Program-made: the position numbers and the translations under genes
Shown here: positions 1 through 64,000 of the stretch, one piece after another
Layout: every line of letters begins with the position of its first letter
How positions within the stretch are numbered: the stretch's first letter is position 1
Notes under the pieces: generated by a model
Databases searched by the model: none
What the model saw: the letters and a program-made list of their open reading frames with translations, nothing else
Told to the model about the DNA's origin: nothing
Assembly: GCA_025059875.1 (NCBI GenBank)
Contig: JANXCT010000001.1
Span: forward strand, 1 to 64,000
DNA: 64,000 bases
Direction of reading: 5' to 3'
From: Candidatus Kapaibacterium sp.
GTDB taxonomy: Bacteria; Bacteroidota; Ignavibacteria; Kapaibacteriales; HRBIN21

Positions 1-497
<497 letters not shown>

Positions 498-536
498 TCT
501 AGCAAGAGAGTACTCTCCCTCTGCCTTCTCCCTCAG

Positions 537-575
537 GGCACCGTAGGTGCCGCTGCTCCCTGTTTTCAAAGAACG
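537..575 (-). promoter_or_regulatory. rRNA leader: boxA-like element and small hairpin
   Basis: Read on the minus strand, the 16S leader contains GTTCTTTGAAAA (574-563), which resembles the boxA antitermination element of rRNA leaders in this bacterial group. It is followed by a 6-bp hairpin GGCACC-TAC-GGTGCC (551-537). The position between promoter and 16S 5' end fits an antitermination/processing leader; the function is inferred. Confidence 0.5.
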
Positions 576-604
576 CTGCCCGCGTTGAATTGTCAACAGG
601 GGTA

Positions 605-635
605 CAAAATTACAACGCCAAACGCTTTTATGCAA
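605..635 (-). promoter_or_regulatory. rrn promoter, proximal (TAnnTTTG type)
   Basis: On the minus strand TAATTTTG lies at 612-605 with TTGC at 635-632, separated by 19 nt. This is the -33/-7 spacing of Bacteroidota sigma-ABfr promoters. It would start transcription near 598, giving a leader of about 100 nt before the 16S. Confidence 0.6.
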
Positions 636-679
636 CCCCCTCTCCAGGAAGTAAGGGGGATACCTCTCTCAACGGGCTA

Positions 680-687
680 CAAACTTA
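680..687 (-). promoter_or_regulatory. possible second rrn promoter -7 box
   Basis: TAAGTTTG on the minus strand (687-680), 75 bp upstream of the first box and in the same direction, suggests tandem rrn promoters. No clear -33 element is visible. Confidence 0.35.
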
Positions 688-759
688 CGAGTTTTCCTCC
701 ATTCTCTGGACGCCTCTAGTCGCCACCTAGTTATAGGCCTTAGCTCCCGGTCAAGTTGC

Positions 760-767
760 TAACTTTG
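760..767 (+). promoter_or_regulatory. promoter -7 box for the first EF-G gene
   Basis: TAACTTTG matches TAnnTTTG and lies 53 nt before the EF-G ATG. The -33 element is not obvious. With the two minus-strand boxes at 605 and 680 it makes a divergent rRNA/translation-factor promoter region. I see no gene in the 322-bp interval 498-819. Confidence 0.45.
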
Positions 768-819
768 CAATCTATTTTACAATCACGCCTGTCTCACACC
801 CCCGAAGGCATATCAAGCT

Positions 820-2949
820 ATGCGTGAGGACACAGCAATCCGTGGAAAGTCGGCTCTGGAAATTCGCCAGATCCGCAACATTGGCATTTCGGCCCACATA
901 GACTCCGGCAAAACGACCCTCAGCGAGCGCATTCTGTACTACACGGGGCGGATTCACCGAATCGAAGAGGTACGCAGCAAGACTGGCGGCGGACCCACGC
1001 TAGATTACATGGAGCTGGAGCGAGAGAAGGGCATCACCATCCAAGCGGCTGCAACGTACTGTAGCTGGAACCAGCACCACATCAACCTCATTGATACCCC
1101 TGGCCACGTTGATTTCACCGTCGAGGTGGAACGGGCACTTCGCGTGCTCGATGGTGCCATCCTCGTCCTCTGTGGCGTCGCAGGCGTCCAGAGCCAAACG
1201 ATGACTGTGGACCGCCAGATGCAGCGGTATCGAGTCCCCCGACTTGCTTTCATCAACAAACTGGACCGTCCGGGTGCAAATCCCGACAAGGTCTTGCAGC
1301 AGATGCGCGAAAAGCTCCGCCATCGCCCCGCACTCATCACGATGCCCGTTGGGCTTGAGGATCGCTTCGAGGGAGTCATAGACCTCTTGAGACTCCGAAT
1401 GCTCACCTTTGAAGGGCCCAACGGCGAGCACGTTGTAGAGCACGATATCCCTTCTGATCTGGTCGAAGAAGCACAGCGCCGCCGTCAGGAGCTCATCGAA
1501 ACGGTTGCCGACGTTGACGATGCCATTGCAGAGAAATTCCTAGCCGATGAGCCGATTTCCACAGAAGAGCTTGTCGCCGCTATCCGGCGTGCCACACTCC
1601 GCCGTGAGCTGACCCCGGTGTACGTTGGCTCAGCTAAGACGAACCGGGGCGTACAACCACTGCTGGATGGCGTCTGCTTGTTCCTCCCTAGCCCTCTGGA
1701 CGTCGCCTACGAAGCAATTGACCGGGACACAGGGCAGAGCGTTCCCCTCTCTCCTGACCCGGAACTGCCCTTAGTTGCCCTCGCTTTCAAGCTGGAGGAC
1801 GGGAAGTACGGGCAGTTGACGTACATCCGCATCTACCAGGGCACTCTTCGCAAAGGAGACACAATAGTCAACGCGTCCAACGGCCGCAAGACGCGTGTCC
1901 CTCGAATCGGACGCATCCATGCAGATCAGCTCCACGACATTGAGATCGCTGCTGCCGGCGATATCGTGGCCGTCTTCGGTGTAGAGTGTGCCAGCGGTGA
2001 CACGTTCACAGATGGACAGCTCAACGTCACCTTGACGGGGATGTATCTGCCTACCCCTGTCATGGAGCTGGCCGTAACCCCCAAAGACCGTAACAAGTAT
2101 GCCAACTTCGCTAAGGCCCTTAGCCGCTTTACCAAAGAAGATCCTACCTTCCAAGTGGCCCGTGACGAGGAGACGGGGCAAACCCTCATCCGTGGCATGG
2201 GCGAGTTACACCTTGAGATCTACATAGAGCGCATGCGCCGCGAATACGATTGCGAGGTCGAGGTAGGGCGCCCCCAGGTAGCCTATCGAGAAACCATCAC
2301 CCAACGGGCTGAGTTCAACTACCTCCACAAGAAGCAAACCGGTGGCGCTGGGCAGTTTGCTCGCGTAGCAGGCTACATTGAGCCAATCCCCCTGGAGAGT
2401 GGGATCAGCTACGAATTCGTGGATCAGATCGTCGGCGGAGCGATTGCACGTGAGTTCATTCCAGCATGCGACAAAGGCTTCCAGGAAGCTCTCCAACGAG
2501 GCCCCCTCATCGGAAAGCCCGTTGTAGGGGTCCGTGTCGTCCTCAATGATGGGCAGACACATCCTGTAGACTCTTCGGAGCTCGCCTTCAAGATTGCCTC
2601 GGTGGCTGCATTTCGAGAAGCCTATGAGCGTGCCAACCCGATCGTGTTGGAGCCGATTATGAAGCTAGAAGTCTCCGTACCTGAGGAGTTCCAGGGAGCC
2701 GTCATTGGTCAGATCAACCAGAGGCGTGGGGTTATTACGAATACCACGATCGATAACGGCTACGCGATTATCGAGGCAGAGGTCCCCTTAGCAGAGATGT
2801 TTGGCTACTCTACCGACCTGCGAAGCGCAACGCAAGGAAAGGGTGAGTTCACGATGGAGTTCCTGCGCTACGCTCCAGTACCACGCTCTATCCAGGAAGA
2901 GCTTGTACGAGAGTACCGAAAGCGTCAAGCTCTTGAAAGAGCTGCGTAG
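820..2949 (+). CDS. fusA: elongation factor G, mitochondrial-EFG1/spdEFG1-like
   Basis: Ribosomal translocase GTPase of 709 aa, full length for EF-G. The G domain has the P-loop AHIDSGKT (residues 25-32), DTPGHVDFT (92-100) and NKLD near 146. Domain IV keeps KKQTGGAGQF and the tip motif THPVDSSE, whose His corresponds to E. coli H583. Wording such as [32 protein letters not shown] and VLCGVAGVQSQTMTV matches mitochondrial EFG1 and bacterial spdEFG1 better than ordinary FusA. The ATG start follows a GAAGG stretch. It stands alone upstream of rpsL, which has its own promoter box. With its translocation residues intact, it is the likely translocase of the two EF-Gs here (inference). Confidence 0.9.
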   Translation: MREDTAIRGKSALEIRQIRNIGISAHIDSGKTTLSERILYYTGRIHRIEEVRSKTGGGPTLDYMELEREKGITIQAAATYCSWNQHHINLIDTPGHVDFTVEVERALRVLDGAILVLCGVAGVQSQTMTVDRQMQRYRVPRLAFINKLDRPGANPDKVLQQMREKLRHRPALITMPVGLEDRFEGVIDLLRLRMLTFEGPNGEHVVEHDIPSDLVEEAQRRRQELIETVADVDDAIAEKFLADEPISTEELVAAIRRATLRRELTPVYVGSAKTNRGVQPLLDGVCLFLPSPLDVAYEAIDRDTGQSVPLSPDPELPLVALAFKLEDGKYGQLTYIRIYQGTLRKGDTIVNASNGRKTRVPRIGRIHADQLHDIEIAAAGDIVAVFGVECASGDTFTDGQLNVTLTGMYLPTPVMELAVTPKDRNKYANFAKALSRFTKEDPTFQVARDEETGQTLIRGMGELHLEIYIERMRREYDCEVEVGRPQVAYRETITQRAEFNYLHKKQTGGAGQFARVAGYIEPIPLESGISYEFVDQIVGGAIAREFIPACDKGFQEALQRGPLIGKPVVGVRVVLNDGQTHPVDSSELAFKIASVAAFREAYERANPIVLEPIMKLEVSVPEEFQGAVIGQINQRRGVITNTTIDNGYAIIEAEVPLAEMFGYSTDLRSATQGKGEFTMEFLRYAPVPRSIQEELVREYRKRQALERAA

Positions 2950-2966
2950 GTTGCTCTTTAGTCTTG

Positions 2967-2974
2967 TAAATTTG
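2967..2974 (+). promoter_or_regulatory. promoter -7 box for rpsL operon
   Basis: TAAATTTG matches TAnnTTTG and lies 37 nt before the rpsL GTG, in the 61-bp gap after the first EF-G. It suggests that the str operon proper starts here. Confidence 0.45.
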
Positions 2975-3010
2975 CAGGCTCGTTCGGTCTTCCTACAGCA
3001 GGGGTAAGCG

Positions 3011-3418
3011 GTGCCAACGATTCAACAACTTATCCGGCTAGGCCGAGAGCGGGTACAGAGAAAGAGCAAGTCCCCCGCCCTCCAGGGATGTCCCCAAAAA
3101 CGTGGGGTCTGTATCCGTGTGTATACGACTACGCCCAAAAAACCAAACTCAGCGCTCCGCAAAGTCGCCAAAGTACGGTTGAGCAACGGCGTGGAGGTTA
3201 TCGCTTACATCCCGGGCGAAGGGCACAACCTGCAAGAACATTCTATCGTTCTCGTGCGTGGTGGACGCGTTAAAGACCTCCCAGGCGTGAGATACCATAT
3301 CATCCGCGGCACTCTTGATACCCAAGGAGTAGAAGGCCGACGCCAAGGCCGTTCCAAGTACGGTACCAAACGTCCCAAAGCACCTGCAGCAGCAAAGGCG
3401 ACAGCGAAAGCGAAGTAG
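3011..3418 (+). CDS. rpsL: 30S ribosomal protein S12
   Basis: Decoding-centre protein of the small subunit, 135 aa. It has the signature [12 protein letters not shown] around residues 39-50 and [13 protein letters not shown] further on. Lys43, and the Lys of RVKDLPGV (E. coli K88 equivalent), are the wild-type streptomycin-sensitive residues. The start is GTG; upstream frames lack the conserved PTIQQLIR beginning. The C-terminal tail is rich in Lys and Ala, longer than in E. coli. First gene of the str operon, 16 bp before rpsG. Confidence 0.97.
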
Positions 3419-3434
3419 CAAAGAAGGTCAGACC

Positions 3435-3902
3435 ATGCGCCGAAGACGCGCAGAAAAACGCATCATTGACCCTGATCCCGTCTATGGGGATAGGATGGTT
3501 GCAAAGTTCATCAACGTGATCATGCGCGATGGCAAAAAGAGCATCGCACGCCGAATTGTCTACGAAGCTTTCGATATCATCCGCGAGCGTACGCGGAAGG
3601 ATCCACTTGAGATCTTCCGCAAGGCCATCGCTAACGTGGCTCCGGTTGTCGAAGTCCGCTCCCGCCGTATCGGGGGAGCGAACTACCAGATTCCAATGGA
3701 GGTCCGAGAAGATCGCCGGATTGCGTTAGCAATGCGCTGGATTAAACAGTATGCTCGTGAGCGCCGGGATAAGTCCATGGCCCTCAAGTTAGCTGCAGAA
3801 CTCATTGCAGCAGCGAATGGTGAAGGCAATGCTGTTCGCAAGCGCGACGAAGTCCACCGCATGGCCGAGGCAAACCGTGCATTTGCACACTATCGGTGGT
3901 GA
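3435..3902 (+). CDS. rpsG: 30S ribosomal protein S7
   Basis: Primary 16S-binding protein that nucleates assembly of the 30S head and lines the E site; 155 aa, the usual length. Recognised from MRRRRAEKR at the start, [28 protein letters not shown] and the C-terminal [11 protein letters not shown]. An AAGAAGG stretch lies 9 bp before the ATG. Sits between rpsL and the second EF-G as in the classical str operon. Confidence 0.97.
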
Positions 3903-3926
3903 ACGAGTGGCAACAACCTGAAAGAG

Positions 3927-6005
3927 ATGCCCCGCCGTGTCCCTATAGAGCAACTCCGTAACATTGGCATCATTGCCCACATCGATGCCGGGAAGACGAC
4001 GACTACGGAGCGCATCCTCTACTACACCGGGCTCATCCATCGGATGGGCGAAGTCGATGAGGGGACGGCGTTTACGGACTACATGGAGCAAGAGAAAGAG
4101 CGAGGGATCACAATTACCTCTGCCGCTGTCACCTGCTTCTGGAGAGAGCATCAGATCAACATCATCGACACTCCGGGCCATGTGGACTTCACAGCAGAAG
4201 TCCAACGCTCCCTTAGAGTTCTCGATGGGGCCGTTGTGGTCTTCTGTGGTGTAGCTGGTGTTCAGCCTCAATCAGAGGCTGTATGGCACCATGCTGACCG
4301 CTATGGAGTCCCCCGAATTGCGTACATTAACAAGATGGACCGTGTGGGGGCAAACTTCGCTCGTGCCCTGGAACAAATTCAACAACGCCTAAAGGCTCGC
4401 CCTGTAGCCATCCAGATCCCGTATGGGGAAGGGCCTTCCTTTGCTGGCGTCATCGACCTCATTTCGAGTCAACTCTACGTGTTTGATCCTGAGACATATG
4501 GGACACGGTATACAGCCTTGCCAATCCCTGAGGAGTACCAAGAAGAGGTCCAGTACTATCGCGAGCGCCTCTTGGAAGCTATAGCAGAGGTTGATGACAG
4601 CATTCTGGAGGCTTACGTCTCGGGGACAACACCATCCTCAGAAGATGTTCGCTCAGCACTGCGAATTGGGACTTTGCACCGACAGTTTGTCCCTGTCTGC
4701 TGCGGTTCCTCACTCCGAAACATTGGGGTACAGCTCCTTCTAGATGCGATTATTGACTATCTCCCGTCGCCGGCAGATATCGGTGCAATCCGCGGTTATA
4801 CGGTGGATGGTACGGGAGAGGTTGAGCGTCTACCGACAGACGATACGCCGACTGCAGCTCTCTGCTTCAAAGTCCTGAGCGATCCATATGTTGGGCGCCT
4901 GAGTTTCCTACGGCTATATTCCGGAACGCTCGAGCAAGGGCAATCCCTCTTGAATCCGGCCGCGAAGAAGCAAGAGCGGCTGCATAAGCTCTTGCGCATG
5001 TATGCGAATCGGCGTGAGGAAATAACGGAAGCCTATGCTGGCGACATCATAGCTGTTCCAGGTTTGCGATGGACTAAGACAGGTGATACGCTTTGTGATC
5101 CACACTACCCTCTCGTCTTTGAGCCGATTCTCTTCTCTCCGCCTGTCATCAACCAAGCCATTGAAGCACGGAGTGCGGCGGACGTCGATCGCCTCATAGA
5201 AGCTCTGCAACGCCTCGCTGATGAAGACCCCACCTTCTACTACCGAGCAGACGAAGAGACGGGCCAGATCCTTATCAGCGGTGTCGGCGAGCTCCATCTA
5301 GAAATCCTCGTAGAGCGCCTACAGCGGGAATTCGGTATCCCTGTCAAAGTTGGACGCCCATACGTCAGCTACCGTGAGACCATCACACAAACCGTCCGCC
5401 AAGAGGGGAGGTTTGTACGCTCAACCCAAGGTGGAGCCTACAGCCACTATGGACATGTGGTCCTGGAGCTAAGCCCAGGGGGCCGTAACAGCGACATTAC
5501 CTTTGAAAACGCCTTGACAGAGCCTGCCATACCCCCCTCATTCATCCCGGCCATAGAACGAGCGATCCGGCAAGCCGCCGCAGCAGGTCCTGTTGCAGGA
5601 TATCCAGTCGTGGATGTTGTCGTCCGCCTCGTTGGAGGTTCCTACCGTGAAGGAGAATCCTCTGAGGCAGATTACCAAGCAGCTGCAACACTGGCCTTCC
5701 GTGAAGGGATAGCTCGAGCACGCCCAGTACTGTTAGAACCCTTGATGCAAGTAGAGGTACTCACTCCAGAAGAGGCTCTCGGCGACGTGCTCGCGGATCT
5801 AAATATGCGCCGCGGTCGGATCGAGAGCGTCCAACTTCAGGGCTGCCTCCATCAGATACGCGCATTCGTGCCACTAGCGGAAATGTTCGGATACGTCACC
5901 CAATTGAGGTCCCTAACGCAGGGGCGCGGATCGTATACAATGCTCTTCTCGCATTATGAGCCCGTACCACACAAGGTGACGGCAGGCGAGAAGGTATTGG
6001 CATAG
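3927..6005 (+). CDS. second elongation factor G (EF-G2-like, altered domain IV tip)
   Basis: GTPase of the EF-G family, 692 aa, in the normal fusA position of the str operon. P-loop AHIDAGKT (17-24), DTPGHVDFT (81-89) and NKMD are intact, so it should hydrolyse GTP on the ribosome. Domain IV differs from canonical EF-G. The first tip loop reads [13 protein letters not shown] instead of the usual GGxGQYG form, and the second reads SYREGESSE where canonical EF-G has YHDVDSSE, so the His equivalent to E. coli H583 is replaced. That His is needed for efficient translocation. Together with the intact EFG1-like gene upstream, this suggests a recycling-type EF-G2 (spdEFG2/mtEFG2), but an unusual ordinary FusA cannot be excluded without a tree. 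Confidence 0.85.
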
Positions 6006-6008
6006 TTT

Positions 6009-6016
6009 TAGGTTTG
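6009..6016 (+). promoter_or_regulatory. promoter -7 box for tuf
   Basis: TAGGTTTG matches TAnnTTTG in the 34-bp gap before tuf, giving a predicted leader of about 18 nt. It would let tuf be transcribed above the level of the rest of the str operon. Confidence 0.4.
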
Positions 6017-6039
6017 TCGGAACAACGATCGGTATACCA

Positions 6040-7248
6040 ATGGCGAAGGAGCGATTTGAGCGCACGAAGCCGCACGTTAACGTCGGGACTATTGGCCATG
6101 TTGACCACGGAAAAACGACCTTGACCGCTGCCATCACAATGGCGCTGGCGAAGAAGGGGTTATCACAGCCACGAACGTTTGAGTCCATTGACAATGCCCC
6201 CGAAGAGCGCATGCGGGGCATCACAATTAACACTGCCCACGTGGAATACCAGACAGAGAAGCGCCACTACGCGCATGTAGACTGTCCAGGGCATGCAGAC
6301 TATATCAAGAACATGATCACTGGGGCCGCCCAGATGGACGGAGCTATTCTTGTTGTGGCGGCTACTGATGGTCCCATGCCCCAGACGCGGGAGCACATCT
6401 TGCTGGCACGTCAGGTTGGTGTTCCCTCCATCGTGGTTTTCCTGAACAAAGTCGATGCTGCAGATCCCGAGCTCATCGACCTTGTAGAGTTAGAAGTCCG
6501 GGAATTGCTGAGCAAATACGGGTTTCCTGGCGACGAAATCCCCGTCATCCGGGGCTCTGCATTGAAGGCAATGGAAGCTGGATTAGATCCGAACACAACA
6601 GCCGACGATCCACGCTTTCAGTGCATCTGGGAGTTGCTGGATGCTATAGACAACTACATTCCCCTGCCACAACGGGAGATCGATAAGCCCTTCCTGATGC
6701 CAATAGAAGATGTCTTCTCTATCACCGGTCGTGGGACAGTCGTAACCGGTCGGATCGAACGCGGCGTTGTGCGTCTTAACGACGAGGTGGAGGTCATCGG
6801 CTTCGGAATGCACAAGAAGACCGTGGTCACTGGCATTGAGATGTTCCGGAAGGTTCTGGACGAAGGACAGGCAGGAGATAACGTTGGACTACTCCTCCGC
6901 GGAGTAGATAAGGATGAAGTCGAACGGGGAATGGTTGTCGCTAAACCAGGCTCCATCACGCCGCACCATAAGTTCCATGCCCAAGTCTATGTGCTCACAA
7001 AGGAAGAAGGAGGACGACATACTCCCTTCTTCAGTGGTTACCGTCCTCAGTTCTACTTCCGAACCACTGATGTCACCGGAACTATCCATCTCCCACCTGG
7101 AGTAGAGATGGTCATGCCCGGTGACAATGTAGATGGTATGCTGATCGAACTCATCAGCCCCGTGGCTATGGAAGAGGGGCTACGCTTCGCGATTCGTGAA
7201 GGTGGCCGCACGGTTGGTGCTGGCGTAGTAACGAAGATCGTGGAGTAG
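6040..7248 (+). CDS. tuf: elongation factor Tu
   Basis: Delivers aminoacyl-tRNA to the ribosomal A site as a GTP complex; 402 aa, usual length. GTPase motifs GHVDHGKTT (residues 19-27), DCPGHADY and NKVD are intact. Domain II ([13 protein letters not shown]) and domain III ([21 protein letters not shown]) follow. Only one tuf copy lies in this window. It is followed by a perfect hairpin at 7263-7292 that separates it from the S10 cluster. Confidence 0.98.
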
Positions 7249-7262
7249 AATCACGTCCTCGT

Positions 7263-7292
7263 AGCGGGGGCAGCCCATCTGCTGCCCCCGCT
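7263..7292 (+). promoter_or_regulatory. perfect 12-bp hairpin between tuf and rpsJ
   Basis: AGCGGGGGCAGC (7263-7274) pairs perfectly with GCTGCCCCCGCT (7281-7292) around a 6-nt loop. No T-run follows, so a classical intrinsic terminator is not supported. The place, between the str and S10 clusters, suits partial termination, mRNA processing or a binding site for an autoregulating ribosomal protein. Confidence 0.6.
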
Positions 7293-7334
7293 GTATCTCG
7301 TTTGCGAGTGAAACCTATCCGTGTACAGCAGAGG

Positions 7335-7637
7335 ATGGAGCGGATCCGTATCAAGCTGAAATCGTACGATCACGTTCTGATTGAGCGCTCCGCTGAGCGC
7401 ATCGTCCGAACGGTGAAACAGACAGGGGCTGTCGTCTCTGGTCCCATCCCACTCCCAACCGAGCGGACGCTTTTCAGCGTCAACCGCTCTCCTCACATAG
7501 ACAAGGAATCCCAGGAGCAGTTTGAGATCCGCATCCACAAGCGCCTCATTGACATCTATAATGCCTCACCTCGCACAGTCGAAGCTCTCATGCGGCTCGA
7601 ATTGCCCGCCGGTGTTGATGTAGAAGTCAAGGTGTAG
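7335..7637 (+). CDS. rpsJ: 30S ribosomal protein S10
   Basis: Small-subunit head protein, also NusE in antitermination complexes; 100 aa from the ATG at 7335. The family core is clear: [11 protein letters not shown] near the start, [11 protein letters not shown], and [15 protein letters not shown]. In-frame TTG (7302) and GTG (7308) starts would add 11 or 9 residues. The ATG is preferred because the family normally begins about three residues before RIRIKLKxYDH. First gene of the S10 cluster. Confidence 0.95.
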
Positions 7638-7640
7638 GTA

Positions 7641-8264
7641 ATGACGAGCATACTACTAGGCAAGAAGCTCGGCATGACCCAGATGGCGCTCCCTGATGGG
7701 CGCGTCGTGGCGTGCACCGTCATAGAAGCAGGGCCTTGCCCCGTTGTTCTGCTACGAACTCGCGAGCGCGATGGTTACGAAGCTGTCCAACTGGGTTTTG
7801 AACCTCTTCCGAAGCGTAAGCTCACAAAACCACTGCAAGGACTCTTCTCTCGGTCAGGAGTAGACCCAGTCCGATACCTGAAGGAGTTCCGTGTCCCGAT
7901 TAGCTCTTACCGCATAGGTCAACTCCTCACAGTCGAGCAATTCACTCCGGGGGATAAGGTCAAGATATCGGGCTACAGCAAAGGCCGAGGCTTCCAAGGT
8001 GTCGTCAAGCGACACGGCTTCGGTGGTGTTGGCATGGCGACTCATGGACAGCACAATCGCGAACGTGCCCCAGGCTCGATCGGCTCCTCCTCTTTCCCCT
8101 CGCGAGTGCTCAAGGGACTCCGAATGGCAGGTCGCATGGGGAACCAACGGGTAACGATCCGAAACCTGGAAGTCCTCAAAGTTATTCCCGAACACAACTT
8201 GCTGCTCGTCAAAGGCGCTGTCCCTGGACCGGTTAACGGATTGGTGGAAATCGTCAAGCTCTAA
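7641..8264 (+). CDS. rplC: 50S ribosomal protein L3
   Basis: Early-assembly 23S-binding protein whose loop reaches the peptidyl transferase centre; 207 aa. Begins LLGKKLGMTQ, and carries KGRGFQGVVKRHGF (about 117-130), the THGQHNRERAPGSIG loop and GRMGNQRVT. The ATG lies 4 bp after the rpsJ stop, in standard S10-cluster order. Confidence 0.97.
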   Translation: MTSILLGKKLGMTQMALPDGRVVACTVIEAGPCPVVLLRTRERDGYEAVQLGFEPLPKRKLTKPLQGLFSRSGVDPVRYLKEFRVPISSYRIGQLLTVEQFTPGDKVKISGYSKGRGFQGVVKRHGFGGVGMATHGQHNRERAPGSIGSSSFPSRVLKGLRMAGRMGNQRVTIRNLEVLKVIPEHNLLLVKGAVPGPVNGLVEIVKL

Positions 8265-8268
8265 AGCC

Positions 8269-8919
8269 ATGGTTGTTGATCTATGGGACAAGAGTGGGAC
8301 TGTCATCGGGCAAGTGGAATTGCCTGACAGCATCTTCGGGATTGAGCCGCATGAGCATGCCCTCTACTTAGCTGTCCGGGCATTCTTAGCCAACCACCGC
8401 CAGGGAACCCACAAAGTCAAGACTCGTGCAGAAGTGCGTGGCGGCGGTCGGAAGCCATGGCGTCAGAAGGGCACTGGACGGGCTCGCCATGGCTCTATCC
8501 GCTCTCCCCTCTGGGTCGGTGGAGGGAAAGTGCATGGCCCCCGGCCCCGCGACTACACCCTCGAGCTTCCCAAGAAAGTCAAGCGACTAGCCCGTAAATC
8601 TGCGCTCTCTCTCCGAGCTCACGAGGGGAACCTCATCGTAGTACAGGACTTCACTCTGGAGCAGATCAAGACAAAGCTGATGGTAGAGGTGCTCCGCAAC
8701 CTGCAGCTAGACAAGGCAAAGACCCTGATCCTCTTGCCCCAGGTCGATGAAACGATCGTCTACTCAGCCCGCAATCTCCCACTGGTGACGACGATGCTGG
8801 CCCCACAGGCCTCGGCCTATCATATCCTGGCCCATCAGAAGTTACTACTCTTCCGTGGTGCCATTGAACCATTGGTAGCCTCCTTCGGCGAGGAGTACAG
8901 CCATGTGGAACATTCTTAA
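8269..8919 (+). CDS. rplD: 50S ribosomal protein L4
   Basis: Lines the peptide exit tunnel with L22, and in enterobacteria represses the S10 operon; 216 aa. The tunnel loop signature EVRGGGRKPWRQKGTGRARHG (starting near residue 55) and SPLWVGGGKVHGP are clear. Begins 5 bp after rplC and its last 17 bp overlap rplW. Whether it autoregulates here is unknown, although the hairpin before rpsJ is a possible target. Confidence 0.97.
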   Translation: MVVDLWDKSGTVIGQVELPDSIFGIEPHEHALYLAVRAFLANHRQGTHKVKTRAEVRGGGRKPWRQKGTGRARHGSIRSPLWVGGGKVHGPRPRDYTLELPKKVKRLARKSALSLRAHEGNLIVVQDFTLEQIKTKLMVEVLRNLQLDKAKTLILLPQVDETIVYSARNLPLVTTMLAPQASAYHILAHQKLLLFRGAIEPLVASFGEEYSHVEHS

Positions 8920-9217
8920 GCGCCCCATCATTACAGAGAAGGCCCTCAAGCTCCAAGCGCAGCGTCAGTATGTCTTTGAGGTTGATCCGAAGGCTAACAA
9001 GCTACAAATCAAGCAGGCCATAGAGCAGCTCTTCGAGGTCAAGGTCGAAAGTGTTCGGACCGTCCGCATCAAGGGCAAGCGACGAGTTCGGTTCATCCGT
9101 GGCCATCGTATCGAAGGCCGTCTCCCCAACCGGAAGAAAGCGTATGTGACTCTCCGGGAGGGCTACCATATCGACCTCGTCGAAGGTCAACCAACGCAGG
9201 CAGAGAGCACTACGTAG
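8903..9217 (+). CDS. rplW: 50S ribosomal protein L23
   Basis: Sits at the tunnel exit and docks trigger factor and SRP; 104 aa. Starts with [10 protein letters not shown] and contains [19 protein letters not shown] and [13 protein letters not shown]. The start is inside the end of rplD (17-bp overlap), suggesting translational coupling. Confidence 0.96.
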
Positions 9218-9228
9218 GTCTAGGAACC

Positions 9229-10062
9229 ATGGGAATTCGAGTCTTGAAACCTATCACACCAGGTACGCGCTTCTATTCAGTGAGTACCTTTGAAGAGCTC
9301 ACCACTGACCGTCCCTTCAAGCCCCTCTTACAACCTCTCAAAAGCACAGGTGGGCGGAACAACCTGGGGCGTATCACTTCTCGTCACCGTGGCGGCCGCC
9401 ACAAGCGACGCTACCGCATCATTGACTTCAAGCGCAACAAGATTGGGATCCCAGCCCGAGTCCTTACCATCGAGTATGACCCTAACCGCTCGGCGCGGAT
9501 TGCCTTAGTCCAGTACGAAGATGGAGAGTATCGCTACATCCTTGCCCCCGAGGGGCTTAAAGTAGGTGACACGATAGAGTCTGGTCCTCAGGCTGAGATC
9601 AAGGTTGGGAATGCCCTCCCGCTCTACCGAATCCCCCCCGGGACACTGATTCATAACATAGAGCTCAAGCCCGGTAAGGGCGGGCAGCTAGTTCGGAGCG
9701 CTGGAACTGCAGCCCAGCTTATGGGGTGTGAAGGTAAATACGCCATCGTCAAGCTCCCCTCTGGAGAAATGCGGCAGATTCTCTCTCACTGCATGGCAAC
9801 AATCGGGCAAGTTAGCAATCCCGATCACGAGAACATTTCGTACGGCAAAGCAGGTCGCCTGCGCTGGCTTGGGGTCCGCCCGCAGACCAGAGGGATCGCT
9901 ATGAACCCAGTAGACCACCCGAATGGTGGAGGCGAAGGGCGCTCCAAGTCCGGCGGTGGCCGTCAACACCCTGAGTCTCCTTGGGGCCAATTGGCGAAGG
10001 GCCTCAAGACTCGAAAGAAGAACAAGCAGTCGGACAAGTACATCTTGCGGCGGCGTAAGTAA
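9229..10062 (+). CDS. rplB: 50S ribosomal protein L2
   Basis: Core large-subunit protein needed for subunit joining and peptidyl transfer; 277 aa, usual length. Signatures include [18 protein letters not shown] near residue 43, the SAR-type core AGTAAQLM, and the C-terminal [14 protein letters not shown] (about 225-238) whose His lies near the catalytic centre. Eleven bp after rplW. Confidence 0.98.
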
Positions 10063-10065
10063 GTC

Positions 10066-10356
10066 ATGGCACGCTCGCTGAAGAAAGGGCCATACGTTCA
10101 TCCCAAACTCCTCAAGAAAGTCCGCCAACTCAACGCCTCTGGGGAGAAGCGCGTCATCAAGACATGGTCCCGTGCTTCGATGATCCTCCCAGAGTTCGTA
10201 GGGCATACCTTCGCCGTGCACAACGGCAATAAGTTCATCCCTGTCTACGTAACGGAAAACATGGTTGGCCATCGGTTAGGGGAATTTGCGCCGACCCGAA
10301 CCTACCGTGGCCACTCTGGCCACCGGAAGGAACAGCGAACGGCTACCCGCAAGTAA
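10066..10356 (+). CDS. rpsS: 30S ribosomal protein S19
   Basis: 30S head protein that bridges to the large subunit with S13; 96 aa. Begins [10 protein letters not shown], and has [24 protein letters not shown] cut into its familiar order, then [13 protein letters not shown] near the C-terminus. Three bp after rplB. Confidence 0.97.
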
Positions 10357-10361
10357 GGAGC

Positions 10362-10736
10362 ATGGCCATGGAAGCACGTGCTGTGGCTCGGTACCTTCGC
10401 TGCTCGCCGCGGAAGATGCGACTCGTTGTGGACATGATTCGCTACAAAACCGCTGCAGAAGCACTGAGCCTGCTGCGTCTCTCTCCGAAGCGTGCAGCCC
10501 GATATGCCGAGAAGGTCCTACGGTCAGCGCTGGCAAACCTCGCCGCCCAACAGGACAACGTCTCTATTGACCCTGCCGATGTGGTCATCACTCGGGCATA
10601 CGTCGACCCAGGCCCAATGTTCAAGCGCATTCTCCCTGCACCTATGGGCCGGGCATACTGGATTCGTCGGCGGACGAATCATCTAACTCTCGTCGTGAAG
10701 CTCCTTAAGGATGTCTCAGTAGCACAGCGGTCGTAG
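10362..10736 (+). CDS. rplV: 50S ribosomal protein L22
   Basis: Its long beta hairpin lines the exit tunnel; 124 aa. Recognised from [19 protein letters not shown] (residues 7-25), the [12 protein letters not shown] helix and the hairpin region ending [16 protein letters not shown] second ATG two codons downstream (10368) is an equally possible start. Its stop is 2 bp before the rpsC GTG. Confidence 0.96.
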
Positions 10737-10738
10737 CC

Positions 10739-11395
10739 GTGGGACAGAAAGTCCATCCCATTGGATTTCGGCTCGGGATTACCCGGGAGTGGGACGCCTA
10801 CTGGTTCGACGAGAAGAAGTTCGCGGAGAAGCTCCATGAAGACATCCGGCTGCGCTCCTACCTCAAGCAGCGCCTCAAACATGCTGGCGTCTCACGGATC
10901 GTGATTGAACGCACTGGCAAAGCAATCACGATTACGATCCACAGCTCCCGCCCTGGTGTCATCATTGGGCGCTCAGGTAAGGACATTGCCCAGCTTGAGG
11001 AAGAGCTACGGCATCTGACAGGCGGGAAAGAGGTCCGAGTTCGAATTTCGGAGATCAAGCGTCCAGAACTTGACGCCCAGCTAGTAGCAGAAAACATTGC
11101 CCAGCAGATCGAGAACCGGATCTCTTTCCGCAGAGCTATGAAACAAGCTGTCGCAGCCGCCATGCGCATGGGTGCCGAAGGTATCCGTATCAAGTGCTCA
11201 GGCCGTCTCGGTGGTGCTGAGATGTCGCGAAAAGAACAGTACCTGGAAGGCCGTGTACCCCTCCAGACACTACGAGCCGACATCGACTATGGGTTTGCTA
11301 CTGCTTACACGATTTACGGCACTATTGGCGTCAAAGTATGGATTTGCCGTGGAGAAGTCTTACAGCGCCGTTCAGCTCGTGAGCGAGGGAGCTAA
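10739..11395 (+). CDS. rpsC: 30S ribosomal protein S3
   Basis: mRNA-entry protein of the 30S head with helicase activity; 218 aa. Begins [13 protein letters not shown] after a GTG start. The KH domain shows [19 protein letters not shown] (about 77-95), and the C-terminal domain [18 protein letters not shown] is the only start that keeps the conserved N-terminus. Confidence 0.97.
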
Positions 11396-11398
11396 GCC

Positions 11399-11824
11399 AT
11401 GTTGATGCCACGACGACCGCGGTACCGGAAAACGCAGCGAGGGCGTGTCCGCGGCAAGAGCTTCCGTGGTGCCATCCTAGCATTCGGCTCCTACGGATTG
11501 AAAGCCATTGAGGGAGGCTGGGTAACCGCCCAGCAGTTGGAGGCCGCTCGTATTGCCATCAGCCGCCACCTAAAGCGAGGTGGGAAGATCTGGATTCGGG
11601 TCTTTCCCGATAAGCCCGTAACGAAAAAACCCTTAGAGACTCGCATGGGCGGTGGTAAAGGGAGTCCCGAGCTCTGGGTAGCTGTCGTCAAGCGCGGACG
11701 GATCCTGTTTGAGGTAGACGGTGTCTCTCGGGAAGCAGCCCACGAAGCACTACGGTTAGCTTCGCACAAGCTTCCGCTCAAGACGAAGGTCGTAGAACGA
11801 TTGGAGCTCGCAACGACGCCATGA
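11399..11824 (+). CDS. rplP: 50S ribosomal protein L16
   Basis: Binds near the A-site tRNA on the large subunit and organises its architecture; 141 aa. The family opening [10 protein letters not shown] fixes the start at 11399 (an internal ATG two codons later would remove it). Further signatures are [19 protein letters not shown] and [17 protein letters not shown]. Its stop overlaps the rpmC start as ATGA, the mark of translational coupling. Confidence 0.97.
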
Positions 11825-12024
11825 AACCCCGAAAAGCTGCAGAGCTTCGACAGCTCACCACAGAAGAGCTCCGCCAATTACTACGCGAAACGGAACGGAC
11901 CTTGCAGACGCTCCGCTTCCAACACGCCCTCAAGCAATTAGAAAATGTCGCTGCCCTTCGGACCCTGCGAAAAGACATCGCACGTATTAAAACCATCCTG
12001 CACGAACGTGGGGTTCATACATAA
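11821..12024 (+). CDS. rpmC: 50S ribosomal protein L29
   Basis: Small two-helix protein near the tunnel exit; 67 aa. It has the typical pattern of an N-terminal [14 protein letters not shown] helix, [10 protein letters not shown] in the middle and a C-terminal [14 protein letters not shown] helix. Overlaps rplP by 4 bp. Confidence 0.95.
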
Positions 12025-12044
12025 ACAAAGAAGAAGCCAAAGCT

Positions 12045-12416
12045 ATGGAACAGGCACTCCACATAGCAGAATCACCTGAACCGACGGTACTTAGTGAAGA
12101 ACACCCACAGGTAGCCCAACCCTCCCCCACACAGGCTAAGCGATACGGTAGGCGGAGGGTTCTGATCGGACGCGTAGTCAGTAACAAAGCGAACAAGACC
12201 ATCGTCGTCACGATCGAGCGCGATGTCATGCATCCGCTTTACAAGAAGACCTACAAGCGGACGACAAAGGTCATGGCTCACGACGAACATAATCAGTGCC
12301 AAATCGGCGACCTCGTCAAAGTCGTTGAGTGGCGTCCCTTAAGCCGGAGGAAGCGCTGGATGTTGGTAGAGATCTTGCAGCGGTCGCACCAACAGCCGAG
12401 TGCGGAGGAGCTATGA
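12045..12416 (+). CDS. rpsQ: 30S ribosomal protein S17 with N-terminal extension
   Basis: 16S-binding OB-fold protein. The family core runs from [20 protein letters not shown] (about residue 36) through [13 protein letters not shown] and [13 protein letters not shown]. The protein is 123 aa against about 85 in E. coli, because about 35 acidic and Pro-rich residues precede the core. No in-frame start lies closer to the core, and an AAGAAGAAG stretch sits upstream of the ATG, so the extension looks real. Stop overlaps rplN as ATGA. Confidence 0.94.
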
Positions 12417-12781
12417 TCCAGCAGGAATCCAACTTGGTTGTGGCAGATAACTCTGGTGCAAAGGTTGTGCGGTGTATTCGTGTGCTCGGCGGCAGTAGCC
12501 GACGCTATGGGAGTGTTGGAGATGTGATCGTTGTGTCCATCAAATCCGCCGTTCCTCACTCGGGGGTCAAAAAGGGGGAGGTCCACAAAGCCGTCATTGT
12601 GCGTACGCGCAAGGAAATCCGCCGCAAGGACGGTACCTATGTTCGCTTTGACGATAATGCCGTGGTCCTCCTCACTCCCGCAGGTGAGCCCCGGGGTACC
12701 CGAGTCTTTGGCCCCGTGGCTCGAGAGCTGCGGGAGAAAAACTTCATGAAGATCATCTCGCTAGCCCCAGAAGTTGTCTAA
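12413..12781 (+). CDS. rplN: 50S ribosomal protein L14
   Basis: Intersubunit bridge protein; 122 aa, exactly the common length. Begins [17 protein letters not shown] and contains [23 protein letters not shown] and [14 protein letters not shown]. The ATG at 12413 overlaps the rpsQ stop (ATGA). The longer open frame to the left has no family residues and is not used. Confidence 0.97.
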
Positions 12782-12798
12782 AGCCTGCAGACTGCACC

Positions 12799-13122
12799 AT
12801 GGCACTGAAGATCAAGCGAGGAGACACAGTCATGGTGATCGCCGGAAACGACAAAGGCAAAATCGGCAAAGTGCTAGCAGTCTATCCCAAGAAGATGCGA
12901 GTCCTCGTAGAGGGAGTCAACGTGCGCAAAAAGCACGTACGGCCTAGCCCACGATACCCGCAGGGCGGGATCATCAGCAAAGAAATGCCTATCCATTACT
13001 CCAACGTCATGTTGGTAGACAGCAACGGCCGCCCTACGCGGGTCAGTATCCGACGAGTGGAACGCGATGGCAAAATCGTTCGAGTCCGAATAGCGAAGAC
13101 CACAGGCGAGGAAATTCCGTAG
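12799..13122 (+). CDS. rplX: 50S ribosomal protein L24
   Basis: Assembly initiator of the large subunit; 107 aa. KOW motif at the N-terminus ([21 protein letters not shown], beginning near residue 6), then [10 protein letters not shown] and [17 protein letters not shown]. Standard spc-cluster position, 17 bp after rplN. Confidence 0.96.
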
Positions 13123-13131
13123 AGCGGGACC

Positions 13132-13755
13132 ATGGCACGTGTGAAGCGGAAGGTGATTGAGTTCAAACCTGAAGGGCCACGATTGGAAGAGTATACCGGT
13201 CCAGTCCCCCCACCGCGGTTGTGGCTGTACTACAAGGAGCACATCGTGCCTACTCTGATGAAGCGCTTCGGCTACCGATCTGTCATGCAGGTGCCGAGGC
13301 TAGAGAAGATTGTCATCAACATGGGAGTAGGACGTGCCACGCAGGACATCCGAATCCTGCAGGAGGCCTTCAATCATCTGGAGCTCATAGCTGGTCAGCG
13401 CCCGGTAGTTACGTACGCTCGGAAATCCATCGCAAACTTCAAGCTACGTGCCGGAATGCCGATCGGCTGCATGGTAACTCTGCGGCGTGCCCGAATGTAC
13501 GAGTTTTTGGATCGCTTCATCAACATCGCTGTCCCTCGCATCCGAGACTTTCGTGGCTTCCCTGACCGAAGCTTTGACGGGCGCGGTAACTACACTGTCG
13601 GCATCAAAGAGCAGATCATCTTTCCAGAGATTGACGTGGACAAAGTCAACCACATTCTCGGCATGGACATTACGTTCGTCACAACGGCACCAACTGACGA
13701 AGAAGCGTATGTCTTGCTCAGTGAATTCGGCTTCCCGTTCCAAAAGCGTAGCTGA
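13132..13755 (+). CDS. rplE: 50S ribosomal protein L5 with N-terminal extension
   Basis: 5S rRNA-binding protein of the central protuberance; 207 aa against about 180 typical. The core starts around residue 36 ([14 protein letters not shown]) and continues with [28 protein letters not shown] and the C-terminal [22 protein letters not shown]. About 25-30 basic and Pro-rich residues precede it. No closer start is evident. Confidence 0.96.
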
Positions 13756-13760
13756 AGACC

Positions 13761-14030
13761 ATGGCCAAGACTAGTGTGGTAGCACGCAACGAAAGGCGTC
13801 GACGCTTAGTTCAAAAGTATGCTGCCCTTCGAGAGCAGCTCAAGCGTGAGGGTCGGTGGGAAGAACTCCACAAGCTACCCCGGAATTCCTCTCCTGTCCG
13901 CCTTCGGAACCGCTGTTTCGTAACAGGCCGCGGGCGAGCCGTCTACCGTAAGTTCGGCCTATGCCGTATTGTCTTGCGGCAGTTAGCTCTGGAGGGTAAG
14001 ATTCCTGGAGTCCGTAAGGCAAGCTGGTAG
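13761..14030 (+). CDS. rpsN: 30S ribosomal protein S14, zinc-free long form
   Basis: 30S head protein; 89 aa, the long form. Contains [23 protein letters not shown] and ends RKASW. The paired CxxC of the short zinc-binding form is absent (only two isolated Cys), so this is the C-minus type that works without zinc. Five bp after rplE. Confidence 0.96.
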
Positions 14031-14041
14031 CTACAAGCACT

Positions 14042-14440
14042 ATGGCCGTTGTTAGCGACACCATTGGTGATTTCTTGACGCGCATCCGAAACGCATATTC
14101 GGCACGGCATCGCACAGTGGAGTGCCCTGCAAGTCGTCTAAAGATTGCAATTGCAGCTATCCTGAAAGAGCGGGGCTACATTGGTGACTACGAGTACATT
14201 GAGGACGGTAAACAGGGTATTCTCCGCCTGACCCTCCGGTACGTGAACGGTCGTCCCGCACTGCGAGAAATCGTTCGGGTCAGCAAACCAGGCCGTCGCA
14301 TCTACGCCGGTGTTAAAGAGTTACCACGCGTCTACAACGGGCTTGGAATAGCTATCGTTTCAACGTCCCGTGGCGTTATGACCGATGCAGAAGCCCGCCG
14401 GTTGGGCATCGGCGGAGAGGTCATTTGTAAGGTGTTTTGA
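14042..14440 (+). CDS. rpsH: 30S ribosomal protein S8
   Basis: Binds the central domain of 16S and in E. coli represses the spc operon; 132 aa. Starts with [19 protein letters not shown], then [19 protein letters not shown], and has the C-terminal [20 protein letters not shown] signature. Eleven bp after rpsN. Confidence 0.97.
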
Positions 14441-14452
14441 GAAGCCTTAGCC

Positions 14453-14995
14453 ATGTCGCGGATTGGTAAGAAACCGCTTCCTGTACCTGAGGGCGTGCAG
14501 GTAGAGATCCTCTCTGACTCACTGCGAATCCGTGGCCCCAAAGGGGAGCTACGGGTTCCACTACCATCTGGGATTCAATGCGACTACTGGGATGGAAAGC
14601 TCTACTTTTCGCGCCAAAGTGACGAGAAGAAGGTCAAGGCTGCTCATGGCTTGGCCCGAGCTCTGGCAGCTTCAGCTGTCCAAGGGGTAACAACTGGCTT
14701 CACACGAACGCTCCAGATAGAGGGTATCGGCTACCGTGCAGAGCTGCGAGGACAGAACCGGTTGCTGTTGACTATTGGTTACTCCCACCCGGTCCTCTTC
14801 ATCCCACCAGAAGGCATCTCGATAGCGGTCCCAGCACCAAATGTCATCCAGGTGTCTGGTATTGATAAACAGCTCGTAGGGGAAGTCGCTGCGCGCATCC
14901 GTGCTATCCGCCCGCCTGAGCCATACAAAGGCAAAGGAATCCGCTATGAAGGTGAATACATCAGACGGAAGGCAGGTAAGGCAGCAGGTCGGTAA
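14453..14995 (+). CDS. rplF: 50S ribosomal protein L6
   Basis: Lies near the factor-binding site at the base of the L7/L12 stalk; 180 aa. MSRIGKKPLPVPEGV opening, GVTTGFTRTLQIEGIGYRAE in the first domain and RPPEPYKGKGIRYEGEYIRRK at the C-terminus. Typical length and position. Confidence 0.97.
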   Translation: MSRIGKKPLPVPEGVQVEILSDSLRIRGPKGELRVPLPSGIQCDYWDGKLYFSRQSDEKKVKAAHGLARALAASAVQGVTTGFTRTLQIEGIGYRAELRGQNRLLLTIGYSHPVLFIPPEGISIAVPAPNVIQVSGIDKQLVGEVAARIRAIRPPEPYKGKGIRYEGEYIRRKAGKAAGR

Positions 14996-15006
14996 GTAAC
15001 TGAGCC

Positions 15007-15387
15007 ATGGACATTCGGTGCCAGCAGAAGAAGAAGCAGAAGAGGCGCCTGCGGCGCAAACTACGGGTGCGGAAGAAGGTCTCTGGAACCTCGGAGCGGC
15101 CACGGCTAACGGTCTACCGTAGTCTCAAGCACATCTACGCGCAGATCATCGACGACACTCGGGGCCACACGTTGGTTTCGGCCTCCACTATAGATCGACA
15201 GCTCCGAGCAGAAGTCTCATCTGTGCGTCCAAAAGTAGCTCAAGCGCAAATAGTAGGACGTGCCTTAGCTGAACGGGCCCTGAAAGCTGGCATTCGTACT
15301 GTTGTCTTCGACCGCAACGGCTACAAGTACCATGGTCGAATCAAAGCGCTAGCCGAAGCCGCCCGTCAAGCAGGATTGCAGTTCTAA
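15007..15387 (+). CDS. rplR: 50S ribosomal protein L18
   Basis: Binds 5S rRNA with L5; 126 aa. The [20 protein letters not shown] segment, [12 protein letters not shown] and the ending [21 protein letters not shown] are diagnostic. The first 25 residues are very basic, as usual for RNA-binding tails. Confidence 0.96.
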
Positions 15388-15415
15388 CAGTTGGACATGC
15401 TCAGCAAACACAGCG

Positions 15416-15982
15416 ATGGGACGCTTCATTAAAACTCCAAGGCTCCGTATACCGACGGAACTGGAGCTCAAGGAGAAGCTAGTGTACGTTGGTCGGACAG
15501 CAAAAGTTGTTGCCGGAGGACGTCGCTTCAGCTTCACTGCCCTTGTCGTCGTCGGTGACGGTAAGGGGCACGTAGGGTTCGGGATGGGAAAGGCAGGTGA
15601 AGTTACAGATGCTGTTGCTAAGGCGACAGAAGCCGCCCGGAAAAGCATCATCAAGGTCCAACTCTCCGGGAGCACGATTCCACACGAAGTCTACGCCAAG
15701 TACAAGGCCGCTAAAGTACTGTTGCGTCCGGCTGCCCGAGGTACAGGTGTAATTGCCGCAGGTGGGGTCAGGGCTGTGTTAGAGCTAGCTGGAGTACAGG
15801 ATGTGCTGACGAAGTGTCTCGGCTCAACAAACCCCCACAATGTCGTCAAGGCAACCCTTAAGGCTCTCATGATGTTAGAGGACGCCCACTCTGTGGCACG
15901 ACGCCTTGGGATACCGGTTGAGAAGTTACTCCATAGTCGAGGCCGTGATGGGAGTCAAGCTCAAGATAACGCAGGTGCGTAG
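15416..15982 (+). CDS. rpsE: 30S ribosomal protein S5
   Basis: mRNA-entry and fidelity protein of the 30S body; 188 aa. Carries [37 protein letters not shown] and the C-terminal [19 protein letters not shown]. The last 35 bp overlap the rpmD start. Confidence 0.97.
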
Positions 15983-16145
15983 TATCATCGGCGCGAATGA
16001 AAAACAGAAGCGTACAATCCGGGCCTTGGGACTGGGACGTCCCAACTGGAGTGTCGTGCAACCGAAGAATCCTCAAATTGAGGGTATGATTGCCGTAGTG
16101 AAGCATCTGGTGCGAGTGGAGGAGGTTAAGGAGGGAACAGAATGA
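15948..16145 (+). CDS. rpmD: 50S ribosomal protein L30
   Basis: Small large-subunit protein; 65 aa from the ATG at 15948. [12 protein letters not shown] at the start, then [18 protein letters not shown] and the C-terminal [14 protein letters not shown]. The start lies within rpsE in another frame; longer upstream starts carry no family residues. Stop overlaps rplO (ATGA). Confidence 0.95.
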
Positions 16146-16618
16146 CAGCTCTCCATATCGGCTCCCTTCGCCCAGCACACGGATCGCGCAAGCGCCCAAA
16201 GCGCGTCGGACGCGGCGTCGGCTCTGGACACGGCCGGACAGCAACGCGAGGACACAAAGGGCACAAATCTCGGTCCGGCTTCTCGCAGCCTCCAGGCTTC
16301 GAGGGCGGGCAGATGCCCTTGCACCGTCGGGTGCCGAAGCGTGGCTTCCGCAACCCGCTACGCATGGAGTACCAGGAGGTCAACGTCGGACGGTTGCAGG
16401 AGCTCGTGGATCAGGGGCGCCTGAGCCCAGGAACTGTTGTTACCCCGGAACTGCTCTACGAGCTCCGTATCATACGCAGTAGGAGGCCTGTCAAAATTCT
16501 AGGCGATGGCGAGCTACAGACGGCCTTGGAAGTACATGCCCACCACTTTTCTGCAACTGCCCAACAGAAAATTATGTCGGCCGGCGGAAAGGTAGTCCTC
16601 CATGGCACGGTTCGTTGA
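16142..16618 (+). CDS. rplO: 50S ribosomal protein L15
   Basis: Late-assembly large-subunit protein; 158 aa. The Gly/Arg-rich N-terminal stretch ([21 protein letters not shown], starting near residue 20), [17 protein letters not shown] and the C-terminal [14 protein letters not shown] mark the family. Overlaps rpmD by 4 bp and secY by 17 bp. Confidence 0.96.
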
Positions 16619-17957
16619 GACACTGCGGAATATCTGGCATATCGAAGAGCTACGCCAGCGCATTCTCTTCACGCTAGGGGTTCTCATCGTTGTTCGTATA
16701 GGCAGCCATATCACGCTGCCAGGCATTGATGTCCAAGCCCTCCAGCAGGTTGCTGGACTGGGCATGGATAATACCCTCTTTGGGCTCTACGACCTCTTTG
16801 TTGGGGGAGCCTTCTCGAATGCCGCTGTCTTCGCTCTCGGCATCATGCCGTACATCTCTGCCTCAATTATCCTTCAGTTGGCTGCGGTCGTCATCCCAGA
16901 AGTCCAGCGTCTCCAGCGTGAAGGCGAAGAGGGACGTCGCAAAATCAACCAGTATACCCGTGTCTTGACGGTCTTCATCGCCGCTCTACAGGCATGGGGT
17001 GTCAGCATCAAGTTATCTAGCATGCAGGTACCCAATGGCGGCCCTGTCGTTCCCCATCCAGGAATCGGCTTCACTCTCAGCGCCATCGTGTTCATGACTG
17101 CTGGGACCATCTTCCTTATGTGGCTCGGGGAACAGATTACAGAGCGGGGAATTGGCAACGGCATCTCGCTGATCCTCTTCATCGGGATTATTGCTGCACT
17201 ACCGGTGGCAATTGCCCAGGAAATCCAGCTTATCAGCGTCGGCTCTCGACTGTGGGTAACTGACATCATCCTCTTGGCCCTGTTGGCTGGGATTGTAACG
17301 GCTGTGGTCTACGTTACCCAAGGTATTCGACGCATCCCTGTGCAGTATGCCCGCCGCGTAGTAGGCCGCAAGGTATACGGCGGGACAACCCAATATCTGC
17401 CCCTACGTGTCAATTCCGCAGGCGTAATGCCGATCGTGTTTGCACAGGCAATCCTCTTCATCCCTGCGACCATCTACACCTTCTTCCCCGAAAGCCGACT
17501 CTTGGAAACTCTTGCTGCTCTGTTCAGTGAGCGCTCCTTCCTGTATGCAATCCTGTACAGTGTCATGATCATCTTCTTCGCCTACTTCTACACGGCCATT
17601 GTGTTCAACCCACGGGAGGTTGCAGACACAATCAAGAAGCAAGGCGGCTTCATTCCTGGCATTCGTCCAGGAGCCCCAACTGCTGAGTACATAGACCGAG
17701 TCCTAACGAGGATCACGTTGCCGGGAGCGCTCTTCCTGGCTGTTGTAGCCATCCTCCCGGTCTTTGTACACAATGTGCTGAGTGTCCCCTCTGAGTTAGC
17801 CTCATTCTTTGGAGGGACAAGTCTCCTCATCATCGTTGGGGTTGCCCTCGATACACTGCAGCAGATTGAGTCACATCTACTCATGCGACACTACGACGGA
17901 TTCATGAAGAGTGGCCGGCTCCGAGGCCGAGGCGTCGGCGTAGTCCGTGGCTACTGA
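16602..17957 (+). CDS. secY: Sec translocase channel subunit SecY
   Basis: Forms the protein-conducting channel of the inner membrane with SecE and SecG; 451 aa with ten predicted membrane segments. Recognised by DNTLFGLYDLFVGGAFSNA, the FALGIMPYISASIILQL segment, QYTRVLTV, GNGISLILFIGI, and the cytoplasmic loops containing RRIPVQYARRVVG and NPREVADTIKKQGGFIPGIRPG. Starts inside rplO and ends as TGATG with map, so it is translated within the spc operon. Confidence 0.98.
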   Translation: MARFVETLRNIWHIEELRQRILFTLGVLIVVRIGSHITLPGIDVQALQQVAGLGMDNTLFGLYDLFVGGAFSNAAVFALGIMPYISASIILQLAAVVIPEVQRLQREGEEGRRKINQYTRVLTVFIAALQAWGVSIKLSSMQVPNGGPVVPHPGIGFTLSAIVFMTAGTIFLMWLGEQITERGIGNGISLILFIGIIAALPVAIAQEIQLISVGSRLWVTDIILLALLAGIVTAVVYVTQGIRRIPVQYARRVVGRKVYGGTTQYLPLRVNSAGVMPIVFAQAILFIPATIYTFFPESRLLETLAALFSERSFLYAILYSVMIIFFAYFYTAIVFNPREVADTIKKQGGFIPGIRPGAPTAEYIDRVLTRITLPGALFLAVVAILPVFVHNVLSVPSELASFFGGTSLLIIVGVALDTLQQIESHLLMRHYDGFMKSGRLRGRGVGVVRGY

Positions 17958-18739
17958 TGAGGTCTTTCCCGGCAATATTGACCTCCAGGTACCAAGGCCT
18001 AGAGCAGGCAGCCCACGTACTCTCCACCGTGCTACAGCAGATCCGCAAAGAGCTTCATCCAGGAAAAAGCACGCTAGAACTGGACCAGCTTGCGGAAGAG
18101 CTAATACGCTCTCAGGGCGCAGAACCCGCCTTCAAGGGGTACGTAGTAGAAGGACGTCGCTACCACTATACCCTCTGCATCTCGATCGACCACGAGGTCG
18201 TACACGGAATGCCAAGCGCTGAACGGCGACTTCAAGAAGGGCAGCTCGTTTCCATAGACTGCGGAGTCCGAAAGGGAAGCTACTACGCCGACGCTGCCTT
18301 CACCGTTGGGATTGGCTCCATCTCCGCAGAGGCAGAGTGCCTTCTCAAAGTGACGGAGGAGGCTTTATGGTTAGGGATAGAGCAAGCAACGCCAGGCAAC
18401 CGCGTCTACGATATCGCGGCTGCAATTCAGCAGCACGTCGAGCGTCACAATTGCTCCGTCATACGGGAGCTTACGGGCCATGGGATTGGTCGGCGCCTCC
18501 ATGAGGCACCATCAATCCCAAACTTTGTCCCAACAGGCAACCTACGGTGGCGCTTCCCGAACGAGCGTCTGCGTTCGGGCCAAGCGATCGCCATCGAACC
18601 TATGGTTGCTGTAGGCCTACCCGATGTTCGTGTTGCTGCCGATGGATGGACTGTCTACACTGCTGATGGCTCATTGGCGGCACACTTCGAACATACTGTC
18701 CTGGTAGCGTCGCCCCCAATCGTTTTGACTCACTGGTAA
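17957..18739 (+). CDS. map: methionine aminopeptidase type I
   Basis: Removes the N-terminal Met from new proteins; 260 aa, pita-bread fold. All metal and active-site residues can be placed: the His of DHEVVHGMP, the two Asp of SIDCGVRKGSYYADAAF, the His of TGHGIG, the Glu of AIEPM and the Glu of FEHTVLV. Overlaps the secY stop by one base. Between secY and infA, as in many bacteria. Confidence 0.96.
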   Translation: MRSFPAILTSRYQGLEQAAHVLSTVLQQIRKELHPGKSTLELDQLAEELIRSQGAEPAFKGYVVEGRRYHYTLCISIDHEVVHGMPSAERRLQEGQLVSIDCGVRKGSYYADAAFTVGIGSISAEAECLLKVTEEALWLGIEQATPGNRVYDIAAAIQQHVERHNCSVIRELTGHGIGRRLHEAPSIPNFVPTGNLRWRFPNERLRSGQAIAIEPMVAVGLPDVRVAADGWTVYTADGSLAAHFEHTVLVASPPIVLTHW

Positions 18740-18742
18740 GTC

Positions 18743-18961
18743 ATGCCGAAGGAACAGCCGATCCGTGTTGACGGTGTTGTCGAAGAGACGTTGCCAGGAA
18801 CACAGTTCGTTGTCAGGTTGGACAACGGTCATAAAGTGATTGCCCACATCTCTGGCAAGATGCGACTGCACTACATCAAGATCCTGCCAGGAGACCGTGT
18901 CACACTGGAGCTATCCCCCTACGACTTGACGAAGGGACGCATCATCTACCGGTACAAGTAG
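18743..18961 (+). CDS. infA: translation initiation factor IF-1
   Basis: Blocks the A site during initiation with IF-2 and IF-3; 72 aa OB fold of standard length. Contains [37 protein letters not shown] and the C-terminal [12 protein letters not shown]. Three bp after map. Confidence 0.97.
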
Positions 18962-18984
18962 GAACAGGGTCCGAGTAAGTGACC

Positions 18985-19101
18985 ATGAAGGTTCAAGCTT
19001 CCGTCAAGCGCCGCAGTCCCGACGACAAGGTTGTGCGCCGGAAGGGGCGCATCTACATCATCAACAAGAAGAACCCACGCTTCAAACAGCGGCAAGGTTG
19101 A
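18985..19101 (+). CDS. rpmJ: 50S ribosomal protein L36, zinc-free form
   Basis: A 38-aa protein. It starts [20 protein letters not shown] and ends [13 protein letters not shown], which fixes the family. The zinc ligands of the usual form are missing: there is no Cys at all, and Asp stands where the Cys pair would be. Sits between infA and rpsM as in the alpha operon of related bacteria. Confidence 0.96.
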
Positions 19102-19124
19102 GCTACTGAGGGAAGGGGACACTG

Positions 19125-19502
19125 ATGGCACGCATCGCTGGAGTCGATCTGCCGAAGAATAAGCGAGGCTTCATCGCACTGACCTACATCTACGGTATTG
19201 GCCGGACACGGGCGTTAGAGGTATTGCATCGAGCGAACGTGGACCCGATGAAGAAGGTTATGGAGTGGACCGACGAAGAAATCGCCCGTCTTCGCTCGGT
19301 CATCCAGGATTACAAAGTAGAAGGGCAGCTCCGAAGCGAAGTCCAAATGAACATCAAGCGTCTCATAGACATCGGCTGCTATCGCGGTCTCCGCCACCGG
19401 ATGGGGCTGCCCGTCCGAGGACAGCGTACGCGCACAAATGCCCGAACTCGTAAAGGGAAGCGGAAGACGGTCGCTGGAAAGAAGAAGGCCGTCAAGAAGT
19501 AG
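19125..19502 (+). CDS. rpsM: 30S ribosomal protein S13
   Basis: Head protein contacting P-site tRNA and bridging to the 50S; 125 aa. [25 protein letters not shown] opens the protein (split helix-two-turn-helix), and the C-terminal basic tail has [20 protein letters not shown]. Twenty-three bp after rpmJ. Confidence 0.97.
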
Positions 19503-19525
19503 TATCATCAGCACGGGAACGGGAC

Positions 19526-19915
19526 ATGCCTGCTCCAAAGGGCAAGCGCACAAAGAAAAAGACTGTTACCGACACCCACGGTCGGGTCTATATCCAGGCT
19601 ACGTTCAACAACACCATCGTCACGGTTACCGACCCTTACGGCAATGTCCTCACTTGGTCCTCTGGAGGACGAGTCGGATTTCGGGGGACCAAGAAGAGTA
19701 CCCCCTATGCAGCGCAGTTGGCAGCGGAGCGCGCAGCTAAGGAAGCTTACGACATGGGCCTCCGGAAGGTAGATGTCATCGTCAAAGGGCCTGGGGCTGG
19801 TCGGGAATCTGCTATCCGAGCAGTCGCTCAGGCTGGCCTAGAGATCCTCTCGATTGTGGATGCTACTCCAATCCCCCACAACGGCTGCCGGCCACCGAAG
19901 CGGCGGCGCGTCTAA
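19526..19915 (+). CDS. rpsK: 30S ribosomal protein S11
   Basis: Platform protein lining the mRNA exit; 129 aa. [23 protein letters not shown], the [15 protein letters not shown] segment and the C-terminal [16 protein letters not shown] are diagnostic. Followed after 34-40 bp by rpoA; rpsD, usually found between them, is not here. Confidence 0.97.
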
Positions 19916-19955
19916 CGTCTAACGTGATAAGGTACCACTAACCCCCCTCGTGGCA

Positions 19956-20954
19956 ATGGCTACAGAGCTGCTCATGCCAGAGCGTATTCTCATAGACCCC
20001 GCTTCCACCCCTACGCACGCTCGTTTCATCCTCCAGCCGTTGGAGCGCGGCTACGGGACGACCCTTGGAAACGCCCTCCGGCGCGTGCTGCTCTCTTCCA
20101 TACCTGGAGCTGCGATCGTTGGGGTACGAATCAGTGGGGTTCAGCATGAGTTCCAGACCCTGCCCGGAGTCGTCGAGGATGTCATGGAAATCCTGCTCAA
20201 CCTCAAGCAGGTACGGCTCCGCATGCTGATGCCGGACCGCCCCGTCCGAGTCCGTCTCAACCTGCAAGGGCCAACCGAGTGGACCGCCGCTGACATCCAG
20301 CGGGCATCGTCTGAGATCGAAGTGCTCAATCCGGAGCACCACATTGCTACCATAGCTGAGGACGGCAAGATTGAGGCAGAACTGCGTATCGTCCGAGGAC
20401 GCGGATACGTGCCGTCGGAAGAGATTGTCTTAGAGGACGCTCCAGTAGGGATGCTTGCTATTGATGGGCTCTTCTCCCCTATCCGGCAGGTCGCTTTCCA
20501 TGTTGAGCCCTTCCGAGTTGGGCGGCGAACGGACTATGACAAACTCGTCCTTGAAGTCCGGACCGACGGCAGTATTACTGCACAGGATGCTGTTCGCCAA
20601 GCAGCTCAGCTCCTACAGCAGCACCTGCAGCTCTTCTTCACGATCCCGGCGGTGATGGCTCCAGAAGAAGAGGCTCGTCCCGCTCCAGCTGAAGTAGAAA
20701 CGACAGGAACAGCCCCTGCAACAGCATTGCTGACAACACCTGTGGAACATCTGGGGCTGAGCGCTCGGACACTCAACCGATTGCTCTCCCTTGGGATCAA
20801 GACCGTCAGCGAACTCGTTCGGTGGCAGCCGCAGGAGCTGCAACGCGAGCGAGGTATCGGACCGCGGGCTGTAGAGGAGATCCAGCATGCCCTTGAGCTC
20901 TACGGATTACGACTAGGAATGACTCCTGAGGAACTGGAGGAGAAGGCCCGATAA
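19956..20954 (+). CDS. rpoA: RNA polymerase alpha subunit
   Basis: Assembles RNA polymerase and contacts promoter UP elements; 332 aa. The N-terminal dimerisation domain has LERGYGTTLGNALRRVLLSSIPG near residue 28, and RRTDYDKLVLEVRTDGSI around 190. A Pro/Ala/Thr-rich linker (about 230-258) leads to the C-terminal domain, LGLSARTLNRLLSLGIKTV to the end. There the Arg equivalent to E. coli R265 and the Asn of N268 are kept, but the Lys of K271 is Leu and the GKKS turn reads GPRA. A GTG six bp upstream (19950) is an alternative start. Confidence 0.96.
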   Translation: MATELLMPERILIDPASTPTHARFILQPLERGYGTTLGNALRRVLLSSIPGAAIVGVRISGVQHEFQTLPGVVEDVMEILLNLKQVRLRMLMPDRPVRVRLNLQGPTEWTAADIQRASSEIEVLNPEHHIATIAEDGKIEAELRIVRGRGYVPSEEIVLEDAPVGMLAIDGLFSPIRQVAFHVEPFRVGRRTDYDKLVLEVRTDGSITAQDAVRQAAQLLQQHLQLFFTIPAVMAPEEEARPAPAEVETTGTAPATALLTTPVEHLGLSARTLNRLLSLGIKTVSELVRWQPQELQRERGIGPRAVEEIQHALELYGLRLGMTPEELEEKAR

Positions 20955-20978
20955 GTCCTACCATGTGGAGAACAGCCG

Positions 20979-21425
20979 ATGCGCCACCGAGATAAGGTCT
21001 GGAAGCTCAAACGGACGGCATCCCACCGCAAGGCTCTACTGACCCACTTGGCAACTGCCCTCATCCTGCACAAACGTATTGTAACGACAGAAGCAAAAGC
21101 CAAGGCACTACGGCCTTTCGTTGAGCGCCTCATTACCCGTGCCAAGCGGGCTGTCATCCGGGAGCAGCAACAGCAACTGCCCGAAGGGTGGACTGTTGAC
21201 CTTCATCAACGCCGGATGGTTGGTCGCTTCATTCGCGACAAAAAAGCCATCCAGGAGCTCTTCGGAGCCGTCGCACCGAAAGTGATAGATCGCCCAGGAG
21301 GGTATACCCGAATCATCAAGCTGGGAGGCTACCGACGTGGGGACGGCTCCCGAATGGCGATGATAGAGCTGGTTGACTGGGCCGCAACGGAAACTAGCGA
21401 GGCCCAAAGCTCAAGAGCCTCTTAG
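20979..21425 (+). CDS. rplQ: 50S ribosomal protein L17
   Basis: Large-subunit protein near the tunnel exit; 148 aa. [20 protein letters not shown] opening, [22 protein letters not shown] and [26 protein letters not shown] are clear. Last gene of the alpha cluster; its 3' end overlaps the next gene's frame. Confidence 0.96.
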
Positions 21426-22056
21426 CAGGCTCTTACCAGAGTCCTATGGGGTAAGAGTCGTCCACGCGCGCCTGTATGCTTGTGCCACCTCCGTGGAGCA
21501 GTTGCCAGAGACCTCCTATCCGGAGGTTGCCTTCGTCGGGCGTTCTAACGTTGGGAAGTCTTCCCTGTTGAACTCCCTGGTAGCGCAGCGGCGACTGGCT
21601 CGCGTGAGTCGAACGCCCGGCTGTACACGTGCGGCAATGTTCTACCTGGTCGAGAACCGGTGGCTATGGGTCGATTTCCCTGGAGTAGGCTATGCAGCAG
21701 TCGCACGGACACAGCGCTGGTCGTGGACACAGCTTATTCGCTCGTATCTTAAGCAACGTCAACAACTACGCCTCGTCTGCGTCTTGGTGGATTGCCGACA
21801 CGACCCGACTCCGTGGGACATGGCAATTATGGAGCTGGCAGAAAACCACCACCGTCCATTCGTCGTTGTGCTAACGAAATGTGACAAGGTGTCACAGGCT
21901 GCCGTCCTACAGCGTAAGCAGCAGCTGGAGTCCCTCCTGCAACGCTGCCGGTATGTTGTCGAGGTCTTGCCGACGTCAGCTCGAACAGGTTTGGGGCGGG
22001 ATGCCCTCTTAGGCATCGCTCGCCGCTACTGCATGGAACCAAGCCTCAGAAGCTGA
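21373..22056 (+). CDS. engB: ribosome-assembly GTPase EngB/YihA
   Basis: GTPase needed for late 50S maturation and growth. Motifs: [14 protein letters not shown] (G1), RTPGCTR (G2), DFPGVGYA (G3), TKCD (G4) and TSA (G5). The conserved region [14 protein letters not shown] starts 50 residues in. The start is uncertain: a TTG at 21373 inside rplQ is the earliest usable codon, giving 227 aa, and no ATG or GTG lies between it and the G1 motif in frame. A shorter protein from the TTG just before [11 protein letters not shown] is possible. Confidence 0.92.
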
Positions 22057-22057
22057 G

Positions 22058-22609
22058 ATGCAGACGCCGCTGGTTGGAATCGTTATGGGGAGCGAATCTG
22101 ACCTGGTCGTCATGCAAGAGGCTGCTGCCGTCTGCCAGGAGTTCGGCGTCCCGTACGAAATGCGAGTGCTTTCGGCCCATCGAACTCCGTGGGATATGGC
22201 GTGGTACGGCAAGACGGCCCATTCCCGGGGATTAAAGGTCATCATCGCAGGTGCTGGAGGTGCGGCACACCTCCCGGGAATGCTGGCGGCATTCTCGCCA
22301 TTACCCGTCATCGGAGTCCCTATCCCGTCACGGCACCTTCAGGGCCAGGATTCTTTGCTCTCGATCGTACAGATGCCAGCAGGAGTCCCTGTTGCAACCG
22401 TTGCGATTGGAGCAGGACGGAACGCCGGGCTGCTTGCCATCCAAATCCTTGCGACTGAGCGTCCTGAGCTGATGGAGAAGGTAGTGGCATACCGTCAGCA
22501 GTTAGCACGCACTGTGCGGGACAGCAACCGCACGAATCCTGCCTTTACTCCAATTCTGCTACCCCCGAACTGGGACGGAGATCCTCCGCCATGGGAAACG
22601 GAGCAGTAG
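22058..22609 (+). CDS. purE: N5-carboxyaminoimidazole ribonucleotide mutase PurE
   Basis: Purine biosynthesis: converts N5-CAIR to CAIR. 183 aa, class I PurE. Motifs [13 protein letters not shown] (7-19), RVLSAHRTP (active-site His) and [14 protein letters not shown], then [25 protein letters not shown] split over the next 25 residues. The stop region overlaps the downstream glycosyltransferase by 19 bp. No other pur gene is in the window. Confidence 0.95.
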
Positions 22610-23292
22610 CGAAGGTCCTAAGGACAAAAGCTCCCCAGACCGCGCACTCCTCGTCGACGCCATTCTTCTCCGTCATCCTGTGTACACGCAACAGAGCCCA
22701 TTTACTCCTTCGCGCCCTCCGCTCCCTCTTACGGCAGCAGTGGCAGCACTGGGAAGCTCTCATCATAGATGATGGCGGAACGGATGTCACCCCATTCCTC
22801 GTAGCTCTCTTGGCACAGGAAGACCCGCGCTTCCGCTTCTATCGAACGGCTCATCGCGGTCCTGGGGCTGCACGACACTACGGCATCCTCCGTGCCCGTG
22901 GAGAGTTCATCACGTTCCTGGACTCCGACGACGAATACCACCCTGCACACCTCAGCCTACGAGCTGAGTACCTACAGCAGCATCCGCAGGTAGACTTCCT
23001 CCTTGGGGGTGTAGAAGTCATCGGTCCCCCATTCGTACCCGACCGGAATGATCCTCGGCGGTGGATTCACATCAGCGAGTGCGCTGTCGGAGGGACCTTC
23101 GTTGTGCGTCGGACGTTAGCTTTGGAGATTGGCTATCCTCAACTCCGATTCGCTGATGATGCAGCCTTCTACCAAAAAGCCTGCGCTGCCGGTGCACGGA
23201 TTGACCGCGTCAACTTCCCGACCTACCGCTACTACCGTACAACGCCTGACTCCTTGTGTACTCGTCACGGCATGTCGTTCACTGCAGAGTAG
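22591..23292 (+). CDS. family 2 glycosyltransferase
   Basis: GT-A fold transferase of 233 aa. It begins the fold with [21 protein letters not shown] (about 25-45), the nucleotide-binding IIDDGGTD, the acceptor-loop [16 protein letters not shown] and the metal-binding [10 protein letters not shown]. The C-terminal part with [10 protein letters not shown] resembles the acceptor region of family 2 enzymes. Soluble, no membrane helix. Substrate unknown; possibly a cell-surface glycan. Starts inside purE (19-bp overlap) and is 3 bp before nth. Confidence 0.88.
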
Positions 23293-23295
23293 TCC

Positions 23296-23991
23296 ATGAA
23301 GCAGCACCGACCTGCAGAAGACCCCGAGCACGTACGGATGGCAGAAGTACTCCGCCGTCTCCACACTGAGTATCCTGAAGCGCGCATCCAGCTACGGTAC
23401 CAATCCCCGTTTGAGCTGCTGATTGCGACAATCCTCTCCGCCCAGTGCACCGACGAACGGGTCAACCAGGTAACAGAGAGCCTCTTCCAGAAGTACCGCA
23501 CCCTGGAGGATTACTTACGAGTGCCCGTTGAGGAGCTCGAGCGGGACATCTATCCAACGGGATACTACAAGTCCAAGGCACGCTACATCCGAGAGTGCTG
23601 CCGGGCCCTTCTGGAACGTTTTGGAGGCGAGGTTCCGAAGACTCTGGAGGAACTCACAAGTCTGCCAGGCATCGGGCGAAAGACTGCCAATGTCGTGCTG
23701 GGCGAATTCTTCGAGCCTCAGGGTATCGTCGTCGACACCCACGTCGCCCGGTTAGTCCAACGCTTAGGATTTGTCACCACAAACAATCGCGAACGAATTG
23801 AATACCGCCTGATGGAGCTAGTCCCGAAGTCAGAGTGGGTGCGGTTCACCCACCTCATGATTGCCCACGGGAGAAACGTCTGTAAGGCCCACCGCCCGCG
23901 ATGTGCTATCTGTGTCCTCCGCGACTTGTGTCCTTCGGCAGCTACTGAACCACCAACCCATGCCACAAAGCGTCCCCGCGTGGAAGGCTGA
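23296..23991 (+). CDS. nth: endonuclease III (DNA glycosylase/AP lyase)
   Basis: Base-excision repair of oxidised pyrimidines; 231 aa. The helix-hairpin-helix LPGIGRKTANVV carries the catalytic Lys, and the catalytic Asp is in VVDTHVAR. The C-terminal [4Fe-4S] site has the exact Cys-x6-Cys-x2-Cys-x5-Cys spacing (CKAHRPRCAICVLRDLC). The last 32 bp overlap the EamA gene. Confidence 0.96.
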   Translation: MKQHRPAEDPEHVRMAEVLRRLHTEYPEARIQLRYQSPFELLIATILSAQCTDERVNQVTESLFQKYRTLEDYLRVPVEELERDIYPTGYYKSKARYIRECCRALLERFGGEVPKTLEELTSLPGIGRKTANVVLGEFFEPQGIVVDTHVARLVQRLGFVTTNNRERIEYRLMELVPKSEWVRFTHLMIAHGRNVCKAHRPRCAICVLRDLCPSAATEPPTHATKRPRVEG

Positions 23992-24883
23992 GCTTGTTTT
24001 GCTCGGCATCACGTTCATCTGGGCGGGGACGTTTGTAGTCGTCAAGGGAGTCATTGCCCACATCTCCCCCTTCCTCTTCACCGGCCTTCGGTTCCTCGTA
24101 GCGACGATTGGCCTACTTATCCTTTGGCACGGTTCATTCCACCGCTGGGAGGCCACAGCGCTACGGCATGGAGGAATTCTGGGGATTCTGTTGGCTGGAG
24201 GGTTCTTACTGCAGACAGCGGGACTGCTCTACACAACAGCCTCCCGATCAGCATTCATTACAGGAACAACGCTCGCTCTCGTCCCTGGTTTCCAGCTATT
24301 GTTCCAGCGTCGTCGGATTTCGGGATGGGAATGGCTTGGAGCTGGCGTGACACTCATTGGACTCTGGCAGTTGACAGCCCCGAACTTGAAGGGGTGGAAT
24401 CTTGGAGACGCACTGACAATCCTCAGCACGCTCTTCTGGGGGTTATACATTGTAGCGCTGGACTCTTTCACGCGTTCCGGTTCCAGCAGCCTAGGCTACA
24501 GTCTCCGTTTGACGTTCGTCCAGCTTGCCGTCACTGCCCTGGCCGGCTTCGCGGCTTATGGAATCGCTGCTGCGGCCGGGAGTCCCTCCTTTCCTCTCCA
24601 ACCCGACTGGAGCTTCTTCCCAGCTCTCCTCCTTGCTCTCGCCTACACTGCCTTCCTAGCCTCCTTGACTGCCATGCTACTACAAACGCACTACCAGCGT
24701 TACACTACGCCCTTCCGTGCAACACTCATCTACGCTCTTGAACCCTTGATCGCAAGTGTGATCGCGTGGATAGCTTTGAGCGAGCATTTCACCGTGCGGG
24801 AACTCTTTGGCGCCGCTCTGATCCTGGTAGGGACTGGGCTTGCTCAGCTCCCAAGAGTCCGGTACGTGACAGCACAGCGATGA
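23960..24883 (+). CDS. EamA/DMT-superfamily permease
   Basis: Inner-membrane transporter of about 307 aa with ten hydrophobic helices in two EamA repeats; the first opens with LVLLGITFIWAGTFVVVKG and the second with LGDALTILSTLFWGLYIVALD. The helix near EPLIASVIAWIALSEHFTVRE is the usual EamA end motif. The ATG at 23960 is chosen because the longer frame upstream only reads through nth. Substrate cannot be told; the family exports amino acids, nucleotide-sugars or metabolites. Stop overlaps the next gene as ATGA. Confidence 0.88.
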   Translation: MPQSVPAWKAELVLLGITFIWAGTFVVVKGVIAHISPFLFTGLRFLVATIGLLILWHGSFHRWEATALRHGGILGILLAGGFLLQTAGLLYTTASRSAFITGTTLALVPGFQLLFQRRRISGWEWLGAGVTLIGLWQLTAPNLKGWNLGDALTILSTLFWGLYIVALDSFTRSGSSSLGYSLRLTFVQLAVTALAGFAAYGIAAAAGSPSFPLQPDWSFFPALLLALAYTAFLASLTAMLLQTHYQRYTTPFRATLIYALEPLIASVIAWIALSEHFTVRELFGAALILVGTGLAQLPRVRYVTAQR

Positions 24884-25479
24884 GCACCCCAAGCAAAGCA
24901 GAACTTCGCCGGCAGGCACTCCAACGACGTGCCGCTCTACCGAAAGAACTGCGTCAGCGGTTCTCCGAGCAGATTTGCAGCCTCGTACTCGCTCACCCCT
25001 GGGTACGGGAGGCTACCATCGTTCACTCTTACTGCTCTTTCGGCACAGAGGTAGATACCCACACGCTCTGCCAACGTCTCCTGAGCTTAGGGAAACGGGT
25101 AGCGGTCCCAATCGTCGTAGAAGGCCAACCTGAACTGCTCCACGCATGGCTCCGGCTTCCTCTCTGTCTCCGCTACAATCGTTGGGGAATTCCGGAGCCA
25201 GATGTCCCACCAACTGAGTGGGTGACGGCAGAAGCGCTCGGTCTTTCACCAGCCGACGTCGCTATTGTCCCCGTTGTCGCCTATGACCGACAGCTCTACC
25301 GCTTAGGTTATGGACAGGGGTACTACGACCGCTTCCTTCGGCACGTCCAAGCCCGCCGCATTGGACTAGCTTTCTCCGTCCAGGCTGTGGAATCCATCCC
25401 GCACGCGCCCCATGACGTCCGATTAGATGCCGTCATTACGGAGTCTGGGCCTCTCTACGCAGATGACATTCCTCCTTGA
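24880..25479 (+). CDS. 5-formyltetrahydrofolate cyclo-ligase
   Basis: Returns 5-formyl-THF to the folate pool as 5,10-methenyl-THF using ATP; 199 aa. N-terminal KAELRRQALQRRAALP, VHSYCSFGTEVDTH in the middle and the C-terminal RLGYGQGYYDRFL (nucleotide-binding loop) are characteristic. The ATG overlaps the EamA stop by 4 bp. It fits with folC at 30451, although the two are not in one operon. Confidence 0.92.
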   Translation: MSTPSKAELRRQALQRRAALPKELRQRFSEQICSLVLAHPWVREATIVHSYCSFGTEVDTHTLCQRLLSLGKRVAVPIVVEGQPELLHAWLRLPLCLRYNRWGIPEPDVPPTEWVTAEALGLSPADVAIVPVVAYDRQLYRLGYGQGYYDRFLRHVQARRIGLAFSVQAVESIPHAPHDVRLDAVITESGPLYADDIPP

Positions 25480-25506
25480 GGAGCTCATGGCGAAGCGATA
25501 TATTTG
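25476..25506 (+). promoter_or_regulatory. nuoF promoter, TTGA-N19-TATATTTG
   Basis: TTGA at 25476-25479 and TATATTTG at 25499-25506 are 19 nt apart, the -33/-7 layout. Predicted initiation near 25512 lies 24 nt before the nuoF ATG at 25536. This supports the ATG at 25536 rather than an earlier in-frame start at 25476. Confidence 0.6.
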
Positions 25507-25535
25507 CGGACGGTATCTCACGCCCTTACACGGCT

Positions 25536-26876
25536 ATGGAACAGACGCCAAAGCTGCTGTTGCCTGATATCTCGAACCTCCACCGCTTAGAGGTCTACCT
25601 TCAGCACGGAGGGTATGAGGCCTTCCGCAAAGCCCTGACGATGACGCCAGAAGAAGTTATCGAAGAGGTCAAGCGTTCAGGACTCCGGGGACGTGGAGGC
25701 GCTTGCTTCCCAACGGGACTGAAATGGAGCTTTATGCCGAAAGACTCCAGCAGGCCCAAGTACCTGGTTGTCAACGCTGACGAATCCGAGCCAGGCTCCT
25801 TCAAGGACCGGCAGATCCTGGAGTTCAACCCCCATCAGCTACTGGAAGGCATCCTGATCGCCGGCTACGCTATGGGCATCACCAAGGCCTTCGTATACAT
25901 CCGGGGCGAGTACCACCGATGGTATCGGCTGCTAGAGCAGGCTCTTCGGGAGGCTTACGACCGCGGGCTCGTTGGCGAGCGGATGCGCCAGACCTTTGGG
26001 ACCAGCTATAGCTTAGACATTGTCCTCCACAAGGGTGCGGGCGCCTACATCTGTGGGGAAGAGACAGCGCTTATGGAGTCCATTGAAGGCAAGCGGGGCT
26101 ATCCTCGCTTCAAACCTCCCTTCCCTGCCCAGCGCGGTCTGTGGGGTATGCCGACGACTGTCAACAACGTCGAGACGATTGCTGCCGTACCTCCAATTAT
26201 TCGAATGGGTGGTGCAGCGTATGCTCAAATTGGTGCCCCTGGCCATCCAGGCACTATTCTCTACGGACTCAGTGGGCACATCAACCGTCCCGGGGTCTAC
26301 GAGCTCCCGACAGGCACCCTCCTGACAGAGCTTCTCTTCGATGTCGGCGGCGGCATTCCAAACGGCAAGAGGGTTAAGGCCGTCATCCCTGGTGGAAGCT
26401 CTATGCCGCCATTACGAGGCGAGGAGATCGAGGGGGTACGTATGGACGAGGAGTCGCTCAAGCAGTTGGGGACCCATATCGGGACGGCAGGAATCATCGT
26501 GATGGATGAAGACACGGACATTGTGCGCGTCACTTGGCGAATCGCGCGCTTCTACCACCATGAGTCATGTGGGCAGTGTACCCCCTGCCGTGAGGGCTGT
26601 GGGTGGCTTGAAAAGATCTTGGCCCGCTTTGTTGCCGGGGAGGCCACTACGCAAGACGTCGACCTGCTCGTAGACATCTGCAACCAGATGGAGGGTCATA
26701 CCATCTGTGCTCTAGCGGACGCCGCAGCATGGGCTGTCCGGGGCTTCGTTACGAAGTTCCGCGAGGAGTTCGAGGCTCGCTGCAAGCCTGCTCATGGCTA
26801 CGTGCCACTAAACGTCGTGCATGCACTCCGGCGTAGCGCTTTCCCCTTAGGCAGAGCGGTAACGACCGAAGCGTGA
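25536..26876 (+). CDS. nuoF: NADH-quinone oxidoreductase subunit F-like flavoprotein
   Basis: NADH-oxidising subunit that carries FMN and the N3 [4Fe-4S] cluster; 446 aa. FMN/NADH loop GLRGRGGACFPTGLKW (about 49-64), ADESEPGSFKDR, GAGAYICGEETALMESIEG, TVNNVET, and the cluster motif SCGQCTPCREG with a distant Cys in HTICALAD. The other nuo genes are not next to it, so it may belong to complex I encoded elsewhere or to an NAD-linked hydrogenase or formate dehydrogenase. Followed directly by nadD (0-bp gap). Confidence 0.9.
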   Translation: MEQTPKLLLPDISNLHRLEVYLQHGGYEAFRKALTMTPEEVIEEVKRSGLRGRGGACFPTGLKWSFMPKDSSRPKYLVVNADESEPGSFKDRQILEFNPHQLLEGILIAGYAMGITKAFVYIRGEYHRWYRLLEQALREAYDRGLVGERMRQTFGTSYSLDIVLHKGAGAYICGEETALMESIEGKRGYPRFKPPFPAQRGLWGMPTTVNNVETIAAVPPIIRMGGAAYAQIGAPGHPGTILYGLSGHINRPGVYELPTGTLLTELLFDVGGGIPNGKRVKAVIPGGSSMPPLRGEEIEGVRMDEESLKQLGTHIGTAGIIVMDEDTDIVRVTWRIARFYHHESCGQCTPCREGCGWLEKILARFVAGEATTQDVDLLVDICNQMEGHTICALADAAAWAVRGFVTKFREEFEARCKPAHGYVPLNVVHALRRSAFPLGRAVTTEA

Positions 26877-27482
26877 ATGCCGCGAATCGGCATCTTCGGT
26901 GGCAGTTTCAACCCGATCCACATCGCCCACCTTGTTGTTGCAGACCGATTCGTAGAACACCTCGGACTCGAGAGCTGCTACTTCGTCCCTGCAGCCCATC
27001 CACCGCTGAAGCCATCCGCTAACTCCGAATTAGCACCGGCCGAGCACCGACTTGCCATGGTACAGCTCGCCACGAGAGAGCATCCGCGGTTCTGCACTGA
27101 GGCCTGTGAAATCCGCCGAGGGGGGATTTCGTATACGGTGGACACAATTGCCGAATTCCAACAGCGCTTCCCTACTGCGGAGCTTTTCCTCCTCTTGGGG
27201 GCCGACCAGGCAATCGAGTTCCACCTTTGGCATCGTTGGCGTGAAATCGTCCAGCAGGTCCGGCTCTGCATCGCCCCACGTCCTGGAGTAGACGACTTCG
27301 AGTTACGCCAACACCTGATGACGCTTGGCCTCTCAGAGGCCATCATCTTGGAGGTACCTTTGCTAGCCGTCTCTTCCACCAACATTCGTTCTCGTCTAGC
27401 ACGCGGCCTCTCCGTCCGCTACATCGTTCCGGATACCGTCCTAGACTACATCTATGCGCACCGGCTCTACGTGGCTCCCTAA
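26877..27482 (+). CDS. nadD: nicotinate-nucleotide adenylyltransferase
   Basis: Makes deamido-NAD from NaMN and ATP; 201 aa. Nucleotidyltransferase signature GIFGGSFNPIHIAHL (4-18), the LLLGADQ motif, and the C-terminal SSTNIRSRLARG that binds phosphates. Starts immediately after the nuoF stop. Its product is the substrate of nadE at 28287. The 3' end overlaps the permease gene by 29 bp. Confidence 0.95.
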   Translation: MPRIGIFGGSFNPIHIAHLVVADRFVEHLGLESCYFVPAAHPPLKPSANSELAPAEHRLAMVQLATREHPRFCTEACEIRRGGISYTVDTIAEFQQRFPTAELFLLLGADQAIEFHLWHRWREIVQQVRLCIAPRPGVDDFELRQHLMTLGLSEAIILEVPLLAVSSTNIRSRLARGLSVRYIVPDTVLDYIYAHRLYVAP

Positions 27483-28284
27483 GGCAGGACTCTACGCCCT
27501 ACTCGGGTGGGTCGCTCTAGGCATGCTCTTTCCCTTCGGCTGGATGGTGCTGCTCTCTTTACGGCGCTATCCGGAGCAGTACAGCACCCTCGGGGAGCTA
27601 CTGGCAGCGCCACTCACGCTGGAGAACTACATCAATCTCCTGAGCACCACCGCTGTTGGACAGTACATCCTCAACTCCTTTCTCGTCTCCACGGTGGTTA
27701 CGGCCGGAAACCTCCTCTTTGGGTTCATGGCTGGCTACGCACTAGCACGGTATCGTTTCCCTGGTAAACCTGTCGCAGAGGCGTCTGTACTTGCTGTACT
27801 GCTCATCCCTGCCCATGTCCTCATGCTCCCCCTTTATCGACTGATGGTCGCTCTTGGCTGGATTGATACCTACTGGGCGCTCATCCTCCCATGGCTCGTC
27901 ACCGGACTGAGCATCTTCATGGTTCGGCAATACATTGCAGCTCTCCCACCAGACATAGAAGATGCCGCTCGACTAGACGGAGCCGGACCATGGGCCATTC
28001 TCTTTCGCATTGTCTTCCCGCTGGCACGGCCTGTCCTCCTCATGGTGGGGCTAACGACGTTCCTGAGCCACTGGAACGCCTTCCTCTTTCCCTTCCTCTT
28101 CACCCAATCGGAGGCACGGCGAACGCTACCCGTAGGGCTTGCGTTCTACATCAGCAAGCAGACTGTGGACTGGGGTCATCTCATGGCAGGCGCCGCAATT
28201 GCTGCCCTGCCGGCACTCATGCTCTTCTTGGCTTTCCGCAAGACTTTCCTACGCGGTATCCTCTCGGGAGCTCTTCGGGAGTAG
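27454..28284 (+). CDS. carbohydrate ABC transporter permease (MalG family), orphan
   Basis: Inner-membrane subunit of a sugar importer; 276 aa, six membrane segments. The cytoplasmic EAA loop that contacts the ATPase is visible as EDAARLDGAGPWAILFRIVFP (starting near residue 169). The segment GYALARYRFPGK is also family-typical. No partner permease, binding protein or ATPase is nearby, so the other subunits must be encoded elsewhere. Starts inside nadD; ends 2 bp from the convergent nadE end. Confidence 0.88.
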   Translation: MRTGSTWLPKAGLYALLGWVALGMLFPFGWMVLLSLRRYPEQYSTLGELLAAPLTLENYINLLSTTAVGQYILNSFLVSTVVTAGNLLFGFMAGYALARYRFPGKPVAEASVLAVLLIPAHVLMLPLYRLMVALGWIDTYWALILPWLVTGLSIFMVRQYIAALPPDIEDAARLDGAGPWAILFRIVFPLARPVLLMVGLTTFLSHWNAFLFPFLFTQSEARRTLPVGLAFYISKQTVDWGHLMAGAAIAALPALMLFLAFRKTFLRGILSGALRE

Positions 28285-28286
28285 CT

Positions 28287-30248
28287 TCAGACCGTCTCTG
28301 GCTGCAGAGCTGCTATCTCCGCTAGCCATACGGCAGCCTCTGCATCGCTCGGCATGCGCCAGTCTCCACGAGGCGAAAGGGCAACCGTTCCAACCTTCGG
28401 TCCATCGGGCAGACACGAGCGCTTGAACTGGTTGGCGAAGAAGCGCTGGTAGAAGCGGCGCATCCATTCCAAGAGCTGCTCCTCTCGATACTGCTCACCA
28501 AAAGCCAATCGGGCCAGTAGGAAAATCTTGCGCGGCGAGAAATGGTAGCGCACCATGTGGAAGAGAACGAAATCGTGAACCTCCAGTGGCCCCAGGACTT
28601 GTTCCGTCTGCTGTCGAATCCGGTCCCCATCAGCCGGCGGGAGCAGCTCCGGAGAGATCGGCGTGGAGAGGATGTCGTACAGAACCTCTGCGACTTCTCC
28701 CGAAAAGAGGGTACGTGCACACCACTCCACGACGTAACGCACCAACGTCTTGGGCAGGCCCGCGTTGACCCCATAGGCGGAGAGATGGTCTCCACCGTAT
28801 GTGGACCAACCCAATGCTAACTCCGAAAGGTCGCTTGTCCCTACCACCAGCGCGCCGAGTTGGTTGGCTAGGTCGAAAAGAATTTGAGTGCGCTCACGAG
28901 CCTGGGCATTCTCGTACGTGACGTCCAGCACCTCCTCTGGATGCCCGATAGCACGTAGATGCTGGTGGACGGCTTCCGTGATGGGAATGACATGCAGAGT
29001 TGCTCCCAAGGCTTGGACTAAACGCTGTGCGTTCCGCTGGGTCCGCTGGGTGGAGCCGGGACCAGGCATAGAGACAGCGTGGACCTGGGTTCTCTCTCGC
29101 CCGAGGAGGTCCATCGTAGCAGTGCAGACCAGCAGCGCCAATGTGGAGTCTAGACCTCCCGAGACTCCAACAACGACACTCGTGTTCTCCCCCAAGTGGA
29201 GGAGCCGTCGGGCCAGCCCACGCGTCTGAAGGGTGAAGATTTCCTCTGCCCGCCGTCCTCGCTCATGCTCCTCTGCTGGTACGAATGGGGTTGCAGAGAG
29301 CGGCCGGAACAACCGCTCTGCCCACCGTTCCGCAACTCGAATAGGAGAAAGACGGTAGTTCCGCCTCGGTTGCGAGGCCGTGAAAGTCGTATTCGTCAGG
29401 CGGTCGTGGATGAGGCGCTCGACATCTACATCCACGAGGATGAGCTGCTGACGGAAAGCAAACCGTTCGCTTTCCGCCAACAGGATGCCGTTTTCCGCAA
29501 CGAGGCTATGTCCAGCGAAGACCATATCCGTCGTAGACTCCCATGCCCCAGCGGAGGCATAGGCATAAGCAGCGATGCAACGCCCTGACTGAGACTGCAC
29601 CAACAACCGCCGATAAGCAGCCTTTCCAAGCACCTCGTTGCTAGCGGAGAGATTCAGAATCACCGTTGCCCCCGCTACTGCCATATCCCCGCTTGGAGGC
29701 TTCGGTGCCCAGAGGTCCTCGCAGAGCTCCACCCCAAGGACCGCACCCGGCAGATTCTCCACAGGGAAGAGGAGATCCGTCCCAAAAGGAACCTCTGCCC
29801 CTTCCATGGGAAGGGTGGTATGGGAGCACTCCATCGCGGAGGCAAACCAGCGCCGCTCATAGAATTCCCCATAGTTCGGCAGGTACGTCTTCGGAATGCA
29901 ACCTGCCAGGCGGCCCTGTGCCAGCACTGCTGCGCAGTTGAAGAGACGCCCCCCAAGCTCTATCGGTAACCCTACAACGGCAACAAGTTCCAGCTCCTGC
30001 GTGACTGGCAGCAGCTCTTGGAGTCCCTCCCACGCAGCACGACGCAGAGCGGCTTCGTAGAAGAGGTCCCCACACGTATAGCCTGTCAGACTCAGCTCCG
30101 GAAAGAGCACAATGTGCGCGCCCTTATGGGCAGCGACACGGAGTGCCTCTACGATACGGCCAACGTTGTAGGAGACATCTGCCACTCGGAGTTCGGGGGA
30201 GACGACGGCAAGCCGCAGGAAACCGTAAGCATGTAGCGGGAAACGCAT
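28287..30248 (-). CDS. nadE: glutamine-dependent NAD(+) synthetase
   Basis: Last step of NAD synthesis with glutamine as the nitrogen donor; 653 aa, two domains. The N-terminal nitrilase-type glutaminase shows the triad Glu (FPELSLTGY), Lys (PKTYLPNYGEFYE) and Cys (GVELCEDLW). The C-terminal synthetase has the PP-loop SGGLDSTLALLV near residue 363, GTSDLSELALGW and KTLVRYVV. The full-length fused form is intact. Faces the nadD-containing string on the other strand, and the two encode successive steps. Confidence 0.96.
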   Translation of the reverse strand: MRFPLHAYGFLRLAVVSPELRVADVSYNVGRIVEALRVAAHKGAHIVLFPELSLTGYTCGDLFYEAALRRAAWEGLQELLPVTQELELVAVVGLPIELGGRLFNCAAVLAQGRLAGCIPKTYLPNYGEFYERRWFASAMECSHTTLPMEGAEVPFGTDLLFPVENLPGAVLGVELCEDLWAPKPPSGDMAVAGATVILNLSASNEVLGKAAYRRLLVQSQSGRCIAAYAYASAGAWESTTDMVFAGHSLVAENGILLAESERFAFRQQLILVDVDVERLIHDRLTNTTFTASQPRRNYRLSPIRVAERWAERLFRPLSATPFVPAEEHERGRRAEEIFTLQTRGLARRLLHLGENTSVVVGVSGGLDSTLALLVCTATMDLLGRERTQVHAVSMPGPGSTQRTQRNAQRLVQALGATLHVIPITEAVHQHLRAIGHPEEVLDVTYENAQARERTQILFDLANQLGALVVGTSDLSELALGWSTYGGDHLSAYGVNAGLPKTLVRYVVEWCARTLFSGEVAEVLYDILSTPISPELLPPADGDRIRQQTEQVLGPLEVHDFVLFHMVRYHFSPRKIFLLARLAFGEQYREEQLLEWMRRFYQRFFANQFKRSCLPDGPKVGTVALSPRGDWRMPSDAEAAVWLAEIAALQPETV

Positions 30249-30270
30249 TTACCCGCTTCTTACTCCCGTG

Positions 30271-30344
<74 letters not shown>

Positions 30345-30365
30345 ACCTATGCTGGAGCTGGTAAA

Positions 30366-30373
30366 CAAAATTA
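30366..30373 (-). promoter_or_regulatory. promoter -7 box for tRNA-Pro / nadE
   Basis: TAATTTTG on the minus strand (30373-30366), 22 nt before the tRNA 5' end. No good -33 element. The same gap holds TAATTTCG (30412-30419) on the plus strand, one base from the consensus, in place for folC. Confidence 0.5.
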
Positions 30374-30450
30374 CAACTTGCCGACGAGCCCCCTGCAGCA
30401 ACCCCCTACGGTAATTTCGCAAGCCTGTGCAGAGCTGACTAACAAGCGAA

Positions 30451-31746
30451 ATGTCCGCTACCCTCTCCACCCTACTCCAGCGCCTTTACCGACTCCATCG
30501 CTTCGGCATTCGCCCGGGATTGGATCGGATAACAGCCCTACTGGACCAGCTTGGCAATCCCCATCACCGCTACCCGTCCGTCCACGTAACGGGGACAAAC
30601 GGGAAGGGAAGCGTTTGCGCCATGACGGCTTCCATCCTGCAGGCCCAAGGCTACCGCGTTGGACTCTACACGTCGCCGCATGTGTGTCACTTCTCGGAAC
30701 GCATCCGCATCAACGGGATTCCAGTATCCGACGAAGCCATCGCAGAATTGCTTCCGCTGCTACTGGAAACGGCGGAGAGCCTTGGAGCCACCTTCTTCGA
30801 GGTTACCACGGCCTTGGCCTTCCAACTCTTCGCCGAGCACGGAATCGACATCGCCGTCGTGGAAGTCGGCATGGGCGGACGGTATGACGCCACAAACGTC
30901 ATCTCTTCCGCTGTCGCCGTCGTCACGAGCATCGACTACGACCATCAGCAGTTTTTGGGCTCTACGCTCGAAGAGATTGCCTGGCAGAAGATTGGCATCG
31001 TCAAGCCTAGCAGTGCTGTCGTCATTGGCGAGCGCAATCCACGACTCCGCGAGCTCTTAACCCAGTGGGCCTACGAAGTTCAGGCACGCCAAGTCGTCAT
31101 CCCACAAGCAGTGCCAAAGCGCCTCCAGGCCCTCCCAACGCTGGAACAGCTTGTATTCCTGCCCGAGATTGGAGAGCTCGTACTTCCGCTTGCCGGCGAG
31201 CACCAAGTGTGGAACTTAGCGATCGTCTTATCCATCCGGGCGCTCTTAGCCCCAATGTTTCCCGTTGAAGAAGCAGCCCTTGCAGAAGGCCTCCGGCACG
31301 TCCGCCAATGGGGAGGTCTCCGAGCACGCATAGAACCTTTGCGTCTCTCTCCACCGCTTGTTGTAGACGTTGCCCATAATCCTGGTGGAATCTCTGCCCT
31401 ACTGCAAGCGTTGGACCTCCATGGCTACTCCTCGACACGCTGGCAGCTCGTCTTCGGAGCTATGGCCGACAAAGACTACGAGAGCATGCTCCGCCTTTTG
31501 GCCCCCTACACTAGCCACTTAATTGCTTGCTCCCCTGCAACGGAGCGGGCTGTGCCAGCAGAGCAGTTGGCAACCGTGGCCTCCCGTTGTGGGTTCTCCT
31601 CGATTGAGGTTATTCCGAGTGTTGCGGAGGCTGCCCGACGGGCATGGGAACGGGAATGCCCGACGCTCATCGTTGGCTCCTTCTACGTAGTTGGGGAAGC
31701 ACTGCCCGTAGTAGAGCGACTGTGCGGTTGCGAACGGGTAGCATAG
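30451..31746 (+). CDS. folC: folylpolyglutamate synthase / dihydrofolate synthase
   Basis: Adds glutamate to dihydropteroate and to folates; 431 aa, Mur-ligase fold. ATP loop HVTGTNGKGSVCAM (about 46-59), the Omega-loop TSPHVCHFSERIRING, the Mg site EVGMGGRYDATNV and SIDYDHQQFLG, then the C-terminal DVAHNPGG. Whether it is bifunctional cannot be told from sequence. Upstream of the OstA-like gene, whose start lies inside its 3' end. Confidence 0.94.
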   Translation: MSATLSTLLQRLYRLHRFGIRPGLDRITALLDQLGNPHHRYPSVHVTGTNGKGSVCAMTASILQAQGYRVGLYTSPHVCHFSERIRINGIPVSDEAIAELLPLLLETAESLGATFFEVTTALAFQLFAEHGIDIAVVEVGMGGRYDATNVISSAVAVVTSIDYDHQQFLGSTLEEIAWQKIGIVKPSSAVVIGERNPRLRELLTQWAYEVQARQVVIPQAVPKRLQALPTLEQLVFLPEIGELVLPLAGEHQVWNLAIVLSIRALLAPMFPVEEAALAEGLRHVRQWGGLRARIEPLRLSPPLVVDVAHNPGGISALLQALDLHGYSSTRWQLVFGAMADKDYESMLRLLAPYTSHLIACSPATERAVPAEQLATVASRCGFSSIEVIPSVAEAARRAWERECPTLIVGSFYVVGEALPVVERLCGCERVA

Positions 31747-33083
31747 GGCTCTTTCTGCTCCTCTCCTCGGCACTCTACGGTCAGGATCGCCCCGTTGGAC
31801 CACCTTTGCCGGTTATCCTCCACCATGCCGATGCGTTTGCCGTACGGCCGTCAGACAGTGGAGATGTGCGAGAGCTCATCGGCAACGTGTGGCTCCAACA
31901 AGGGAACGCTACCCTCCGCTGTGGCACGGCCCTTCAGTACATCGCTACTGGCCTCGTCGTCCTACGACACAATGTCCGTCTGGAGCAGGACGGGCTCCGA
32001 ATTACCGCCCCTCTCATCATCTACGATCCCGCAGCAGCTACGGCTGTTGCTGAACAAGGGGCAGAAATCCGCCAGGACGGTCGTTCCGTTCGGGCTCGGT
32101 GGGGCTTCTACAACATCGCTCAGCGAGAGCTTCTCCTCGTCACAGACGTGCTCTACCGAGATGAGACGCTAACTCTCTGGACCGATACTTTGCGCTATCA
32201 CCGCACTACCGGAGTCTCCCACTCTTGGGGCGGAGGATATGCTGAAAGCCCTTCAGGACATCTTTCAGCCGAAGCCGACACCATAACGTACTTGCCGCAG
32301 AGCAGTCAGATACGTCTGGCCGGCTCCGCCATCCTTCGGCAATTGGATACGGCAGCCCACGATACCGTTTGGCTCACAGCAGCGACCATACTCCTCCGGC
32401 GAGACAGCACAGGGAACCACCTACGAGCTGAAGGGTCGGCAAGCATCGTGCGGGATACCCTCTGGGCCGCCCGAGCAAGTAGAGTGCTGTGGGAGGAGGA
32501 CTCGGGACACGTCGGATTGAGTGGTAACCCCACTGTCTGGTATGGCGCGGCGGAGCTCAAAGCCGACAGCGTCGTTGTGTTCCTCCAAGGAGGGCAATTC
32601 TCGATCCTGCATGGCTACGGAAACGCTCGACTGCGCATCCGCATTGACACGACCCTACGCATGCACCAGCTAAAGGCTGATTCCGTCAGCCTTCGCCGGC
32701 TAAGCGACTCCCTTGCCGAGCTGCATGCCGTTGGGAACACCCGAACGGTGTATTGGCACTACGATTCGGACGGCGTTCCAGCGGGCCTCTTCCGAAACAG
32801 CGCTGACAGAGTCGAGCTTATCCTCTACGACGACAGCTTGCAGACAGCACGGTGGCTAGGCAAGATCTACGGCGAGTACGTTCCAGAACCGCTCATCGGC
32901 GAACGCCCAGCAGAGTGGTCTCTACCATCTCTGGCGTGGCAAGAGGAACGTCCACTTGTGCCGTCGTGGCGGCATCGTTGGCGGTGGCAAAAAGCATCTT
33001 CAGTCAGCAAACCGGCACCGAAGTCGCAGCGCACGCTCGAGTCGCCGCAGGTACTCACTCCGCGGAATTTCAAGCGCCCCTAA
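31722..33083 (+). CDS. OstA/LptA-like organic-solvent-tolerance protein
   Basis: Predicted periplasmic or envelope protein of 453 aa related to LptA/OstA beta-jellyroll proteins that carry LPS across the periplasm. The GTG start at 31722 gives a signal peptide (RLRTGSIGLFLLLSSALYGQ). Repeated strand patterns such as LIGNVWLQQGNATLRCGTAL, VVLRHNVRLEQDGLRITAPL and ADTITYLPQSSQIRLAG are OstA-like. The C-terminal about 28 residues are read from the antisense of aat, an 84-bp convergent overlap, and look like a late stop-codon extension. MlaE at 34276 and this gene both point to outer-membrane lipid handling. Confidence 0.78.
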   Translation: MRLRTGSIGLFLLLSSALYGQDRPVGPPLPVILHHADAFAVRPSDSGDVRELIGNVWLQQGNATLRCGTALQYIATGLVVLRHNVRLEQDGLRITAPLIIYDPAAATAVAEQGAEIRQDGRSVRARWGFYNIAQRELLLVTDVLYRDETLTLWTDTLRYHRTTGVSHSWGGGYAESPSGHLSAEADTITYLPQSSQIRLAGSAILRQLDTAAHDTVWLTAATILLRRDSTGNHLRAEGSASIVRDTLWAARASRVLWEEDSGHVGLSGNPTVWYGAAELKADSVVVFLQGGQFSILHGYGNARLRIRIDTTLRMHQLKADSVSLRRLSDSLAELHAVGNTRTVYWHYDSDGVPAGLFRNSADRVELILYDDSLQTARWLGKIYGEYVPEPLIGERPAEWSLPSLAWQEERPLVPSWRHRWRWQKASSVSKPAPKSQRTLESPQVLTPRNFKRP

Positions 33084-33584
33084 GCGTTGGGTGTGGGGAT
33101 TGCTGTACTGTGTATCCAGCAGCACAAACCCACGCTGTCGCAACCGCTCCACCAAGGCTACGAACGCAACTTTGGAAGCATCTGGGCGGCGCGTGAACAT
33201 GGACTCCCCGAAAAAAGCCCCTCCGAGTGCGACCCCATAGAGTCCACCTGCCAACTGGTCACCGTACCAAGCTTCCACAGAATGGGCAAACCCCATGGTA
33301 TGGAGCTCCGTGTAGACAGCGATGAGCTCGTCCGAAATCCAAGACTGGGGACGCTCAGCGCAGCCACGGATGACGGCCTCAAAGGCTGTGTTGAAGCGAA
33401 TCTCGTAGTCCCCTCTCCGTAGGGTTTGCCGCAGTGACCGGGAGATGGTGACGCCATCCAGCGGGATGATGGCCCTAGGATCGGGCGAGTAGAAGAAGAC
33501 CTCCCGTGTCTCGGGATCAGCCATCGGAAAGTAGCCATGCTGGTAGGCTACCAGCACCAGCTCTGCCGTCAGTCCACCGGGCAT
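33000..33584 (-). CDS. aat: leucyl/phenylalanyl-tRNA--protein transferase
   Basis: Adds Leu or Phe to N-terminal Arg/Lys proteins to mark them for ClpS/ClpAP degradation. Motifs AYQHGYFPMADP, FYSPDPRAIIPL, ISRSLRQTL, WISDELIAVYTELH, GFAHSVEAWYGDQLAGGLYGVA (read in two pieces), and the C-terminal LLDTQYSNPHTQRLGALEIPRSEY. The ATG at 33584 (194 aa) is chosen; a TTG at 33632 would add 16 residues and overlap trmB further. Its 3' end overlaps the OstA-like gene by 84 bp. Confidence 0.93.
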   Translation of the reverse strand: MPGGLTAELVLVAYQHGYFPMADPETREVFFYSPDPRAIIPLDGVTISRSLRQTLRRGDYEIRFNTAFEAVIRGCAERPQSWISDELIAVYTELHTMGFAHSVEAWYGDQLAGGLYGVALGGAFFGESMFTRRPDASKVAFVALVERLRQRGFVLLDTQYSNPHTQRLGALEIPRSEYLRRLERALRLRCRFAD

Positions 33585-34255
33585 CGCTTCCAGCAACGCA
33601 TCCGAACGTACGGGATCCCGCGGCGGCGGCAAGATTCTTCACGGTCTGTCAGGGGCAGTCCCCAGTCGGCGTCGTCTGTGACGTACTCATAATCGAAGTA
33701 GCCGGTATCCTGCAGCACTTGGCGGTGGTGCTCATCCAGTGCGGGGAAATCTGTGGCGATATACAGAAGCCCATCGGGGCGCAAGACCCGCGCGAACTCC
33801 TGCAACACGAAGGGGGTCAGCATTCGCCGCTTGTGGTGCCGCTTCTTTGGCCATGGATCGGGAAACAGCACGAAGATGCGAGCCACACTGCTGTCGTCTA
33901 TGAACGGCAGACCGTTGACGATGCTGTACCAGAGTACTGCAGCGTTCGGGAGTCCCTCTCGGTGAAGCACCTCCAAGAGTCGTTCCACCAACACCCTGCG
34001 TACCTCTATCCCCAAGATGTTCTCCCGCGGATGCTGACGGGCGAACTCCCGCAGGAAGCTCCCCTCACCACAGCCGATATCCAAGTTGAGCGGAGGTTCC
34101 CCGGAGGCAAAGAACTGGTTCCACTCCAACCGTTCCGGCACCGGAGGATATCCAGGCGGACGGATGCGGAGCTGGTGCAGCGGGATGTAGAGGTAAGGGC
34201 TCCCGTGGTGCCGCAGACGCCTAGGGAATGCTTTAGGGAGGTCCCCAACTGACAT
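33569..34255 (-). CDS. trmB: tRNA (guanine-N7)-methyltransferase
   Basis: Methylates G46 in the variable loop of tRNAs with AdoMet; 228 aa. AdoMet motif LDIGCGEGSFLREFA, GIEVRRVLVERLL, and the family signature FPDPWPKKRHHKRRM with the catalytic Asp. The C-terminal part TDREESCRRRGIPYVRM is typical. Overlaps aat at its 3' end; 20 bp after mlaE. Confidence 0.95.
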   Translation of the reverse strand: MSVGDLPKAFPRRLRHHGSPYLYIPLHQLRIRPPGYPPVPERLEWNQFFASGEPPLNLDIGCGEGSFLREFARQHPRENILGIEVRRVLVERLLEVLHREGLPNAAVLWYSIVNGLPFIDDSSVARIFVLFPDPWPKKRHHKRRMLTPFVLQEFARVLRPDGLLYIATDFPALDEHHRQVLQDTGYFDYEYVTDDADWGLPLTDREESCRRRGIPYVRMRCWKRCPVD

Positions 34256-34275
34256 CCCGCGTCCTCTTCCCTAGG

Positions 34276-35052
34276 TTACAGCACATATCCAAACAGAGCA
34301 TCCAGTACCAGGATCGTCGCTGCGGACGTTGTGAAAGCTCGGACGGTACTCCGTCCCACCCCTTCAGCCCCACCCGTTGTAGCAAAGCCCTCAGCACAGC
34401 CGATGAGAGCGGTCACCCCACCGAACACCGCCGATTTGACCAACCCTATCACTACCTCGGACGTCCGGAAGAATCGCTGGATGGACTCGAAGAAGAGCGC
34501 CGGCGAGATATCAAACTTCAGCACTGTCAGCGCCAAGGCTCCAAAGATTGCGATGACGTTGGAGAACACCGCTAAGACCGGCATCATCGTTAGCGCCGCC
34601 ACAACACGTGGCATCCCCAAGTACCGATCCCGGTCTATCGCCATGATCTCCAAAGCGTCCAACTGCTCAGAGACGGCCATGGTACCGATTTGGGCAGCAA
34701 TCGCTCCCCCAACGCGCCCAGCGATGACCAAGGCGGTGAGCACCGGGGTCAGCTCCGTGAAGACGACTGTTGCAATGGAGCTTCCGAGGTATGGGCGCGC
34801 TAGGGCCAGCAGGTTAAACTTGTCGAAGAGGTTCGTCGCCTGCAGGGCTGCAATAGCTCCCGTGAAGCCACCGATGAGCAGCACCAGTGGAAGCGAATCT
34901 GCTCCGAAGACTGCCATCTGCTGAACCACCAAGCGCCAGTCTTTCACCACCCGGGGGAGATACCTCAGCACACTTCCCAACAGCAGTAGGATGCGCCCGA
35001 GTCCGGCTAAGAAGCGAAGCGTCCAGTGCCCGATGAAGCGAATGGGGCTCAT
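34276..35052 (-). CDS. mlaE: MlaE-family ABC permease
   Basis: Inner-membrane permease of phospholipid-transport (Mla) ABC systems; 258 aa, about six hydrophobic segments. VLLIGGFTGAIAALQATNLF, TELTPVLTALVIAGRVGGAIAAQIGTM, and the conserved ALEIMAIDRDRYLGMPRVVA mark the family. The ATPase (MlaF) and MCE protein (MlaD) are not next to it. The -7 promoter box ends only 7 bases before the ATG, so the mRNA may be leaderless. Confidence 0.92.
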   Translation of the reverse strand: MSPIRFIGHWTLRFLAGLGRILLLLGSVLRYLPRVVKDWRLVVQQMAVFGADSLPLVLLIGGFTGAIAALQATNLFDKFNLLALARPYLGSSIATVVFTELTPVLTALVIAGRVGGAIAAQIGTMAVSEQLDALEIMAIDRDRYLGMPRVVAALTMMPVLAVFSNVIAIFGALALTVLKFDISPALFFESIQRFFRTSEVVIGLVKSAVFGGVTALIGCAEGFATTGGAEGVGRSTVRAFTTSAATILVLDALFGYVL

Positions 35053-35059
35053 AGCAGCG

Positions 35060-35067
35060 CAAAATTA
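35060..35067 (-). promoter_or_regulatory. mlaE promoter -7 box, next to the start codon
   Basis: TAATTTTG on the minus strand (35067-35060). Initiation about 7 nt downstream would fall at the mlaE ATG (35052), predicting a leaderless mRNA. The 96-bp gap to ligA holds both this box and one for ligA on the other strand. Confidence 0.5.
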
Positions 35068-35107
35068 CTCCGCCCCCTACGGTCGCTGCAGTCGCAGTTG
35101 GCCCCTG

Positions 35108-35115
35108 TATTTTTG
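35108..35115 (+). promoter_or_regulatory. ligA promoter -7 box
   Basis: TATTTTTG on the plus strand, 33 nt before the ligA ATG at 35149. Fits TAnnTTTG; no clear -33. Confidence 0.5.
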
Positions 35116-35139
35116 CCCGCAGAGCCACAGCCTACCTGA

Positions 35140-37245
<2,106 letters not shown>

Positions 37246-37249
37246 TCCC

Positions 37250-38383
37250 ATGCGCTTACGGCTCAACCAGACATCAGTGGATTGGCTCCTGCTGCTGACG
37301 GTTGTAGGACTGTCGCTCTTCAGCGTTGCTCTGGTCTACAGCGCAAGTGCCGCCGTAGCTGCCTGGAAATTCGGCTCGAGCCACCATTTCCTGTGGCGAC
37401 AGGCCCTTCGGGCTGGGCTGAGCATTGCTGTCATCCTCGTTGTGCTGCACGTGAACTACCACTTCTGGCTCCGATGGGCGGGACCGATGCTGTGGATAGG
37501 GGCCGGCCTCCTGCTCCTCACGCTCGTGGTTGGAGAACCCATCAAGGGGGCAACACGGTGGTTAGAGCTGGGGTTCTTCCGCTTCCAGCCATCAGAGTTC
37601 GTCAAGTATGCCTTGCCATTGGCAATCGCGGCTCGTCTGAGCTCAGCCGAGCCTCCTCTAGACCTTGCCCATCCTGCTGTCCGACGGGCTATTCTGTGGC
37701 TCGTGCTCTGCTGGGTCCTCATCGCCGCCCAGCCAAATGCTTCCGCAGCTGGGCTGGTTGCTCTCCTCGGATTCCTAGCACTCGCCGCCGTTGGTGTACG
37801 CATCCGCACCCTAGCCCTGCTGGCAGGGCTTGGGACGGCTGGCTTCCTAATCTACGTCTTGGCAGCACCGTACCGCCTCCAGCGGCTTATGGCTTTCCTC
37901 GGTTCGTGGCAGGGGCAGATATCGTACCAGACTCGACAGTCCCTCTTGGCCTTTGGCCACGGAGGGCTGTTTGGTGTTGGGCCTGGTCAAAGCCTACAGC
38001 GGGAGCTCTTCCTGCCGGAAGCTTACAGCGACTTCATCTTCGCTATCATTGGCGAGGAGTACGGCCTCTTGGGAACTACCGCTATCGTAGGAGCCTTCCT
38101 GCTCATCCTCTGGCGTGGACTCCGGATTGCTCTTCACTGCCCTGACACCTTTGGACGGGCAACCGCTCTCTGCATCACGGCAACCCTAGTAGTCTACGCC
38201 CTCGTCCACATGGGGGTCACTACTGGCTTGCTACCCGTCACAGGAGTCCCGCTGCCGTTTCTGAGTTACGGCGGGAGCTCTGTCTTCTTCTCTGCAGCAG
38301 CAACCGGTATCTTGCTCAACATCGGGCGCCGGAACTCCCTGGAGGCTAAGGTGCACCCAACGTTCGTTGTGAGACCATCATGA
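37250..38383 (+). CDS. SEDS peptidoglycan polymerase (FtsW/RodA)
   Basis: Glycan-strand polymerase for septal or lateral wall; 377 aa, about ten membrane helices. RWLELGFFRFQPSEFVKYAL, the catalytic-loop LPEAYSDFIFAIIGEEYG with the essential Asp, and TGVPLPFLSYGGSS near the C-terminus are family marks. FtsW and RodA cannot be separated safely, though the layout is FtsW-like. It stands outside a division cluster, between ligA and a Nudix-like gene (ATGA overlap). Confidence 0.93.
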   Translation: MRLRLNQTSVDWLLLLTVVGLSLFSVALVYSASAAVAAWKFGSSHHFLWRQALRAGLSIAVILVVLHVNYHFWLRWAGPMLWIGAGLLLLTLVVGEPIKGATRWLELGFFRFQPSEFVKYALPLAIAARLSSAEPPLDLAHPAVRRAILWLVLCWVLIAAQPNASAAGLVALLGFLALAAVGVRIRTLALLAGLGTAGFLIYVLAAPYRLQRLMAFLGSWQGQISYQTRQSLLAFGHGGLFGVGPGQSLQRELFLPEAYSDFIFAIIGEEYGLLGTTAIVGAFLLILWRGLRIALHCPDTFGRATALCITATLVVYALVHMGVTTGLLPVTGVPLPFLSYGGSSVFFSAAATGILLNIGRRNSLEAKVHPTFVVRPS

Positions 38384-38829
38384 GCAGCTCTGCGACAGAA
38401 CAGAGCAAGGAAAGCATCGCAGTTCTCATTCGCTCTGCCCTGCATCCCGACAAGATCCTCTTAGTACTACGTCCAGAGGACGATCCCGAGTTGCCTGCCA
38501 TTTGGGGACTCCCAGCCGTTAGCCTCCGACCAGGGGAGTCGGACGATGAGGCCCTCAAGCGGCTAGCTAAGACCAAGCTCGGCTGTGAGCTAGCCGATCT
38601 CCGCTTTCGATGCGCAGGCTCCCAGCAACGCCTGAACTACCGGCTCTCCATGCGCCTCTATGAAGCCTCTCTCTACACCAACCCCCAGTTACCGGCGACC
38701 TCTACTGAGCCAGTTACGCTCTACCGAGCGTGGCGCTGGGGCCGGATAGAGGAGCTGAGTGAAAGCGCCCAGCGTGGATCGTTGTGTTCACAGTTGGCAC
38801 TTCAGAGCTACGCGGCAGATGCAGCGTAA
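38380..38829 (+). CDS. Nudix-fold protein with degenerate catalytic box
   Basis: 149-aa protein whose N-terminal half follows the Nudix fold: KILLVLRPEDDPELPAIWGLP leads to LRPGESDDEALKRLAKTKLG. The spacing and GES match the Nudix box, but the catalytic RExxEE is replaced by RLAKTK. Hydrolysis is therefore unlikely and a binding or regulatory role is more probable. The C-terminal half has no clear motif. It overlaps the SEDS gene (ATGA) and thiI (11 bp), so it is translated in one unit with them. Confidence 0.75.
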   Translation: MSSSATEQSKESIAVLIRSALHPDKILLVLRPEDDPELPAIWGLPAVSLRPGESDDEALKRLAKTKLGCELADLRFRCAGSQQRLNYRLSMRLYEASLYTNPQLPATSTEPVTLYRAWRWGRIEELSESAQRGSLCSQLALQSYAADAA

Positions 38830-40099
38830 GCCACGGCCTGTCCTCCTGGCATGGTTGTTCCACGAGATTGCCCTCAAGGGGAACAACCGGCGTCTGTTCT
38901 TGCAGACAGCGCTCCGCAACATCCGAAAGGCCTTGAACGACCTCCCTGCGTCCGTGACGTATGTCCCCCCAATGGCCGTCCGCATTCACTGTGACCCTTC
39001 GCAGATTGAGTCTGTCCGCAAGCGCCTACTCCACGTGGTAGGAGTAGAATCCGTCGCGTTGGCCCTCAGGAGCAAGCTCTCCTGGGAAGCCCTTGTAGAG
39101 GCCACGGACACGCTCCTCGACCAACTCCCCCCGTTTGCCTCGTTTGCTGTTCGGTGCAAACGGACGGAGAAGCGCTTCCCTCTCTCCTCAGCCGAGATAG
39201 AACGTCAGCTTGGGGCACACATTGCAGAGCGCGTTGGAGCTCGAGTAGACCTCCAAACACCCGAGAAGACGCTCTGGGTGCGCCTACTCCCAGACGGCTG
39301 CTACGTCTACACCGAACGCCTACCGGGCATGGGAGGACTTCCAGTGGGTGTCAGCGGCCACGTTTTGGCTCTCCTCTCCGGCGGTATCGACTCCCCCGTA
39401 GCTGCGTGGCGGATGATGCTGCGTGGCTGTTCTGTTGACTTCGTCCACTTCCACAGCTTTCCGCTCGTCTCGCGGCGCTCCCAAGAGAAGGTGGAAGCCC
39501 TCGCAGAGGTGCTGACTCGCTACCAATACCGCTCGCGGCTCTTCCTGGTCCCAATTGCGGAGTTCCAACAGCACGTCGTCGTATTAGCCCCACCATCGTA
39601 CCGCGTCATCCTCTACCGCCGATTCATGCTCCGATTAGCGCAGCAGATAGCCCGCCGCTATCGAGCCCAAGCCCTGGTGACGGGCGAGAGCTTAGGACAG
39701 GTAAGCTCTCAAACGCTGGACAACCTTGCAACCATCAGCGCCGTTGCTGAGCTCCCAATCCTGCGTCCCCTCATCGGCATGTCCAAGCAGGAAATCATCG
39801 CACAGGCACGGCAGTTAGGTACCTACGAGCTCTCGATCCAGCCAGACGAAGATTGCTGCAGCCTCTTCGTCCCCCGCCATTCCGTTACGCGCTCGGACCC
39901 TGCAACCGTCGCCGACATAGAGACTCAGCTCCCGTTGGAGACCCTACTCCAGCACGCTCTGCAAGAGACGAGAGTGGTGGAATTCAGCTTCCCACGCCAG
40001 GGAACTACGTGCCGAACGACTCCGCCGCCGGATGCTGCAGCCACTCCCGCAGTGACATCCCCCGCAAACGGTCGCGCTCAGACAGAATCGGGACCGTAA
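38819..40099 (+). CDS. thiI: tRNA 4-thiouridine synthetase ThiI, no rhodanese domain
   Basis: Adenylates and thiolates U8 of tRNA and can feed thiamine thiazole synthesis. 426 aa: ferredoxin-like and THUMP domains in residues 1-170, PP-loop ALLSGGIDSPVAAWRMM near residue 180, and SLGQVSSQTLDNL. The Cys pair in DEDCCSLFVP lies near the end of the PP-loop domain. The C-terminal rhodanese domain of E. coli ThiI is missing, as in many bacteria. The last 31 residues are antisense to rfbC, a 95-bp convergent overlap. Confidence 0.92.
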   Translation: MQRKPRPVLLAWLFHEIALKGNNRRLFLQTALRNIRKALNDLPASVTYVPPMAVRIHCDPSQIESVRKRLLHVVGVESVALALRSKLSWEALVEATDTLLDQLPPFASFAVRCKRTEKRFPLSSAEIERQLGAHIAERVGARVDLQTPEKTLWVRLLPDGCYVYTERLPGMGGLPVGVSGHVLALLSGGIDSPVAAWRMMLRGCSVDFVHFHSFPLVSRRSQEKVEALAEVLTRYQYRSRLFLVPIAEFQQHVVVLAPPSYRVILYRRFMLRLAQQIARRYRAQALVTGESLGQVSSQTLDNLATISAVAELPILRPLIGMSKQEIIAQARQLGTYELSIQPDEDCCSLFVPRHSVTRSDPATVADIETQLPLETLLQHALQETRVVEFSFPRQGTTCRTTPPPDAAATPAVTSPANGRAQTESGP

Positions 40100-40577
40100 C
40101 TGGCCACGGAATGCCCAGCTCTGGATCATCCCAGCGGATAACGACTTCACCAGCTGGGTTGTACAGCGCCGTACAGAGATACTGCACCTCCACCACCGGA
40201 GAAAGGGCACAGAATCCGTTGGCGAAGCCCGGCGGAATCCACAGCAGCAAGGGGTCTCGAGCCGTTAGCTCAACACTCCACCAACGCCCGCAGCTTGGGG
40301 ACTGCTTGCGGACGTCCACTTCCACAACGAAAGCCCGGCCACGCGTCACCCGAAGCAACTTCCCCATCGGCGGGGTATGCTGGAAGTGGAGCCCGCGAAT
40401 AACCCCACGGCGCGAGCGAGAGTGGTTCTCCTGCACGATTTCGCGAATCCCCCACCGAGCCGCCTCATCGACGCGGAAGACCTCTAGGAACCAGCCCCTT
40501 TCGTCACGGAACTGCCGGCTACGGAACAGCTTGACGGCACCATCATGGAAAGCCGTCTGCACGAGCTCCCACGGCAT
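40005..40577 (-). CDS. rfbC: dTDP-4-dehydrorhamnose 3,5-epimerase-like protein
   Basis: Cupin-fold epimerase of the dTDP-rhamnose pathway; 190 aa. RDERGWFLEVFR near the start, QENHSRSRRGVIRGLHFQ (active-site His in GLHFQ), KLLRV and RWDDPELGIPWP follow the RmlC pattern. One difference: FAHGF reads FANGF, so a conserved His is Asn. The ATG at 40577 is used because the -7 box at 40603-40610 lies inside any longer version. No rmlA, B or D is nearby. Confidence 0.88.
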   Translation of the reverse strand: MPWELVQTAFHDGAVKLFRSRQFRDERGWFLEVFRVDEAARWGIREIVQENHSRSRRGVIRGLHFQHTPPMGKLLRVTRGRAFVVEVDVRKQSPSCGRWWSVELTARDPLLLWIPPGFANGFCALSPVVEVQYLCTALYNPAGEVVIRWDDPELGIPWPVTVPILSERDRLRGMSLREWLQHPAAESFGT

Positions 40578-40602
40578 CCCAAATAGGCTCGGAGACCAAC
40601 GG

Positions 40603-40610
40603 CAAAAATA
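40603..40610 (-). promoter_or_regulatory. rfbC promoter -7 box
   Basis: TATTTTTG on the minus strand (40610-40603), 26 bp upstream of the chosen rfbC start. No clear -33. Confidence 0.45.
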
Positions 40611-40639
40611 TTGCCCACCCACCTACCCTCCGTCGTGAG

Positions 40640-41554
40640 ATGGACAGGCCGCTCCTACTCGGTGTTCAGGTCAGCATCGCTGGAGGGCTGCCGAAAGCTG
40701 CACGGCGTGCTCGGGAAATTGGCTGCACAGCTTTCCAGGTCTTCACGGCGAATGCCCGTCAGTGGAGTCTCTCGCCTCTACCTCCGGACACCGCTGCGGC
40801 TTTCCGAGAGGCTCTCAAAGCGATAGGAATCCAAGCTGTCGTGGCCCATGCTGCGTATCTACCGAACCTGGCTTCGCCACAAGAGTCGTTGCAGCGTCGC
40901 AGCTACGCTGCCTTGGAGGCGGAATGCCAGCGCTGCCAGCAGTTAGGCATCCCATTCCTCGTACTCCATCCCGGAAGCTGCCCTGCAGAGGAACGCAAGG
41001 CGGGGATACGCCGCGTTGCCCGGGCCCTCGCAGCTCTTGCGCGGAATGCTGGCGAGGACCTGCAGTTGTGCATAGAGCTCACCGCTGGGCAAGGGAACGC
41101 ATTGGGCGGCTCACTGGAGGAGCTAGCGAAAATCCTTGAACTTTGCCCTGCTGCAGACCGCCTTGGGATCTGCATCGATACATGCCATGCGCTGGCGGCC
41201 GGGTACCGCATAGACAACGAAGAAGGGTACGAGGCGTTCTGGACCCGCATGGAGACCCTCATCGGAGTCGAACGTCTACGTGTCCTTCACCTCAATGACA
41301 GCGCCTTTCCTCCCGGAGCACGCCGAGACCGGCATACCCACATTGGGTTAGGCTACTGCGGTCCAGACTGCTTCCGCCGGCTCTTGACCGACCCACGCTG
41401 GGATTCCATCCCGATGATTGCAGAAACCCCGGACAGCGGAGACCATGCTGCTGACCGCATCAACTTGGAAGTGCTCCGTCTACTGGCTGCTGGGCACCCC
41501 TTGGGAGTAGAGGATATCCGCCGCCTCTGGCGTCAGCACCATGGCACGCTTTGA
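40640..41554 (+). CDS. nfo: endonuclease IV
   Basis: Cleaves DNA at abasic sites in base-excision repair; 304 aa, Zn-dependent TIM barrel. The metal and active-site motifs can be placed in order: GVQVSIAGG, FTANARQW, HAAYLPNLASP, LHPGS, ELTAGQGN, IDTCHALAAGY, LHLNDS, DRHTHIGLG and AETP. The 3' end overlaps the next gene by 14 bp. Second base-excision gene in the window, with nth. Confidence 0.95.
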   Translation: MDRPLLLGVQVSIAGGLPKAARRAREIGCTAFQVFTANARQWSLSPLPPDTAAAFREALKAIGIQAVVAHAAYLPNLASPQESLQRRSYAALEAECQRCQQLGIPFLVLHPGSCPAEERKAGIRRVARALAALARNAGEDLQLCIELTAGQGNALGGSLEELAKILELCPAADRLGICIDTCHALAAGYRIDNEEGYEAFWTRMETLIGVERLRVLHLNDSAFPPGARRDRHTHIGLGYCGPDCFRRLLTDPRWDSIPMIAETPDSGDHAADRINLEVLRLLAAGHPLGVEDIRRLWRQHHGTL

Positions 41555-42147
41555 ACACCACGTCGCCGTTGCCTGGGCCTTGGGAAGCAGCTATGCCGCT
41601 TTCCATGCCCTCCACCATCAGCTCCCGTGGCAGGAAGCAGCAACGGCAGCCGTACTCTGCACCGTCGGAGGTATCCTTCCCGACATAGACTCACCCGGTA
41701 GCCGGTTTGCAGAGTTCGTCTTCAGCACTGGGGCACTCCTTGGCGTGCTCATCGGCAGCCACTTCCTGCACCTACCGTTGAGCGAGACAAGCACTCTGGG
41801 TACCGCTGTTGTGCTCTTCTGGATGTTGCGGTGGGGGCTACGGTACCTCCTCAGTCGGCTCACCACTCACCGAGGCATGGTCCACAGCCTCCCGGCTGCG
41901 GCGATATGGGGAATGCTCGTCTTCCTTGCTTTCTCCGAGAATACCCTCGATCTCCGGCTTACGATGGCGACGGCTGCCGTCCTGGGATTTCTTGAGCCAC
42001 TTAGTACTGGACGAGCTCTTCGCCTTCGTTGATGCCTCCGGAACACGCCTGACTCCGAAGCGCTCGCTTGGCTCTGCACTGAAGCTCTGGTCTTCCTCGC
42101 CCTTAGCCACTGCAAGCACCTATGGCCTCGTAGTGCTCTTCTTCTGA
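41541..42147 (+). pseudogene. YdjM/DUF457-like membrane protein, frameshifted
   Basis: The first frame (41541-42032) begins ARFEHHVAVAWALG, has GGILPDIDSPGS and THRGMVHSLPAA with family His/Asp residues, and shows four hydrophobic helices. It leaves the family after VLGF near 41990 and ends in LEPLSTGRALRLR. In the next frame (to 42147) the family resumes exactly with FLSHLVLDELFAFVDASG and PKRSLGSALKL. One extra base in GGATTTCTTGAGC (41986-41997) would explain it. It is either a real frameshift (then a pseudogene) or a sequence error. The family is membrane-bound with predicted metal-dependent hydrolase activity. Confidence 0.75.
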
Positions 42148-42199
42148 CTCTGCTGGAGGAGCCTGCCCTAAGCGCTACCCCTTCAGTACCCCTGCCCTG

Positions 42200-42272
42200 A
42201 GCCAACGGTGGGATTCGAACCCACGACCTGCTCATTACGAGTGAGCTGCTCTACCAGCTGAGCTACGTTGGC
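42200..42272 (-). tRNA. tRNA-Thr (CGT)
   Basis: 73-nt cloverleaf on the reverse complement. Acceptor GCCAACG/CGTTGGC, D arm GCTCAGCTGGTAGAGC, anticodon loop CTCGTAA with anticodon CGT, T arm GGTTCGAATCC. No CCA encoded. TAAAATTG (42297-42290, one base off TAnnTTTG) lies 18 nt upstream. Confidence 0.96.
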
Positions 42273-42320
42273 ATCCTACGGTCGGGCTGCAATTTTACTG
42301 AGTCTGCTCAGAACAGCAGG

Positions 42321-43472
42321 CTACCCATCCACTAAACAGGCCCCCACCAGCCCTGCTACTTGCTCAGCAATTCGCGGCGCCAAGGCAAGCCCCATCCCGT
42401 TACATCCGAAGCCAACGACAATGCGCTCTCCGACCCTCTCCACTCGCGGCAGCTTCTCTGGGCACATCCCCATGATGCCACTCCAGCGATTTTCAATGTC
42501 CACCCTGCGTCCAAGCAGCCGTGTCTCCAGAAGCGACTCCAAATGCTGCTGGAGCAAAGGATTGAGGCCCGGCTCATAGGTCGTCTCCTCCTGCAGGGCT
42601 AAATGACGTCCCCCGCCGAAGAGGAGGCGCTGTCCCACCCAGCGGAAGTAGTAGTAGCCCTGGCAGAAGTGGTAGGTGCCGGTAGGGAAAGGGGGATCTT
42701 GCACGGGCACCGTCAGCAACACCTGCCCTCTGGCAGGCTGAATGTCGGCAACCTCTGGCACGAGTTGAGGAATCCATGCGTTGGCACAGACTGCTATGGC
42801 CTTGGCCCGTAGCTCAAGCTGCCGCTGGACCCCCGCATCCCAGAGCCTCACGACAATCCCCTCGGAGTCCGGCTCGATGAGCTCCACCTTCGCTCCCGTC
42901 CATATCGTCGCTCCAGCCTGCAAGGCTCGCTGCTGTAGGGCCCTCAGAGCCTTGCCAGTATTCAAGGCCCCGTCGTATGGATTCGCAATAATGCTCCGTA
43001 GACCTTCGGGACGCCACCTCCACTGGGCAAGTAGCTCCGGTCGGTCATGGAAGACTGTCCCGCCAAAGGCCTCTCGTAGAAGCTCGTTCCAGCGCTCCAC
43101 GGCATCTCGGAGATGCTCCTCACCCTCAAAGACCAGCTCGTAGCCCCCGACAGCTTCGAAGCCCAAAGTCGCGTCCCCAAACTCCCGCCGCCACCGCTGT
43201 AGCCCAAGCCAGCGCTCTACCATGAGTCCTGCAACCACCGTATCCCCAACCAATTCCGCATGGGCAGTGGCCTCCCCGACTGTCCCAATCGTAGCGAAGC
43301 CTGCGTTCCGCGTACTAGCTCCGCACGGGATCGTGGACCGTTCCAGCACCAGGGTAGACCTCTGGGGATAGCGGCGGCAGCATTCCAGTGCGGTCCACAG
43401 TCCCACTACCCCTCCACCCACGACGACCACATCTGCCCGCAACAGCTCCGAGCGCTCCCACAGACTCAGCAT
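42321..43472 (-). CDS. FAD-dependent amino-acid/amine oxidoreductase (DadA-like)
   Basis: 383-aa flavoprotein. It opens with the dinucleotide loop ADVVVVGGGVVGLWTALE, then CGASTRNAGFATIG, the usual flavin contact of glycine oxidase/D-amino-acid dehydrogenase relatives. The substrate domain has GYELVFEG and a C-terminal FGCNGMGLALAP that closes over FAD. The ATG at 43472 follows the ruvB stop by 19 bp; the open frame further upstream only reads through ruvB. Substrate not predictable. Confidence 0.87.
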   Translation of the reverse strand: MLSLWERSELLRADVVVVGGGVVGLWTALECCRRYPQRSTLVLERSTIPCGASTRNAGFATIGTVGEATAHAELVGDTVVAGLMVERWLGLQRWRREFGDATLGFEAVGGYELVFEGEEHLRDAVERWNELLREAFGGTVFHDRPELLAQWRWRPEGLRSIIANPYDGALNTGKALRALQQRALQAGATIWTGAKVELIEPDSEGIVVRLWDAGVQRQLELRAKAIAVCANAWIPQLVPEVADIQPARGQVLLTVPVQDPPFPTGTYHFCQGYYYFRWVGQRLLFGGGRHLALQEETTYEPGLNPLLQQHLESLLETRLLGRRVDIENRWSGIMGMCPEKLPRVERVGERIVVGFGCNGMGLALAPRIAEQVAGLVGACLVDG

Positions 43473-43491
43473 TCGGAGGCATTTGGAGATT

Positions 43492-44517
43492 TCACTCAAA
43501 GAGCCGAGGCTGTGCAGACCAAGTCGGACGGCGCTGAAGGTGCTGGTAGGCCAGCTCCGTCGCCTCACGCCCCCGCGGAGTGCGGCGTAGGAACCCCTGT
43601 TGGATGAGGAAGGGCTCGTAGACCTCCTCAATCGTGTCCGGCTCTTCTCCGACGGCAACGGCAATGGTAGTGAGTCCAACGGGGCCACCGCCGAACTTGT
43701 CAATGATGGTCAGCAGGATGCGCTTGTCCATCTCGTCCAGCCCGAACTCATCTACCTCCAACGCCTCGAGCGCTATTCGGGCAATCTCTGCCGTGATAAC
43801 ACCCGTCCCCTTGACTTGAGCGAAATCCCGAGCCCGGCGCAACAACCGGTGGGCAATACGCGGGGTTCCACGGGAGCGGCGGGCAATCTCCCATGCCCCT
43901 TCTGACTCTATCGGGACGTGCAAGAGACGAGCAGCACGCTGGACGATAGCACAGAGCTCCTCCGGAGCATAGTAGTCCAGTCGCGCCGTGATGCCGAAGC
44001 GAGAACGCAGCGGAGCACTCAGCAACCCCTGGCGTGTCGTAGCTCCCACAAGGGTAAACCGCGGAAGGCGCAATTGGACCGAACGCGCCGCTGGCCCTGT
44101 GTCGATCAGGATATCCAAGCGGAAGTCCTCCATGGCAGCGTAGAGGTACTCCTCCACCGCCGCCGGTAACCGATGGATCTCGTCTATCAGCACGACTGTC
44201 CGCTCCGGGATGGTTGTCAGCAGCCCTGCTAAATCCCCTGGCCGTTCCAAGACAGGTCCCGTCACCGACCGAAACTCGACCCCCATCTCCCGGGCGAGGA
44301 TGGAGGCTAAAGTCGTCTTCCCCAATCCCGGCGGGCCCGTTAGCAGAACGTGGTCCAACGCCTCCCCACGCTGGCGTGCCGCTTGGACGAAGACGCGAAG
44401 ATTCTCCACCACTGACGACTGTCCAATGAAGTCCGCAAAGCTCTGTGGCCGGAGCTGGTGTTCCTGCTCATCTTCCGGCAATCGCTCCGGCTGCAGCAAC
44501 CGCCGTCGTTCCGTCAT
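43492..44517 (-). CDS. ruvB: Holliday junction branch-migration helicase RuvB
   Basis: Hexameric AAA+ motor that moves Holliday junctions with RuvA; 341 aa. [11 protein letters not shown], Walker [13 protein letters not shown], Walker [10 protein letters not shown], the sensor [18 protein letters not shown] and the C-terminal winged helix EPYLIQ-type segment ([17 protein letters not shown]). The ATG at 44517 is preferred over TTG 44538; a near-consensus box TATTTTCG lies at 44553-44546. ruvA and ruvC are not in the window. Confidence 0.96.
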
Positions 44518-44571
44518 AGAATCCCGGGCCGAAGCCAAAACCTCACGAAAATATGGGTTCGAGGATACAGC

Positions 44572-45528
44572 TCATGCCATTCCTAACCGCTGGCGAAAAT
44601 CCTGGATAGTACGCTGCAAGCCCTCCTGACGGCTTACGACCGGCTCCCACCCTAGGAGCTCCTGAGCCCGGCGAATGTCAGGGCGGCGTACTTTCGGATC
44701 ATCCTCAGGAAGCGGAGCAAAGACAATCGGGCTCGCGCTTCCGGTCAGCGCTCGAATCTCCTGCGCTAAGGTGAGCACCGAGACCTCATCCGGATTGCCC
44801 AAGTTCACCGGCTCCACGACTTCGGCCTGGAGCAGCCGAAAGATCCCTTCCACCATGTCGCTGATGTAGCACACCGAGCGAGTCTGCAAGCCATCGCCAT
44901 AGACAGTGATGGGTTCTCCACGCAGCGCCTGGACGATGAAGGTTGGGATGGCCCTCCCATCGTCCAATCGCATCCGCGGGCCGTAGGTATTGAAGATCCG
45001 AGCAATGCGGGTCTGTAGACCATGGTAGCGGTGGTATGCCATCGTCATGGCCTCCGCGAAACGCTTGGCCTCGTCGTAAACACCGCGGACCCCAATCGGG
45101 TTAACGTTCCCCCAATAATCTTCTGACTGGGGGTGGACCAAGGGATCACCGTACACTTCACTGGTGCTTGCCAGTAGGAAGCGCGCCCCTTTAGCCTTAG
45201 CGAGTCCAAGGGCCTTATGCGTGCCCAGAGATCCCACCTTGAGGGTCTGAATGGGGTACTCTTGGTAGTCTCTGGGCGAAGCAGGAGAGGCGAGATGGAG
45301 CACAGCGTCAACGTCGCCCTCAACGTAGAGGAAGTTTGTGACGTCGTAGTGCACAAAGCTGAAGCGTGGATGTCCGAAGAGATGAGCGATGTTCTCCAGA
45401 GAGCCCGTTAGCAGGTTATCGACACAGACAACAGCATACCCCTCCTGTAGAAAGCGATCGCATAGATGCGAACCCAGAAAGCCGGCCCCACCAGTGATGA
45501 CGACGCGCTGACGGCGATGGACAGTCAT
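44572..45528 (-). CDS. UDP-glucuronate decarboxylase-like NAD-dependent epimerase
   Basis: Extended short-chain dehydrogenase of 318 aa. [15 protein letters not shown] binds NAD, followed by [32 protein letters not shown], the catalytic Tyr and Lys in [10 protein letters not shown], and [20 protein letters not shown]. These segments match UDP-xylose synthase more than UDP-glucose epimerase. The likely product is UDP-xylose (inference). The ATG at 45528 overlaps the mgtE stop (ATGA). Confidence 0.88.
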
Positions 45529-46877
45529 ACCCGCAGCCCTAGGATCCATTCAGCCACGTTGAAGTAGATCAGCAGCCCCGTCACATCAATGAAGGTCGTC
45601 AGGAAGGGCCCCGAGATCAATGCAGGGTCAATCCCAATCCGCTTTGCCCCAATCGGAAAGAGCGCTGCTACGGCGTTAGACCAGATGACGATGAAGAACA
45701 TGCTGAGTCCAACAACGAGTGCTACTTCTGGTCCCCCACGCCAGAAGAAGCCACGCAACCACACAATGAAAGCCAACACTACTCCCAGCAAGACACTCAC
45801 CGCCAGCTCTTTAGCAAGAACACGCAGCCAATCTCGTGGACCAACCTCGCGCAGCGCCAATGCCCGAATGATGAGCGTGGAAGACTGAGTCGCAACATTG
45901 CCGCCAGTGCCAATAATCATGGGGATGAAGAAGGAGAGGGCAATCATGGCTTGCAGTGCATGCTCGTATGTAGCAATCACACTCGCTGTGAGAAAGTCCG
46001 ATACAAGTAGCAGTAACAGCCACCCTATCCGGCGCCGCCATAGTCGAAAGACGGATGCCTCACGGTAGGAGATCTCTATCGGCGTCACAGCGCTGATCTT
46101 CTGGAAGTCCTCCGTTACCTCTTCCTCGGAGACGTCCATGACATCATCAAACGTCACGATCCCAAGCAGCACACCATCGGAGTCCACCACAGGGAGCACC
46201 GAAACATCGTACTTACGCATCGCATGGACGGCGCTCTCTCGGTCATCGAACGCCGAGAGGCTAACTACAGCGTAGTTCATGATGTCGGCGATGACTGTTG
46301 CCTCATCGGCTAAAACGAGGGTACGGAGTGGAAGCTCGCCGAGTAGCCGGCCATCATCGTCGGTGACGTACAGGTGATTGAGAGTCTCGCTATCGCGACC
46401 GTAACGCCGGATATGCTTCAATGCCTCGCGGACCGTCCAGTAAGGGCGTAGCGCCACGAACTCCGGCGTCATCAGTCGTCCAACGCTTTGCTCCGGGAAG
46501 CCTAACAGGAAACTGGCCTCCCGGAAATCCTCTGGCTCCAAGAGGGCCAGCAGCCGGCGCGTTACTTCTGATGGCATCTCCTCCAAGAGTGCTGTGCGGT
46601 CGTCGGGACTCAGACGCCGAAGCAACTCTCGCGTCTCCTGATCCGTCAACTCTCGCAGAAGTGCATCTTGCTGCGCCGGCTCCAGGTGTGAGAAGACCTC
46701 TGCTGCTGACCAGCGTGGCAGGGCTCGGAACAGCAGGACGCGACCTTCCTTGTCCAGGTCCAGCAGGAGATCGGCGATCTCCGGTGCAGACCAGTCTGCA
46801 ACTGCTTCTCGTAGCTCGTTCCAACGGTGGTGCTGGAGTAGCTCCTCAATTTCCGGCTTCAACAGCTCCTTGAGCAT
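45525..46877 (-). CDS. mgtE: magnesium transporter MgtE
   Basis: Mg2+ channel of the inner membrane; 450 aa. N-terminal superhelical domain (about 1-125), two CBS domains ([20 protein letters not shown] and a repeat at [19 protein letters not shown]), a connecting helix, then five membrane segments from about 275. The selectivity-filter region keeps the Asp of [11 protein letters not shown]. Strong Shine-Dalgarno (GGGGGAGGAAAG) before the ATG. The -7 box at 47079-47086 predicts a 5' leader of about 190 nt. Confidence 0.95.
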
Positions 46878-47177
46878 CTTTCCTCCCCCTCAGTATAGCA
46901 CTAACACGCCGTAGCTGCCAGCACTGCCATCTCCACTCGTCACCTGCCGCCCAGGCTTCTTAAGCTCACAGTCCCTGAGGGACATAAGGATGGCATCCAG
47001 CCGCTCCAGACTCAGAGCTCTCTGCACGGCCTTCGGCTGTTCCGCTTCTTCAATGTGGCTACGCTTCAGCAAAAGGCACAAAATTAGCACGTCCCGAAGC
47101 CGGCCCTTGCGGAGCGATCCTGCGGTGCCTAATGCAGTTGTAACACTCGAGGCCCCTTCAGGTTTAATACGAGCAGC
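46878..47177. other. mgtE leader and mgtE/sigma intergenic region
   Basis: 300 bp with no convincing gene. The minus strand gives the long mgtE leader, including a small perfect hairpin GTCCC-TGA-GGGAC (46971-46983). A 66-aa minus-strand open frame (46890-47090) runs through it, but its start overlaps the -7 box, so it would not be translated from there. No M-box magnesium riboswitch features were recognised. On the plus strand, TGTAAC (47139-47144) could be an ECF-type -35 for the sigma gene; no -10 was confirmed. Confidence 0.4.
47079..47086 (-). promoter_or_regulatory. mgtE promoter -7 box
   Basis: TAATTTTG on the minus strand (47086-47079), about 200 bp before the mgtE ATG. No clear -33. 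Confidence 0.4.
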
Positions 47178-47780
47178 ATGCGGCGTACTCTTCCGCCCTC
47201 ACTGCCAGATGAGGAGCTCTTCAGGCTCCTAAGGTCGCCAAACCGTCGGCAGGCAGAGGCGGCCTTTCGTGAACTGTACGATCGGCATGCTCCACGGATC
47301 TACGGCTACTGTACCCGCATCTTAGGAAGCCGTTATGATGCCCAGGATGTGCTCCAGGAAACCTTCGTGCGGTTCTGGCAAAGCGCACAACAGGAGCGCA
47401 CCATGACGAATGTCGCTGCTTTCCTTTTGCGGATTGCACGGAACCTGTGTCTGAACTTCAAGCGTGACAACCGCTCTCCTGTCCCCTTCGACGAGGAGCT
47501 CTATGAGCTCCCAAGTCCTTCCCCCTCTGCTCAAACAGAGCAAGCAGAGCTTCAAACCCTACTCCAGCGGGCAATAGACCTGCTTCCGTTGGAGTACCGA
47601 GAGGCCCTTATCCTCCGTGAGTACATGGGCATGCCATATGCCCAGATTGCTGAGCTCGTTGGTGCCAGCGAAACGGCTGTTAAGGTCCGGGTCTTTCGGG
47701 CGAAGGAAAAGCTCCGTCAACTGCTAGCACCTTACGTTGCAGAACTGCGTTCGTCTGGACTATCCCCACAGGAAGAGTGA
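47178..47780 (+). CDS. ECF-family RNA polymerase sigma factor
   Basis: 200-aa sigma factor with only regions 2 and 4. Region 2 (about 27-95) has FRELYDRHAPRIYGYCTRIL and DAQDVLQETFVRFW, which melt and bind the -10 element. Region 4 (about 125-180) has LPLEYREALILREYMGMPYAQIAELVG, followed by SETAVKVRVFRAKEKLRQLL for -35 binding. The membrane gene 3 bp downstream is the natural anti-sigma candidate. A TGTAAC stretch upstream could be its own target (weak). Confidence 0.93.
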   Translation: MRRTLPPSLPDEELFRLLRSPNRRQAEAAFRELYDRHAPRIYGYCTRILGSRYDAQDVLQETFVRFWQSAQQERTMTNVAAFLLRIARNLCLNFKRDNRSPVPFDEELYELPSPSPSAQTEQAELQTLLQRAIDLLPLEYREALILREYMGMPYAQIAELVGASETAVKVRVFRAKEKLRQLLAPYVAELRSSGLSPQEE

Positions 47781-47783
47781 GCC

Positions 47784-48884
47784 ATGGCGTCCGAACGAGA
47801 CCTTCAGCACCTCCACGAACTATTGGAGGGTGACCTCCCTGTGGAGCACGAGGAGAAGCTCTTCTGGCGGTTGGCGACGGAGGAGGATCTCCGCATAGCA
47901 TTTCGACAGCTCCTCCTTCTTCACCGCCTACTGCCACACACTTCGCCACCGTTACCTCCAGAGGTGGAAGACGCTATCGTAGAACGGCTAGGATTCCGAC
48001 GGCGCACGCCGACCCGTCTCCAACCGTGGATTGTCGGCACGATATCGGCTCTGCTGGGAGCTGGAGTAACAGCCCTCGTGCTGTTGCAGTTCTTCAAGGC
48101 GCCAGCCGTGCAAGTTCGCACTCTCCCGTCCCCCGCACCGATAGAAATCGTTCTCCACGCACCCGTCCCTGCCAGTACACGAGCGGAGGCAAGCAGTCCA
48201 AGGGGGAAAGGCCGTACTACACCTTCCGCCGAGACGGCATCTGAACTCAGCACTGGTAGTGAACCGATCTCTGTTTTACTCCAGACGAGTTCCCTTCGGA
48301 GGGCACTGCCAGTCCTTCCGCAACGAACATTCGACGAGTTGCCCTACCAACCCCTACCCTCGCAGCCGTCACCTCTGGCTCCCGTCCTACAACGATCGGA
48401 ATCCGCAGTAGGACTCGCTTCACCATGGGTGAGCATACGCACTATTGGAATCTGGGAAGCCAGCAGCCCGGATATCATGCTGCCAAGCCGTGCACCCTTC
48501 GGAATCCGGAACGTCGCTGCCGGAGTCTTCACCACTGTAACCCCAGAGCATTCCGTTGGCCTAGAGGTGGGTAGCGAGACGTTTCCGCAAGAATTCACAA
48601 CCCGTGAGGGCGCACTATACCGTCAGCGGCCAACACTCCTCTGGGGAGGCCTATCGTACGAATGGTCCCCCGAGGTCTCCCCTACTCCTTTCATGCGCAT
48701 GACCCTTGGGGGTACAGTCGTCGGTCCATTAGCTAAGATGTGGCTGGGCTTGAAGGTGCCTCTCGGCGCGAGCACCCAGGCTGCAATCGGGCTTGAGGGG
48801 ACGGCTCTCTTCTACCGCCTCGATAACCGGTGGTTTGTCACCCGGAAAATTGGGCTGAGCTATGGCATGGCGCTGGGCCGTTAA
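47784..48884 (+). CDS. putative anti-sigma factor with C-terminal beta-barrel-like domain
   Basis: 366-aa protein. Residues 1-80 are soluble, charged and helical, with a Leu-rich LRIAFRQLLLLHRLLP. Residues 81-104 form one clear membrane helix (PWIVGTISALLGAGVTALVL). A Pro/Ser/Thr linker (105-210) follows, then about 150 residues with alternating polar/apolar strands, such as IRNVAAGVFTTVT, HSVGLEVGSETF, LLWGGLSYEWS, MWLGLKVPLG, AAIGLEGTALFY and RKIGLSYGMALG. These look like an eight-stranded outer-membrane barrel. Position after an ECF sigma gene and the single helix suggest an anti-sigma role. No zinc-type HxxxCxxC motif is visible. A soluble periplasmic beta domain is the alternative. Confidence 0.65.
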   Translation: MASERDLQHLHELLEGDLPVEHEEKLFWRLATEEDLRIAFRQLLLLHRLLPHTSPPLPPEVEDAIVERLGFRRRTPTRLQPWIVGTISALLGAGVTALVLLQFFKAPAVQVRTLPSPAPIEIVLHAPVPASTRAEASSPRGKGRTTPSAETASELSTGSEPISVLLQTSSLRRALPVLPQRTFDELPYQPLPSQPSPLAPVLQRSESAVGLASPWVSIRTIGIWEASSPDIMLPSRAPFGIRNVAAGVFTTVTPEHSVGLEVGSETFPQEFTTREGALYRQRPTLLWGGLSYEWSPEVSPTPFMRMTLGGTVVGPLAKMWLGLKVPLGASTQAAIGLEGTALFYRLDNRWFVTRKIGLSYGMALGR

Positions 48885-49479
48885 GCTGATCTCCCTTGGC
48901 TATGCCGTATGGACTGGGGGGTGCGTTTCCCCAGAGGAGCTCCCTACGGAACGGGAAGTCCTTCCTCCGAAAGTCCTGCTAGTACTTGAGGAGTCTAGCA
49001 TCCGCTGTGAGGTCCAGCACCGCAGCGACACGTTCACATGGACGTCGTATGCGGTGAATCTGGGAGAGGCCTCCATAGACACAAGCCGGGGGAGCGAGAG
49101 CCTCTACCTTGCCGCTCTGCTCTGGTCTGTGGGCTCACCCGCGGACTGGCCCGCAGGGATAGATTCCATTGAACTCCGCATCTCCGGACTCCGGAGTGGC
49201 TTCTTAGCTGATGACCTGAGCTCTATCCAGTCTCTCCGGCTCATCTCCTGGGAACGGAAGCGCCGAGCCGTGGTACGACGAGTCTTAAGCTGGCAGCAGG
49301 GCCGACCGGTACCGAAGCACCTGCGGCTCCGATACCAATTGATACGTGCGCTGGGTCCTTCCCCCCGCTGGATTCTTACCTTCTCCTTCCTGGTCACGCC
49401 ACCCCATCCCGACGAAGGCCCGAAGGACGATGCACCTATCTTGCGACTCCATGTCATGCTATCGCTGAAACCCCGGTAG
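48862..49479 (+). CDS. lipoprotein of unknown function
   Basis: 205 aa. A signal peptide ends in a lipobox (VWTGGC, Cys near residue 21), so it should be a lipid-anchored envelope protein. After the Cys it has strand-like segments, but I recognise no family. It starts inside the anti-sigma/barrel gene (23-bp overlap), so the three genes from 47178 form one translational unit. It may be the outer sensor or partner of the barrel protein (inference). Confidence 0.65.
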   Translation: MAWRWAVKLISLGYAVWTGGCVSPEELPTEREVLPPKVLLVLEESSIRCEVQHRSDTFTWTSYAVNLGEASIDTSRGSESLYLAALLWSVGSPADWPAGIDSIELRISGLRSGFLADDLSSIQSLRLISWERKRRAVVRRVLSWQQGRPVPKHLRLRYQLIRALGPSPRWILTFSFLVTPPHPDEGPKDDAPILRLHVMLSLKPR

Positions 49480-49502
49480 CCCCGAGGAAGGTGATGAAAC
49501 TG

Positions 49503-49510
49503 TATTTTTG
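49503..49510 (+). promoter_or_regulatory. tRNA-Val promoter -7 box
   Basis: TATTTTTG lies 10 nt before the tRNA 5' end, matching TAnnTTTG. Transcription would start nearly at the tRNA's first base. No clear -33. Confidence 0.5.
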
Positions 49511-49519
49511 CGGCGGAGT

Positions 49520-49594
49520 GGTCGCTTAGCTCAGTTGGTCCAGAGCGTCCGTTTCACACGCGGAAGGTCGGTGGTTCGAATCCACCAGCGACCA
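49520..49594 (+). tRNA. tRNA-Val (CAC)
   Basis: 75-nt cloverleaf: acceptor GGTCGCT/AGCGACC, D arm GCTCAGTTGGTCCAGAGC, anticodon arm TCCGT-TTCACAC-GCGGA (anticodon CAC) and T arm GGTTCGAATCC. No CCA encoded. The 167 bp to trpS contain no gene; CATGTTTG (49688-49695) is one base off the -7 consensus. Confidence 0.96.
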
Positions 49595-49761
49595 CAGAGC
49601 GATGGGAGGTCGCGGAGACCTCAAAGAAGCCAACGTTCCCACCGTAGAAAGCCCCCACACCAATCCCTTGCCCTCCCTCCCGTCGCTCATGTTTGCGCAA
49701 TAGCGCTACAGAATCGTTCGTCCCCTGGCTCCGCATCGGGTTGGACAGGGAAACGCTACGG

Positions 49762-50799
49762 ATGGAGCAGCGCCGCGTCATCCTCAGCGGAATTCAGCCC
49801 TCCGGACGCTTGACGATTGGGCATTACGCTGGTGCTCTCCGAAACTGGGTAGCGCTGCAGCGGGATTACGAGTGCTTCTTCATGGTTGCTGATCTCCACG
49901 CCATCACGGTGCGACAAGACCCTGCTGAGCTTCGACAACGCACCCTTGAAACCGCTGCTCTCTTCCTCGCCTGTGGCATCGATCCACAGCAGAGTGTACT
50001 CTTCGTGCAGTCGCATGTCCCTGAGCACACCCAGCTTACTTGGGTGCTAGCATGCCTAACAGGCATGGGAGAGTGTAGCCGCATGACTCAGTTCAAAGAG
50101 AAGTCTGCTCAGCACCGACACAACGTCAACGTAGGGCTTTTCGCTTACCCTATCCTAATGGCAGCCGACATCCTGCTCTACCAAGCGGATCTCGTGCCAG
50201 TCGGGGCTGACCAGAAACAGCACTTGGAGCTTGCTCGGAACCTTGCGGAACGGTTCAACTACCACTATGGCGAAACGTTCCGAATCCCCGAGCCATACAT
50301 CCCACCGGTAGGGGCAAAGATCATGAGCTTGCAGGAGCCGACGAAGAAGATGTCCAAATCTGACCCCAACGAAAGCGCCGTGCTCTTCCTTACGGATACC
50401 CCCGACGACATCCGCCGCAAGATTCGGCGGGCTATCACAGACTCTGGCCGCGAAATCCGCTACGACGAAAAGAACCGTCCAGGCATCAGCAACTTGATCG
50501 TGCTCTACCACGTTGCCACGGGCAAGTCCATCCCAGACATTGAGCAGGAGTTCGAGGGTGCGGGGTATGCTGACCTGAAGGCTGCTGTAGCAGAGGCCCT
50601 CATTGAGTTCCTGCGCCCCATCCGGGAGGAGTATGAGCGGCTCATGGCGGCCCCAGATTTCCTCTTCTCTGTTCTACTGCAAGGAGCTGAGAAGGCACGT
50701 TCCCGCGCGCAGCAGACGTTGCGGAGGGTGTACGAGCGAGTTGGCTTCCTCCTCACCCCTGTGGAAGCAGTGACCTCCGTCCACAATCACCTCGAATGA
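49762..50799 (+). CDS. trpS: tryptophanyl-tRNA synthetase
   Basis: Charges tRNA-Trp; 345 aa, class I. Opens with RRVILSGIQPSGRLTIGHYAGALRN, in which GHYAG stands for HIGH, then ADLHAITV, LQADLVPVGADQKQHLELARNLAERFN in two parts, and KMSKS in PTKKMSKSDPN. The ATG at 49762 is the start that keeps the family N-terminus; 23 upstream residues are unlikely. 4-bp overlap of its stop with a short downstream frame. Confidence 0.96.
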   Translation: MEQRRVILSGIQPSGRLTIGHYAGALRNWVALQRDYECFFMVADLHAITVRQDPAELRQRTLETAALFLACGIDPQQSVLFVQSHVPEHTQLTWVLACLTGMGECSRMTQFKEKSAQHRHNVNVGLFAYPILMAADILLYQADLVPVGADQKQHLELARNLAERFNYHYGETFRIPEPYIPPVGAKIMSLQEPTKKMSKSDPNESAVLFLTDTPDDIRRKIRRAITDSGREIRYDEKNRPGISNLIVLYHVATGKSIPDIEQEFEGAGYADLKAAVAEALIEFLRPIREEYERLMAAPDFLFSVLLQGAEKARSRAQQTLRRVYERVGFLLTPVEAVTSVHNHLE

Positions 50800-51110
50800 T
50801 GGGCTCCTGCGAGGCGCTTGGAGGCTCTCCTCTACCAGCCCCGTGGCCCGTACTCTCAACCGACGTCTCCCTTCCTGCGGCCCAAAGATTTAGCTGGGCT
50901 GATAGTTATCACGGAGCAAACCTACTCCAACTTCTGCAGGGCAGCGCTGACTTCGCCGCTTCTCGCTGCAGCGAGAGGTCGCCCGTCGGCAAGTTAACCA
51001 ACTGCCTTCTCGGTCCTCGACAGGCCTTACTCCTCATGGGCGGGGTGCGAAACCTTCATGCTCGTGGGAGCCCACAGGTCCCCGCACTGTAGCCCCCTAC
51101 TGTACCTCTG
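50800..51110. other. 311-bp gap with a doubtful 98-aa frame
   Basis: Between trpS and rsmG. A 98-aa frame (50796-51092) begins as ATGA on the trpS stop, but its protein (Gly/Ser/Ala/Leu-rich, no motif) resembles nothing I know. A perfect 16-bp palindrome TCTCGCTGCAGCGAGA lies at 50961-50976, giving a possible RNA hairpin. No TAnnTTTG box is visible. The interval could hold a small RNA or an undescribed small gene. Confidence 0.3.
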
Positions 51111-51773
51111 ATGGACAGCGTACAGTTCTGGACTATCTGCGCGGCCAATGGAATTACGCTAGAGCCAGAGCAGCTGAGGGCGCTCGAGCGCTACGCCAAC
51201 GAACTGCGCTACTGGAATGCCCGCGTCAACTTGATTTCACGCAAAGACATCGAGCACCTCTACGAACATCACTTCCTCCACTCGCTGGCGGCTCTCAAGT
51301 ACGTCTCACTGCCTGAACGCGCCTGGTGCGTAGATGTCGGCACCGGCGCAGGACTCCCAGGAATCCCTATCGCGATCGCTCGTCCCGACCTCCACATGCT
51401 GCTAGTGGAGGCCGTTGCAAAAAAAGCCCGTCTCGCTGCCCTCTTTGCACGCCACACAGGACTCCCCCACCTTCAGGTTAAGCGGGTCCGGATCGAAGAG
51501 CTCAGCGACGACCCAGCCTACCAGCACTCCTTTGACGCTGCCTTTGCCCGAGCTGTTGCCCCGCTAGCAACCCTCGCCAAATGGACGCTCCCGCTCCTCA
51601 AGCCCAAAGGACAACTCGTTGCTTACAAAGGTGGCGACATTAGCTCAGAGATTGAGACGGTTCGACGCTCCTTCCCCGAGCTATCCGTCACCGTCCACGA
51701 CATCCAGCTCCACGGTGCTCCCTGGTTCAAAGAGCAGCAGAAACGCATCGTCGTCTGTTGCAGAATCTCGTAG
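51111..51773 (+). CDS. rsmG: 16S rRNA (guanine-527-N7)-methyltransferase
   Basis: Methylates G527 in the 530 loop; 220 aa. LRYWNARVNLISRKDIEHLYEHHFLHSL spans the family N-terminus, then AdoMet motif VDVGTGAGLPGIPIAI, and AFARAVAPLATL with the C-terminal LVAYKGGD. Loss in other bacteria gives low-level streptomycin resistance. Confidence 0.95.
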   Translation: MDSVQFWTICAANGITLEPEQLRALERYANELRYWNARVNLISRKDIEHLYEHHFLHSLAALKYVSLPERAWCVDVGTGAGLPGIPIAIARPDLHMLLVEAVAKKARLAALFARHTGLPHLQVKRVRIEELSDDPAYQHSFDAAFARAVAPLATLAKWTLPLLKPKGQLVAYKGGDISSEIETVRRSFPELSVTVHDIQLHGAPWFKEQQKRIVVCCRIS

Positions 51774-51777
51774 ATCC

Positions 51778-54145
51778 ATGTAGTACCGATCCCTCCCTGT
51801 GCTCTTCCTCCTTGCTGCCCCGATATCGGCGCAGTCCCCGGTTGTCCATTCTCCAGAGGTCTACGCCCTTGTACGCCTAAAGGCTCCTCCCTCTATCCTG
51901 TTCCCGCTGCTATGGGACCTCGGCGCAGACGAGCACTCTCTGCGATGGACTGCTCAAGGAATCGAGGCAATCCTCCCATCGTGGAGCATTCAGGAGCTAC
52001 GCCACCGAGGTATCCCAGCGGAAGCCATCATCCCCGACTTGGAGGCCTACTACGAAGACCGACTCCTCTCTTCACCCCCTGCAGAACGCTCCGACACCGA
52101 TCCTGTCCACTTCTGACTGGGGAGCATGGGGGGCTTCTACCGGCTGGAGGAGATATGGGAAGAATTCGCGCGCATGCGTGAGTTCTTCCCCCCAAGCCGT
52201 CACCAGACCCGATACGTTGGGCTTTTCCATAGAGGGGCGTCCAATCTTAGGGTATCGCTTCTCGTTGGGGACCGCGATCGACACTCTACCAGCAGTGCTC
52301 TACACTGCACTTCACCATGCCCGCGAGCCTGGGAGTGTGACGACATTGGTCTTCTTCCTCTGGTGGCTGCTAGAATCGGCCCGAGCCGGTGTCCCAGAAG
52401 CACTCTACCTGCTGCGACACCGCTTGCTATATGTTGTGCCTGTTGTCAATCCTGACGGCTATGCCTACAACCAGCTCCGCTCCCCAAACGGCGGGGGAAT
52501 GTGGCGGAAGAACCGCCGACCTAACGAAGACGGCAGCTTTGGGGTAGACCTCAACCGCAACTATGGCCCACATGCCTTCTGGAATGCCCCCAACGGAGGA
52601 TCGTCTACCATCCCACGATCGGACACCTACCGAGGGACTGCCCCCTTCTCTGAGCCCGAAACCCAAGCTATCAAGTCACTGTGGCAGCGCTATCGGTTCC
52701 GTATTGCGCTGAACTACCACACGTACGGGAATCTCCTCATCTACCCGCACTCGGCTTTGGACCGCGAAACCCCAGACTCGTTGCTCTACCGACTCCTCTG
52801 TGCGGAAGCCACTCGGAGCAGCCTCTACTCCCTCGGGCGAGACATCCAAACAGTCGGCTACGCTGCTCGTGGTGTGTCCGACGACTGGATGTACGATACC
52901 TCCGAAGGCAAGGCACGGACCATCGCCATGACACCTGAGGTCGGCACCCTCTTCGACGGTTTTTGGCCACCACCCGAACGTATCCTCTCACAAGCGCGCG
53001 AGAACCTCTGGCTCAACCTCCAAGCAGCATGGAGTGCTGGGGCTAATGTGCGACCTATAGCGTCTTGGATCTCTTGGGACACCATTCCGAAACTCGTGGT
53101 CCAGTACTGCAACATCGGTACCCAGCCCTCACCCCCGACCCCCGTTTCCTTGCGAATAACAAACTCAGAGCCAAACGTTGCGCTTAGAGACTCGCTCCAA
53201 CTCGTTACGCCCTTGCGCCCAGCAGAGTGCCAGCGTCTCCAGTGGGAGCTTCCCTTCCCCGCTTGGCGCAATGGAGATAGCCTTGCCGTGGAACTGCTCG
53301 CAGTCCAAGATGGCATCCCACGCCGCGACACGCTGCGATTCCAATGGGGAAGGCCCACCGTTATCGAGCTGTTCACCACGGCTCAGGACTCCAGCCGGTG
53401 GGCCCTGAAGGGATGGCACGTTGCGTGGGACTCGTCGTTTGGTGGCTGGGCGCTCCACAGTCGACTAGGGGCCTCCTACCCTGACTCTGCGTCACTCTAC
53501 GCTACTCTCCGCACCCCCATCACGCTTCCTCCGCAGAGCTCAGCAGTGCTGGAGCTATGGGCCCGCTGGAGCATTGAAAGCAACTACGACGTTGCTGTTG
53601 TGGAAGTCTCTACTGATGGCGGGCATACCTGGACACAGCTCCGGGCCGATCGGATGCGGGCCGGCACCAATGTCCCTGGCAGTCGACAGCAGGGAATCCG
53701 CTGGGGATGGGATGGCAACTTCCCCTTGTGGTTTCCACAGCGCTGCGACCTAACTCCTTTCGCAGGACGGACGCTACTGCTCCGCTTCGGGATGCTCAGC
53801 GATCCTGCACTCCGCTTCACAGGGCTCTCCGTTGGATCTATCCGCTTGCTCGTGTTCCACGACTCCGTCCAGGCCATGCCACCTGAGCCGATGCGGGCCT
53901 GGTTTTTCCCCGCTCTCCTCCGACCTGGGGAACGGCTCTACTGCCATCTACCGCCACTCGGCCCATCTGCGAGTGTCGAGCTCTTCACGAGTACAGGAGC
54001 AAAGGTGGGAAGCTATCCCATCTTCGTAAGCAGCGACGGCGTGGGAGCCTTGCTGTTGCCAAGCTCACTAGCACCCGGGGTATACGTGCTCAGACTCCAA
54101 CAACGGGAACGATGCTGGTTTGCTCGCTGCGTTGTACTGCCCTAG
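51778..54145 (+). pseudogene. secreted M14 zinc carboxypeptidase, 5' part damaged
   Basis: The 3' part (from about 52194 to 54145) is a clean M14 peptidase: zinc residues in TALHHAREP, DLNRNYGP, NYHTYGN, and the Glu of MTPEVG. It ends in a strand domain and LAPGVYVLRLQ...FARCVVLP, a type IX secretion-like sorting tail. The 5' part codes for the signal peptide and propeptide (SPVVHSPEVYALVRL, LPSWSIQELRHRGIPAEAI, MGGFYRLEEIWEEF), but has three lesions. TAG follows the ATG directly (51781), TGA splits HF from LGSMGGFY (52114-52116), and a C6 run (52188-52193) shifts the frame. A GTG at 52178 could start the catalytic part without a signal peptide. Confidence 0.75.
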
Positions 54146-54158
54146 CTCTCTAGGGCAG
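54137..54158 (+). terminator. hairpin across the M14 stop codon
   Basis: CTGCCCTAG pairs perfectly with CTAGGGCAG (9 bp) around CTCT; the stop codon lies inside the stem. No T-run follows, so a factor-dependent or weak terminator is more likely. The next 150 bp to ridA hold no gene that I can support, only a 6-bp hairpin GAGGTC/GACCTC near 54231-54249. Confidence 0.45.
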
Positions 54159-54308
54159 AGCCATGGAGCCTGGGAGCATCTTAATCTTAGGTATTCGACT
54201 TGCCGGCTAAACTCACGCAGTTCGAGCCCCCGAGGTCCCACAGAGACCTCCCAACCCCTAGAGCTTACGCAGTATGCGAGGGACCGCAGTAGGGGTGCTG
54301 TAAGCGCC

Positions 54309-54692
54309 TCAGGGGATAACCGCAATAGCCTCAATCTCCACTAGGGCTCCCCGCGGGAGTGCTGATACCTCAACGGTTGTTCGCGCTGGTGGGTGTGGCC
54401 CAAAGAAGTCGGCATAGACCTCGTTCATCGCAGGGAAGTCCTGCATCGATCGGAGGAACACTGTGGTCTTCACGACATGTTCCAGGCCTGCCCCCGCTTG
54501 GACAAGGATCGACCGTAGATTCTCCAGTGCTTGGCGTGTCTGTTCGCGAACATCCTCACTGACGAGTACTCCATCGGGCGTCAGACCAATCTGCCCAGAG
54601 ATGAAGAGCAACTTCCCCTGCGTGAGGACGGCTTGTACATACGGCCCAATAGGGGCAGGAGCTGCATTCGTGAAGATTGTCTCCCGCATCAT
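54309..54692 (-). CDS. ridA: RidA/YjgF enamine-imine deaminase
   Basis: Removes reactive enamine/imine intermediates of amino-acid metabolism; 127 aa. PAPIGPYVQAV, LLFISGQIGLTPDG, VVKTTVFLRSM and the C-terminal PARTTVEVSALPRGALVEIEAIA with the catalytic Arg are typical. Overlaps the ROK gene (ATGA). Confidence 0.94.
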   Translation of the reverse strand: MMRETIFTNAAPAPIGPYVQAVLTQGKLLFISGQIGLTPDGVLVSEDVREQTRQALENLRSILVQAGAGLEHVVKTTVFLRSMQDFPAMNEVYADFFGPHPPARTTVEVSALPRGALVEIEAIAVIP

Positions 54693-55639
54693 TCGGGACC
54701 GCCATTTGGTTCACCTTCCGAGCTTAGGAGAGCAGCTCCAATCGCTCCAGCCCAGGAGCCAAAGTGAGTAGCCCGGAGCTGGACTCGCTCAGCCAGTGCT
54801 GGAAGAGCACGCTGGCGAACGGTCGCCTGAGCCACAGAGAGCAAGTTCGGAAAAGCCTCTACACTGCCGCCCCCCACAACGACAACCTCTACGTCCAGCA
54901 GGGCAATAGCAGAGACGATTGCAAGTCCCGTAACCCAGCCGACCCATGTGATGCACTCCCGCGCTGCCTCATCTGCAGCGGCGTTCGCCTCAGCCAAGGT
55001 TTCCATCGTCACTGGACGGGAAGCAAGCAAGGAAGCTGGATAGCGGCGAACGACCGACTGAGCACACCGCAGCAGCGCAGCCTGCCCGACGTACTCCTCC
55101 ACGACTCCAACCCGGAAGAGCGGCATTCCAGCTTGCCCTGACGCCGTCAGGTCCACCACCATGTGGCCGATTTCGCCTGCCCCACCATGTACTCCACGCC
55201 ACAAGCGTCCGCCGAGGATGAGTGCTCCGCCAACCCCTGTCCCCAGCGTCACGTAGAGGAAGTCCGTAACGTCCCGGGCCGCACCTGCTCGGTACTCTGC
55301 CCATGCTGCGACATTTGCATCGTTATCCACCCTCACCGGCAATCGGAAGCGCTGCTGGAGCCAGGTCTGTAGAGGGACCTGCCTGAGGGCAGGGATATTC
55401 GGGGAATGCACCACGCTACCGCCATACTCCACAAAGCCAGCTACCCCAACGCCGATCCTCTCTACATCCTGCTCCCGTAGAGTTGCCCGAAGGAGCTGCT
55501 CTAACCAGTCTAGGAAGGCGTCCCCCTCTGCAAACTGCGGCGTGCTGACAATCGAGCTCCATCGGAGTGCTGCTGTATCGGTCTCCACCACCGCCAGCTT
55601 TGTACGCGTGGCGCCGATGTCAATCCCAAGTGCCACCAT
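54689..55639 (-). CDS. ROK-family protein (sugar kinase-like), without Cys zinc motif
   Basis: 316 aa, actin-like ATPase fold. ALGIDIGATRTKLAVVE (phosphate-1), VDNDANVAAWAEYRAGA with the catalytic Asp, TLGTGVGGALILGGRLWRG, and GAGEIGHMVVD with the conserved His. The ROK zinc motif (CxCGxxGC) is replaced by TASGQAGMPLFRVG without Cys. No DNA-binding domain precedes it, so a kinase role is likely and not a repressor. Start at 55639 follows the DivIC stop (TGATG). Confidence 0.87.
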   Translation of the reverse strand: MVALGIDIGATRTKLAVVETDTAALRWSSIVSTPQFAEGDAFLDWLEQLLRATLREQDVERIGVGVAGFVEYGGSVVHSPNIPALRQVPLQTWLQQRFRLPVRVDNDANVAAWAEYRAGAARDVTDFLYVTLGTGVGGALILGGRLWRGVHGGAGEIGHMVVDLTASGQAGMPLFRVGVVEEYVGQAALLRCAQSVVRRYPASLLASRPVTMETLAEANAAADEAARECITWVGWVTGLAIVSAIALLDVEVVVVGGGSVEAFPNLLSVAQATVRQRALPALAERVQLRATHFGSWAGAIGAALLSSEGEPNGGPE

Positions 55640-55971
55640 CACGGCGCAGAGGGAACAACGTAGAGCGTCTCTCCAGGGCGCACCATACCGTACCGTTCGC
55701 GAGCAAGCCGCTCAAGCTCTATGGGGTCATTTTGAACGCGGTCAATCCGATGTCGGAGCGAATCGATTTGACGGAGCAGCGCGTGGTAACGCTGCTGGAG
55801 TTCTTCATACCGCCGCTCAACCCGCCAGCGAGTCAGCAACCCATACCGCGAAAAGACTCCGACGATGAGGATGCCAAGAGCAACGGCCACCGTTGCCCAC
55901 ACCCAAGGGTGGCACAGCGCTGGCCATCGTCTCAAGACAGACCCCGTGCGCAACAGCTTCTGTCGGATCAC
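55639..55971 (-). CDS. DivIC/FtsB-like septum-formation protein
   Basis: 110 aa with one N-terminal membrane helix (WVWATVAVALGILIVGVFS, about 24-42), then a coiled coil (RVERRYEELQQRYHALLRQIDSLRHRI) and the end motif DPIELERLARERYGMVRPGE. This is the bitopic layout of FtsB/DivIC in the divisome. GTG start overlapping the gcvPA stop. An unusual operon place, away from other division genes. Confidence 0.88.
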   Translation of the reverse strand: MIRQKLLRTGSVLRRWPALCHPWVWATVAVALGILIVGVFSRYGLLTRWRVERRYEELQQRYHALLRQIDSLRHRIDRVQNDPIELERLARERYGMVRPGETLYVVPSAP

Positions 55972-57332
55972 GACGGCAACCCGTCAGAGAACTCAGCCAA
56001 GAAGCGAACGAAGGCATCCATCTCTGCACGCGTTCGCTTCTCCGTCACCGCTATGAGCAATCCCTCCAGCTCTGCTCCCACCCATCGAGTCGGGACCCCT
56101 GCCAGAAAGCCCCGCTCTATACCACGGGCAACGATGCGCTCTGCCGGTACAGGGGACCGCACCAGGAACTCTCGGAAGAAGGGCCTCCGAATGGCCAGCT
56201 CATAGCCCGGTAGGGCGGCAATACGGTCCGCTAGGTAGTGAGCCCGCTGCAAACACTGGAGTGCCACTTCCCGAATACCTTCCTTGCCAAGCCACGCCAT
56301 CATCACTGTTGCTGCCAGCATCATCAGACCCTGGTTCGTGCAGATGTTCGAGGTTGCCCGCTCGCGCTTAATCTGCTGCTCCCGAGTCTGCAGCGTCAAC
56401 ACGAACCCGCGATTGCCCTCTGCATCTTCCGTCATTGCAGCGATGCGCCCAGGCAACAGGCGGATGAATCGCTTGCGGGCAGCGAAGAAGCCCACATACG
56501 GCCCGCCGAAGCTGAGTGGGATCCCTAACGGCTGTCCCTCACCAACGACGAGATCAGCACCGTACGCCCCAGGAGGCTCCAGTAAGCCTAAGCTGATGGG
56601 GTCCGCTACAACAATGAAGAGCGCCCCGTGGTGGTGCGCTATCTCGCCGATCTCTGAAGCTGCCTCCTCCAGGACCCCGTAGAAATTCGGCTGCTGGAGG
56701 ACAACAGCAGCAACGTCGCTACCAATGCGCTCGCTGACAAGCTCTGGGATGGCTACTCCGTCTGGGGCCATCACTTCCTCGAAGACAAGCCCACGCCCAG
56801 CGCAGATCGTACGCGCGACCTGGCGGTAATGAGGATGGATCGTCCCGGCGAAGAGAACACGGCGCCGCTGCGTGGCTGCAAATGCCAGCAGGCATGCCTC
56901 AGCCACAGCACTGGCACCGTCGTACAGCGATGCATTCGCCACCTCCATCCCCGTCAGTTCGCAGATCATGGACTGGAACTCGTAAATGGCCTGCAGCGTC
57001 CCCTGTGAGACCTCGGCCTGGTAGGGCGTGTAGGCCGTCTGGAACTCTGAGCGCCCGATAATCCACTCTACCACTGCCGGAACATAATGGTCGTAGGCCC
57101 CGGCACCCATGAAGCAGATGTGGGTATGCGCACCACTGTTTCGGCTCGCCAAGGAGCGCAAGTACTCGTAGGTCTGCCACTCGGAAAGGGCCGGAGGTAG
57201 CGGGAGCAGTTCACGCAACCGGAGTTCCTCGGGGATTGCACTCAGCAGCTCTTCTTCGCTCTCTACCCCGATGCTCCGCAGCATCTGCTGCCGGTCTTCG
57301 TCTGTCAAAGGCAAGAAGGGATGCGTTGCCAT
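55968..57332 (-). CDS. gcvPA: glycine dehydrogenase (decarboxylating) subunit 1
   Basis: Half of the split P-protein of the glycine cleavage system; 454 aa. FMGAGAYDHYVPAVVEWI, FQTAYTPYQAEVSQGTLQAIYEFQSMICELTGMEVANAS in consecutive pieces, EGQPLGIPLSFGGPYVG and TREQQIKRERATSNICTNQ are family marks. The PLP-binding subunit gcvPB and gcvT/H are not in the window. First gene of a minus-strand operon with the DivIC, ROK and RidA genes. Confidence 0.95.
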   Translation of the reverse strand: MATHPFLPLTDEDRQQMLRSIGVESEEELLSAIPEELRLRELLPLPPALSEWQTYEYLRSLASRNSGAHTHICFMGAGAYDHYVPAVVEWIIGRSEFQTAYTPYQAEVSQGTLQAIYEFQSMICELTGMEVANASLYDGASAVAEACLLAFAATQRRRVLFAGTIHPHYRQVARTICAGRGLVFEEVMAPDGVAIPELVSERIGSDVAAVVLQQPNFYGVLEEAASEIGEIAHHHGALFIVVADPISLGLLEPPGAYGADLVVGEGQPLGIPLSFGGPYVGFFAARKRFIRLLPGRIAAMTEDAEGNRGFVLTLQTREQQIKRERATSNICTNQGLMMLAATVMMAWLGKEGIREVALQCLQRAHYLADRIAALPGYELAIRRPFFREFLVRSPVPAERIVARGIERGFLAGVPTRWVGAELEGLLIAVTEKRTRAEMDAFVRFLAEFSDGLPS

Positions 57333-57362
57333 CCGTCGGAGCCATAGAATTCAACGGCTGCG

Positions 57363-57370
57363 CAAAATTA
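57363..57370 (-). promoter_or_regulatory. gcvPA promoter -7 box
   Basis: TAATTTTG on the minus strand (57370-57363), 31 nt before the gcvPA ATG. No good -33. Confidence 0.5.
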
Positions 57371-57393
57371 CACCCCCGCCTCCCAACCGCTCA

Positions 57394-57424
57394 TTGAGTG
57401 TCCAACAGGGCTTTTGTAAGTTTG
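57394..57424 (+). promoter_or_regulatory. transketolase promoter, TTGA-N19-TAAGTTTG
   Basis: TTGA at 57394-57397 and TAAGTTTG at 57417-57424 with 19 nt between; the ATG of the transketolase gene is at 57454. Divergent from the gcvPA box. Confidence 0.6.
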
Positions 57425-57453
57425 TGTGCTTGTCTGAAAGGCCGTGCACCGGC

Positions 57454-58377
57454 ATGAAAGTAGAGGACCTGCGGATCGTCTTTCCCCCGATTGTCTTCGA
57501 GAACCGGCGCCGTCGCCCAGAGGAGTTTGCAGAGATCGCCCGCGAGATCCGTCGCGACATCATCAAGATGCTCGCCTTAGCCGGCTCGGGGCACAGCGGA
57601 GGTCCCCTCGGAACGGCAGATATCCACGCCGTTCTCTTCTTCGGCGGCTACATGCGCTACCGCCCGAAAGACCCCTGGTGGCCTGAACGTGATCGCTACG
57701 TGCTCAGCGCTGGACATCTTTGTCCTGTGCTCTATGCCACACTGGCTCGCGCAGGATTCTTCCCCATTGAGGAGCTGCGAACGCTCCGCAAGTACGGCAG
57801 CCGCCTCCAAGGACATCCGGGGCGGGATATGGGCCTACCCGGCATCGAGACCTCCACGGCTTCCCTTGGGCAAGGGATCTCGATTGCCGTCGGTATGGCT
57901 CTCAGCGACAAGTGGCTAGACAAGAACGATCGCCGCGTCTTCGCCCTCACAGGAGATGGGGAGCTCCAGGAGGGATCCGTCTGGGAAGCCGCTATGGCGG
58001 CAGCGCACTACCAGCTGGACAACCTCTGCTGGATCGTGGACAACAACGACTGCCAGATCGATGGACGAGTCCACGACGTCATGAGCATCTACCCGCTCGA
58101 CAAGAAGTTCGAAGCCTTCGGTTTTGCCGTCTTGGAGTGCGATGGGCACAACTACTCTGAGCTCATGGCGTGCTTCGACCAGTTCCTAGAGCACCATCGC
58201 CAACGGATAGGGAAACCAACCGTCATCATTGCCCACACGAAGATGGGGCGGGGGATCTCCTTCATGGAGGATGACTACCGGTGGCATGGCAAACCGCCCT
58301 CCCCAGAGCAAGCCCTGAAAGCACTGCAAGAGCTGGAAGACCCATACATCGCCGTGGTGGAACCGACTGAAGTCTAA
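57454..58377 (+). CDS. transketolase, N-terminal (TPP-binding) subunit
   Basis: 307 aa. The diphosphate-binding loop GDGELQEGSVWEAAMAA (about 169-185) with DNNDCQID, plus SGHSGGPLGTADI and GSRLQGHPGRDMGLPGIE near the substrate, are the N-terminal half of transketolase. It pairs with the C-terminal subunit at 59035, but a lipoprotein gene lies between them. A longer open frame to the left is not used, because it spans the promoter. Transfers C2 units between sugar phosphates (pentose pathway). Confidence 0.94.
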   Translation: MKVEDLRIVFPPIVFENRRRRPEEFAEIAREIRRDIIKMLALAGSGHSGGPLGTADIHAVLFFGGYMRYRPKDPWWPERDRYVLSAGHLCPVLYATLARAGFFPIEELRTLRKYGSRLQGHPGRDMGLPGIETSTASLGQGISIAVGMALSDKWLDKNDRRVFALTGDGELQEGSVWEAAMAAAHYQLDNLCWIVDNNDCQIDGRVHDVMSIYPLDKKFEAFGFAVLECDGHNYSELMACFDQFLEHHRQRIGKPTVIIAHTKMGRGISFMEDDYRWHGKPPSPEQALKALQELEDPYIAVVEPTEV

Positions 58378-58381
58378 CTGT

Positions 58382-59023
58382 ATGGGCCTGCGTTGTGACC
58401 TGCATTGCATCGGGATCCTCGCCGCTGTGGTGCTATTCCTCGGTTGCTCCCGAACCACCGAAAGATCACCGAAGGCAGAAACAGGAACTCCCAGTTTGAC
58501 TCCCTCTACAGTTGCCCCGGAATCCTCCCAGGACTCCCCTCAGGAAAGGCTATCCTCCTCCAAGCCTCTGACGCCAGACCAGCTTGCGAAGCTCCTGCCA
58601 TTGCCTTCTGCTTTCCCTAAACTGGTTGACGCTCCACCGCCGAGTTCGGGCCGACAAGTCTTCGAGGATGGCATCATCATTCGCGCCTCTCGCGAGTTCC
58701 GTTTCCGGAACGGCGGTTACCTTTGGGTTAGCATCAGCGATTACGTCCAAGCCCCCTCACGTCTGCAGCAGCTTGAGGCTACTATCCGCTCCCCCGTCAA
58801 GGATTACGAAGCACAACTCCTAGAGTTCCTCCATCTCCCCGATGGCTTCGGATACGTTGTCTGGGATCCTACGACTCGCAACGGGCGCCTGCAGGCTATC
58901 CGTGGCCAGCGCTTCGTACTCCAGGCTGAAGGGGGGGACCTACCGACTGAACTCCCCTGGAACCGTGTTCCAGAGTACTTCCCTATCGAGCATGCTCTGC
59001 GAACTAAGCCGTCTTCCGAATAG
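58382..59023 (+). CDS. lipoprotein of unknown function between transketolase subunits
   Basis: 213 aa. Signal peptide with lipobox LFLGC (Cys near residue 22), then a low-complexity Ser/Pro/Thr-rich stretch (about 25-70) as an envelope spacer, and a folded part with strand-like segments such as FRNGGYLWVSISDYV. I recognise no family. Four bp after the first transketolase gene and 11 bp before the second, so it is cotranscribed with them. Confidence 0.7.
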   Translation: MGLRCDLHCIGILAAVVLFLGCSRTTERSPKAETGTPSLTPSTVAPESSQDSPQERLSSSKPLTPDQLAKLLPLPSAFPKLVDAPPPSSGRQVFEDGIIIRASREFRFRNGGYLWVSISDYVQAPSRLQQLEATIRSPVKDYEAQLLEFLHLPDGFGYVVWDPTTRNGRLQAIRGQRFVLQAEGGDLPTELPWNRVPEYFPIEHALRTKPSSE

Positions 59024-59034
59024 CGGTAGGAACC

Positions 59035-60060
59035 ATGCCCACGTTCCAGCTCCTGGGAAATAGACCAACACGCCAAGGCTTTGGCGAAGGGCTCGTCGTC
59101 CTCGGCGAGCGCTATGAGAACGTCGTTGTCCTCGGTGGGGACATCACCGAGTCTGTGATGACTTCTTTCTTCCGCGACCGTTTCCCCGATCGCTTCTTCT
59201 CCATCGGGGTAGCAGAGCAAAACGCTACGACCATCGCCGTTGGGCTGGCCCTCTCTGGCAAGATTCCCTTCTTCGCAAGCTACGGTACCTTCTGTGCCTT
59301 TCGGAACGCCGACCAGCTCCGAATCTCCGTCTGCTACAACAACGTCAACGTCAAGATCGGTGGCGGACACGCTGGCATCAGCGTCGGACCCGATGGGGCA
59401 ACGCACCAAGCGTTGGAAGACATCGCTGTCATCCGAACACTGCCCAACATGACCCTCGTAGTCCCTTGCGACTACATGGAGACCAAGAAGGCGACCATCG
59501 CCATCGGAGAGATCTGGGGGCCAGCATACATCCGCTTCGGCCGCGCAAGCGTCCCGTGGTTTACCACTGAGGACACCCCATTCCGGTTGGGTCAGGCTGA
59601 AGTCTTCCGTGAAGGCAACGACGTAGCAATCATCGCCTGCGGTGCCATGGTCTGGCAAGCACTCCTCGCTGCCGATATGTTGGCAAAGCGCGGCATTCGC
59701 GCCCGCGTGATCAACAACCACACGATCAAGCCGATGGACGCGGAGACCATCGTAGCTGCTGCTCGAGAATGCGGAGCGATCGTCACGGCCGAAGAGCACC
59801 AGATCCATGGCGGCATGGGGAGCGCAGTTGCAGAGATTGTGGCAAAGAACTGTCCCGTGCCGATTGAGTTTGTCGGCGTCCGAGACACCTTCGGTGGTAG
59901 CGGGGATCCGGATGAGCTGCTGGAACGGTTTGGACTCACGTGGAAGCAGATCTACGCGGCAGCACTAACAGTCATGGAGCGGCGCGACAAGGGGAGTACT
60001 GGAATCCGCCGCGTCACCGAGGTACCCGCCTACACTCCCAGCGACGGATACGCTGGGTGA
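59035..60060 (+). CDS. transketolase, C-terminal (pyrimidine-binding) subunit
   Basis: 341 aa. The pyrimidine domain has TRQGFGEGLVVLGER, VVVLGGDITESVMT and the catalytic Glu in GVAEQNATTIAVGLAL; then GTFCAFRNADQLRISVCY and KIGGGHAGISVGPDGATHQALEDIA. The C-terminal domain has ARVINNHTIKPMD and EEHQIHGGMGSAVAE. Together with the 57454 gene it makes a complete split transketolase. Twelve bp before the antiporter. Confidence 0.95.
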   Translation: MPTFQLLGNRPTRQGFGEGLVVLGERYENVVVLGGDITESVMTSFFRDRFPDRFFSIGVAEQNATTIAVGLALSGKIPFFASYGTFCAFRNADQLRISVCYNNVNVKIGGGHAGISVGPDGATHQALEDIAVIRTLPNMTLVVPCDYMETKKATIAIGEIWGPAYIRFGRASVPWFTTEDTPFRLGQAEVFREGNDVAIIACGAMVWQALLAADMLAKRGIRARVINNHTIKPMDAETIVAAARECGAIVTAEEHQIHGGMGSAVAEIVAKNCPVPIEFVGVRDTFGGSGDPDELLERFGLTWKQIYAAALTVMERRDKGSTGIRRVTEVPAYTPSDGYAG

Positions 60061-60072
60061 TGTAGCCTACGC

Positions 60073-61767
60073 ATGGAGGCCCTGTTCTTACGGGATTTTC
60101 TCCTCCTGCTCGGACTCGCATTTCTACTAACGGCAATCTCCGAGCGCCTCGGTATCCCTTCCGTCCTCGGGCTGCTGCTGTGTGGGCTGATCGTTGGACC
60201 AGCAGGACTCGGACTCATCACTACTCCAGAGGCCATTCAACTGGTGTCCGACATTGGCATCGTTCTCTTGCTGTTCGTCCTTGGCCTGGAATTCTCCTTC
60301 CGCAGGCTCTGGCAATTGCGCCGGATTGCTCTGCTGGGAGGCATCCTCCAGATGGGGCTAGCAACGCTCCTTGGTACTGCGCTCTGGCTCCTCTGGATCA
60401 GGGGCTCGCCAGTAGAGGCGTTTGGGGTGGGGATGATCGCTTCTATGAGCAGCACTGCCGTGGGGCTTTGGCTCCTTACGAAGCACGACGAGCTCAGCAC
60501 TCCTCACGGACGTCTAGCCTTCAGCATCTTGCTTGCCCAAGACGTTGCGGTTGCCCCTCTTGTCCTCGTTCTCCGCCTACTAAGCTTGCTGACAACACAG
60601 AGAGTCTCAACGGTAGGAGCCATCCTCCAAGACCTTCTCGTTCTGATCGCTGCGGCAGCACTCCTCTTCATCAGCCTGAAAGTCGTTGTCCACTTCCTCG
60701 TCCGGCTACTGCGCCTGACGAAGTCCCGAGAAGCCTTCGTCCTACTAGGCCTAACAGTCGGAGTTGGGGCGGCAGCTATCAGCGAGCAACTGGGACTGTC
60801 ATCCGCCTTAGGGGCATTCCTAGCAGGGCTTTTCTTTTCAGGATTCCAGGAGCGCTACCGACTCATCAGTGCAGTCGAGCCATTCAGGGATGCTCTTGCC
60901 AGTCTTTTTTTCCTCTCCATTGGCCTTCTCCTCAGCTCCCTGCCGCCCATCAGCATTGTCGTTCCGCTTGCACTAGCACTCTTCGCTGCAAAGCTTCTTG
61001 CTGTCGTAGTACCCGCTCGTGTCCTAAAGTACCCCCTCCGGACATCGCTGCTGACGGGGGTATTGCTCGCCTCTGTTGGGGAGTTCAGCTTACTAGGCCT
61101 GGGAGTCGGGGCACAGATGGGACTCTTCTCGACCAGCACGCAGGAGCTGTTTCGGAGCATTCTGCTCATCAGCGTCTTCGCCACAGTCATTCTCTACCAG
61201 CTCCTGAGGCAGCAGAGGATTGGGATGTCCAGCTCTCCTCCCATAAGCGACCAAACCCTGTCGGACCACGTCCTTCTGATTGGCTACGGTGTTACCGGAC
61301 AGACCCTCCACGCTGTCTTGAAGGAGACTGGTCTTCCGTATGCCATTCTGGAGCTCAATCCTCGGACTGTCGAACGCCTTCGGACAGCTGGCGAACCCGT
61401 CTTCCTGGGCGATTGTACGGACGAGACCAGCCTTCGCCAAGCAGGGGTAGAGAGAGCTCGTGCCGTTGTAGTGGCAATTTCCGACACATTGCTTGTACCT
61501 CGCGCCATCGGGCTTATTCGTTCGCTAAACCCCACGGCCTTCATTGCAGCCCGAACCCACTACGTTGCCCACATAGAACCGCTGTATGCTGCAGGGGCCT
61601 CCCTCGTCGTCGCAGAGGAATTCGAAGCTTCGCTGTACCTGCTAGGAGCCCTCCTCCGTCATTTAGGGATGCCGCTAGAGCGCATTGCGTCCGTCTGTGA
61701 GGATTTCCGCTCCGAGCACTATGCCCTCTTCCAGAAACAACTCCGTGGAGCCGAAGAGCCGTCGTGA
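60073..61767 (+). CDS. CPA2 cation/proton antiporter with RCK domain
   Basis: 564 aa. About twelve membrane helices (residues 1-385), with ERLGIPSVLGLLLCGLIVGP, the conserved ALGAFLAGLFFSG and DVAVAPLVLVL segments. The C-terminal RCK/TrkA-N domain begins LLIGYGVTGQTLHAVL and has EPVFLGDCTDETSLRQAGVERA, a nucleotide-binding switch as in KefB/KefC. Probably K+/H+ or Na+/H+ exchange under nucleotide control. A 506-aa frame in another phase of the same region is a composition artefact. Confidence 0.92.
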   Translation: MEALFLRDFLLLLGLAFLLTAISERLGIPSVLGLLLCGLIVGPAGLGLITTPEAIQLVSDIGIVLLLFVLGLEFSFRRLWQLRRIALLGGILQMGLATLLGTALWLLWIRGSPVEAFGVGMIASMSSTAVGLWLLTKHDELSTPHGRLAFSILLAQDVAVAPLVLVLRLLSLLTTQRVSTVGAILQDLLVLIAAAALLFISLKVVVHFLVRLLRLTKSREAFVLLGLTVGVGAAAISEQLGLSSALGAFLAGLFFSGFQERYRLISAVEPFRDALASLFFLSIGLLLSSLPPISIVVPLALALFAAKLLAVVVPARVLKYPLRTSLLTGVLLASVGEFSLLGLGVGAQMGLFSTSTQELFRSILLISVFATVILYQLLRQQRIGMSSSPPISDQTLSDHVLLIGYGVTGQTLHAVLKETGLPYAILELNPRTVERLRTAGEPVFLGDCTDETSLRQAGVERARAVVVAISDTLLVPRAIGLIRSLNPTAFIAARTHYVAHIEPLYAAGASLVVAEEFEASLYLLGALLRHLGMPLERIASVCEDFRSEHYALFQKQLRGAEEPS

Positions 61768-61768
61768 G

Positions 61769-63301
61769 ATGACATTGCCACAAGACGTGCGTACCTACCT
61801 GGACACGGCCCCCAGGATCGAGCTCTCTGAACCCCTGCTGGAAGAACTCGGCAAGATCGCTGACCAAGAAGGCGTAGGGCTCTTCGTCGTTGGCGGTTTC
61901 GTCCGCGACCTCTTCCGTGGTCAAGCTCGGAAGGACATTGACTTTACCGTCATCGGAGATGCAATTGCCTTTGCTCGTCGGCTAGCACGGTGCTTCCGCT
62001 CTAAGGCTGTCGTCTACGAGCGCTTCCACACAGCCTTGGTCCCAATCGGAGAATACCGCTGTGAGTTCGTCGGGACACGGCGTGAAAGCTATGAGCCCAA
62101 CTCCCGGAAGCCCATCGTGGAAGAGGGAACACTGTGGGACGATTTGCGCCGCCGCGACTTCACGATCAATGCACTGGCAATCGCCCTCAACGCCCCGTAC
62201 TGGGGAGCACTGGTAGACCTCTTCGGCGGACTATGGGACCTCCAGCGGCGCTACATCCGCACACCGTTGGATCCTGCCGTCACCTTCAACGAGGATCCAC
62301 TCCGGATGCTACGGGCTGCCCGCTTCGTCGCGCTGTTAGAGGGAACTCTGGCCGAGGATGCGCGACAGGCAATGGTACGACTTGCTTCCCGTATCCAGAT
62401 TGTCTCCCAGGAGCGAGTAACCGAGGAACTGCTGAAACTCCTCTCCACACCTCGCCCCAGCATAGGCTTCCTCTTGCTCTACGAGACGGGACTGCTCCCG
62501 TACGTCTTCCCTGAGTTGCAGAATCTCGCTGGAGTAGAGCTCGTCCACGTTGGCAAGCAAGCATATGGGCATAAGGACGTCCTCCGCCACACCCTGCAGG
62601 TGGTGGACAACGTTGCCGCCCGTAGCGATAATGTCTGGCTTCGGCTCGCTGCCCTCCTCCACGACATCGGGAAAGCAAAGACCAAGCGCTTTGTTGAAGG
62701 TGTGGGTTGGACTTTCCACGGGCATGAGGAGGTTGGAGCACGTATGGCGGAGCGCATCTTCCGGAGAATGAAGCTTCCGCTCCAGCACCTACCGCATGTG
62801 CAGACGCTAATTCGGCTCCACCAGCGGCCTCAGGCACTCGTCGACGAAGGCGTGACCGACTCCGCTATCCGACGCCTTATCGTGCAAGCAGGCGAAGCCC
62901 TTGAGGACCTCTTCCTCCTCTGCCGCGCAGACATCACGACACGCAACCCCGTTCTAGCACAGCGATACCTGCGGAACTACGACGCTCTTCAGAAGAGGAT
63001 CGAGGACGTACAAGAACGCGACCGGCTCCGAGCTTTCCAGTCGCCAGTTCGCGGAGACGAGATCATGCAGCTCTGCAACCTGCCGCCCTCTCCCGCTGTC
63101 GGCTACATCAAGAAAGCCCTGGAGGAGGCGATCCTGGATGGCATCGTGCCGAACGACTACGAGGCTGTCAAAGCCTACCTACTAGAGCACAAAGAGGAGC
63201 TCTTAGCAGCCGCTCGTGCATACGAGGCAGACCACTTTCAGCGCAGAAGGATGGCCCGCTCCGCTCCGTCAGCAGAAAGGACAGCCCCGCCACTATCATG
63301 A
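61769..63301 (+). CDS. CCA-adding tRNA nucleotidyltransferase / poly(A) polymerase family, with HD domain
   Basis: 510 aa. Nucleotidyltransferase signature VVGGFVRDLFRGQARKDIDF (about 38-57) with the metal Asp pair; RRRDFTINALAIA; and the RNA-binding FNEDPLRMLRAARF. A C-terminal HD phosphohydrolase domain shows ALLHDIGKAKTK and the His pairs of HTLQVVDN and FHGHEEVG. Builds or repairs the CCA end, which matters here because the three tRNAs in the window do not encode CCA. ATG at 61769 overlaps the antiporter end closely. Start of the next gene overlaps its stop (ATGA). Confidence 0.93.
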   Translation: MTLPQDVRTYLDTAPRIELSEPLLEELGKIADQEGVGLFVVGGFVRDLFRGQARKDIDFTVIGDAIAFARRLARCFRSKAVVYERFHTALVPIGEYRCEFVGTRRESYEPNSRKPIVEEGTLWDDLRRRDFTINALAIALNAPYWGALVDLFGGLWDLQRRYIRTPLDPAVTFNEDPLRMLRAARFVALLEGTLAEDARQAMVRLASRIQIVSQERVTEELLKLLSTPRPSIGFLLLYETGLLPYVFPELQNLAGVELVHVGKQAYGHKDVLRHTLQVVDNVAARSDNVWLRLAALLHDIGKAKTKRFVEGVGWTFHGHEEVGARMAERIFRRMKLPLQHLPHVQTLIRLHQRPQALVDEGVTDSAIRRLIVQAGEALEDLFLLCRADITTRNPVLAQRYLRNYDALQKRIEDVQERDRLRAFQSPVRGDEIMQLCNLPPSPAVGYIKKALEEAILDGIVPNDYEAVKAYLLEHKEELLAAARAYEADHFQRRRMARSAPSAERTAPPLS

Positions 63302-64000
63302 CCCGACTCGCCGTGTGGCCACTCTTGGTTGTCGTCACCTTGGCAAGCTGCCAGCGCGAGCGATGGGAATTGCCCTGCGGACTTTGCGGTGCAAGTAGTC
63401 GGTCCTCCAACTACGCGCACATTGCCTCCGAGCCACCCCTCCTCCCATTCCTCCGCCCCCTCCATCATCCAGATACCAGCGCTTGCCTCTTTCCCCCGCT
63501 GGCACCCTCCACTCGCCTCACAGTCGTGGCGACGGCAGCAGGGTCCATCATTGCCTTCACCCCTACTGACTCCCTGTGGACCTACAGGCTACCGAAAGGC
63601 GTCGCTGCTGCGAGCACGATGGCAGCCGACACGAGCACCCTCTACGTACTTGGGACCGATGGAGTCCTATATGCTCTCACTTTCGGCGGGAGCTTGCGAT
63701 GGCAGAAAGCTCTCTTCCAGCCACTCACAAATGGAGGCGGCCCTTATACACATCTCCTCCCGCTTCGGGACGGTGTCGTTGCCGGGGAAGTTTCCGGACG
63801 GCTTGTGCGCATCTCCTCCACGGGACAGACCCTATGGGAGCAGCGGCGGGGAGCATCTGTAGACCGATTGCCGGCAGCCGACGAGAGTGGGAATGTCTTC
63901 GTAGGGCTCACGTCGGCTGACTCCCATGGGGACACGGTGCTCTTCATTGACTCTTCTGGGCAGCAACGTTGGGCTCGTGGACTCCCGGATACTCGCTTGA
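63298..64000 (+). CDS. beta-propeller lipoprotein (PQQ/BamB-like), partial
   Basis: Starts at an ATG overlapping the CCA-enzyme stop and stays open to the window's right end (234 codons). It has a signal peptide ending in a lipobox (LASC, Cys near residue 19), then repeats of the type STLYVLGTDGVLYALTFGG, VVAGEVSGRLVRISSTGQ and GQQRWARGLPD. These are PQQ-type propeller blades as in BamB-like proteins. The C-terminal blades are outside the window, so blade number and role are unknown. Confidence 0.8.
   Translation, partial: MTRLAVWPLLVVVTLASCQRERWELPCGLCGASSRSSNYAHIASEPPLLPFLRPLHHPDTSACLFPPLAPSTRLTVVATAAGSIIAFTPTDSLWTYRLPKGVAAASTMAADTSTLYVLGTDGVLYALTFGGSLRWQKALFQPLTNGGGPYTHLLPLRDGVVAGEVSGRLVRISSTGQTLWEQRRGASVDRLPAADESGNVFVGLTSADSHGDTVLFIDSSGQQRWARGLPDTRL

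Follow-up and report, generated by a model that had tools for sequence, protein, structure and literature searches.

The window analysed here comprises the first 64,000 nucleotides of contig JANXCT010000001.1 (assembly GCA_025059875.1) from Candidatus Kapaibacterium sp., a bacterium that NCBI places in the Bacteroidota. On its forward strand the window carries an ECF sigma factor gene, a gene for a 366-aa protein that is predicted to combine an anti-sigma-like domain with a beta-barrel, and a lipoprotein gene (Table 1). A first-pass annotation, made from the sequence letters, had described a sigma factor with regions 2 and 4 only, a 3-bp gap to a second gene encoding 366 aa, and an overlap of 23 bp between the latter and a lipoprotein gene with the lipobox VWTGGC; the open reading frames reproduce this layout exactly, and Pfam recognised Sigma70_r2, Sigma70_r4_2 and nothing else in the sigma factor. 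The NCBIfam matches of the sigma factor are to generic ECF families only, and neither the 366-aa protein nor the lipoprotein matched any Pfam or NCBIfam family. Upstream of the operon, on the opposite strand, lies an ORF that by eye appears MgtE-like; downstream are a tRNA-Val gene (49520-49595) and a further ORF that, again by eye, looks like trpS.

Table 1. Genes and predicted features of the operon, with positions in the window.
Feature	Position	Strand	Description and basis
Predicted autoregulatory ECF promoter	47140..47169	+	-35 GTAAC (47140-47144), 17-bp spacer, -10 GTTTAATA (47162-47169)
ECF sigma factor gene	47178..47780	+	200 aa, regions 2 and 4 only; both Pfam domains above cut-off
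Predicted Dma-like dual membrane-spanning anti-sigma protein	47784..48884	+	366 aa; architecture and sigma linkage (86/87 loci)
N-terminal cytoplasmic anti-sigma-like domain (predicted), residues 1-75	47784..48008	+	four AlphaFold2 helices; weak family and PDB profile matches
Single transmembrane helix (predicted), residues 81-103	48024..48092	+	AlphaFold2 helix; hydrophobicity peak
Disordered Pro-rich periplasmic tether (predicted), residues 104-214	48093..48425	+	111 aa, 16% Pro; pLDDT mostly <50
C-terminal 8-stranded outer-membrane-type beta-barrel (predicted), residues 215-366	48426..48881	+	AlphaFold2 strands; structure matches
Lipoprotein gene	48862..49479	+	205 aa; lipobox VWTGG/C, Cys21 lipidation site; beta-rich mature domain 37-204
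Conserved post-lipobox peptide CVSPEELPTERE, lipoprotein residues 21-32	48922..48957	+	consensus in the Dma-linked lipoproteins of the order

Predicted architecture of the 366-aa protein

The AlphaFold2 model of the 366-aa protein was built from 13 sequences, and its overall pTM is low (0.44) because of the linker. The model places helices at residues 4-14, 20-32, 34-49 and 59-68, a region whose profile weakly matches the anti-sigma factor DdvA (8rlz_A) and RseA (1or7_C) in the PDB, and the N-termini of relatives show weak Pfam matches to zf-HC2 and RseA_N. These similarities weakly suggest an anti-sigma-like domain, which would bind the sigma factor. Hydrophobicity peaks at residue 83 (mean 2.24 over 19 residues), in agreement with the single predicted membrane helix. 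Beyond the linker, eight strands are predicted between residues 215 and 365, in a block with pLDDT mostly 74-96, and the top structures returned by VIA-align for about residues 210-366 are Legionella porin III and the barrels of PagL (Z 13.8), NspA (13.6), OprF (13.3) and OmpA (13.0), all at Z 13-14. The C-terminus is therefore predicted to form an eight-stranded barrel of the OmpA/PagL type. Soluble calyces (avidins, PsbO) rank next at Z about 10, and the outer-membrane reading of this barrel rests also on the single-pass anchor, on C-terminal Phe residues (38 of 73 relatives) and on the analogy to Dma proteins. Both the order of the parts and a barrel of about eight strands after residue 210 had been anticipated in the first-pass annotation, which suggested that one polypeptide may span both membranes; the predicted helix, long tether and C-terminal barrel support that suggestion.

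The relatives add further detail to this picture. Across the same 73 proteins the tether varies from 99 to 197 aa, never falling below 99, and the barrel is nearly constant at 152-165 aa; a minimum linker length combined with a near-fixed barrel length is as expected of a protein that spans the periplasm. In the window genus, the five members whose C-terminus is complete have R or P as their last residue.

Two assignments to other known systems were tried and rejected. The operon resembles FecI/FecR/FecA in pairing an ECF sigma factor with a single-pass inner-membrane anti-sigma protein that would receive a signal from the outer membrane; however, the operon contains neither a FecR domain nor a TonB-dependent receptor gene, FecR is absent from the families matched by relatives, and the barrel lies within the anti-sigma protein itself. 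With RpoE/RseA it shares the ECF sigma factor, the single-pass anti-sigma protein and a weakly RseA-like N-terminus, but RseA_N stayed below the Pfam cut-off (best E 0.011, in 4 of 30 relatives, and no match in the window protein), no RseB-like gene was recognised in the operon and the C-terminus is a predicted barrel. We know of no outer-membrane barrel in RseA.

Recurrence of the operon and its predicted promoter

A scan of the contig database with the single protein sequence found no relatives; for the pattern search an alignment of 30 rows was too divergent and one of nine rows was usable. The nearest named relatives in that database are MAGs of Candidatus Kapabacteria and Candidatus Kapaibacterium, and Bacterium HR21. 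Within the order, relatives are present in 58 of the 61 genomes searched, and the window genome holds one copy of the family. A Kapabacterial genome of about 7.9 Mb (G020) yields at least 18 Dma-like matches, which marks a strong expansion in that lineage. When 296 genomes of the phylum were searched with a profile of 30 relatives, the full-length matches were almost confined to the order, a nearly full-length match was found in one genome of the same class outside it (G252), and most matches elsewhere in the phylum covered the N-terminal part alone. Beyond the order, two loci from genomes of this class (L200:1986-2654 and L203:1362-2054) have a sigma gene followed by relatives of 222-230 aa that consist of the N-terminal part and no barrel; these are possibly truncated or ancestral forms. 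A sigma gene lies directly upstream in 86 of 87 Kapabacterial loci, so the gene order for which the first-pass annotation proposed to search related genomes does recur across the order, and gene order and architecture are more than a product of chance.

Directly upstream of the sigma gene, six congeners share a conserved block, CGTAAC ... GGGTTATTA, and the rest of the region aligns poorly. Across the order, 24 of the 86 regions preceding the sigma gene contain GTAAC-N14..18-GTTA, 23 of them with a spacer of 17; shuffled sequences would give 0.32 such matches, and the opposite strand has none. In the window copy GTTA is replaced by GTTT, preceded by T instead of C, and the strict pattern misses this copy; in the six genomes of the genus this pattern retrieved the operon's own promoter in five and one extra site in each of two, and looser patterns would drown in chance matches. 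The conservation of the promoter points to autoregulation, and the survey as a whole supports autoregulation together with a probably small regulon. Since the predicted -10 element ends only 8 bp ahead of the sigma start codon, the mRNA would have almost no leader, unless translation in fact starts at a codon further in.

In several families a gene for a large surface protein comes after the Dma operon (L045:6024-8378 and L037:6989-9520, with similar downstream genes in L036, L039 and L044). Scans of two of these surface proteins showed Ig-like domains, CarboxypepD_reg domains and a type IX sorting domain (Por_Secre_tail), and such a protein is likely to be a member of the regulon. A search of the window genome and three congeners, run without a positive control, found no homologue of the 785-aa surface protein that other loci encode.

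The third-gene lipoprotein and the Dma systems of Bacteroides

A homologous lipoprotein gene is present in all five other genomes of the window genus and is adjacent to the anti-sigma gene in four of them; in the fifth it lies on another contig, and the anti-sigma gene is cut by the contig end. Across the order, a called lipoprotein lies downstream in 74 of 87 loci versus 10 of 176 control same-strand neighbour pairs from these loci, a difference for which a Fisher p-value overstates the evidence, the 87 loci being mutually related. The linkage holds over many families and paralogues, and among the 13 loci in which our rule called no lipoprotein, two (L106 and L162) show a lipobox by eye. The association of a lipoprotein with the sigma/anti-sigma pair, noticed at first in a single locus, is thereby extended to the order. 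This recurrence is the main observation that we add, and it suggests that the lipoprotein is a regular component of such systems.

The part of these lipoproteins that is shared lies next to the lipid anchor, where the consensus in the order is C-x-S-P-x-D-[LIV]-D-x-x-R, with P at +4 in 51, D/E at +6 in 52 and R at +11 in 41 of 74 sequences. Pro at +4 is rare among the other called lipoproteins of these loci (6 of 54), and of the eight controls that match the motif at least four adjoin Dma genes. The rest of the chain is varied and includes the window-genus type, a 170-aa type and types with ASH/HYDIN Ig-like domains; between the lipoproteins of the window genus and those of family f2, similarity disappeared once the first 16 residues were removed, and no homology was detectable beyond about that point. 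The AlphaFold2 model of the window lipoprotein has a mean pLDDT of 79.8 and a pTM of 0.70. Assignment to a fold family was dropped, as its best matches (OmpA, BcnB/BcnA and YceI) reach Z of about 8-9 and Foldseek returned no match below 0.001.

Dual membrane-spanning anti-sigma (Dma/Das) systems have been described in gut Bacteroides (PNAS 2024; J Bacteriol 2026), and their properties are cited here from PMC13088901. According to this source, Dma1 and Dma2 of Bacteroides thetaiotaomicron consist of an N-terminal anti-sigma domain, a transmembrane helix, a disordered tether and a beta-barrel, and each has a cognate ECF21 sigma factor. When dma2 is deleted, the operon to which it belongs is strongly induced, and the vesiculation phenotype of this deletion requires das2. 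The third gene of the dma2 operon, BT_1557, encodes a DUF4943 protein (log2FC 6.0 on Dma loss), whose lipoprotein nature goes unremarked in the passages of PMC13088901 consulted. Deletion of BT_1557 in a dma2 mutant left vesiculation unchanged, a test that is blind to a sensing role because Dma2 is already absent, and that gives a partner role no support. In the dma1 mutant nigD1 is induced, and the dma1 vesiculation phenotype depends on nigD1 (PMC13088901).

The likeness to the window operon is close. In Dma2/Das2 (BT_1558/BT_1559) and Dma1/Das1, as in the window, an ECF sigma factor is directly followed by a protein combining an N-terminal domain (anti-sigma in Bacteroides, weakly anti-sigma-like in the window), a transmembrane helix, a long disordered tether and a barrel, the last three predicted in the window; in the dma2 operon the third gene also encodes a lipoprotein, and the operon itself is among the most induced targets (PMC13088901). 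The statement of the first-pass annotation that no system with this three-gene design had been described therefore does not hold. In two genomes carrying orthologues of the dma2 operon we read the order sigma factor, Dma2, DUF4943, followed by DUF4858 and nitronate monooxygenase-like genes. The BT_1557 orthologues carry a lipobox, a DUF4943-type lipoprotein lies downstream in 30 of 30 Bacteroides Dma2 loci, and these lipoproteins share a conserved start, typically C-x-E-E-x-L-D-Y-N-x-P-D-V, in which acidic residues at +3/+4 are common. Taken with the Kapabacterial count, this indicates that a lipoprotein gene repeatedly accompanies Dma-type systems. In three longer Bacteroidota Dma loci a NigD-like gene adjoins the sigma gene (L209:4994-5710, L210:879-1601 and L214:4971-5705).

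The sequences themselves differ. Compared as profiles, the Kapabacterial proteins and 30 Bacteroides Dma2 sequences show no detectable similarity in the N-terminus, which looks RseA/zf-HC2-like in Kapabacteria, and a weak match in the barrel (E 2.8e-4, probability 41%, 51 columns); the window lipoprotein does not match DUF4943 and is not recognisably related to the lipoprotein of the dma2 operon. The window protein is thus a divergent or convergent variant, to which function is carried over from Dma2 by architecture, not by demonstrated homology. Judged by its architecture, the operon is a divergent version of the recently described Dma kind, and it is real, well-formed and widespread.

Proposed mechanism and alternatives

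We propose that the operon is a Dma/Das-type unit that signals from the outer membrane to the cytoplasm, and we give this reading, together with the mechanism that follows, a probability of roughly three in four. The helix at residues 81-103 would anchor the 366-aa protein in the inner membrane, and the cytoplasmic N-terminal domain would bind the ECF sigma factor and keep it inactive. On the periplasmic side, the disordered linker would bear the eight-stranded barrel, which is expected to be inserted in the outer membrane. There the lipoprotein would most likely partner the barrel, docking via its conserved anchor-proximal peptide, and its variable outer domain may do the sensing or act as the effector. 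If the outer membrane changes, so that the barrel is not inserted or the lipoprotein/barrel complex is altered, the anti-sigma protein would most likely be lost or proteolysed. The sigma factor freed in this way would transcribe mainly its own operon, using the GTAAC-N17-GTTA promoter. A comparable pairing of a lipoprotein with a barrel is known for RcsF of Escherichia coli, in which the lipidated N-terminal region is on the surface and a part of the protein is trans-lumen (PMC4942254). The window operon may similarly use a lipoprotein/beta-barrel pair to take outer-membrane information inward, but RcsF works with separate barrels and serves the Rcs stress response, whereas here the barrel forms part of the anti-sigma protein.

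A serious alternative, to which we assign somewhat less than an even chance, is that the lipoprotein is an output of the sigma factor, kept adjacent as its main target, rather than a partner of the barrel. The surface proteins of other loci offer a parallel, as in family f2, where the fourth gene encodes a surface protein of 773-789 aa (Por_Secre_tail and Ig-like domains in the one scanned), and the strong induction of Bacteroides Dma-linked genes on Dma loss (BT_1557, and nigD1 in the dma1 mutant; PMC13088901) agrees with such a role. However, the most conserved part of these otherwise unrelated lipoproteins is the anchor-adjacent peptide, which suits a shared binding partner better. It is rather unlikely, in our view, that the barrel acts without a ligand and reports its own insertion into the outer membrane, such that BAM failure would expose the beta-signal, the protein would be degraded and the sigma factor freed, with the lipoprotein only a member of the regulon. 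The near-fixed length of the barrel and its conservation throughout the order, the Phe with which 38 of the 73 barrels end (the classic end of outer-membrane proteins) and the weakly RseA-like N-terminus would be consistent with such a role, but a genome may hold 18 or more paralogues, of which those examined mostly have their own sigma factor and lipoprotein, which suggests different signals and not one general assembly check, and the window-genus barrels do not end in F. Quite improbable is that the post-lipobox peptide is a mere sorting or surface-export signal of the lipoproteins of the phylum, unrelated to Dma: Bacteroidota do have short acidic signals for export directly following the lipidated cysteine, and the Bacteroides Dma2-linked lipoproteins are often acidic at +3/+4, but both the scarcity of Pro at +4 in other lipoproteins of these loci and the position of at least half of the motif-matching controls beside Dma genes argue against it.

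It has long been asked how signals cross the entire Gram-negative envelope, and, of the anti-sigma factors described, only Dma proteins are known to us as candidates for doing so in one chain. The present analysis finds their architecture to be widespread and multi-copy in Kapabacteria, and the promoter motif provides a handle for finding targets. As a more speculative extension, which we regard as doubtful, Dma systems may be three-component modules in which exchangeable lipoprotein sensors plug into an anti-sigma-linked barrel via the anchor-proximal peptide, like a covalently wired RcsF/OMP pair, the same module having been put together in both Kapabacteria and Bacteroides around anti-sigma domains that are unrelated. 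The lipoprotein with its conserved anchor-proximal peptide is a likely missing partner of Dma systems.
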